The notes beneath the pieces were generated by a model that worked only from the letters and a program-made list of their open reading frames with translations, ran no database searches and was not told the origin of the DNA. A DNA stretch of 35,340 bases, taken from positions 1 through 35,340 of the forward strand of contig JAMLHF010000043.1 in NCBI GenBank assembly GCA_023957275.1, given 5' to 3'. Position numbers and translations under genes: made by a program. This stretch comes from Lentimicrobium sp. GTDB lineage: Bacteria > Bacteroidota > Bacteroidia > Bacteroidales > Lentimicrobiaceae. Numbering within the stretch: the stretch's first letter is position 1; each line of letters starts with the position of its first letter. Positions 1 to 35,340 of this stretch are shown here, piece after piece.

Positions 1-1
1 C

Positions 2-352
2 CAAAGCGAACAATATGAAAAATATTCAGCAACGATTAATCGAACATATATAATCGTTTATATGGATAAAAATATTTCAAAAGGAGGCCATATACTGCAA
101 CCGGAAGCTAGAGACTTTTATACTTTTATTTCGAACAAAGATTTTGAGTTGCTTTATTCTGAAGGTATAAATATTCAATTGAAATTAATTGAAAAAGGGA
201 GAATCTTTTACGCCAAAGTTGGCTTTCTTAATCGAATGAAATTATATTTCTTTCATAAGCGATTATGGATTCAAAAAGAAGAAAATATTAGATGGTTATT
301 GAATATGATTATTGTCACAATCGCCACATATGCTGCGTTTAAACATAGATAA
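2..352 (+). CDS. hypothetical protein with C-terminal membrane segment, 5' end cut by the window
   Basis: I do not recognise the family. The first ATG in frame is at 62, but the frame is open back to base 2 with no stop and no ribosome binding site before 62, so the true start may lie left of the window. From the ATG the protein has 96 residues. It is rich in aromatic and charged residues and ends in one hydrophobic stretch (about residues 78-92, WLLNMIIVTIATYAA) followed by KHR, which suggests a single C-terminal membrane anchor with a short basic tail. Its end is 9 bp from the end of the convergent gene at 362-814. Base composition is AT-rich like the rest of the first 2 kb. Confidence 0.5.
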   Translation, partial: QSEQYEKYSATINRTYIIVYMDKNISKGGHILQPEARDFYTFISNKDFELLYSEGINIQLKLIEKGRIFYAKVGFLNRMKLYFFHKRLWIQKEENIRWLLNMIIVTIATYAAFKHR

Positions 353-361
353 AATTATATT

Positions 362-814
362 TTATGATTGCGTATTGGTTTTTCTCAGCCATTTTAGAGA
401 AGATTCCTTGATTAATCTCTCTATTGCATTTGGATCAATTTTTAACGTGTCCCGATTTTCTGTAACAAAATGCTTGAATAGATCAAACATTTCACGATCA
501 AAAAGAGAGTATATAATATCTTTGTATTTGAAACCTGATCTAATGTCTATTAAGTGTTTTTTGAAGAATTCTTTTCTGACTTTAATACCAATAATTTCAT
601 CTACGGAATTGGAAAATTCTTCAATAGTATTAAACAAATACACCACTTTGTGTACTTTTTGAATAATTTCCTCCGAACCATATGTCATTACTCTAATAAG
701 ATTTTTTGACTTATCGTAATAATGTACTTGTTCATTTACCACTTCTTTATTTGCCATAGCTGCATTAAATACATCAAGAAGTAGTTGATCAGAAAAATCT
801 ATGGGTTCATTCAT
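362..814 (-). CDS. hypothetical protein, 150 aa
   Basis: Unrecognised soluble protein. It starts with ATG at 814 and ends with TGA at 362, converging on the gene at 2-352. There is no signal peptide or membrane segment. The sequence is a mix of charged and hydrophobic residues suggesting an all-alpha or alpha/beta fold, with a basic C-terminus (about residues 135-150, IKESSLKWLRKTNTQS). Codon use and amino acid make-up are those of a real AT-rich gene rather than a shadow frame, and the overlapping plus-strand frame at 312-662 is less protein-like. No functional inference is made. Confidence 0.55.
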   Translation of the reverse strand: MNEPIDFSDQLLLDVFNAAMANKEVVNEQVHYYDKSKNLIRVMTYGSEEIIQKVHKVVYLFNTIEEFSNSVDEIIGIKVRKEFFKKHLIDIRSGFKYKDIIYSLFDREMFDLFKHFVTENRDTLKIDPNAIERLIKESSLKWLRKTNTQS

Positions 815-1972
815 TTTGTGTCTTATTTATTCATGAATATAATATTTCAAAAGTATCAGAGAAGCCTTATGAAAATGACGAATTTCCATAATTATGAAGT
901 CAATTATTTTTACACTATATTACATTACCTATTGTTTTATCATTGATTCTTAATAAATTAACAATAAGAATAATGTAGGAATTTCTTGAAGAGAATCTGT
1001 GAATTGAAGCAAAGGTAGTTAGAAATTCTCAACATTTGTACAATTATTGCTTTGTTTTCTTTAATCAAGATTTTTTGGATTCCGTACTAAGAAATTTTTT
1101 ATGCAAGAGCAGAATTATTAATTTGATTCCGGAGTATTTGAAGGCTCAACTCCCTCATGGCTCTTGCTGGAATATTCTTATCATAATGGTCAATGAGTTG
1201 GCTGTAGTGCTTTTAGAAAAAATATCGCTTTGCTTTATGTCTTAAAAGCGATACGTCTGCGTGAACAGGTTAAAAGGAACTCGTATCGTTTCCCTGAATG
1301 ATTTATGATTCAACTCTATGAAAAAAGTGAAGTTCAATTATTAGTATCACAAAATGCGATACCATCAAAACAAAATTTGGGAGCTTTCCTTCCTTTTGCA
1401 TTTACTTAACAATGGGATTTAATTCTTGCCAATATTCTGAATAGCAGAAGGGATATACAATTGATTGTGTGCATAATAGAGGTGTTTTTTAAATTCGTGA
1501 ATTCTTGTTAGCCCAGGAGGATAATCTTCTAAAGTGGGAAATTTTCGAGTAATAAATTGTTTTGAACAGTGGTGATATTCATATGCTGATTATTGTTGTT
1601 AAAGAGTTGTTGATCAATATTTCATAATAAGAAAGAGTTTTGGATATAAACGAAAGATGAAGACATAGAAGCCTTATATGCGTTATTGTAAACATTTCTG
1701 AGGCTTTACTGAAATGGTTCTATGCTGATGACGAATGAATTAGCCAGATTGCAAAGTTCTGAGGTGGATCCGGATTTTAGATGAGGTTGAGGCTAAGGAC
1801 AAGGTTGAGTATTGGTTTATATTACTAATGTAAGCTATTATATACTGTTAATGTAAAACATTTTATTTTAGCTGGATAAGTAATTATAGTAGTTCATCCC
1901 TGCTCTCTTTAAAAAAGTTTATATTACTAACATAAATTAGTTTATATTTGTAATATATAAAAAATATGCCCA
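815..1972. other. about 1.1 kb AT-rich stretch without a recognisable gene
   Basis: All six frames are broken by frequent stops. The longest frame, 69 codons at 1036-1245, has no family resemblance or ribosome binding site and is probably chance. A slightly more GC-rich patch near 1720-1800 reads for about 20 codons like protein (near MLMTNELARLQSSEVDPDF) and may be a gene remnant, but I cannot assign it. The last 160 bases hold the iterated 14-mer described separately. Confidence 0.5.
1815..1957 (+). promoter_or_regulatory. iterated 14-mer and dyad upstream of the ATPase gene
   Basis: The 14-mer GTTTATATTACTAA occurs exactly at 1815-1828 and 1917-1930, and with two mismatches at 1940-1953. 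TATATTAC at 1920-1927 and its reverse complement GTAATATA at 1950-1957 form a dyad. TATATTTG at 1943-1950 matches the Bacteroidota -7 consensus TAnnTTTG and lies 22 bp before the ATG at 1973, so the dyad overlaps the likely promoter. A good -33 TTG is not evident. A repressor or autoregulatory site is an inference. Confidence 0.4.
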
Positions 1973-3196
1973 ATGATATTGAAACAGGACATCGCGCTTG
2001 CGATTGAAGCACAAAAAGGGCTATTGACCCGGCAAGAAGGGATAATCGGCCGCGAACTGATGAAAGATTTTAAACCAACCGGTAATTACATCGAAGTAAT
2101 ATCCGGAATCAGGCGATGCGGTAAAAGCACTTTGATGAAAGAAATCATTAAGCGGCATTATTCAAACTTTGCTTATTTCAACTTCGAGGATTCACGTGTT
2201 TATGGATTTGAAGTCGGTGATTTTGCCAGATTGGATGAATTATTCGGCAATGGGGTTGAAGCCTATTTTTTTGACGAGATTCAGAATGTTCCGGCATGGG
2301 AGGTTTTCGTGAGACAATTGAATGAGCGGAAATCAAAAGTCTATATTACAGGATCAAATGCTGCAATGCTTAGCAAAGAACTTGGTACACGGCTCACCGG
2401 CAGATATTTACGATATGAGCTCTTTCCATTTTCTTACAAGGAATTTCTCACTTTTCATAAGCTTGAGAACAACACTGATTCTTTAAGCCGGTTCTTAAAT
2501 TCAGGAGGCTTTCCGGAATATCATGGTACCCGGAATCCGGAAATTTTACAGAACCTCCTCAGGGATATTGTTTTAAGGGATGTTGCAGTACGCTATGGAA
2601 TAAGAAATACAGATAGCCTGATGAATATTGCCCTGTATATGATCTCAAATATCGGGAAAGAGTTTTCATTTAACAATCTGAGAAAATTGTTTTCGGTAGG
2701 TTCTGCCAATTCCATTTCCGATTATTTGTCCTGGCTTGGGGATACTTATTTACTGTATTATCTTCCCCGTTTCAGCTGGTCGGCCAAAAGCACAGCCATT
2801 AACCCCCGTAAGGTTTATGCTGTTGATAGTGGGTTGATTAGTGCCAACAGCCTGAGCTTCAATGAGGACCGGGGCCGGCTGCTCGAAAATATAGTTTACA
2901 TGCATCTGCGCCGGCAAAATCAGCCGCTTTATTATTTCCGCGAAAACCGGGAATGCGATTTTGTAGTTTTCAGGGATAAAGATTGTTCAATGGTGATACA
3001 GGTTTGTGACACCTTAAGTAATGATAACCTCAATCGCGAAACCGAAGGCCTGGAAGAAGCCATGAGATTTTTCGGTTTAAAAGAAGGATATATAATTACC
3101 CGGGAACAAAAGGATGTATTCCGGAGGAACCAGCTTACGATCCATGTATTGCCGGCAAACGAATTTCTGATAAATTCCGGTACGGATTGTTTATAG
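1973..3196 (+). CDS. AAA-family ATPase with C-terminal DUF4143 domain
   Basis: A 407-residue ATPase of the AAA_14/DUF4143 type. Visible motifs are the Walker A loop GIRRCGKST (residues 45-53), the Walker B region YFFDEIQNV (98-106, D101 and E102), a sensor-like ITGSNA (125-130) and a TGR (142-144) as expected for the arginine finger region. The C-terminal third is the DUF4143 part and holds a degenerate PD-(D/E)XK-like pattern (RECDFVVF followed by MVIQVC). Members are common in many copies in Bacteroidota and archaea; their role is not established and is variously guessed as defence, toxin-antitoxin-like or DNA-related. The length is normal for the family. The start at 1973 is chosen because a nearby ATG at 1966 is out of frame. 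It stands alone, convergent with the leucine operon. Confidence 0.9.
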   Translation: MILKQDIALAIEAQKGLLTRQEGIIGRELMKDFKPTGNYIEVISGIRRCGKSTLMKEIIKRHYSNFAYFNFEDSRVYGFEVGDFARLDELFGNGVEAYFFDEIQNVPAWEVFVRQLNERKSKVYITGSNAAMLSKELGTRLTGRYLRYELFPFSYKEFLTFHKLENNTDSLSRFLNSGGFPEYHGTRNPEILQNLLRDIVLRDVAVRYGIRNTDSLMNIALYMISNIGKEFSFNNLRKLFSVGSANSISDYLSWLGDTYLLYYLPRFSWSAKSTAINPRKVYAVDSGLISANSLSFNEDRGRLLENIVYMHLRRQNQPLYYFRENRECDFVVFRDKDCSMVIQVCDTLSNDNLNRETEGLEEAMRFFGLKEGYIITREQKDVFRRNQLTIHVLPANEFLINSGTDCL

Positions 3197-3223
3197 GTCC
3201 GGAGGTCAGTTTATTATGACTTC

Positions 3224-3294
3224 CCCGGAAAAGCCGGGAGGAGTTGCTTGCCCAAACAGGGTGTTATGAACATGCTTGATGATCCTTACATCAA
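3224..3294 (+). terminator. possible weak terminator hairpins between convergent genes
   Basis: Two small dyads lie between the ATPase stop (3196) and the CoA-transferase stop (3301): CCCGG/CCGGG at 3224-3228 and 3234-3238, and TTGATG/CATCAA at 3276-3281 and 3289-3294, the second followed after three bases by TTTT. Neither has a strong U-tract, so this is a weak call. Confidence 0.25.
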
Positions 3295-3300
3295 CATATT

Positions 3301-3957
3301 TTAAAATTTCATCTCCGGCACATCCCCCTCCACAATCAGCCGGGCTTCTGTAGCTGCTATAATTTCATCCACACTTACGCCGGGCGCTCGTTCGAGCAGT
3401 TTAAAGCCCTGGCCGGTAACTTCAATCACCGCCAGATCGCTTACGATTTTCTTCACACAGGCAACACCTGTCAGGGGCAGGGTACACTCCCTGAGCAGTT
3501 TCGACTGTCCGTCTTTGCTGCAGTGCTGCATGGCCACCACAATGTTTCTGGCTGAAGCCACCAGATCCATGGCGCCGCCCATGCCCTTCACCATTTTTCC
3601 CGGAATTTTCCATGAGGAAATATCTCCTTTTTCGCTGACTTCAAACGCACCCAGAACGGTCAGGTCGACGTGCCCGCCCCTTATCATGGCAAAGCTGGTG
3701 GATGAATCGAAAAACGATCCGCCCGGGAGCACCGTTACGGTTTGCTTGCCTGCATTGATCAGGTCGGGATCCGCCTGCCCTTTTTCGGGGAAAGGGCCCA
3801 TGCCGAGCATCCCGTTTTCTGACTGCAGCACCACCTCAATGCCTTCAGGCACATAGTTGGCTACCAGGGTAGGAATGCCAATTCCGAGATTTACATAATA
3901 CCCGTTTTTTAATTCCTGTGCAATGCGTTGTGCAATCTGTTCTTTTGAAAGTGCCAT
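3301..3957 (-). CDS. scoB: 3-oxoacid CoA-transferase subunit B
   Basis: Beta subunit (218 aa, normal length) of the two-subunit succinyl-CoA:3-oxoacid (acetoacetate) CoA-transferase. The family's catalytic glutamate is in SENG at residues 46-49 (E47), which forms the glutamyl-CoA thioester. The glycine-rich GIGIPT (25-30) and the GGAMDL stretch are typical. It is the last gene of the leucine operon. With subunit A just upstream it would activate the acetoacetate released by HMG-CoA lyase to acetoacetyl-CoA, using succinyl-CoA or another acyl-CoA as donor. The acetate-dependent atoDA type cannot be excluded by eye; the gene context favours acetoacetate as substrate. A gap of about 330 bp filled with repeats separates it from subunit A, unusual for two subunits of one enzyme. 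Confidence 0.93.
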   Translation of the reverse strand: MALSKEQIAQRIAQELKNGYYVNLGIGIPTLVANYVPEGIEVVLQSENGMLGMGPFPEKGQADPDLINAGKQTVTVLPGGSFFDSSTSFAMIRGGHVDLTVLGAFEVSEKGDISSWKIPGKMVKGMGGAMDLVASARNIVVAMQHCSKDGQSKLLRECTLPLTGVACVKKIVSDLAVIEVTGQGFKLLERAPGVSVDEIIAATEARLIVEGDVPEMKF

Positions 3958-4022
3958 TTTCTGTAAACTTTTTTATATTGGAGGCCGGAAATCAGGTTGA
4001 GGTTGTGCTTCGACTGGTCTCG

Positions 4023-4040
4023 TTCCGATAGCGATCGGAA
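4023..4040. repeat. hairpin of a dispersed palindromic repeat (GGTCTCG...CGAGC family)
   Basis: TTCCGAT (4023-4029) and ATCGGAA (4034-4040) form a 7-bp stem with a 4-nt loop, set within a longer imperfect dyad that begins near TGGTCTCG (4015) and ends near GCTCGACCACC (4043). The same outer words recur at 6502-6527, so this is one copy of a dispersed palindromic repeat. Confidence 0.55.
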
Positions 4041-4124
4041 TCGCTCGACCACCGTCGCTCAGCAACCAAAGTCAAGGTTAAGCAGATTTGATTAATCTAT
4101 AAGGAATGCGTATTCAAAAAATTC

Positions 4125-4290
4125 ATTTTCGGAATTTGGGAATTATTTTCCCCCTGTGATCATTTCCTTTGGAACGAAACCCCAAATCTCTCGTTATCCG
4201 GCAATCGACGTCTCCCGAGACAAGCGCAATCCGCAACCGAACGAAGTGAGCTCACCGAAGGTAATCCGAATTCCGAAATCCACAATCCCT
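4125..4290. repeat. gene-less heptamer-arm element between scoA and scoB
   Basis: The left side holds ATTTTCGG and AATTTGGG words (4125-4144). The right side holds two modules (X at 4185-4232, Y at 4226-4268) followed by four heptamers AATCCGA, ATTCCGA, AATCCAC, AATCCCT (4263-4290), the last overlapping the scoA stop codon (4289-4291). The same modules occur around the four-helix-bundle gene at 10540-10896, but in the order Y then X. I read this as a copy of that element that lacks or lost its gene. Confidence 0.65.
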
Positions 4291-4978
4291 ATCTTTCCGT
4301 CAACCTTTCAATCCGTTTTTCGTAGTCTTTCCCCTTAAAAATCCTTTGAACGAAGATTCCCGGGGTGTGTATCTGATTGGGATCGAGTTCTCCGGCAGGG
4401 ACCAGTTCCTCCACCTCGGCAATGGTAATTTTACCGGCCATTGCCATGGCCTGGTTGAAGTTGTTGGCAGTATTCCGGTAGATCAGGTTCCCGTGGGTAT
4501 CGCCTTTCCATGCTTTCACGATGGCGAAATCGGCAGTCAGGGCGTGTTCAAGCAGATGCGGTTTACCGTTGAATACCCGCACTTCCTTGCCTTCCGCCAC
4601 TTCGGTGCCGTAACCGGCCGGGACAAAGAATGCCGGGATTCCGGCGCCACCGGCACGGCAGCGTTCGGCAAGCGTACCCTGGGGGATAAGCTCCACTTCG
4701 AGCTCTCCGCTTAGCAACTGACGTTCAAATTCTTCATTTTCGCCAACATAGGAAGAGATCATCTTACGGATCTGCCCCTTTTTAAGCAGAAGTCCGAGTC
4801 CGAATTCGTCCACACCGGCATTGTTTGAAATGCAGGTCAGTTCCTTTAACCCGCTTTCAGCCAGGGCAGAAATACTGTTCTCCGGGATTCCGCTTAATCC
4901 GAACCCTCCGACCATCAGCGTCATTCCGTCGTGTATCCCCTCAATGGCTTCCCGGGCATTGGAAACAACTTTATTCAT
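4289..4978 (-). CDS. scoA: 3-oxoacid CoA-transferase subunit A
   Basis: Alpha subunit (229 aa) of the same CoA-transferase. It carries the family signature [10 protein letters not shown] (residues 24-33), the ISSYVGEN stretch and the conserved [18 protein letters not shown] run. The start is ATG at 4978, with HMG-CoA lyase ending 64 bp upstream. In the pathway it pairs with the gene at 3301-3957. The stop codon TAG (4289-4291) overlaps the last heptamer of a repeat array, so the repeat has inserted exactly at the coding boundary without changing the conserved body of the protein. A 12-bp perfect palindrome (TGTTAATTAACA, 4988-4999) sits just before the start; its role is unknown. Confidence 0.94.
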
Positions 4979-5042
4979 AAAGACACATGTTAATTAACAG
5001 ATTAACACCTGTATGCCGTTTTGGTTCTATGGAAGGCAAAAT

Positions 5043-5894
5043 TCAGTAACCGGTGGTGATGGCCTGAATGATTTTTTCCCGGTCGATGGTATGGCTGGCC
5101 TGTTTCCCTTCAAGGAAATCCAAAAGGTTCAGGGTATTGAGGTTACCCACCAGTTCATACCCTGTCATAGGGCATCCGCCGATGCCGTTGATCACCCCTT
5201 CGAACCAGCGGCATCCGGCATCCCAGGCGGTATGCAGTTTGGCTTCCCACTCTCCGGGGCGGGTGTGGATATGTAATCCGAATTCAAAACCCGGAAAATA
5301 TTCAATCAACCCGGCGTAAACCTCACCGATCTGCGATGCCGTGGCAATGCCAATCGTATCGGCCAGGGTAATGGTGCTGATGCCTTTACCGGCCAGCATT
5401 TCAATATGTTTTTTAAGCAGGTCAAGACTCCACGCTTCCCCGTATGGGTTACCATAGGCCATACTCATAAAGACGCGCAGTTCACAACCATGATCCTTAC
5501 ATAGCGATAAAAGGCCGTCGATGGTCTCGTTTGCCCCGGAAAAGCCGGTATTAATGTTTTTTCTGAGGAATGTTTCCGAGACGGAATACGGAAATCCGAG
5601 CAGATCAACCTTTGGCTGAGCAACGGCATCCCTGCCGCCGCGCATGTTCCCGACAATGGCCATTAATTTCGACCGGCTTCCGGTTTTATCCACCAGCCTG
5701 AGCACTTCATCCTGACCGGCCATTTGCGGCACCGCTTTCGGCGACACGAAACTCCCGAAGTCAATCACATCAAATCCCACTTTTAACAGGGCATTGATGT
5801 ATGCCGCCCGTTTCTCCGGAGCAATCACGTAAGGCAACCCCTGCCATGCGTCGCGGGGGGACTCGGTGAGTTTGATGAGTTTATCTGGTTTCAT
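5043..5894 (-). CDS. hydroxymethylglutaryl-CoA lyase, divergent form
   Basis: Cleaves 3-hydroxy-3-methylglutaryl-CoA to acetyl-CoA and acetoacetate, the step after methylglutaconyl-CoA hydratase. The HMGL-like TIM-barrel motifs are present: PRDAWQG (residues 13-19, compare RDGLQ), LHIHTR (207-212, metal-binding histidines H208 and H210) and GGCP (239-242, C241 as the loop cysteine) followed by GN (250-251). Two parts differ from the textbook enzyme: HDTYGQ is replaced by HTRPGE, and the segment after GGCP is MTGYELV rather than YAPGAS. I chose ATG at 5894 (283 aa, close to the usual 290-300). A longer frame starts at 6002, but its extra 36 codons translate the repeat at 5908-5982. Position in the operon supports the role; another HMGL-like lyase is the alternative. 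Confidence 0.85.
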   Translation of the reverse strand: MKPDKLIKLTESPRDAWQGLPYVIAPEKRAAYINALLKVGFDVIDFGSFVSPKAVPQMAGQDEVLRLVDKTGSRSKLMAIVGNMRGGRDAVAQPKVDLLGFPYSVSETFLRKNINTGFSGANETIDGLLSLCKDHGCELRVFMSMAYGNPYGEAWSLDLLKKHIEMLAGKGISTITLADTIGIATASQIGEVYAGLIEYFPGFEFGLHIHTRPGEWEAKLHTAWDAGCRWFEGVINGIGGCPMTGYELVGNLNTLNLLDFLEGKQASHTIDREKIIQAITTGY

Positions 5895-6013
5895 AGTTTT
5901 TTGAGTTGGGACGAGGGACGCCCCTTCGGCTCCCCTTCGACTCCGCTCAGGGTGCACGCTTAGGGTCCGGGCCGAGGGACGATGTGCTTTTTTAAGAAAC
6001 ACGTCCGATCAGA

Positions 6014-6379
6014 TTAATGTTTTGACTTGTCCTCCAGTGTTTGTATCGCTTTAGTTTCCATTGAAATAATTTCATCCAGCTTCAGAATTCTGGAATTGAT
6101 TATTTCCGGGGTTAACAGTTTGTTACATTTTCGGTACCACCCTTTTGACTCCCTTGCAGAACCACGGCTGATCCGGAGAAATTGCGGGTATTCCTTTCCA
6201 AAACCTCTTCCATATCCTTCTTCAATATTTGAACTGATTGAGCCTACGGACCTGACCATTTGCTTTGCGATTTCTTTTCCTCTGAAATCCAGCATCAGGA
6301 TTTCAGTATCAGTCCACATCTCATCCCATAGCTCCAGGGATAGCTTGTAGAATCTGATATCATCCAACCGATCAATCAT
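6014..6379 (-). CDS. four helix bundle protein (S23/IVP-like family)
   Basis: A 121-residue protein of the family named after the ORF in 23S rRNA intervening sequences. The signature is clear: SVGSISSNIEEGYGR (residues 44-58), then EYPQFLRISRGSARE (63-77). The fold is a four-helix bundle that forms pentamers in known structures; the related Avd protein works with retroelement reverse transcriptases, but no reverse transcriptase is present here. The function of free-standing members is unknown. It is in the same direction as the leucine operon, between the acyl-CoA dehydrogenase and HMG-CoA lyase genes, and is flanked by inverted repeats, so it is more likely element cargo than a leucine pathway component. 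Confidence 0.9.
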   Translation of the reverse strand: MIDRLDDIRFYKLSLELWDEMWTDTEILMLDFRGKEIAKQMVRSVGSISSNIEEGYGRGFGKEYPQFLRISRGSARESKGWYRKCNKLLTPEIINSRILKLDEIISMETKAIQTLEDKSKH

Positions 6380-6432
6380 AAAAGGAAATTTTAATTGAAT
6401 TAATTATTTATACTCCCTCGTCCCTTTTTTCC

Positions 6433-6583
6433 GTCCCTCGTCCCGGTCCCTGAGCGAAGTCGAAGGGGCGTCCCTCGTCCCGGTTTTGTCTCCTCCCAAA
6501 TGGTGGTCTCGGCTCCGCTCGACCACCACCGCTAGTCCCTCGTCCCGGTCCCTGAGCGCAGCCGAAGGGGCGTCCCTCGTCCC
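6433..6583. repeat. duplicated 49-bp repeat with a hairpin between the copies
   Basis: A 49-bp block (GTCCCTCGTCCC, the CCCTGAGCG word, then CGTCCCTCGTCCC) occurs at 6433-6481 and again at 6535-6583 with two differences. Between them GGTGGTC (6502-6508) and GACCACC (6521-6527) form a 7-bp stem related to the palindrome at 4015-4053. The second copy ends 4 bp from the stop codon of the acyl-CoA dehydrogenase gene (6588). Confidence 0.75.
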
Positions 6584-6587
6584 TCCT

Positions 6588-7733
6588 TCAGCACCCGATA
6601 TACCTCGAAATCACCAGCCGCTGAATCTCCGAGGTGCCTTCACCTATCTGAAGCAGGCGCTGGTCGCGGTAGAAGCGTTCGATTTCGTAATCTTTCATCA
6701 GACCGTAGCCTCCGTGAACCTGCACGGCTTCGTCGGCCACCTCTCTGGCGATTTCGGAGCAATAAAGTTTTGCCATGGCCGATTCCATGGCGAAAGGCTG
6801 GTTGGTATCCTTCAGCCAGCAGGCTTTGTAGAGCAGGTTTCGGGCAAGTTCTATTTTCATCGCCATATCGGCCAGTTTAAAGGCGATGGCCTGGAATTTT
6901 GAGATGGGTTGTCCGAACTGTTTTCGTTCTTTGGCATAGTTCAGGGCAAGTTCGTAAGCTCCCTGCGCGCAGCCGAGTCCCATGGCTGCAATGGAGAGTC
7001 TGCCCGAATCGAGCGTTGAAAGCATGATTTTGGAGCCTTCACCTACTTTTCCCAGCAGATTGGATTCCGGAACGCGGCAGTCGTCAAAGAAGAGCTGCGA
7101 GGTATCAGAGGCCCTCCACATCATTTTGCCGTGCATGGTTTGCCGGGTGAATCCGGGAGTGTCTTTGTCGACCAGTATGGTGGTAAACTCTTTCTTCCCC
7201 TGTTTTTCGCCGGTTACGGCCTGTACCGTCGCGCCCATGGAGTTATCGGCTGAGCCGTTGGTGATGAATATTTTGGAGCCGTTGATGACCCATTCCCCGT
7301 TTTCGAGAGTGGCGCGGGTTTTTGAACCGCGGGAGTCGGATCCGGCATCCGGTTCGGTAAGTCCGAAGGCCCATAGGGCCTCGCCCGTACAGAGCATGGG
7401 CAGGTATTTCATTTTCTGCTCCTCGCTGCCATAATAGTAAAGGGGACCGATTCCCAGGGAATTATGGGCTGCCAGCGTAGCAGCCTGTGAGCCGTCGACG
7501 CGTGCAATCTCCTCAACGGCAATAATGTAAGCAAGGTTGTCCATGCCCTGACCGCCGTATTTCTCCGGAAGGTAAATGCCGAAAAGGCCAAGTTCACCCA
7601 TTTTGCGGGTAAGTTCGGGGGAGAATGTCTCCTTTTCGTCGAGCTCACGTGCCAGCGGCCTGATTTCCCGCTCTGCAAACTGCCGGACCGTCTCCCTGAT
7701 CATCCGGTGTTCTTCACTAAGATTGTAGTCCAT
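6588..7733 (-). CDS. acyl-CoA dehydrogenase, probable isovaleryl-CoA dehydrogenase role
   Basis: FAD enzyme of 381 residues, the normal family length. Both family signatures are visible: LTEPDAGSDSRG (about 125-136) and the QFGQPISKFQ region. In context it should oxidise isovaleryl-CoA to 3-methylcrotonyl-CoA, the substrate of the carboxylase encoded on either side. One detail is notable: the C-terminal motif is GEGTSEIQR with E365, the catalytic base position of short- and medium-chain (butyryl-type) dehydrogenases, whereas characterised isovaleryl-CoA dehydrogenases carry their base in an earlier helix and have a small residue here. So the specificity could be isovaleryl, isobutyryl/2-methylbutyryl or butyryl-CoA; the operon favours isovaleryl. 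An electron-transfer flavoprotein is needed but is not encoded here. Confidence 0.9.
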   Translation of the reverse strand: MDYNLSEEHRMIRETVRQFAEREIRPLARELDEKETFSPELTRKMGELGLFGIYLPEKYGGQGMDNLAYIIAVEEIARVDGSQAATLAAHNSLGIGPLYYYGSEEQKMKYLPMLCTGEALWAFGLTEPDAGSDSRGSKTRATLENGEWVINGSKIFITNGSADNSMGATVQAVTGEKQGKKEFTTILVDKDTPGFTRQTMHGKMMWRASDTSQLFFDDCRVPESNLLGKVGEGSKIMLSTLDSGRLSIAAMGLGCAQGAYELALNYAKERKQFGQPISKFQAIAFKLADMAMKIELARNLLYKACWLKDTNQPFAMESAMAKLYCSEIAREVADEAVQVHGGYGLMKDYEIERFYRDQRLLQIGEGTSEIQRLVISRYIGC

Positions 7734-7802
7734 ATCGTACTGTTTTGATTTTCTGAGGTGCCTCGCGCCAAGACGCTTAGTTCATTAAATTTAAGTTTTT
7801 TC

Positions 7803-8446
7803 TCACGCAACGACGCAAGGACGCAATGGTTATTTGATTTTCTTTCGGGTCTCACGCGAATCTGCCCAACGGCAGATGGGGTCACATTGAAGCAATGATT
7901 AATTGATTTTCCCGTGCTTTTAATGCACTAAGGTAATTGTTTATTAAAGATGATTTGCAATTCTTTGAAACCCATCCTTTAACAAACTTGCGTTGAAAAT
8001 AACCAGTAATCCTAATTTTAATCCGGTAATTTTCAGATAAGTCAGTACCTGCTTTTGATGAACCGGATTAATTTCACCGATAGATTTCAATTCAACAATA
8101 ACTTTATTTTCAATAATAACATCAGCCCGAAAACCCGTTTCCAGTTTCAAACTCTCCCATACTACAGGAATTGATTTTTGTCTTTCATAAGACAAATCCA
8201 ATTTATTTAATTCATAAGTCAGGATTTCTTCGTAAACAGATTCTAAAAGGCCAGGTCCTAAAACTTTATGAATCCTAAAACAAATATCCCAGATAATTTA
8301 GCAATTTCGTTTTCGGTCATAATAAATGATTTTATTGTTTTTGCTAGCGTACCTCCTGTGATATTTATTTCATTATTTGTTGATGTGACAAATCATCAGT
8401 TTTTCAATACTGAAAAACAACGTTGCGTCTTAGCGTCCTTGCGTGA
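7803..8446. mobile_element. octamer-arm element carrying a decayed GxxExxY gene
   Basis: The left arm (7803-7828) reads TCACGCAACGACGCAAGG then ACGCAATG. The right arm (8421-8446) is its reverse complement with about five differences (TCACGCAAGGACGCTAAG then ACGCAACG when reversed). Both are three copies of an 8-nt word of the form CGCAAnGA. A further partial word lies at 7761-7780, and ATCTGCC/GGCAGAT (7860-7866, 7871-7877) forms a hairpin inside the element. It fills the gap between the acyl-CoA dehydrogenase start and the carboxylase alpha stop; the right arm ends 4 bp from that stop codon (8451). Confidence 0.6.
7944..8320 (-). pseudogene. GxxExxY protein gene broken by a one-base frameshift
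   Basis: Translating from ATG at 8320 gives MTENEIAKLSG and then runs to a stop. Shifting frame near 8290-8297 gives WDICFRIHKVLGPGLLESVYEEILTYEL in pieces that match the family: the naming motif G-L-L-E-S-V-Y, then the nuclease-like GFRADVI and VELKS (D and E-x-K), and the usual NPVHQKQVLTYLK. The total of 377 nt is one short of a 125-codon gene plus stop, so one base was lost. The part after the shift has no ATG before an in-frame stop; a TTG at 8201 would give only an 85-residue fragment without the GxxExxY motif. It is related to the intact gene at 17224-17637. A sequencing or assembly error would be the alternative to true decay. Confidence 0.8.
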
Positions 8447-8450
8447 TTCT

Positions 8451-10433
8451 TTAAGACGTTGTGTCCAGATTCACCAAAAGTGCGGAGCCGTCCACGGTGT
8501 CGCCTTCCTTTACATACAGGCGTTTTATCAAGCCGTCGGCCGGACTCAGTACGTTGTTTTCCATCTTCATGGCTTCAACCACCACCAAAACCTGCCCTTT
8601 TTGTACTTTCTCACCCTCCGAAACATTTACCTTCATCACTTTCCCTGGCATGGGTGAGACAATTTTACTCAGGTCGGTCTTTAGTTCTCCCGCATTGAAG
8701 ACATCCACATGTTCGGGTCGGGCCATGTCAGCCCTTTCAAACTGAAACTGAAATCCGCAGATATTCACCGTGATCACGCCCATCTCATCCGCGCATGCAT
8801 GAAAGCTGTAGCTTAATCCATCCAGAATCAGATAGGATGCTGAATCGTCTTCGCGCAGCAACGCCTCCGTTAAGGCATTGTTCTCACGGATCTTTATCTT
8901 TCCCGGGGTTATGGAAATGAAATTCAGCTGGTGCTCCTGCCTGTCGAGCCGCAGTTTTGGTTCCGGGAGGTTTCGCCAGTAGCCTATAGTCTGCCAGACG
9001 CTGTCCTTCTTTTCATCTTTGATTTTAAGGCTCTCCAGTAATCCCGCCAGCAGTGGAATCCGCGGATCGACCGAAGCCTTCAGCGTCTTTACATGTGCGA
9101 TCAGATGATCGAGTTCGTCGTCGATGTACCGGGTGGTGATGGCATTGCGGATAAACGAATCGTGCTGTACCAGTCCGCTAAGAAAAGGAATATTGGTTTG
9201 TATGCCCTGAACGACGAACTGGCTCAGTGCATGGATCATCAGGTCGCGGGCATCTTCCCGTGTTTCGCCCCGGGTTATGAGTTTGCCGATCATGGGGTCG
9301 AAGGCGCTGTGAATTACCCCCTTGCCTTTGATTTCCATGCTGTCGACCCTTATATGCTGACCGGCCGGCTCACGATACAGATGAATTTTGCCGGGTGAGG
9401 GCATAAAGTTGTTAAACGGATCCTCCGCGTAAATCCTGCATTCAATGGCATGTCCTTTCTGCACCAGGCCAGACTGCTTAAACCTGAGTTTCTCTCCGTT
9501 GGCGATGCGGATCTGCTCTTCTACCAGGTCAACGCCGGTAGTCAGTTCAGTTACCGGATGCTCCACCTGTATGCGGGTGTTCATCTCCAGGAAGTAATAA
9601 TTCAGGTCTTTATCCACCAGAAATTCAATGGTTCCTGCGCTGTAATAGCCTATGGATGAAGCGAGCAGCACGGCCGATTCCCCCATCTTTTTCCTGACTC
9701 CGGGGGTGAGGGCCGGGGAGGGGGCTTCCTCTATGATCTTCTGATGCCGGCGCTGTGCGGAGCATTCACGTTCAAACAAATGCACCATATTGCCGTGCTT
9801 GTCGCCGAGTACCTGAAACTCGATGTGCCGCGGACCTTCGATGAACTGTTCGATATACACCGTGCCATCGCCGAAGTAATTCAATGCTTCGCGCGAGGTA
9901 TTTTCAAGTGCCTGCCCGAGTTCTCCGGGCGTACGGACGATGCGCATGCCCTTTCCGCCTCCGCCGGCTGCCGCTTTGATAAGCATGGGAAACCCGACCT
10001 TATCGTAATTTGCCAGCAAATAATCCGGGTCACCGGTAACCCCCGTGGTAACCGGAACCCCCAGTTTAACAGCTGCTTCGCGGGCGGCAATTTTATTCCC
10101 CATCGCCCTGACCGAAGCTGCCGAAGGCCCGACAAAGGTGATGCCTTCGCGTTCGCAGGCTTCTGAGAACAGGGGATTTTCGGAGAGAAACCCGTATCCG
10201 GGATGTATGGCGTTTGCCCCCGTTTTCTTCGCAGCGGCAATGACGGCTTCAATATTCAGGTAGGTTTCCGACAGATTTTCTCCGGGAAGCAAAACCGCCT
10301 CACCGGCCTGCAGCACATGCTGCGCGTCCCTGTCGTGATGTGAATACACAGCCACCACCGGAATGCTCATACGGCGGGCGGTTTTCTGGATGCGGAGGGC
10401 GATTTCGCCGCGGTTGGCTATAAGGAGTTTCAT
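8451..10433 (-). CDS. methylcrotonyl-CoA carboxylase alpha subunit (biotin carboxylase plus biotin carrier domain)
   Basis: 660 residues, the size of MCC alpha. The biotin carboxylase part opens with LLIANRGEIALR (3-14), then HPGYGFLSENP (77-87), the ATP-grasp loop AAAGGGGKGM (154-163) and EMNTRIQVEHPVTE (283-296). The C-terminal biotinyl domain carries EAMKMEN with the lysine to be biotinylated at K623. It carboxylates biotin with bicarbonate and ATP, and passes CO2 to the beta subunit encoded at 12136-13743 to make 3-methylglutaconyl-CoA. Propionyl- or acetyl-CoA carboxylase alpha subunits look similar, but the neighbours (MCC-type beta, hydratase, HMG-CoA lyase) settle the role. A repeat arm starts within about 2-5 bp of its ATG and another ends 4 bp from its stop, so both ends of the gene touch inserted elements. 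Confidence 0.94.
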   Translation of the reverse strand: MKLLIANRGEIALRIQKTARRMSIPVVAVYSHHDRDAQHVLQAGEAVLLPGENLSETYLNIEAVIAAAKKTGANAIHPGYGFLSENPLFSEACEREGITFVGPSAASVRAMGNKIAAREAAVKLGVPVTTGVTGDPDYLLANYDKVGFPMLIKAAAGGGGKGMRIVRTPGELGQALENTSREALNYFGDGTVYIEQFIEGPRHIEFQVLGDKHGNMVHLFERECSAQRRHQKIIEEAPSPALTPGVRKKMGESAVLLASSIGYYSAGTIEFLVDKDLNYYFLEMNTRIQVEHPVTELTTGVDLVEEQIRIANGEKLRFKQSGLVQKGHAIECRIYAEDPFNNFMPSPGKIHLYREPAGQHIRVDSMEIKGKGVIHSAFDPMIGKLITRGETREDARDLMIHALSQFVVQGIQTNIPFLSGLVQHDSFIRNAITTRYIDDELDHLIAHVKTLKASVDPRIPLLAGLLESLKIKDEKKDSVWQTIGYWRNLPEPKLRLDRQEHQLNFISITPGKIKIRENNALTEALLREDDSASYLILDGLSYSFHACADEMGVITVNICGFQFQFERADMARPEHVDVFNAGELKTDLSKIVSPMPGKVMKVNVSEGEKVQKGQVLVVVEAMKMENNVLSPADGLIKRLYVKEGDTVDGSALLVNLDTTS

Positions 10434-10434
10434 G

Positions 10435-11171
10435 GAGATTTCGGATTTTGGAATGCGGATTTCGGATTGCTTGCCATTTTGCTGGTTTTGCCTTTGTAAG
10501 AAGTTTAAAGCAAAATCCCGGGTTTTTGTTTAATCACCACTATCTTAATGTTTTTCTTGAAGTTTTGATTGATGCCACCGTAATTGCAATTATTTCAGAG
10601 ACCTCCTTCAGTAATGGCCCAACTTCTTCTTCACGGGCAAGATTTATTGCTTTTACCAATTCAAGCCAAAGTTCTGTTTCATCTGCTTCTTCTTCAACAA
10701 TTCCCATCTTGGCAATAAAATCTCTGGCTGATTTAGCCCTGCATGCTGCCCGGTAATTTGCTGCCATTGAAGTTGCAGATTTAATGATTTGATATGCGAT
10801 CACTTTGCTTTCCTGACTAATCGGGAATCCTTTTGTAAGTCTGATTACTGCAATTGCCAGGTTCATCAGTCTTTTTTGCATTTCATACTTATCCATGACT
10901 ATTGTGTTTTAAAATGTTTAGAAAATGATTTGGTTTTCTGTATAAAAATTATTTCACAATTTGTCTTAAGATCGCCGTCCAGGTCACAATTTGAAATTTG
11001 CAATCCCTGGTTTTCCCGTGATGAGAAGCTTTGTATGGCAGGCACAATCCGCAATCCGCAACCGAACGAAAGTGGGCTCACCTTAGGCAATCCGCAATCT
11101 CTCGTTAATCGGCTATCACCGTCTCACGTGACAAGCGCAATCCACAATCCACAATCCGCAATCCGCAATCA
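10435..11171. mobile_element. heptamer-arm element carrying a second four-helix-bundle gene
   Basis: The left arm is four heptamers ATTTCGG, ATTTTGG, AATGCGG, ATTTCGG plus a partial one (10438-10469), beginning 1-5 bp from the MCC alpha start. The right arm is five exact-length heptamers GCAATCC, ACAATCC, ACAATCC, GCAATCC, GCAATCA (11137-11171), which are the left words reversed (ATTGCGG). The last heptamer contains the hydratase stop codon (11169-11171). Inside the right arm are module Y (11051-11094) and module X (11096-11143), shared with 4185-4268. The gene at 10540-10896 is the only cargo. This is one of the clearest examples of the shared plan in this window. Confidence 0.65.
10540..10896 (-). 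CDS. four helix bundle protein (S23/IVP-like family), second subtype
   Basis: 118 residues, intact from ATG at 10896. It belongs to the subtype whose core is TSMAANYRAACRAKS (residues 42-56) followed by DFIAKMGIVEEEADET (59-74) and LWLELV. It differs clearly from the family member at 6014-6379 and is not a recent copy of it. Its biochemical role is unknown; the conserved NYRAACRA segment is typical of stand-alone members. It is transcribed with the leucine operon between the hydratase and MCC alpha genes. It sits inside the inverted heptamer arms at 10438-10469 and 11137-11171, which suggests it travels with them. Confidence 0.92.
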   Translation of the reverse strand: MDKYEMQKRLMNLAIAVIRLTKGFPISQESKVIAYQIIKSATSMAANYRAACRAKSARDFIAKMGIVEEEADETELWLELVKAINLAREEEVGPLLKEVSEIIAITVASIKTSRKTLR

Positions 11172-11957
11172 GAAATTCCATCTAGCTTTTCTTTTCTCCA
11201 GAAACGCCGCCATCCCTTCCTGGCCTTCTTCCGAGGCGCGGATTTCGGCGATGATGCGGGCGGTAAAGCTGAGCGCCTCTTCCAGGTCTATTTTGTTGCA
11301 CACCTCATCGATCAGGTTTTTGCAGTGCGTCATGGCTTTGGGGCCGCTGCTCATCAGCAGGGCGATCAGGTCATTCAGATAATTTTCCAGCGCATTTGCC
11401 GGGAGCGATTTGTTGACCAGCCTGAAGTGTTCGGCCTCTTTCCCCTTGATGCGCTTTCCGGTAAGCATAAGCTCACGTGCCCCGTATTCTCCCACGCGTT
11501 TGATCACATAGGGCGAAATACAGGCGGGTACGATGCCTATTTTAACTTCGGAAAGCGAAAAAACCGTTTCATCATCGCAAATGGCCATATCGCAGGCAGC
11601 AAGCAGTCCGTTGGCTCCGCCTATGGCCGCTCCGTGTACCACGGCAATGGTGGGTTTCGGACAGTTGTAGATGGCGTAGAAACACTCCGAAAGCTGCAGA
11701 CTCTCTTTGTAATTCTGTTCGTAGCTGTACTTCGCCACATCGCGCATCCAGTTGAGGTCGGCCCCGGCACAGAAAGACTTCCCGCGCCCGCGGAGCAGCA
11801 CTACCCGGATGTCGTCCATCTTACCGATTTCCGTGAAGATCTCGAGCACTTCCGAAATCATTACCTCGTTAAAGGCATTGTGTATCTGCGGGCGATTCAG
11901 CCAGACGGTTGCTGTCTGATCCGAGATTTGGATTTCCAGGGTAGCATATGCTTTCAT
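11169..11957 (-). CDS. methylglutaconyl-CoA hydratase (enoyl-CoA hydratase/isomerase family)
   Basis: Adds water to 3-methylglutaconyl-CoA to give HMG-CoA. Crotonase-family features are the oxyanion-hole segments CAGADLNWM (63-71) and HGAAIGGANG (108-117), and the SEVKIGIVPACISPYV stretch (136-151) with the conserved acidic residue at E137. The CAGADLxWM form and the ISPYV element are what I expect of the leucine-pathway hydratase rather than a general enoyl-CoA hydratase. I chose ATG at 11957 (262 aa); a start at 11993 would add 12 polar residues (MSEHQNQQHKLN) not expected in the family. The C-terminus ends normally at KARWNF, and the stop TGA lies within the last heptamer of a repeat array. 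Confidence 0.9.
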   Translation of the reverse strand: MKAYATLEIQISDQTATVWLNRPQIHNAFNEVMISEVLEIFTEIGKMDDIRVVLLRGRGKSFCAGADLNWMRDVAKYSYEQNYKESLQLSECFYAIYNCPKPTIAVVHGAAIGGANGLLAACDMAICDDETVFSLSEVKIGIVPACISPYVIKRVGEYGARELMLTGKRIKGKEAEHFRLVNKSLPANALENYLNDLIALLMSSGPKAMTHCKNLIDEVCNKIDLEEALSFTARIIAEIRASEEGQEGMAAFLEKRKARWNF

Positions 11958-11996
11958 ATTTAATTTATGTTGTTGGTTTTGATGTTCTGACATGCC

Positions 11997-12135
11997 TCAC
12001 GCAAAGACGCTATGACGCAACGATATTTTTTGAATTCAGATGCCGGGAATCGGAGAATTTCTCGTCCCTCGTCCCGGACCCTGAGCGTGAACCCTGAGCA
12101 TAGCCGAAGGGGAGCCGAAGGGCCGTCCCTCGCCC
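11997..12135. repeat. composite gene-less repeat block between hydratase and MCC beta
   Basis: Two families lie side by side. CTCACGCAAAGACGCTATG then ACGCAACG (11997-12023) is an octamer arm like those at 7803 and 8421. From 12061, TCGTCCCTCGTCCC, the word CCCTGAGC in two degenerate copies, GCCGAAGGGG and a final GTCCCTCGCCCC (to 12136) belong to the family at 5908-6583. The block ends directly on the MCC beta stop codon TAG (12136-12138). No gene lies inside it. It may be the remains of two nested insertions. Confidence 0.65.
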
Positions 12136-13743
12136 CTACATCCGGAACACCCCGTACTTCGTCTCCTCCCACAGCTTATTCATCGATGCAGAAATGCCCA
12201 TGGCGATGATTTTCCGGGTATCCACCGGGTCAATAATCCCGTCGTCCCACAGCCGGGCCGTGCTGTAGTAGGCGGAGCCTTCCTCCTCATATTTTTTCAG
12301 GATGGATTGCCGGAGGGCTTCCTTTTCGGCTTCGGGCAGGGTTTTGCCCCGGGCTTTGAGTTGCTCTTCCTTTACGGTGGTAAGCACTCCGGCAGCCTGT
12401 TCGCCGCCCATGACCGATATTTTGGCGTTGGGCCACATAAACAACAGCCGGGGTTCATAGGCACGGCCCGCCATGGCGTAATTTCCGGCCCCGAACGAAC
12501 CGCCGAATACCACCGTGAACTTGGGAACACGGGCATTGGCGACGGCATGAACCAGTTTGGCTCCGTCGCGGGCAATTCCCCGGCGTTCATAATCCCGTCC
12601 CACAATAAAGCCGGTGATGTTTTGCAGGAAAAGTACGGGGACCTTCCGGGAGGTACAGAGTTCGATAAAGTGGGCGCCTTTCAGGGCGGTTTCGCCGAAA
12701 AGCACGCCGTTGTTGGCCAGTATGCCCACCGGAAATCCCATGATGTGCGCAAACCCCGTGGTAAGGGTAGGGGCATAGCGGGCTTTGAACTCATGAAAAC
12801 GGCTGCCGTCAACCATGCGGGCGATGATTTCTTTCGAGTCAACCGGTTTGCGAAGGTCAAGGGGAGCAATACCGTAGAGCTCTTCCGGGTTGTAGTAAGG
12901 TTCTTCAATGGGCTGGATATCCAGCGGCTGACGGGCGGCAGGTTTTAGTGTTCTGAAAATATCGCGGCAGATGCGGATGGCATGCTGATCGTTCTCGGCC
13001 ATATGATCGGCCACCCCCGAAATGGAGGTATGCACGTCGGCGCCCCCCAGCTCCTCGGCGGTGACTTCTTCGCCGGTTGCGGCCTTTACCAGGGGCGGGC
13101 CGCCGATAAAAATGGTTCCCTGGTTGCGCACAATGATGGTTTCATCGCTCATGGCCGGCACGTAGGCGCCACCGGCGGTGCAACTGCCCATCACGATCGC
13201 AATCTGGGGGATCCCTTCGGCCGACATGCGCGCCTGGTTGAAGAAAAAGCGCCCGAAATCGTATTTATCCGGAAAAACCTTTGCCTGTTCGGGAAGAAAA
13301 ACCCCGCCCGAATCCACCATATACACGCAGGGCAGGTGGTTTTCCATGGCAATTTCCTGGGCACGCACGTGCTTTTTGATGGTTTCCTGCACATAGGTCC
13401 CCCCTTTTACGGTGGCATCGTTGGCCACGATCATGGTTTCACGGCCGTGGATTACACCGATACCGGTAATGATTCCGGCCGACGGGAACTCGTTGTTGTG
13501 AATGCCGAAAGCCGCCAGGGTTGACAATTCGAGGAAGGGCGTGTTGGGGTCAACAAGCAGGTCGATGCGCTCGCGGGCAAGCAGTTTGCCGCGTTCCTTG
13601 TGTTTCTTCACGGCCTGTTCGGGCGCTCCGTGAATGGCATCGGCCATGCGCTGCCTGTATTGCCCCAGCAACTGCTGAAAGGCTTCAGAATTCGAAAGGA
13701 ATTCCGCCGATTTTGTGTCAATTTTCGATTCGATGCGGTACAA
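12136..13743 (-). CDS. methylcrotonyl-CoA carboxylase beta subunit (carboxyltransferase)
   Basis: 535 residues, the MCC beta length. It transfers CO2 from biotin on the alpha subunit to 3-methylcrotonyl-CoA. Recognisable segments are [12 protein letters not shown] (142-153), [16 protein letters not shown] (186-201), QNITGFIVG (374-382) and [18 protein letters not shown] (414-431) followed by [20 protein letters not shown]. The last is the MCC beta form and separates it from propionyl-CoA carboxylase beta. It is the first gene of the operon. The best start is an unusual TTG at 13743, which gives the usual N-terminus ([11 protein letters not shown]). No ATG occurs upstream before an in-frame TAA, and the first internal ATG is about 33 codons in. 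The stop codon is flush with a repeat block. Confidence 0.95.
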
Positions 13744-14356
13744 AGCGGGAGGGTTTAAGTGTTTTCCGGTTAATTGATTGCTAATTTAAGGAAATATAGC
13801 GTAAACATTTAAACAGCCGGGAATATGTGTTGTTCATAACCGGCTTCCTCAATCGGGACCGGAATCAGAACATACTTCCGTTGTCCGGCTGACGAAGCCT
13901 TCCAAATTGAGTGTGTTCAGCATAGTGTTCCTTTAAAGGCTCTAATCTTATATTGGTTCAGGATTATCTGTATAGTAAATTATCAAAACGAAATCAATTA
14001 AATATCAGGAAGTTAGATTTAAAATATCTTGATGCAGAAAAGAAGGGATCCAGAACCAAAGTTGTATGCTATGGGAGCTACAGGTTACATGAGATATCAG
14101 ATTGCGGAGTTTTTATGATTAACCATGAACAGGCTTATGACTTGAACTCTCCGGAACCACCATTGATCGTATAATCATGACCATAAGCTGAATTTCATCG
14201 GAATAATTCCTTGGTAAAATCAATGGAATGATAACTTTTATAATTTCAAATAGGGGTAAAGTGATAAATAATTGTCTTATATATATCATAAAGTTATAGA
14301 GTCATCTATTTCCGGTTGCCCGGTCCTGGTTCATTATAATTTATAGCCAACCGCAT
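13744..14356. other. intergenic region between divergent operon and beta-helix gene
   Basis: This should hold the promoter of the leucine operon on the minus strand. TATATTTC read on that strand (13791-13798) resembles the -7 box TAnnTTTG but ends in C, and no clear -33 TTG was found. A 73-codon frame at 13953-14174 on the plus strand begins only with TTG and resembles no family I know; it may be a gene remnant. No hairpin or RNA gene was recognised. Confidence 0.4.
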
Positions 14357-15919
14357 ATGAAAAAGTCTTTTACTATCTATCGTCTGATTTTCCCGGTTTT
14401 GCTGGCAATGAGTTTTACTACAAAACTCTTTTCAGCACAGATTCATATTCCTGAGGATTTTCCTTCAATACAACAGGGCATTGACGCTTCTTTTGATGGT
14501 GATTCGGTCATTGTTGCTCCCGGTAGCTGGTATGAGCACCTGAGTTATGACGGCAAAAACATCACCCTGGGGTCGTGGTTCATTACAACCGGTGATACCG
14601 CGTATATCCGGCAAACCATATTGGACGGTAGCAATACAGGTAGATTAATTTCTGTCTCAGACATTTACGGTTTAGCAAGGATCAGTGGGTTTACGATAAT
14701 TAACGGGTATTCCGGCGAAGGCTCTGCCATCAGGATTACGAATAGCCACTTGCAGGCAGACCATCTGAACATTCTGAATTGCACAGCGGAATGTGGCAAC
14801 AATCAATTTGTATACGGAGGTGGAATATTCTGCTGGGCATCTACCTTGATAATCAGTGATTTCATATTTGATAATAACCGGGTGCTATGTTCAACTTCTG
14901 GAGTGAATCCGGAAGGTGGGGCACTTTTTGCCGGCAATTCTGAACTTCATCTTATCAGAGGTAAGTTTATCGACAATTGTGCTTATCTTGGGGGAGGTAT
15001 TTGTTTCTCAAACAACTGCACTGCATTTATTGAACAGGTTGATTTTATTGATAATGAGGCTCCCTGGCCGGGTGGAGGTATTTGTGCTTTCGGAGGAGAA
15101 TTGAATATTTCTGAATGCACTTTCCGGGGAAATACAGGTGACGGCATTTATTCAATGTTCGAAGGCTCCCTTGATATACAGAATTGCCTTTTTGCATACA
15201 ACGAAAGAAGTGCAATCAGTATTTTTGATCAGGAGTTGACTATCATCAATTCGACTTTTGCGTCAAACGGCTCCTATCATAATCTTTATATCAGTGCTCC
15301 GGAAGCACGTATTTTTAATTCCATCATCTGGGGTGAAAGTAATCATGAAATTAACTTTACAGGGCCGTCAAATAATTTATATCTGATCCATTCACTTATC
15401 CGAAACGGAGCCTCCGGGATTTTGGGTGATGTAACAAAACACATCATTGGTCCGTTATTTTCAGCGGATCCTCAATTTGCCGATACCTTGGCATTCCGCC
15501 TATCCGATAGCAGTCCCGGCATCGGTGCGGGCATTGATACCATCACTTCCTATCCCTTCCTTGCTGCTCCGGGGTTTGATCTTGACCTGAATCCACGCCC
15601 GGTTCCATCCGGGTCAGCACCTGACCTCGGGGTCAGAGAGCATGAGCTCGGCAGCCCGGTTACCGGGTTTATAAATAAGGACGTTCAAAATGAAGCCATC
15701 GTTGTTTTTCAGCCGGAGAGTGGAATTGTCCGGATTTCAGGAGAAGAAGTTAAATCAGTTTCCGTTTTCAATGCCGGTGGCAAACTGGTCAGTTTCTCTG
15801 ATAAGTTAACCCGCGGTCAGGCATTGGTTGACCTGAGGGATAACCCGGCAGGTATCTATCTGTTAATCATGCTAATGAAAAGCGACAGAAGCGTGGTCCG
15901 TAAAGTGATAATATGGTGA
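14357..15919 (+). CDS. secreted right-handed beta-helix protein with T9SS sorting domain
   Basis: 520 residues. A signal peptide is visible (MKKSFTIYRLIFPVLLAMSF, cleavage probably after KLFSA near residue 27). The body is a parallel beta-helix of the pectate-lyase-like/DUF1565 kind, with repeated coils such as NSHLQADHLNILNC, GGIFCWASTLIISD, GGICFSNNCTAFIE and GGELNISECTFRGN. It then has the SSPGIGAG and PDLGVREHE segments usual in choice-of-anchor Q-type surface proteins. The last 70 residues (VSVFNAGGKLVSF through VRKVIIW) fit a type A sorting domain, so it is likely exported by the type IX system and anchored or released outside. No catalytic residues can be assigned. It stands alone between the leucine operon and the convergent MBL-fold gene. 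Confidence 0.85.
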   Translation: MKKSFTIYRLIFPVLLAMSFTTKLFSAQIHIPEDFPSIQQGIDASFDGDSVIVAPGSWYEHLSYDGKNITLGSWFITTGDTAYIRQTILDGSNTGRLISVSDIYGLARISGFTIINGYSGEGSAIRITNSHLQADHLNILNCTAECGNNQFVYGGGIFCWASTLIISDFIFDNNRVLCSTSGVNPEGGALFAGNSELHLIRGKFIDNCAYLGGGICFSNNCTAFIEQVDFIDNEAPWPGGGICAFGGELNISECTFRGNTGDGIYSMFEGSLDIQNCLFAYNERSAISIFDQELTIINSTFASNGSYHNLYISAPEARIFNSIIWGESNHEINFTGPSNNLYLIHSLIRNGASGILGDVTKHIIGPLFSADPQFADTLAFRLSDSSPGIGAGIDTITSYPFLAAPGFDLDLNPRPVPSGSAPDLGVREHELGSPVTGFINKDVQNEAIVVFQPESGIVRISGEEVKSVSVFNAGGKLVSFSDKLTRGQALVDLRDNPAGIYLLIMLMKSDRSVVRKVIIW

Positions 15920-15936
15920 TATCAGGGATTAACAAC

Positions 15937-16776
15937 TCAAAGATCCAATATTTTCATCACCTCACCCACCTTAATCCCCTTCTCTGTCCGTGCCAGGGTG
16001 CAGCATTCTGTATAAAGGTCGTGCTCGAAAAATAAGACATAACCTTTGTCCACAGCTTCTTCCAGAAAAACCTCTTTTTCATCCAGGGTGATCAGCGGGC
16101 GGGTGTCGTAGCTCATCACCCAGGGTAGTGGCAGGTGGGCCGCGGTGGGCAGCAGGTCGCTGGTAAAAACAATGGTTTTGCCCTTGTATTTTATAAACGG
16201 AATGGCCTGACCGTCGGTGTGGCCATTGTAAAAGCGGACTCCGATGCCCGGGAATAGCTCGCCCGGATGATCAAATAATTTCAGGCGGCCGCTTTCTTCA
16301 ATGGGCTGTATGTTTTCTTTCAGAAATGAAGCACTTTCGCGGCGGTTGGCATGCATGGCCCATTCCCACTGGGGAGCGCTGATCCAATAAGTGGCATTTG
16401 GAAATACGGTTTCAAACCCGCTGCGGTCCGCTTTGTATTTTACACTTCCCCCCGCATGGTCGAAGTGCAGGTGGGTGAGAAACATATCGGTGATGTCTTC
16501 GGGTGCAAACCCGGCCGCCGCCAGGGATTTTATCAGACTATCGTCGCCGTTGAGATGGTAATGGCTGAAGAATTTTTCGCTTTGTTTGTCCCCGATGCCG
16601 TTGTTGATCAGAATTCTGCGGTCTCCGTCCACCACCAGCAGACAGCGCATGGTCATATTGATCATGTTGTTTTCGTCGGAAGGGTAATGTTTGCTCCACA
16701 ACGATTTGGGGACAACGCCAAACATGGCGCCGCCGTCAAGCTTGAAATTTCCGGTCGGGATAGCGAAAAGTTGCAT
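15937..16776 (-). CDS. MBL-fold metallohydrolase (lactonase-like)
   Basis: 279 residues, cytoplasmic, no signal peptide. The metal-binding motif THLHFDHAGG (residues 101-110) gives H102, H104, D106 and H107. Further ligands are the histidine in NGHTDGQ, the aspartate in FTSDLLP and the histidine in FFEHDLY. The order and spacing are those of the group that includes N-acyl homoserine lactonases and related lactonases. The substrate cannot be told from sequence; lactone or other ester hydrolysis is the safest statement. It converges with the beta-helix gene (17-bp gap) and its start faces the repeat array at 16858-18020. Confidence 0.88.
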   Translation of the reverse strand: MQLFAIPTGNFKLDGGAMFGVVPKSLWSKHYPSDENNMINMTMRCLLVVDGDRRILINNGIGDKQSEKFFSHYHLNGDDSLIKSLAAAGFAPEDITDMFLTHLHFDHAGGSVKYKADRSGFETVFPNATYWISAPQWEWAMHANRRESASFLKENIQPIEESGRLKLFDHPGELFPGIGVRFYNGHTDGQAIPFIKYKGKTIVFTSDLLPTAAHLPLPWVMSYDTRPLITLDEKEVFLEEAVDKGYVLFFEHDLYTECCTLARTEKGIKVGEVMKILDL

Positions 16777-16857
16777 AAACTGAATAATTTAGCTGATTAA
16801 CAACGGGAAAGGCGTTTTGTTGATAGGCTGCATACCGCATGGGGCAAAAAAGTGTTG

Positions 16858-16990
16858 ACCATAACAGTGACAATAAGACACAATAGATTGTTCTCAGGGA
16901 ATTCAGCATTCAATGATTCAAAACTATGAAATCTCATCAACTTTAAATTAGTGCATGAACCTAATGTGTTCTACTGTGCCTAATGTGGTT
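16858..16990. repeat. gene-less repeat unit 0 of the 17-kb array (degenerate)
   Basis: A degenerate left arm (16858-16886, ending GACACAATAG) and a good right arm (16961-16990, CTAATGTGTTCTACTGTGCC then TAATGTGGTT) enclose about 75 bp of sequence only loosely like the other units. It is probably the oldest or most diverged copy. Confidence 0.55.
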
Positions 16991-17032
16991 CTTTTATTTA
17001 ATAGATTTGGAGAAATATGGCAAGTTTCTTTT

Positions 17033-17663
17033 CACCACAATAGACACAATAGGACACAATAGATCAGGTTAGAAGGCCGGAATGAACATAATCAAAATGA
17101 CTCAATTCTTTAAAATATCATAAACCAATGTTAATACCAAAACCTAATATGTTCTACTCCCGACTACTTTGCCGGGAATAGGGCACAATAGAGCACAATG
17201 AAAAATATTTTAACAGATACAAGATGACACAAAAGTACCTGAATGAGTTAACTCATACCATAATTGGAGCTGCAATTGAGGTTCATAAAGAAATCGGGCC
17301 TGGATTGCTGGAGAGTGTATATGAAAAATGTCTGGCACATATGCTCAAAGAAAAAGGTCTTCATCTGGTAACGCAGCAAAGGGTCCCTCTTATATTCAGG
17401 GGACTGCATCTCGATTGTGATCTTCGCTTTGATCTGATGGTTGAAGATTCCATCATTGTTGAAATAAAAGCTGTTGATGGATTATTGCCAATCCATGAAG
17501 CTCAGTTGCTTACCTACTTAAAGTTGCTTGCAAAGCCCAAAGGAATTCTGATTAATTTTAATTGTATGAATATCTTTAAAGAAGGACAAAAAACCATGGT
17601 TACAGAGCTTTATGCATCATTGCCCAAAGGATACTAATGTGCTCTACTATGCCTAATGTGGTT
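17033..17663 (+). mobile_element. repeat-arm element carrying an intact GxxExxY gene
   Basis: The left arm (17033-17062) is CACCACAATAGACACAATAG plus GACACAATAG, three 8-10 nt words. The right arm (17634-17663) is CTAATGTGCTCTACTATGCC plus TAATGTGGTT, an inverted version of the left. Between lie about 80 bp shared with the gene-less units, a hairpin (CTACTCCCG 17154-17162 with CGGGAATAG 17173-17181, one mismatch), and the gene. The 15-mer CTAATATGTTCTACT at 17144 and CTAATGTGCTCTACT at 17634 are direct repeats exactly 490 bp apart. Deleting that interval gives the neighbouring gene-less units. The right arm overlaps the gene's own stop codon. Confidence 0.65.
17224..17637 (+). CDS. GxxExxY protein (PD-(D/E)XK-like)
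   Basis: 137 residues, intact. The naming motif is G27-L-L-E30-S-V-Y33. Further on, D70 (LRFDLM), E80 and K82 (VEIKAV) match a PD-(D/E)XK nuclease core, and PIHEAQLLTYLKLL (89-102) is typical. Family members are small, widespread and of unknown function; nuclease activity is inferred from the fold family only. The start is ATG at 17224, preceded by an A-rich leader. The TAA stop (17635-17637) is formed by the first bases of the right repeat arm (aCTAATGTG), so gene and arm are physically merged. It is related to, but clearly different from, the frameshifted gene at 7944-8320, so the two were acquired separately or long ago. Confidence 0.92.
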   Translation: MTQKYLNELTHTIIGAAIEVHKEIGPGLLESVYEKCLAHMLKEKGLHLVTQQRVPLIFRGLHLDCDLRFDLMVEDSIIVEIKAVDGLLPIHEAQLLTYLKLLAKPKGILINFNCMNIFKEGQKTMVTELYASLPKGY

Positions 17664-17701
17664 CTTTTCGCTAATTTGGTTGAAGGGCGGGAAGTATTTT
17701 T

Positions 17702-17841
17702 CACCACAATAGACACAGTAGGACACAATAGTTCAAGTTAAAGGGCCGGAATGAATTTTTTAAAATGACTCAATCCTTTAAAATAGCATCAACCAATGTT
17801 AATACTAAAACCTAATGTGCTCTACTGTGCCTAATGTGGTT
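17702..17841. repeat. gene-less repeat unit 2 of the 17-kb array
   Basis: Left arm 17702-17731, right arm 17812-17841, interior of about 80 bp. The interior matches that of the gene-bearing unit (shared words GGCCGGAATGAA, AAATGACTCAAT and CCAATGTTAATAC) but passes straight into the right arm with no gene. The 38-nt linker to the next unit is nearly identical to the one before it. Confidence 0.85.
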
Positions 17842-17879
17842 CTTTTCGATAATTTGGTTGAAGGGCGGGAAGTATTTTT

Positions 17880-18020
17880 CACCACAATAGACACAGTAGG
17901 ACACAATAGTTCAAGTTAAAGGGCCGGAATGAATTTATTTAAAATGACTCAATCCTTTAAAATAGCATCAACCAATGTTAATACTAAAACCTATTGTGCT
18001 CTACTGTGCCTAATGTGGTT
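17880..18020. repeat. gene-less repeat unit 3 of the 17-kb array
   Basis: Left arm 17880-17909, right arm 17991-18020. It is an almost exact copy of unit 2, offset by 178-179 bp, so the pair arose by recent tandem duplication. The array ends here; the 130 bp up to the next gene at 18155 contain no further arm. Confidence 0.85.
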
Positions 18021-18154
18021 ATTTCTTTATTAAGCAGAAGCACCCTTTTCATAAATCTCATTTAGTTGTCATCTTTTTTATCTGAACTTTGCACCTGAGT
18101 TTGGAATGGAGTAACTTTAAACTCTGGTAATCGGGATTATACCAACAAATAGTC

Positions 18155-19252
18155 ATGAAAAAAACAGTTTTACTCTTTGTTATCATTCTTGCCGGTCATT
18201 TATTATTGGCACAGCAATATTTCAACACCCCTGCTGCCACCGGCGATCCTGTGCTGGTGCTGATGAACCCGACCGTAAATAATCTGAAGACGGTGTTTTT
18301 CCTGATCGACAACGGCATTTTTCCGCTGCCGGAGGACTACCGGCTTGTGGGATTTTATCACACCGCCCAGGCGTACGATTTCAGCCAGTCCGCCGGCTTT
18401 ATCCGGGAATCGGGCAGGGAAGGCGTCTTTCTGCATGCCTGTAGCGGATTGCCAGGCCTCCGGCTTTACGGGGAAAACCCGTGCAGCGATGATTTCCGCC
18501 TTGTTTTTGAGAATTCAGCGGGCGTTATTTTCTTCGGTGGCCCCGATATCCCCCCGGCGTTTTACGGGGAGGAAACCAATCTGCTGACGGCGATCACCGA
18601 TTATCACCGCCATGCTTTTGAAGCTTCCTTTCTGTTTCATCTGACCGGCGGTTTTCAGGATGATGCGTTCACCCCCCTGCTGGAACAAAAACCCGATTTT
18701 TTGGTAATGGGCATCTGCCTGGGCATGCAAACCATGAATATAGCTGCCGGGGGTACCATGATTCAGGACATCCCGACGGAAATATACCAATTAACCACCG
18801 CTGAGCAGGTCCTGGCCATGGAACAGGACAATCGGCACCGCAATTACCATACGCAGTTCGGGCTTGACGATGCGCTGATGTGGGGAAGTTTTCACCGGAT
18901 TAAAATTACCCGTCCCGAAAAACTGAAGTTTCTCACTGCAGGCTCTGCCCCGCACCCGGGCGTGCTGAGCAGTCATCACCAGGCCGTTGAAAAGGCCGGC
19001 AAAGGGCTGGAGGTGGTTGCTACTTCCATGGACGGAAAAATTCCCGAGATTCTTCTGCACAGCCGTTATCCGAACGTAATTGGTTTTCAGTTTCATCCGG
19101 AGCCGGCACTTCTGTATAAACCGGATGAGAAGCTGAAGTTTGATCCGGGCAAACCGGCCGCAATGTCATTTATTGACCTTTATCCGGAGGCGGAAGGAGA
19201 AACGTTCAACCGCAATATATGGAAATGGGCCGCCGATCGCTTGTCGCGTTGA
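18155..19252 (+). CDS. exported peptidase C26/class I glutamine amidotransferase-like protein
   Basis: 365 residues with a clear signal peptide (KKTVLLFVIILAGHLLLAQ, cleavage near residue 19-20). The mature part is a class I amidotransferase fold like gamma-glutamyl-gamma-aminobutyrate hydrolases: GGPDIPP (128-134), the nucleophile elbow GICLGM with C188, and GFQFHPE with H314 and E316, making the triad C188-H314-E316. SSHHQAVEKAGKGLEV (272-287) is also typical of C26. Most C26 enzymes are cytoplasmic, so export is unusual; it may act on gamma-glutamyl compounds or peptides in the periplasm. The substrate is unknown. It follows the repeat array and converges on butyrate kinase. Confidence 0.85.
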   Translation: MKKTVLLFVIILAGHLLLAQQYFNTPAATGDPVLVLMNPTVNNLKTVFFLIDNGIFPLPEDYRLVGFYHTAQAYDFSQSAGFIRESGREGVFLHACSGLPGLRLYGENPCSDDFRLVFENSAGVIFFGGPDIPPAFYGEETNLLTAITDYHRHAFEASFLFHLTGGFQDDAFTPLLEQKPDFLVMGICLGMQTMNIAAGGTMIQDIPTEIYQLTTAEQVLAMEQDNRHRNYHTQFGLDDALMWGSFHRIKITRPEKLKFLTAGSAPHPGVLSSHHQAVEKAGKGLEVVATSMDGKIPEILLHSRYPNVIGFQFHPEPALLYKPDEKLKFDPGKPAAMSFIDLYPEAEGETFNRNIWKWAADRLSR

Positions 19253-19270
19253 AAAGACGAAGTTCCCGGC

Positions 19271-19308
19271 ATAAAAAGCGGTGTATCCAGAGAATGAATA
19301 CACCGCTT
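19271..19308 (-). terminator. rho-independent terminator after butyrate kinase
   Basis: A perfect 11-bp stem, AAGCGGTGTAT (19276-19286) with ATACACCGCTT (19298-19308) and an 11-nt loop. Read on the minus strand the stem is followed by TTTTTAT, a good U-tract 45 bp after the buk stop. On the plus strand it is followed by CTTGT, so it may act weakly there as well for the C26 gene. Confidence 0.8.
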
Positions 19309-19352
19309 CTTGTAAGATGCAGCTCAAATTGAGCCGAATCCGGCTTATGCTA

Positions 19353-20426
19353 TTAATACTCTTTTACTTCAATTTCACCTTTCAGCACCATCAGTCCGTT
19401 GACGGCGAGGGCCCGCATTTCGTCTTCGCCGGGATAGACATGAACCGGTCCGATTTTGTACACGCGTTCGATCACCTGGTTAACAAACCATTTGCCGTGG
19501 GCGATGCCGCCGGTGATCAGGATTCCGTCAACCTCACCCTTGAGCACCGTACTCATGGCGCCGATGGCTTTGGCCACCTGAAAGGCCATGGCTTCGAAGA
19601 TAAACTTTGCATATTCATCGCCGGCCATTGCCCGTTGCTCCACCTCGTAAGCGCTGTTGGTGCCCAGGAAGGCGGCCAGTCCGCCTTTGCCCTTGATCAT
19701 CGTAAGGATTTCCTTCTGGGTATATTTACCGCTGAAGCAAAGTCTGACAAGATCGGCAGATGGCAGGGTGCCGCTGCGTTCGGGCGAAAACGGGCCTTCC
19801 CCGTCGAGTGCCTGATTTACGTCAACCACCTGACCCTTACGGTGCGCGCCCACGCTGATGCCGCCCCCAAGGTGGACCACAATCAGGTTAAGGTCTTCGT
19901 ATTTCCGCATAATGGATTTGGCATGCTGGCGGGCAATGGCTTTCTGGTTCAGGGCATGGAAAATCGATTTGCGGGCAAATTCGGGATGTCCCGATACCCT
20001 TGCATGCGGCTCCAGTTCATCAACCACCACCGGGTCGGCAATGAAAGCCCGGGCGTTGGGCAGGCTCTTTGCAATATCATCGGCAATAAATCCGCCGAGG
20101 TTGCTGGCATGCTCGCCCATCGGACTGTTGGCCATATCGTGCTTCATGGCTTCATTGACCTCGTAAACCCCGGAGGGGATGGGTTTGGTAAGCCCGCCCC
20201 GGCCAACCACCGCCCTGATGCTGTCCATCTCTATGCCGGCTTCTTCCAGTTGCTTATAAATGATCTCCTTCCGGAAATTATACTGATCCGTGATCTTATC
20301 AAAACCGGAAAGCTCTTCGGTTGAATGGGTGATAGTACGCACAAAAACCGGATTGGCGCCATTAAATACGGCAATCTTGGTACTTGTTGAGCCCGGATTG
20401 ATGGCTAAAATCCTGAATTCTTCCAT
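19353..20426 (-). CDS. buk: butyrate kinase
   Basis: 357 residues, the normal length of the acetate/butyrate kinase family member Buk. The phosphate-binding N-terminus reads AINPGSTSTK (8-17), and VHLGGGISVGAH and GTLPSAD are typical. It converts butyryl phosphate and ADP to butyrate and ATP, or the reverse. Isobutyrate and isovalerate kinases share this fold, so branched-chain acids are possible substrates. It lies 20 bp after the ptb gene and is surely co-transcribed with it. In this genome the pair may release or activate short- or branched-chain acids, which could feed the leucine/isovalerate operon 6 kb away; that link is an inference. Confidence 0.95.
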   Translation of the reverse strand: MEEFRILAINPGSTSTKIAVFNGANPVFVRTITHSTEELSGFDKITDQYNFRKEIIYKQLEEAGIEMDSIRAVVGRGGLTKPIPSGVYEVNEAMKHDMANSPMGEHASNLGGFIADDIAKSLPNARAFIADPVVVDELEPHARVSGHPEFARKSIFHALNQKAIARQHAKSIMRKYEDLNLIVVHLGGGISVGAHRKGQVVDVNQALDGEGPFSPERSGTLPSADLVRLCFSGKYTQKEILTMIKGKGGLAAFLGTNSAYEVEQRAMAGDEYAKFIFEAMAFQVAKAIGAMSTVLKGEVDGILITGGIAHGKWFVNQVIERVYKIGPVHVYPGEDEMRALAVNGLMVLKGEIEVKEY

Positions 20427-20446
20427 GTCGGATAGTTTAAGGCGGT

Positions 20447-21352
20447 TTACTTCGCGATCAGCGCTGCCAGCGCAATGCTGTAGAGTTTTGTAAGGGCGCT
20501 GTCGCCGCGCGATGACAACACGCAGGGAACACGGGCGCCTGCAACAAATGCGCCCAGTTCGGCCTTTGCAAGCTTGGTATTGGCTTTATAGAAAACATTT
20601 CCCGATTCGATATTGGGGAAGAGCAGGCAGTCGGCGTCCCCGGCAACGGGTCCGGAGAGTTTCTTGATCTGCGCGGATTCCTTGTCGATGGCTGCATCCA
20701 GCGCCAGCGGGCCATCCACATAGGCACCGCTGATCTGACCACGGTCGGCCATCTTCGACAGCAACGCTGCTTCGGCACACGAAGGGATGCCCGGCAAAAC
20801 CTGTTCCGAAGCGCTGATAACGGCCACTTTCGGCTTTTCTATGCCAAGCGCCTTGGCGGTATTTACCAGATAGTTCAGGATGGCAACTTTTTGCTTGAAC
20901 TCCGGCAGGGGGATTATGGCGACGTCGCCCACAATCATAAGCTTTTCGTAGTTCGGGTTCTCAATCACGGTAACGTGGCTGAGGATTGCGCCCGGATCCA
21001 TCAGTCCATTCTCTTTGTTCAGAATGGCTTTCATGTATTTGTCGGTGCTTACCAACCCTTTCATCAGCAGCTCACCTTCCCCGTCGTTGATCAGCTTTAC
21101 GGCAACGGCGGCAGCTTTTCCTTCGTTGGGCTCGTGCACCAGGCGGAATTTTTCGGGATTTATATTTAACTGCCCGCATACCTGCAGCATGGTTTCTTTA
21201 TCGCCCACAAGCGTCCCTTCAACAATGCCCTTGTCAACAGCCTCACTCACAGCCTCAATGGTATGTGAATCATTTGCATAGGCCGCTACCAGCCTTTTTT
21301 TGCTTTTCGACTTCAGGACTTCAAACATCTGGTCCAGTTTCGTTATTGCCAT
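20447..21352 (-). CDS. ptb: phosphate butyryltransferase
   Basis: 301 residues. It exchanges CoA and phosphate on butyryl groups (butyryl-CoA plus phosphate to butyryl phosphate plus CoA). Family traits are LMKGLVSTDKYMKAILNKE in the first half, the PNYEKLMIVGDVAI stretch, and the C-terminal DCLLFPNIESGN and GARVPCVLSSRGDS. It is first in a two-gene operon with buk. Its start has one of the few clear Shine-Dalgarno sites in the window (GGAGG, 5 nt before the ATG). Phosphate acetyltransferase shares the fold, but the neighbour and the length fit Ptb. Confidence 0.95.
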   Translation of the reverse strand: MAITKLDQMFEVLKSKSKKRLVAAYANDSHTIEAVSEAVDKGIVEGTLVGDKETMLQVCGQLNINPEKFRLVHEPNEGKAAAVAVKLINDGEGELLMKGLVSTDKYMKAILNKENGLMDPGAILSHVTVIENPNYEKLMIVGDVAIIPLPEFKQKVAILNYLVNTAKALGIEKPKVAVISASEQVLPGIPSCAEAALLSKMADRGQISGAYVDGPLALDAAIDKESAQIKKLSGPVAGDADCLLFPNIESGNVFYKANTKLAKAELGAFVAGARVPCVLSSRGDSALTKLYSIALAALIAK

Positions 21353-21357
21353 GTAAT

Positions 21358-21362
21358 CCTCC
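21358..21362 (-). promoter_or_regulatory. ribosome binding site of ptb
   Basis: GGAGG on the minus strand, 5 nt upstream of the ATG at 21352. It is notable because most genes here lack a recognisable site, and it confirms the start. Confidence 0.7.
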
Positions 21363-21426
21363 GTTTAATGGTTTGGTTGGTTATGTAAAAATATTGATAA
21401 TGCGATACTTGCAACTGAAATCTGTG

Positions 21427-21434
21427 CAAAATTA
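21427..21434 (-). promoter_or_regulatory. possible promoter -7 box of ptb-buk
   Basis: TAATTTTG on the minus strand matches the Bacteroidota consensus TAnnTTTG, about 75 bp before the ptb start. A TTG lies 23 bp further upstream, slightly longer than the usual 19-21. Confidence 0.4.
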
Positions 21435-21608
21435 CCAATTCTGTGTTAATTTACTAACAATAATCGGTTCATCGTCCAAAAGATTTTTTTCCGGTACCTG
21501 CCGGATTGACAGAACCTTTTTTCCGGAATTGCCGTTTAAACTATCCGCTGAAATTCCAGGATTATACCTGAATTGAAATTCACCTGACAATTATTCCGCC
21601 GGGTTTGA

Positions 21609-21616
21609 TAATTTTG
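21609..21616 (+). promoter_or_regulatory. possible promoter -7 box of lnt
   Basis: TAATTTTG matches TAnnTTTG and ends 20 bp before the ATG at 21637, which would give a short leader. No TTG lies at the expected -33 distance. Confidence 0.3.
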
Positions 21617-21636
21617 CCTGAACAGATCCCCGATTC

Positions 21637-23262
21637 ATGAAAAAGCCTCCGTTTCTCTCATTTTATTCCCTGATTTCAGGATTGTTATTCTCCCTGGCCT
21701 GGCCGGCCAATGGGTTCCCGCCCCTGCTGTTTTTGGCTTTTGTCCCCCTGCTGCTGATGGAGGGTTACTTCCTGTCGAACAGAAGCAACAATCATTCTTT
21801 CGGGATTTTCTTCCGGGTATGGCCTGCATTCATTATCTGGAACGGCCTCACCACCTGGTGGATTTACAATTCCACCTTCTTCGGGGTAACCATGGCAGTG
21901 CTGATCAACTCGGTGTTTATGTCGCTTACCTTCTGGCTGTTTCATTTTATGCGCCGCCGGCTTAAAAATCCTTCGCAGGGATACCTCGGATTAATTTTTG
22001 CCTGGATATCCTTCGAATTCCTTCACCACCACTGGGATCTGAACTGGCCGTGGCTGAGTCTCGGAAACGGATTTTCGGCCTGGCCTTCGTGGATGCAGTG
22101 GTACGAATTTACCGGCATGTTCGGCGGAAGCCTGTGGGTACTCGTGATCAATATACTTGTTTATAAAGTCATACAGTCGTGGCTTGATGGAACATCTTTA
22201 AAGATTGCGTTCCGGAAGTTGTGGCTGCCTGTTGCGGTGATGGCGCTGCCGCTGGCGGTTTCGCTGCTGATGTATTACACTTACCGCGAGAAAACAGCCC
22301 CTGTTGATGTGGTGGTGGTTCAGCCCAACATCGATCCGTATGAGGAACAATATGAGCTGCCGGCCGATTTAGTTATAGAACATGCCACCAAACTGGCGCT
22401 CACCAAGGCCGACAGCCTCACCGATTTTGTTGTTTTTCCCGAATCCATGGTTCAGCCCAACTGGTCGTCGGGTTTAATGATCTGGGAGAACGATCTTGAT
22501 AATCATCCCACCATCAATATGTTCCGCAACGGGCTGCTGAAAGAACTCCCTCAGGCTGGCATCGTGGTGGGATACTCTACCTACCGCTCCTATGAGCCCG
22601 GAGAAGCGATTCCCTCTACCGCCAGAAAATTCAAAAACAGCGAAGGATATTACGATGCATTTAACACTGCATTCCTTTTCAGAAACTATCCCGACCTGCA
22701 GCGCACCCACAAATCGAAGCTTACCCCCGGGGTGGAGCTGATGCCTTTCCCCTGGCTGCTGAAGCCGCTGGGCGATTTTGCCATTGATTTGGGCGGAACG
22801 GTCGGTCAACTCGGAACCGATCCCGAAAGAATCCCTTTCACCATCAACGACACCTTAAAGATCTCCCCGGTAATCTGTTATGAATCGGTTTACGGGGAAT
22901 TTGTGGCCGGGTTTGTGCGCAACGGCTCCAATATGATTTTTGTTATCACCAACGACGGCTGGTGGGGCAATACCGCCGGGCACCGGCAGCATGCGCTGTT
23001 TTCATCGGTAAGGGCCATCGAAACCCGGCGCAGCGTGGCCCGTTCGGCCAACACAGGTATATCATGTTTTGTAAACCAGCGGGGCGATATACTGCAACCC
23101 ACCCCCTACTGGGAAACCGCAGTAATCAGGCAGAAAATAAATGCCAATGATAAAATTACATTATATGTGCGCTACGGCGATTACATTGCCCGTGGCTCGG
23201 TGCTGGGCCTGGTGTTGTTGTTACTGATTGCTGTTAGCGGGAGGTTGCAGGGTAAGAAGTAA
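21637..23262 (+). CDS. lnt: apolipoprotein N-acyltransferase
   Basis: 541-residue inner-membrane enzyme that adds the third acyl chain to the N-terminal cysteine of lipoproteins. Several membrane helices fill residues 1-215 (for example FYSLISGLLFSLAWPANGF, PPLLFLAFVPLLLMEG and LWLPVAVMALPLAVSLLMYY). A nitrilase-like periplasmic domain follows, and a final helix spans about 520-535 (SVLGLVLLLLIAVSG). The nitrilase triad is visible: E269 in FPES, K359 in THKSKLTPGVE (K three before L, as in KxxLxPxxE) and C414 in PVICYES. WPWLSLGN (138-145) is also a family element. Length and order are normal. It stands alone, divergent from ptb. Confidence 0.95.
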   Translation: MKKPPFLSFYSLISGLLFSLAWPANGFPPLLFLAFVPLLLMEGYFLSNRSNNHSFGIFFRVWPAFIIWNGLTTWWIYNSTFFGVTMAVLINSVFMSLTFWLFHFMRRRLKNPSQGYLGLIFAWISFEFLHHHWDLNWPWLSLGNGFSAWPSWMQWYEFTGMFGGSLWVLVINILVYKVIQSWLDGTSLKIAFRKLWLPVAVMALPLAVSLLMYYTYREKTAPVDVVVVQPNIDPYEEQYELPADLVIEHATKLALTKADSLTDFVVFPESMVQPNWSSGLMIWENDLDNHPTINMFRNGLLKELPQAGIVVGYSTYRSYEPGEAIPSTARKFKNSEGYYDAFNTAFLFRNYPDLQRTHKSKLTPGVELMPFPWLLKPLGDFAIDLGGTVGQLGTDPERIPFTINDTLKISPVICYESVYGEFVAGFVRNGSNMIFVITNDGWWGNTAGHRQHALFSSVRAIETRRSVARSANTGISCFVNQRGDILQPTPYWETAVIRQKINANDKITLYVRYGDYIARGSVLGLVLLLLIAVSGRLQGKK

Positions 23263-23314
23263 TTATAGCATTTAAAAACGGTTAAAGGATACAACTTCTG
23301 ACCAATGACAATGG

Positions 23315-23330
23315 CCTGTATCTATACAGG
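23315..23330. terminator. small hairpin between convergent genes
   Basis: CCTGTA (23315-23320) and TACAGG (23325-23330) form a 6-bp stem with a TCTA loop, between the lnt stop (23262) and the stop at 23343. It lacks a U-tract on either strand, so termination is only a possibility. Confidence 0.3.
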
Positions 23331-23342
23331 GCTGCCAAGTTG

Positions 23343-25013
23343 TTATTTTATGGTCAGAATTTTACTTGTGATCACATCCCCGGATTTAAGTGATAATAGG
23401 TAAATTCCGGAGGCTAATCCTACGAGATTTATTTTAAAAGGAAGTTCACAATTGAAGTAATTTCGTAGAATTCTACCATCGGTTGTTGTTATGTTGATTT
23501 GTTCAGCAACCACCGGGTTACTTGCTTGTAAAGTACAAGAATTTTCTGCAGGATTTGGGAAAACATTCATGTCAAAATCCAATGGACCAACTACACCTGG
23601 AGCCGCCATTGCTTCATTTTTTAACTGAAGTTTTTTCAAGCCAATAAAAAAATCAATAAAACCACCTTCACCATTTTTTTGATATGGAGTCTGGGATGAA
23701 GAAAGATAATTGCCACAAACCAGGTATTCGGATTTATCTATTGGGAGAACAGCCTTTATGATTCCAGGGGTACTGACCAGAATTTCATTGATTTTCCCCA
23801 GATTATCATGCAAAGCAACGTATGAATTAAACCATTTTCCATCAGGGATCAAATCATTCCCTGCAACATTAATCCTGGTGGAAAAAACATCCGTGGAAAA
23901 GTATTGATTGTTCCTGAACCTTGAAAACTTTGTACCTCCCGGGAATGCAGGGCTATTGTTATTTGCTGTCCAGGAAATACTTCCATCCGGACTTAACTTA
24001 CTGTAATAAGTTCTTTGATCCCTGATTTCAGAATTGATATCAAAAGTTTTGAATTCCGGAATATTTCCATATTTTCCTGAAATCAACATAGATCCATCTT
24101 CTTCCACATCAAGAGATTCGATCATTTCATTATTGTCACTGCTAAACTTATGTTGCCACTCTAAGATTCCATCAGTTGTAAGACATTGAACAATAAAATC
24201 CTTATTTCCGGAAACAGAGTGGTATTCAGAGCCCATAAGAAGATCAGAACTGTATTCAACCGCGTAATAAATCCTGTCTGAGCTGACTCTTATCAGAGTT
24301 TTATCGGCTTTGCCTATATCACGGCGGATCCATTTCAAATCGCCTACAGCATTAAGACCTGCGATAAAGGGAGTAGTGCCGGGCCCTTCATATTCAGAAC
24401 CTTTGTAATCATCAATTGCCGGGGCCTGAATAAAAGTTCCTGTCAGAAAACCTGTAAGGTAGATGTTATTCTCCTCATCAATATCCATATCATAAAGATA
24501 ATCATGTTGTTCGCTGCCAAAACTCTTCACCCAAAGAAGCGCCCCCTCCTGAGAATATTTGGCAATGAAAATATCGGTGTTCCCGGGTCCTTTGAGCAGT
24601 TTTCCGTTAAAATCTGCCTCCCACATAAAACAACCTGTAACGATAACATTACCATCACTGTCTATCGCGATCTTTTTAGCATACTCCGAGATAATCAGAT
24701 TTTCAGAATACGACCCTCCAGCCTGTTGAGCCCATAAAAGATTTCCTTTGTTGCTGAATTTCGCGATCAGGATATCGTTGTCACCTTTTGATTTCAACTT
24801 TATACCATCCAGATCGATTTCATCCTGAAAATAACCGGCGACGTATAGATTTCCTTGAGTATCATTACATGCGCTGTTTATTTCATCGGCTCCTTTACTG
24901 CCAAACGCTCTGATCCATTCCCAATCTGATGCCTGGGGTAATGCAATCATCGGTAAAAATGAAAAGCATACTAAAATGACACAAATGGCATTTCTATTCA
25001 GTATTTTTATCAT
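23343..25013 (-). CDS. secreted SBBP-like beta-propeller protein with T9SS sorting domain
   Basis: 556 residues. An N-terminal signal segment (MIKILNRNAICVILVCFSFLP) is followed by repeats of the SBBP type: a D-x-x-GNLYVAGYF or GNVIVTGCF or NNIYLTGFL strand, then DILIAKFS or DIFIAKYS, then G-x-LLWVKSFG. These build a beta-propeller usually found on surface proteins. The last 80 residues start at MNVFPNPAENSC and end ASGIYLLSLKSGDVITSKILTIK in two parts, a standard type A T9SS sorting domain. It starts 17 bp after the 1722-residue gene and is probably the last gene of a six-gene secreted-protein operon. The ligand or role is unknown. Confidence 0.88.
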   Translation of the reverse strand: MIKILNRNAICVILVCFSFLPMIALPQASDWEWIRAFGSKGADEINSACNDTQGNLYVAGYFQDEIDLDGIKLKSKGDNDILIAKFSNKGNLLWAQQAGGSYSENLIISEYAKKIAIDSDGNVIVTGCFMWEADFNGKLLKGPGNTDIFIAKYSQEGALLWVKSFGSEQHDYLYDMDIDEENNIYLTGFLTGTFIQAPAIDDYKGSEYEGPGTTPFIAGLNAVGDLKWIRRDIGKADKTLIRVSSDRIYYAVEYSSDLLMGSEYHSVSGNKDFIVQCLTTDGILEWQHKFSSDNNEMIESLDVEEDGSMLISGKYGNIPEFKTFDINSEIRDQRTYYSKLSPDGSISWTANNNSPAFPGGTKFSRFRNNQYFSTDVFSTRINVAGNDLIPDGKWFNSYVALHDNLGKINEILVSTPGIIKAVLPIDKSEYLVCGNYLSSSQTPYQKNGEGGFIDFFIGLKKLQLKNEAMAAPGVVGPLDFDMNVFPNPAENSCTLQASNPVVAEQINITTTDGRILRNYFNCELPFKINLVGLASGIYLLSLKSGDVITSKILTIK

Positions 25014-25030
25014 GGTTATTACGTGTTTAG

Positions 25031-28000
25031 CTAATAAGTATTATTTGAATTAATTGGTAAGCTCAGCTTATTGTCATGCCCGGGCAAATGTATAATATAC
25101 AAGGCTTGAATTGGATTCTGATCAGGAAGCACGTCGTTTGTCTGATTGTTTGCCAGGTTATTTTGATTATTCATTTCAAACAGCAATTCCTTATCTGGCA
25201 ATGAAATTGAAATATCACTATCGGGATTATAAAGTATCCAGGGGAAATCAGGATATTTATGTTGAAATGCCTTTAGGATTTGAGCGTCATTAACCTGTGC
25301 AAGAAATGGTTCTTCAATCCAGGGCTCAGGCTCTGATGTAACATGTTTAATTCCAGGGCCTTCTGTTTGTTGCAGGGATAAGGCTGTGAAATTTGAACCA
25401 CGGTCAGCTATAAATCCGTCTTTTAAGAGTATTTCACCTGCTTCATATTGGATATTGGCTCCACTTTCTATAACTGCAGGGAATGATTCCCCGCCTAAGC
25501 TAATGTTTGCCGCATTCACCGTTGCATAGTACCCTGAAGGTTTGGTAAAATTGCAAAAATTGATATCTATCGCAGCCTCAAAGTTTGATTTAATATCAGT
25601 TAGCCTTTGGAAAACTATTGCTCCATGTGCTCCATCCCGACTATATCCGGGAATTCCAATTATTTCATATCCGTAAGATCTGCTGACAGACTTTCCGTAT
25701 AAATCCCCGGGCAGAATTACTTCAAGCGGGTAATCCCAAGCAAAATAGTAATTATTATCGCCTGTAAAATACTGCGAAAATGAACCTATTCCACTTATCC
25801 CTTGATTGTTAGACCTAAATTCCGAACCATATGTAGCTTTATAATCATACATGTCGGGTTTAGGATGTTCAGTATCCTTGAATAATGAAATTGAACCTAT
25901 TATATTAAAGAGAGGTTCATATTGAAGTCCAAAATAAGCTTCGTCCAATAACTCGAATAATGTGCCATTACTCCTTCTATATAATGGGAAATAGAGTGGG
26001 GAAATATAGGCACCATTGTCTATGAAGTATGAAGTAGTAATAGCATCATTAAAAACGGAAACCCTTTGTCCGAATTTAATATTTTGCAATAATGGTGCAT
26101 TTTCGATTTGCAGTTTCTGAAGCTCTTCCCATGAATTGGCAGCATTCAGATTCCTTTCATAAACATTAATATAACCATGGTTCCACCCCCCTTGTGGTGC
26201 ACCAATAGCCAGAACATCATTATAAAGATCAACCGATTCGCCAAACTGGTCATTGTCAGCGGGACCATCATACTGCTTGATATGGCCCCAGTTATCAGTC
26301 CCCCCTTCGTTTCGATAATATAGCTGCACAATACCCTTATCATCATGATAAGGTGCGCCAATTGCAGCATAATCGCCCCATATGGTTACATTGATGCCGG
26401 TATTGTTATCAAAAGCATTGTTTATTATCTTCATTTCTGTTAAAGTACCTGACCATCCGCTTAAGGGTTTCTTGAAAATATAGGCATTGTTATGGCCTTG
26501 GCCTGAAACAATAACATAATCGCCAAAAATATCAATGCTTTTACCGAAATCAGGGTTATTATCAGAAGGTTCTAACATAGCAAGATTTACCCAATCACCA
26601 AATTCATTCTTGTTGTAAATAAATACAGCCCCTTTACCCGATGATGCAGGAGATCCGATTGCCATAACCAATCCATCGATTGAAACAGAATACCCAAAAG
26701 CATGACCAGGTGTTTGACCGAATATATAATCCCGCCCAGCGCCGTCAGAGCCATTTTGGTAAATTGAAATATGCGCGGGGCTGCCCTGAACATGGTTACC
26801 GTTCATATCCTTTCCGTTTATTGTAATCACAGAACCCCTGCTGTCCGGATGTAAATTTGGCAACACATCCAGGGTAATATTCACAATAGAACCGGAATGA
26901 AGGTTCAAACCCGAATTTGGCTGTGGGGCAGGAACGCAATCAGGATTAGATGAAAGGATCTCCCATGTTATAGAACTTGCTCCGGGATTAGTGAACTCAA
27001 CTATTACGTCGTTATTGCCAGAAGAAGAGATGTTGTCCACATAAGGCAAATTCGGCGTTATTACTGAAAGTGCTGGGAATCCGGGTGAAACGGTAATATC
27101 TATTTCTTCATAGTCGTAAAAACTCAAAGTATTGGAATATTCCGGGTTTAGTTGGAAATCCTCATATCCGTGTTGATTATTCCAGGATTCTAACCGTAAA
27201 GTATATACTCCGATTTCTGTAAAATGAAATTCATGATATTGAAGGTCCTGGGATTGGTAATCATGCAGTACCTTAGAGCAATCATTGCATACAACTTGTG
27301 AACCATTTGGATCAAATAATGTCCATCTTAGATTAGTTGGCAACCATTGATTTTCAGGAACACCCGGCTCACCTACCGGCCATAATCGGGCTGTATAGGT
27401 ATAGGATGTATGCTGACAAATTGTATTTCGGCCGTAAAGTTCGACATCAATAAATTTAGGTGCATTTACTACTTCAATTTCCATCTCAGCATGGCCGTAT
27501 GAAGGCCCGCCACTTGTTGATAAATCAATAATAATCCTGTAAGTGCCCGCTTCTGGGAAATTGTAAGTTAATTCCGGAGAGGTATTGGCAAAATTCTGTG
27601 AGAAGTAAAACAAAGGATCACCTTTTTTATAAACCGCCCAGTTCCCGTAGAAACTCCCGGCAGGGTCAATCAGCGCAGAAAATATGACTTCCTGTTGCGG
27701 ATAAGGCGGACTATTCGGAGAGGCATAAGAAATATCAACTATGAGGTCATCAGGATATACGCTGATTTCTTTTGCATTTGCAACTGTTCTTGAGTGACCG
27801 GTATTATCAATTCCGGTTACAGTTGCAACTATCAGAAACCGGCCCATATTGTAATATTGGTGGGTGAAAGTATAGTAGTTGTTATAAATGTCATCAACAG
27901 TTTGTGATGTACCATCGCCAAAATTGATATCGAATTTCAAAGGAAAATCGTCATTAAAATTTGAGGTTGCTATTTCAATATCATGTAAAAAATAGTTTAT

Positions 28001-30199
28001 TTCCCAATCAAAAACAGACGCAAATGGGTAAGTGGCAGGATCTATATAAATTGACTCGGTATAAGTATCGCTTCCGGTTTCATTGGTAACAGTCAGACTG
28101 ACTATATATTCCCTGTTAAGCTCTAAAACAATACCTTCCACATCTTTTTGGTCGCTTGTTATTCCATTGCCAAAATCCCAAAAATAGGTACCGATTATTC
28201 CTTCAGAAGTACTGAAAAAATCTACCGATATTTCCGGGCCAATTCTGTTACCACCTGAATATAGCGGAGAATAAACAAATTTACTTTTGGGTTTTGATAG
28301 TTCATTTACTGATACATACTTTGATACCTCAACATTATTGACAGAGTGTTTTACATTATATACTCCAGTGATGCTGTATGTTTTATCAATATCTTCATTG
28401 ATTGACCATGAATTAGCCGGATCACCAAAATTCCAATAATAACTACAATTGCTGCTGCATTCAGAAGCATCTTCAAAACGAATTGTATTTGCCGGGAATC
28501 CAAGTTGTGTTGCTGTAAAATCGACAGTTGTATTGCCAAAAATAAAACTGTGATATTGATCAACCCCTGGATTTGTTACTCCGGTCCAACTGCTATTGGA
28601 TAGACGGATTGGAATGTATTCCGGATTTGATTGAATCTGGTTATTAGCCAGGTCGTACCCGTTTATTTTTAAATGATTACGACCTGTTATCAATTTGATT
28701 TTTGGGATTATAAAAGTCCACTTTGTTTTATTCAGGTCCCCGTTGCAATCCTGTGGCGGCGGCAAATAGCTACTTACTGTCAATTGTACACTTTGCATGG
28801 GTTCTGAGGTCGTAACTTCTATTTCTACATCTTTGTTGTTGTCAAACTTTTGCTCCGGTATTGGCAGTGGCTCAAAAAGCAGGCTGTTATTTACCCATTG
28901 CCAGCCACGGTTATATTTGAAGTCAGTAGCACCGTATTCTTTTATTTTAACATTGGCAATGTATGGGCGAAAGTTGTCAATAATAATTTGCTTTGGAGTA
29001 TTATTATTGGGGTTGGCAGGGTTTACAGCCTCAGTATTATCTATTCTGAACGCTCTTGGCTTAATAAAATACACACCATCAGAATATCTGGCTTCAGCAT
29101 TACATGCTGCCAATTTAAGGCTACCGGTAAAATTATCGTTTTTGTGTATTCTTGTATAAATATCAGAAAAATACCAATTGTCATAGGGATATAGCTTATA
29201 TGCAAATGGTTCAATACCTGTACGAGTAATAGAACCAAAGGCCGAGGCAATATCGTAACTAGAATTGCCTGATGGATATCGAGCGTTATCCATTCTGCCA
29301 CCCAACACAATTTTACTTTCAAAATTATTGCCTAAGATTAATTTATAATCATTATCATTTTGTCCGTATTTTTTTATGTAAAGATGAACTTTCTCTATAT
29401 CCATCACGTGATTTGTATAGATACTTCCATTATTTGCTCCAGCCATCTTTACTTGAACTTTTATACTTCCAGTTATATCGCCAGCCATGAATACATTTTG
29501 TCCGTATTCGCTCAAATTATTCAAAGCATTTATTGTAATATCATAATTTGTTTCTTCATGATTAATAAATTGCAAAGGATTTTTTGCATTATTTAAAATA
29601 GTATTTGGGTTAATCATAGGATCTTCACACAGGTAAAGATGCAAATGAACATTGTCAATACCTGAATTTCCCATAGGCGCAACATCCGTTCCTGCAGAAA
29701 CAAATGTCCCGACAGGGTAAACTACATCATTGTATGTTACTGTTCCTATCTCGGGGCCTATTGCGCTAATCGGATTTGAATTTAAATTTAAAATAGCTTT
29801 AGTGCCTGGCTTGCCATCTACATATAACAGAACCATTCCTTTGGTATCGTAATCGAATAAATTTGATTTGTCAAATATATGACCATAACCAAAATCATTA
29901 TTATTTGGACCATCAATAACCAAAATAATGTAATTTGTACCATGTATTTTTTTTACGTTACCAGTAACTGGCGTTATTAATCTATATCCCATATCGTCAT
30001 CACCAGTCAAAACGGAATAATCAATGCCCCTATGAAAAAGAGAAGCATCTCGTCGGAGACCAAAATCCGATGTAATATTTTTTGTTATGAAATTAATTTT
30101 CGGCGAATCATAAGAAACGCGATATTGCAAATCATATTGACAATATGCGCTTACTGTTGAAAGAAAAATGAAAAATAATCCAATTTTTAAACGCTTCAT
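25031..30199 (-). CDS. giant secreted protein: M23 peptidase-like, PKD, FG-GAP and coathanger domains
   Basis: 1722 residues. After a signal peptide (residues 1-20) comes an M23/LytM-like domain with all expected metal-site motifs: HRGID (H56, D60), GYGH (H107) and HLH (H185, H187). Two or three PKD-like domains follow (YYWNFGDPANS, TYFWDFGNG, INFGDGTSQ). An integrin-like FG-GAP block comes after these (AFGYSVSIDGLVMAIGSP, DFGKSIDIFGDYVIVSG, QFGESVDLYNDVLAIGAP). Near the end is a segment like the Bacteroidota 3-coathanger stack (ESGANIQYEAGEILLKDGF). There is no clear T9SS C-terminal domain; the tail is Asn/Gln-rich. It may be an adhesin or matrix protein with a peptidoglycan- or peptide-cutting head. 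The M23 domain at the N-terminus of such a long protein is unusual. Confidence 0.85.
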   Translation of the reverse strand: MKRLKIGLFFIFLSTVSAYCQYDLQYRVSYDSPKINFITKNITSDFGLRRDASLFHRGIDYSVLTGDDDMGYRLITPVTGNVKKIHGTNYIILVIDGPNNNDFGYGHIFDKSNLFDYDTKGMVLLYVDGKPGTKAILNLNSNPISAIGPEIGTVTYNDVVYPVGTFVSAGTDVAPMGNSGIDNVHLHLYLCEDPMINPNTILNNAKNPLQFINHEETNYDITINALNNLSEYGQNVFMAGDITGSIKVQVKMAGANNGSIYTNHVMDIEKVHLYIKKYGQNDNDYKLILGNNFESKIVLGGRMDNARYPSGNSSYDIASAFGSITRTGIEPFAYKLYPYDNWYFSDIYTRIHKNDNFTGSLKLAACNAEARYSDGVYFIKPRAFRIDNTEAVNPANPNNNTPKQIIIDNFRPYIANVKIKEYGATDFKYNRGWQWVNNSLLFEPLPIPEQKFDNNKDVEIEVTTSEPMQSVQLTVSSYLPPPQDCNGDLNKTKWTFIIPKIKLITGRNHLKINGYDLANNQIQSNPEYIPIRLSNSSWTGVTNPGVDQYHSFIFGNTTVDFTATQLGFPANTIRFEDASECSSNCSYYWNFGDPANSWSINEDIDKTYSITGVYNVKHSVNNVEVSKYVSVNELSKPKSKFVYSPLYSGGNRIGPEISVDFFSTSEGIIGTYFWDFGNGITSDQKDVEGIVLELNREYIVSLTVTNETGSDTYTESIYIDPATYPFASVFDWEINYFLHDIEIATSNFNDDFPLKFDINFGDGTSQTVDDIYNNYYTFTHQYYNMGRFLIVATVTGIDNTGHSRTVANAKEISVYPDDLIVDISYASPNSPPYPQQEVIFSALIDPAGSFYGNWAVYKKGDPLFYFSQNFANTSPELTYNFPEAGTYRIIIDLSTSGGPSYGHAEMEIEVVNAPKFIDVELYGRNTICQHTSYTYTARLWPVGEPGVPENQWLPTNLRWTLFDPNGSQVVCNDCSKVLHDYQSQDLQYHEFHFTEIGVYTLRLESWNNQHGYEDFQLNPEYSNTLSFYDYEEIDITVSPGFPALSVITPNLPYVDNISSSGNNDVIVEFTNPGASSITWEILSSNPDCVPAPQPNSGLNLHSGSIVNITLDVLPNLHPDSRGSVITINGKDMNGNHVQGSPAHISIYQNGSDGAGRDYIFGQTPGHAFGYSVSIDGLVMAIGSPASSGKGAVFIYNKNEFGDWVNLAMLEPSDNNPDFGKSIDIFGDYVIVSGQGHNNAYIFKKPLSGWSGTLTEMKIINNAFDNNTGINVTIWGDYAAIGAPYHDDKGIVQLYYRNEGGTDNWGHIKQYDGPADNDQFGESVDLYNDVLAIGAPQGGWNHGYINVYERNLNAANSWEELQKLQIENAPLLQNIKFGQRVSVFNDAITTSYFIDNGAYISPLYFPLYRRSNGTLFELLDEAYFGLQYEPLFNIIGSISLFKDTEHPKPDMYDYKATYGSEFRSNNQGISGIGSFSQYFTGDNNYYFAWDYPLEVILPGDLYGKSVSRSYGYEIIGIPGYSRDGAHGAIVFQRLTDIKSNFEAAIDINFCNFTKPSGYYATVNAANISLGGESFPAVIESGANIQYEAGEILLKDGFIADRGSNFTALSLQQTEGPGIKHVTSEPEPWIEEPFLAQVNDAQILKAFQHKYPDFPWILYNPDSDISISLPDKELLFEMNNQNNLANNQTNDVLPDQNPIQALYIIHLPGHDNKLSLPINSNNTY

Positions 30200-30210
30200 A
30201 TGGCTTTGTT

Positions 30211-31092
30211 CTATTTTAGGATGTTAATAGTATTATTAATTCTTGGTCTTCGATACCTATCTCCATCATTTTTAATAAGTACTATCCATTCTTTTTCGAT
30301 TTTAATTACACCATGAACAAGATTGTTTTCTATAACTACAGTTTCACCATCAGTTAACAAATAATATGTTACTTCTTTCCCTTCATATAAATCACGCCAA
30401 CCAATTCCATTTTCAATTTGCCATGTAAATGGATAGCCGCTTCTGCTAATTGATTCAAGAACAATTTGCCCTGATTTCAAATCTAATATTTTATAGCCTG
30501 GTTCAAATAAATCACAATTCGGCCAGTCGCAGTCCCATGAATACGAAAATAATTCATATTCTGATGTTATACCCACAGAGGTCACATACTTATCCACAAC
30601 TTCAGAATAAATTTTTTCACCATGATTGTTATATGCCTGAACTATACTCTGCGAGGCAATTGTTGTTTCATAATCCATCGTAGTTAAGTAGATACTGTAT
30701 GAAATAGCTGCTGCTTTGTACGACTTAATTGCCTGAAAAGGTGTCCATGAAACGAAAATATTGGAATGAAACAACAACTTTGTTGTATCATTAAGTTTTC
30801 GAGTTTTAATTGGATTTCCATTTGATAACCCGTTAATAAACTTTTTAGCATCACCAAAGCTTATTATAACTAATTCTGAATTAAAATCAGTGGAATTATT
30901 AAAAGTGTACTTTAATGAATTAAAAGGATTATTTTCATGAATATTAACTGTTCTCATGATTTTGTCGTTTTCCAAGAAAAGTATTTTGTCAATCTTCAAT
31001 CGTCCATCAGCCGAATTAAAAATAATCTCCTGAGAATTTACATTCACTATGGATGAAAAAAGAAAAGCAATGGGAATTATTATTCTTTTCAT
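30211..31092 (-). CDS. exported protein of unknown family, 293 aa
   Basis: I do not recognise this protein. It has a signal peptide (MKRIIIPIAFLFSSIVNVNS, then QEIIF) and a beta-rich mature part with no repeats or catalytic motif that I can see. A cysteine pair lies in YSWDCDWPNCDLFEPG. It is encoded between the tail-fibre-like gene (6-bp gap) and the giant M23 gene (11-bp gap), so it is co-transcribed with them and may be a partner. No T9SS domain is present at the C-terminus. Confidence 0.75.
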   Translation of the reverse strand: MKRIIIPIAFLFSSIVNVNSQEIIFNSADGRLKIDKILFLENDKIMRTVNIHENNPFNSLKYTFNNSTDFNSELVIISFGDAKKFINGLSNGNPIKTRKLNDTTKLLFHSNIFVSWTPFQAIKSYKAAAISYSIYLTTMDYETTIASQSIVQAYNNHGEKIYSEVVDKYVTSVGITSEYELFSYSWDCDWPNCDLFEPGYKILDLKSGQIVLESISRSGYPFTWQIENGIGWRDLYEGKEVTYYLLTDGETVVIENNLVHGVIKIEKEWIVLIKNDGDRYRRPRINNTINILK

Positions 31093-31098
31093 ATCATT

Positions 31099-32739
31099 TC
31101 ATTTTTGAAGTTTCTTCTCCAACTCAATCACATACAATGTCAGCTCCTCAATTTTCTTAAGCAACAGCGCATTCATTTGTGCAACATCAATACCGCTTGC
31201 TTTAATTTCGTCCTCAGAGGGTATATCGGGCAGGTGTTGATTTTCTTTGATAAAGGTTTCAACTTCGGCTAGGGGCATTAGGCGGTAATCGTCTTTAAAC
31301 ACACAGTCCCACCAGCTTTGAGTATTCACCCTTACAAGGCTTGAAGTAATCTCACCGTTTACATAAAGGTTGGTTGATACATCAGGATTACCGAAATAGA
31401 CATTGTTATCAGCCCGGATTGACATAACCTGCATATTTTGATTATGGAATTCAATGCGCCCTTCTGTTCCTGTTGTATATAGCTTTATAGAACCTGCCTG
31501 GCTGCTGTTGTTTGATAACAGTATATAAGATCCGTCTGTTTCGCTGCTGTTGGCAAATATTTTAAAAGCTTGCCAATCTGTTCTACCGCCCTTAATATTA
31601 CCGCTGCATAGCAGGTTACCTTTCAGGTCTAATGCTTCAGCAGGGGTTTGGGTGCCTATGCCAATTTTTTTTGTATTGTCAACGGTCACATTATTACCAT
31701 TCTGCAGCCAGATACCTGTGTTAACAGAAGTCGGGTTTACCCATATTGCATTCCCATACTGGTCAGATTGAAGGATATAACCATTCATATATCCAGCCGC
31801 CAACTGAAGTTCTGTTGTTTTAATCTTTCCGACAACCTCAAGTGGGACGGTTGGAGCAAAAGTACCAATACCAACCGGTCCATTAACTATAAGCCCTGCC
31901 ATTCCGGGTGGTGTATGTGTGCTGAAACCAATTGAAACAGCACCTTCAACCTGTAAAGCAGATAAAGGATTGTTTGTTCCTATTCCTACCTTCCCGAATA
32001 TTGTAGTATTTACATCTAGTCTTTCGTTGCCAACCTGTAAATTACCATTGAGAAAAGTTTTACCATTTTCCACATGAAGAAGAGCTTCTGGCCTATCTGT
32101 TCCGATTCCAAGTTTCCCATATATTATCGATACTATTGACCGCTCGCGATTTCCTACAGTAAGGTCGCCATTAAGCAATGTACCACCTCCTTCTACATGA
32201 AATTTAGCCATAGGAGATCCAGTCCCAACACCAACATTACCTGAATTGCTTATAAAAATATTAAAGTTATTGCGTATGGTTGAAATAGAAGAAACCGGTC
32301 TGAAAAAATTCAGCCCACCAGTACTATATTGATCATCGTATTCAATGCCCCATTTACCATGAATCCAATTGTTGGCTGTAAGAACATTATCACTGAATAA
32401 AATGGCACCATTTCTAGAAGTTGGATTAATATCCGGTGTGGTTGAGGCTGTAGTTGTCCGGCATAGTAAAATATTTCCACCTTGCAGTTGAAGTTTTTGA
32501 ACTGGTGCTGAAGTATTATAAAAGACACCGGTCGTTCCAGAAGTTATTCTCTTATATCCACTTAGATTTAACATGCCGGTATGATAGATTGTTCCGCTAA
32601 TATTGTAATCTTTGGTTACATATTTGAAAAACTCCTGAGTATTTCCTGAAGGACTTAACAAAAACGGATCCTGCGCTATTGAAGTTTTACCAATTATTAT
32701 CAGGAAACACATCATTAAAATAACAATTATAGATTTCAT
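31099..32739 (-). CDS. tail-fibre-like secreted protein with VGIGT repeats and C-terminal coiled coil
   Basis: 546 residues with an N-terminal signal (MKSIIVILMMCFLIIIGKTS). The middle carries five copies of a phage-tail-like motif: GNVGVGTGSPMAKFHVEG, GKLGIGTDRPEALLHVEN, GKVGIGTNNPLSALQVEG, GPVGIGTFAPTVPLEVVG and KKIGIGTQTPAEALDLKG. The end has the Bacteroidota form FIKENQHLPDIPSEDEI and a coiled coil (MNALLLKKIEELTLYVIELE). Such proteins probably form trimeric fibres by analogy to phage tail fibres; the usual intramolecular chaperone (S74 peptidase) motif is not evident. No phage genes are nearby, so it is a cellular surface protein. It lies within the secreted-protein operon. Confidence 0.87.
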   Translation of the reverse strand: MKSIIVILMMCFLIIIGKTSIAQDPFLLSPSGNTQEFFKYVTKDYNISGTIYHTGMLNLSGYKRITSGTTGVFYNTSAPVQKLQLQGGNILLCRTTTASTTPDINPTSRNGAILFSDNVLTANNWIHGKWGIEYDDQYSTGGLNFFRPVSSISTIRNNFNIFISNSGNVGVGTGSPMAKFHVEGGGTLLNGDLTVGNRERSIVSIIYGKLGIGTDRPEALLHVENGKTFLNGNLQVGNERLDVNTTIFGKVGIGTNNPLSALQVEGAVSIGFSTHTPPGMAGLIVNGPVGIGTFAPTVPLEVVGKIKTTELQLAAGYMNGYILQSDQYGNAIWVNPTSVNTGIWLQNGNNVTVDNTKKIGIGTQTPAEALDLKGNLLCSGNIKGGRTDWQAFKIFANSSETDGSYILLSNNSSQAGSIKLYTTGTEGRIEFHNQNMQVMSIRADNNVYFGNPDVSTNLYVNGEITSSLVRVNTQSWWDCVFKDDYRLMPLAEVETFIKENQHLPDIPSEDEIKASGIDVAQMNALLLKKIEELTLYVIELEKKLQK

Positions 32740-32804
32740 ACAATTTAGTGTTAGGTTCCTTATTTTTATTAATTTGGATTCACAAATTGAGATTTAACAA
32801 TAGT

Positions 32805-34280
32805 TTATTGCTTAACCCATTTCCCTTGTTCAATTGTTTTTCCTTGATGGATTATTTTCCAGGGATATACTCCTTTCGGCAGGGAAGTAACATCTGATTG
32901 TTCATTTGTATTTTTAAGGATTTTGTGATTTACGAGCTGACCTGAAGTATTATACAATCTGAATTCTGAACTGCATATCTGCGGACCGCTTTGTATTATA
33001 ATGTTATCATTACCTGGATTAGGATAAACAATGGCCTGATGAGCAGTAATTGTTGGCTTGTCATGAATTCCGGTAATCAACCCCAGGCTGTCCACTTTTA
33101 TCATAATAACATCTAACATATTTTCAGGTCTAGAAGGCGTGTAAAACATTCCGGCTAATATGCAACCACCATCTGACGTGGCATCCATGGTGCTTAGTGT
33201 ATAACAGGCTGTATCACTGCCATAAAAGCAAGTCCAACGGCAATTAAGCAGTGAATCGTAGTTGCTAAGCATAATCACTTTTCGCATGCTTTCGTTACAA
33301 CTATAAAAATCGCCGTTATCTTTTCCTGTACCTCCTGTATATATGCTGTTAACATTGGCAATGGACATGCATCTTTTCCATGCACTATAGTCAGGGACAT
33401 CGCCAGTTGTGCCGGCATGGTTAAATGCAAGGGTATTTTCAATTGTATCGAATTTGGAAATTGCCACATCATAATAATACGGCGATATGTAAACCATGCT
33501 TGTTAAGAAGTAGCTGTTATTATTGATCCTTTCGGTTGTCATATATATATCATGCCAGTTTGGAATCGGCCTGACTTCAACTAACAATAGGTTTTCGTCT
33601 AATTGCAGGATTTGTGATGCACTACTGTTGCCAGTATAAGATTCAAAGCCACTGACAAATGCCTTGTATTGCCCATTAATCCAATTTAGTGTCCTCATCT
33701 TAGTTGTCTGGGGATTACCATTTATAATGTAATTGGAATTTAGTGAGTCCCCTTCCTTTGTAATTTCAAGGAAAAATAATGAATGTAAATGGTTAGGGTC
33801 ACCAGTAGTCAATGTTGAACCTATCAAAATATTACCCTCGTTATTTTCTACTAAGGCTATATTTGATGTAAATGGCCGATTTGTCATATATTTTTTTTCC
33901 CAGATTATTCTTAGTGAAGTATCTAATTTCATTAACCATATCTGGCAGTAAGGAAGATCGTTTGATTTATATCCACCGATTGTTAGAAACTCTGATTCAT
34001 TTAATGGGAAGATACATTGGATGTCAGAGTATTGTCCAAATACTTCCGGAAAAGTTATTCCGCTTTGAATATTTCCACTACCATCCATCTTTAACAGTTT
34101 AGCGTACCTCCATATTGATAATTGATCATTGCTATACTTTTGCCCAATGAAATAAGAAGAGCCAACCTGTTTAATGCATAAAGGAATCTCATCATTCTGA
34201 TCTCCATATGTAGTTACGAAATAAGGTTGAGCATCTGCAATAAAGTGAATTAAGAAAATCACTATTAATAGTTGCCTCAT
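32805..34280 (-). CDS. secreted protein with T9SS type A sorting domain
   Basis: 491 residues. The signal peptide is MRQLLIVIFLIHFIADA. The body looks like a propeller-type protein with strands such as EFLTIGGYKSNDL, GNILIGSTLTTGD and DGGCILAGMFYTPSRP, resembling the SBBP-like gene at 23343 but with weaker repeats. The C-terminal domain starts at AIVYPNPGNDNIII and ends GKTIEQGKWVKQ, a type A sorting domain. A 65-bp AT-rich gap separates it from the tail-fibre-like gene and a 75-bp gap from the lipoprotein gene. The ligand is unknown. Confidence 0.85.
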   Translation of the reverse strand: MRQLLIVIFLIHFIADAQPYFVTTYGDQNDEIPLCIKQVGSSYFIGQKYSNDQLSIWRYAKLLKMDGSGNIQSGITFPEVFGQYSDIQCIFPLNESEFLTIGGYKSNDLPYCQIWLMKLDTSLRIIWEKKYMTNRPFTSNIALVENNEGNILIGSTLTTGDPNHLHSLFFLEITKEGDSLNSNYIINGNPQTTKMRTLNWINGQYKAFVSGFESYTGNSSASQILQLDENLLLVEVRPIPNWHDIYMTTERINNNSYFLTSMVYISPYYYDVAISKFDTIENTLAFNHAGTTGDVPDYSAWKRCMSIANVNSIYTGGTGKDNGDFYSCNESMRKVIMLSNYDSLLNCRWTCFYGSDTACYTLSTMDATSDGGCILAGMFYTPSRPENMLDVIMIKVDSLGLITGIHDKPTITAHQAIVYPNPGNDNIIIQSGPQICSSEFRLYNTSGQLVNHKILKNTNEQSDVTSLPKGVYPWKIIHQGKTIEQGKWVKQ

Positions 34281-34355
34281 AGATCATTGGTATTTGGTAT
34301 TATAGGGAGAAATAAAGTTTGTCTTGGTTTCTCCCCATTACAATGAGTTTAACAA

Positions 34356-35340
34356 TTACAATGGTTGTTTAGGGTCTGGGCTTAATCTAAGAATTCCATA
34401 ATCTACAATGGCATTATGTTCGTAAATTGTGTAATCATCTTCATTGTCCTGATTTCCATACATATCAATAGAGATCAAACTGGAACCCACTGGTCGTATT
34501 CCTCCATGTTCAGTGTCGTTATATATCAATTCTTTGGTTTTGGTAAGGTAAAAATTAAGGTCGCCAGGAGGAATGCACCCGTCAGGGTTTGGATATTGGT
34601 TACTATTCCAGTATAGATGTGAATACCGGTAATTGTTAGGCTCACCATTAAAAATTGGATAAAGAAGTGGATTAGTAATATATTTTGGACTTTCAGGATA
34701 TGGTAATTCTTCATAATAATAATTGCCTTGTGGAACTCCCTTACAAGCCATAATTCTTTTCTGGGTTTCTTCTGCAGCATCGCTTTCCGGATGAGTTCCC
34801 CAATTAATACCACCACAAATACCTCCATTGCCATATTGTTTCCAATATGACCAAGAATCAATTTCATTGAATACACAAAGCACTTGTATTGGCCCTCCAT
34901 ATGCAAATACGCCAGTTACTTTAAATATCAAACTTTCAGCTTGTATGCTATGTATTTTTACGGAAACAGACAAAAGTTGCTTGTTTTCTTCATTCTTGTT
35001 ATAGTAAATTATTCTAAGATTATTTATTACTTCTTCATACTTTACGTAGACATCATTTTCTGGTATCTTACCATTAACCAAAGGAATGTTTACAAAGCAA
35101 GAGTCGGTAAATGTTTGTTCGGTCTCACGAGAGGCATCTCCATATGTGTAATTGGCTGCAGTACCTATGTACCATTTAGCGGAATCGATGGTCATTTCAT
35201 AGCCGGATTTTAGACCGGATTCGCCACGAGCCTTGAAGCACTTTATTAAGGAAGATATTTTGTAATCACTACCTGGTATCTGTTCGCAGGAAGTTTTTGT
35301 TTGTACTTTCTCTTTGGCGCAACCAATTAGGAGTGTAAAA
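34356..35340 (-). CDS. lipoprotein of unknown family, 5' end beyond the window
   Basis: The first ATG inside the window is at 35195, but the frame stays open to the right edge and reads FTLLIGCAKEKVQTK. LLIGC is a lipobox, so the true start lies just beyond 35340 and the ATG at 35195 is internal. About 328 residues are visible. The mature protein has CGGINWGTHPESDA and several aromatic-rich stretches but no motif I can assign. It is the most upstream gene seen of the secreted-protein operon. As a lipoprotein it would be acylated by the product of lnt and held in the inner or outer membrane. Confidence 0.75.
   Translation of the reverse strand, partial: FTLLIGCAKEKVQTKTSCEQIPGSDYKISSLIKCFKARGESGLKSGYEMTIDSAKWYIGTAANYTYGDASRETEQTFTDSCFVNIPLVNGKIPENDVYVKYEEVINNLRIIYYNKNEENKQLLSVSVKIHSIQAESLIFKVTGVFAYGGPIQVLCVFNEIDSWSYWKQYGNGGICGGINWGTHPESDAAEETQKRIMACKGVPQGNYYYEELPYPESPKYITNPLLYPIFNGEPNNYRYSHLYWNSNQYPNPDGCIPPGDLNFYLTKTKELIYNDTEHGGIRPVGSSLISIDMYGNQDNEDDYTIYEHNAIVDYGILRLSPDPKQPL

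Follow-up and report, generated by a model that had tools for sequence, protein, structure and literature searches.

The leucine operon on the minus strand of the window, that is, of the whole 35,340-nucleotide stretch of Lentimicrobium sp. contig JAMLHF010000043.1 analyzed here from its sequence, its open reading frames and family searches, carries cassettes between its genes that are most likely mobile and akin to the intervening sequences (IVSs) of 23S rRNA. The explanation we favor, with a probability of about 0.57, is that these are insertion cassettes of the 23S rRNA IVS type which live between protein genes and are tolerated through an RNA stem. Each cassette would consist of a small gene, S23/IVP or GxxExxY, enclosed by inverted arms that are tandem arrays of words of about 7 nucleotides, and would be placed directly 3' of the upstream stop codon in the orientation of the operon. 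Judged from sequence, this anatomy, the variable presence of the cassettes and their replacement by unrelated cassettes at one site are established.

Open reading frames and family searches identified the genes for MCC beta (12136-13743), hydratase (11169-11957), MCC alpha (8451-10433), acyl-CoA dehydrogenase (6588-7733), scoA (4289-4978) and scoB (3301-3957), all on the minus strand, as is the HMG-CoA lyase gene (5043-5894, ATG at 5892-5894; the range 5043-5897 was used in its family searches). The preliminary description had proposed that short-word blocks abut or overlap the starts and stops of these genes, and all the distances it quoted were reproduced in the sequence. An ACAATCC word adjoins the scoA stop (4289-4291), 13 nucleotides separate the HMG-CoA lyase ATG from the word at 5908, and the stops of acyl-CoA dehydrogenase and MCC alpha each lie 4 nucleotides from a word. 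The MCC alpha start has a word within a few nucleotides, the hydratase stop is contained in a CAATCAG heptamer, and a word is flush with the MCC beta stop. Blocks do occur at nearly every junction, as had been proposed, but two of them are gene-free word mosaics, both on the minus strand: at the MCC beta-hydratase junction (11996..12136) GGGACGA words that abut the MCC beta stop give way to AAGACGC words, and at the scoA-scoB junction (4035..4288) the word that touches the scoA stop is accompanied by repeat families D4, D9, D12, D18 and D20. This genome has many word arrays that lack a gene (12 stretches were read), and such arrays are most readily interpreted as relics or as non-autonomous copies. 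The words exceed what chance would give: GGGACGAGGGACG was counted 56 times in the genome, and its letters in reversed order 0 times. A scan of the window with Rfam gave no family at its gathering score.

Small genes had been proposed at three junctions; two of them are intact S23/IVP genes, and the third, a GxxExxY gene, is broken, which the preliminary description had missed. All three cassettes lie on the minus strand. The one between hydratase and MCC alpha (10434..11171, arm score 19.0) has a 5' arm of GGATTGC words at about 11043-11171 that takes in the hydratase stop, a gene for a four helix bundle protein of 118 amino acids in an open frame (S23a, 10540..10896; PF05635 E = 5.6e-18, TIGR02436 E = 8e-26, PDB 2RLD E = 4.7e-14), and a 3' arm of CAATCCG/AAATCCG words at about 10436-10468 that adjoins the MCC alpha ATG; a period of 7 was found at 10437-10468 and 11138-11170. 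The acyl-CoA dehydrogenase-HMG-CoA lyase cassette (5895..6587, arm score 24.0) contains the inverted pairs I2, I4, I5, I7 and I10, with a 5' arm of GGGACGA words at about 6427-6583, a 3' arm at about 5908-5982 and an open frame for a four helix bundle protein of 121 amino acids (S23b, 6014..6379; PF05635 E = 7.5e-16, TIGR02436 E = 2.7e-19, PDB 2GSC E = 7.7e-4). With PF05635, whose cut-off is 33.8 bits, the two genes scored 58.7 and 65.5, and both exceeded the TIGR02436 cut-off. Between MCC alpha and acyl-CoA dehydrogenase (7734..8450, arm score 16.5), the arms, TCACGCAAGGACGCTAAGACGCAA within 8413-8446 at the 5' side and a 3' arm with TTGCGTCCTTGCGTCGTTGCGTGA within about 7802-7835, enclose the GxxExxY gene (PD-(D/E)XK, PF13366/TIGR04256; 7944..8300), which is broken by one in-frame TAA (family match 7959-8300, open part 7944-8201). 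No Y1 (HUH) transposase family was found among the family matches of these three small genes. Beyond the operon, a plus-strand example (16940..18025, arm score 20.0) shows an open GxxExxY gene (17224-17637) amid ACAATAG-word hairpin repeats, with a 178-bp tandem unit at 17634-18024.

Arms around S23 genes were surveyed in two sets, one of 156 genes (7 of 163 were dropped for flanks under 150 nucleotides) and a replicate of 73 loci (7 of 80 lacked a stop or had short flanks and were excluded). An arm was called when its score exceeded the 99% shuffle threshold, and the counts are not independent because best-scoring matches and related genomes were used. Inverted arms above threshold flanked 93 of the 156 and 49 of the 73 S23 genes; the corresponding figures were 1.3% and 6.3% in a swapped-flank control, and for other genes of the loci in the first set they were 16/107 and 18/105. 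Direct repeats exceeded the threshold in 15/156 and 11/73 cases, and in 13/38 around GxxExxY genes. Seven was the best period in 65 of 90 arms and 41 of 48, respectively. The remaining 63 of the 156 genes had no arms above threshold, and the S23 of loci L121 and L122, conserved and with arm scores of 8-9, resembles an ordinary gene. S23 was codirectional with both neighbors in 121 of 139 cases (0.66 in triplets without S23; p = 2.7e-8) and shared the orientation of the upstream gene in 134 of 141. Since unarmed S23 genes were as codirectional with both neighbors as armed ones (55/62 and 78/91), direction does not depend on the arms. Nor do the arms occur at random positions with respect to coding ends: in 58 of 102 cases the 5' arm fell within the tenth of the free spacer nearest the upstream stop. 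The 3' end was less exact (first tenth toward the downstream start in 28 of 81), so the exact placement at gene boundaries that had been claimed holds well for the upstream stop but less so for the downstream start; part of this exactness must be due to the shortness of operon spacers (28-139 nucleotides in two empty outgroups). Scanning 40 S23 loci revealed no rRNA and only two tRNAs, both in L073. Plasmids of cyanobacteria and Chloroflexota also carry armed relatives (4 of the 5 loci that were read, from 8 matched records), and the host operons there include drmD/pglX and DUF1156/HEPN.

The comparison of the same junctions in related genomes upheld the proposal of insertion elements at gene boundaries, as some relatives have empty junctions and both presence and lineage vary. 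Two outgroups of the same genus, L033 and L034, have no cassette at the three junctions, their spacers measuring 51 and 28, 122 and 41, and 139 and 63 nucleotides, respectively. The hydratase-MCC alpha junction holds an S23 in 13 of the 15 genomes read, which belongs to one lineage in 5 genomes and to a second lineage in 8 (L027 was scored as present, although its contig ends inside its S23, which holds a stop); the S23 of the window and that of L020 are 27% identical at this site, whereas the host proteins are 94-99% identical. At the MCC beta-hydratase junction an S23 gene was found in 8 of the 15 genomes read, the window counted. These operon comparisons leave out L031, which has no hydratase match, and L032, which ends after MCC beta. 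A heterodisulfide-reductase-like junction is filled in 3 of 18 genomes by two unrelated S23s, lacks a cassette in 12 and, by eye, retains a gene-less remnant of leftover 3'-arm words in the other 3; the junction of L110 was left out of the comparison, its upstream gene being found in 1 of 19 genomes. No target site duplication was seen by eye in the single clean empty/filled pair, L207 versus L210, and neither a donor copy nor a transposase for the cassettes was identified.

Complementarity of the two arms was about 20 within a locus and 9.5-10.8 between homologues of 35-70% identity; among close homologues (70-96% identity), arms matched no better within a locus than between loci. The difference at 35-70% identity shows, at the level of sequence comparison, that both arms change words in concert. 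The word core, taken as 4-nucleotide cores at lag 7, follows the S23 protein lineage: GATT was found in 12 of 23 new S23a relatives versus 4 of 138 others (p = 4e-9), a prediction recorded before the search, while the six further cores of the seven were viewed without prediction. Whole-arm alignments gave a weak signal against the protein (Mantel rho 0.138, permutation maximum 0.120), and for pairs with 40% identity or more, word sharing was 0.042, within the permutation range (maximum 0.053). Arm words diverge fast, the lineage signal being clear at the 4-nucleotide cores. The median dN/dS of S23, 0.08 over 57 pairs with none above 1, shows purifying selection on these proteins.

In predicted folds, the RNA of both S23 junctions was more stable than all 20 of 20 shuffles, with z scores of -2.30 for hydratase/MCC alpha and -7.22 for acyl-CoA dehydrogenase/HMG-CoA lyase. 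The predicted exterior path from stop to start was 20 nucleotides in the real sequences and 56 in shuffled ones, and shorter in 51 of the 55 loci folded (out of 121), a test that is partly circular because loci were picked for having arms. The arms would pair in the operon RNA into a side stem, bringing the upstream stop and the downstream start to about 20 nucleotides from each other, and with the cassette folded away in this manner the operon would not be harmed by its insertion. By analogy with rRNA IVSs, the stem may be a substrate that RNase III cleaves. The S23 protein would recognize its own word in RNA or in DNA form and would serve the spread or maintenance of the cassette.

Many 23S rRNA IVSs, not all, encode an S23/IVP protein, and the IVS is excised from the transcript by RNase III. 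The analogy with these elements, drawn in the preliminary description, is supported and goes beyond the S23 gene, as inverted arms, tandem heptamers and a direction shared with the neighbors are also found here. The IVSs of Coxiella and Leptospira, in the portions of the literature consulted, likewise have an S23 gene and terminal inverted repeats forming a long stem, with heptamers in Coxiella. However, the present cassettes sit between protein genes and do not interrupt rRNA (the window has no Rfam match), and they show many word families, replacement at the same junction and gene-free relatives. The available text on the Coxiella IVS places tandem heptamers ahead of the S23 frame and an RNase III site at the first repeat, and describes an S23 that is apparently not made in vivo and whose frame is decaying (PMC4990558), unlike the S23 under purifying selection here. 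Insertions with and without an ORF at one site are described for CPR rRNA genes, but in the sections seen these are confined to rRNA and their ORFs with known domains are mostly homing endonucleases (PMC11270868).

PF05635 and Avd are described as homologous in the consulted part of one report (PMC10053308). A diversity-generating retroelement with Avd has a reverse transcriptase beside the Avd gene, but none was found on the window contig (C84), the sole RVT_1 match found in the genome being on C83. A need for a resident reverse transcriptase was not supported, since RVT_1 occurred in 48 of 149 genomes of the class and S23 in 122 of the 149; the 48 do not include G077, which has 23 S23 matches. 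Nor was a phage vehicle supported: one S23 query gave no match among 50,697 phage records. Heptamer repeats of the same kind as the TAACTGA repeats are known from cyanobacteria as STRR. The TAACTGA repeats themselves, in the passages available, occur in Beggiatoaceae, Cyanobacteria and Bacteroidetes and resemble our blocks as intergenic heptamer arrays, often near a start codon and missing from spacers in some relatives; however, they are direct repeats of one word with no associated gene mentioned there (PMC4679880), whereas the arrays here are inverted and enclose a gene. Genes annotated as 23S_rRNA_IVP also lie in cas loci, for example between cmr3 and cmr2, and so share the position between two operon genes, but they are listed as a CRISPR-Cas-associated function and arms are unmentioned in the part seen (PMC3936711). 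No earlier account of S23 genes flanked by heptamer arms within protein operons was found in the literature searched, most subscription papers being outside its scope.

In REP/RAYT and IS200-like elements a Y1 (HUH) transposase acts on palindromes, and by the same logic the arms could be terminal inverted repeats or single-stranded DNA hairpins that S23 or an enzyme of the host recognizes when the element moves. RNA pairing would then be a by-product, and operon position and direction would come from selection and promoter capture only. We consider this rather unlikely, although the inverted arms, the lineage-linked cores, the replacement and emptiness of junctions and the resemblance of gene-free copies to non-autonomous elements would all fit, as would the match of the GxxExxY version to the PD-(D/E)XK family and the direction preference of unarmed S23 genes. 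The orientation along the upstream gene in 134/141 cases is unexpected for an orientation-neutral DNA transposon, no transposase family appeared among the S23 matches, and no target duplication was seen by eye at the one junction compared.

Less plausible still is a host regulatory module in which S23 would act on its own transcript by binding the arms and would fix the ratio at which the flanking genes are expressed, the cassette being kept as useful. The low dN/dS (0.08) and the filling of the hydratase-MCC alpha junction in all 13 genomes read beyond the two outgroups, despite lineage swaps, would agree with it. Yet the hosts are unrelated operons, plasmid-borne drmD/pglX and DUF1156/HEPN included, the outgroups do without the cassette, and gene-less remnants persist at the heterodisulfide-reductase-like junction. 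As for plain heptamer microsatellites arising by slippage in spacers, with S23 nearby by accident, gene-free arrays are indeed common and bacterial heptamer arrays are on record in the text available (PMC4679880). Such an origin is very improbable and is already contradicted by the inverted arrangement (93/156, versus 15/156 direct), by arms matched as a pair inside each locus and by a word core that tracks the protein lineage.

A broader form of the favored reading of IVS-type cassettes may be put forward tentatively, at somewhat less than even odds: a cross-phylum class of elements in which a four-helix protein and its own 7-nucleotide word form a hairpin cassette between stop and start, bridging them in RNA. 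The rRNA IVSs would be those members of the class that inserted into rRNA, a special case, and the unexplained heptamer repeats known from many bacteria would be relics. The arms would be rewritten jointly while the protein keeps the 4-nucleotide core of the word, which would imply a protein-linked process of arm homogenization.

In the portions consulted, the function of S23/IVP proteins is stated to be unknown (PMC4990558, PMC11270868) and heptamer repeats are described without a cause (PMC4679880). Our analysis links the two through a single cassette anatomy. In the class sample, the S23 family exceeded its cut-off in 120 of the 149 genomes, counted at the protein level irrespective of arms. 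The cassettes offer a direct test of what S23 binds and of how an insertion of about 500 nucleotides sits in an operon without evident harm. S23 genes inside cas, DISARM-type or metabolic operons should not be read as parts of those systems.

The leucine/isovalerate type operon, recognised from open reading frames and family searches, lies on the minus strand (13743 to 3301) in the order MCC beta, hydratase, MCC alpha, acyl-CoA dehydrogenase, HMG-CoA lyase, scoA and scoB. Three of its junctions carry small genes, all codirectional with the operon. Two are S23/IVP four helix bundle genes, S23a (10540-10896, minus strand) and S23b (6014-6379, minus strand), both exceeding the curated PF05635 and TIGR02436 cut-offs; the third is a GxxExxY gene of the PD-(D/E)XK family (about 7944-8300, minus strand) whose frame is broken by one in-frame TAA. 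The MCC beta-hydratase and scoA-scoB junctions hold gene-free word blocks. Reading of the window sequence bore out the distances from arms (tandem arrays of a word of about 7 nt) to start and stop codons given in the preliminary description. Within the stretch 16940-18025, an open GxxExxY gene is surrounded by hairpin repeats built of ACAATAG words; a 178-bp unit is present there in 2.2 tandem copies, and the word period is about 9-10, not 7.

The same operon was compared for empty junctions, as the preliminary description had proposed, in a sample of 19 genomes of one genus (our own included), with operon stretches taken from 16 others. Such junctions were found in two outgroups, G018 and G005 (MCC beta 81% identical), which are readable across all three junctions; these measure only 51/28, 122/41 and 139/63 nt. 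Outside the outgroups the junctions were mostly filled. An S23 gene was present at the hydratase-MCC alpha junction in 13/15 genomes (counting the window and L027, whose contig ends within S23), at the acyl-CoA dehydrogenase-HMG-CoA lyase junction in 10/12 and at the MCC beta-hydratase junction in 8/15, and GxxExxY at the MCC alpha-acyl-CoA dehydrogenase junction in 8/13. Two S23 lineages alternate at the hydratase-MCC alpha junction: S23a with GGATTGC-type words in five genomes, and a second lineage with AATTTCT-type words in eight, six compared directly and two assigned by BLAST identity and sequence. Between the window and L020 the S23 proteins at this junction are 27% identical whereas the host proteins are 94-99% identical, and the pair L024 and L025 is similar (29% against 84-97%). 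Likewise, the junction between acyl-CoA dehydrogenase and HMG-CoA lyase holds either S23b with GGGACGA words or a different S23 whose words are GACAAGG, in five genomes each. At this last junction, L028 has the 3' arm in about five copies with an ATG-led stretch that looks like the start of the downstream gene. Both MCC genes of G013 (L035, 1040-2636 and 4643-6599), beta and alpha, are split into two matching segments that lie in different frames, the result of either assembly error or decay.

The pattern was repeated at a second junction, between genes that we take to be heterodisulfide-reductase-like from their sequences. Here S23 genes of two unrelated lineages were found in 3/18 genomes, another three retain only apparent 3'-arm words, and the remaining 12 have neither; 11 of these junctions measure 36-126 nt, and L223 has 188 nt with other words. 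The cassette of G001 (small gene between two inverted arms) begins at the stop codon, and beyond its far end there remains what seems to be the former pre-start spacer, as found in the empty relative L210.

These small-gene elements at gene boundaries proved to be real and more general than a single operon in genus, class and named-genome surveys. The first set combined the genus, 149 genomes sampled across the class (a match in 122) and regional sequences, and comprised 163 distinct S23 genes, 156 of which had the required flanks of at least 150 nt. In 93/156, local complementarity between flanks (taken up to 400 nt) lay above the 99th percentile of shuffles, as compared with 1.3% of swapped flanks, 15/156 for direct repeats and 16/107 and 18/105 when other genes of these loci were tested. 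The corresponding figures for a second set, drawn from named genomes, were 49/73 inverted, 11/73 direct and 6.3% swapped; among its armed loci are MAGs labelled Gemmatimonadetes, Clostridia, Lambdaproteobacteria and Planctomycetaceae, labels that are possibly wrong. For GxxExxY, inverted arms were found in 27/38, yet direct repeats in 13/38 (swapped pairs, 4.2%). The arm period is 7, with a lag-7 identity of 0.59 versus 0.27 in the more distant flank, and 7 was the best period in 65/90 arms of the first set and 41/48 of the named set. The 5' arm has G > C in 122/142 armed loci and G < C in 12/142, and it starts at a median of 3 nt (first set) or 1.5 nt (named set) past the upstream stop, a distance that the preliminary description had proposed to test genome-wide.

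Within a locus, arm complementarity was about 20 for S23 pairs of 35-70% identity, versus 9.5-10.8 between loci, and was the higher in 92-100% of these pairs; therefore the words change in both arms together. At 70-96% identity the two values were alike because the words are still shared. Whole-arm similarity tracks protein similarity weakly. The plasmid relatives of S23a in Planktothrix, Gloeocapsa, Nostoc and Chlorohelix (about 44-51% identity) share the GATT core of the window's words, and the related Bernardetia locus had no arms above threshold. This core was predicted in writing before 395 genomes of the phylum were searched. The search gave 29 new loci, 23 of them armed, and a GATT repeat at lag 7 was present in 12/23 of these, whereas other lineages had it in 4/138 armed loci (p 4e-9). 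Among all armed loci, with same-context pairs taken out, sharing of a lag-7 core became more frequent with protein identity, from 0.14 at less than 20% to 0.72 at more than 60% (76 pairs), with a Mantel rho of 0.18 and a permutation maximum of 0.06. Common descent may explain part of this link, since related proteins tend to come from related genomes. The median S23 dN/dS was 0.08 in 57 pairs, which include armless genes, and none exceeded 1; judged from these sequences, the protein is kept.

Cassettes on cyanobacterial and Chloroflexota plasmids (L317, 1239-2030; L318, 1489-1904; L319, 1327-1999), with arms adjoining stop and start, lie between annotated drmD and pglX or between DUF1156 and Swt1-HEPN genes, the latter a pair to which we presume a defence role. 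In the genome of the window, GGGACGAGGGACG occurs in 56 copies and the word read backwards in none. Twelve gene-free stretches (L305-L316) are spacer mosaics of several word families, hold 20-nt units such as GCGTCCCTCGTCCCTTTTAA and include the word CTTCGACTCCGCTCAGGG, also present in the window; the genome has five S23 matches, all of them on contigs other than these.

The operon cassettes resemble the intervening sequences (IVSs) of 23S rRNA in having an S23 gene and, in the predicted fold, a terminal stem, but unlike them they are not located in rRNA. A publication on the Coxiella IVS describes tandem GACAGAT heptamers preceding the S23 frame, a feature shared with the operon cassettes, an RNase III site at the first heptamer, and a decaying frame whose protein is apparently not made (PMC4990558). 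S23 genes have already been noted inside cas loci (PMC3936711), as have S23 frames within insertions in the rRNA genes of CPR bacteria (PMC11270868) and, by MacGregor, intergenic heptamers with spacers repeat-free in some relatives (PMC4679880); the accessible portions of these publications contain no link joining the four.

In both S23 cassettes of the window the arms are predicted to close the element near its base. Among 55 of 121 armed junctions, the predicted outer-loop path from stop to next start was 20 nt versus 56 nt in shuffles, and shorter in 51/55; as the loci were chosen for having arms, this shows the size of a possible effect, not selection. The paired arms may form an RNA bridge between operon genes, RNase III may cut the cassette stem, and the cassette may be able to move. 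Neighbours were defined by a simple longest-ORF rule. The upstream one reads in the direction of S23 in 134/141 armed loci, the downstream one in 125/140 and both in 121/139; where S23 is absent, codirectionality is seen in 77% of 345 pairs and 66% of 225 triplets. Both neighbours are codirectional in 55/62 S23 genes without arms, so direction goes with the gene and not only with the arms, which makes the RNA mechanism slightly less favoured and its three rivals slightly more. A conserved armless S23 lies between presumably dehydrogenase-like and DUF1015-like genes in L121 and L122 (contigs C2 of G001 and C60 of G000) and is possibly domesticated. As read from comparison between genomes, there has been insertion, replacement, concerted change of the arms and a link between word and protein. 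The elements at the operon junctions are real cassettes of the IVS type with lineage-linked words.
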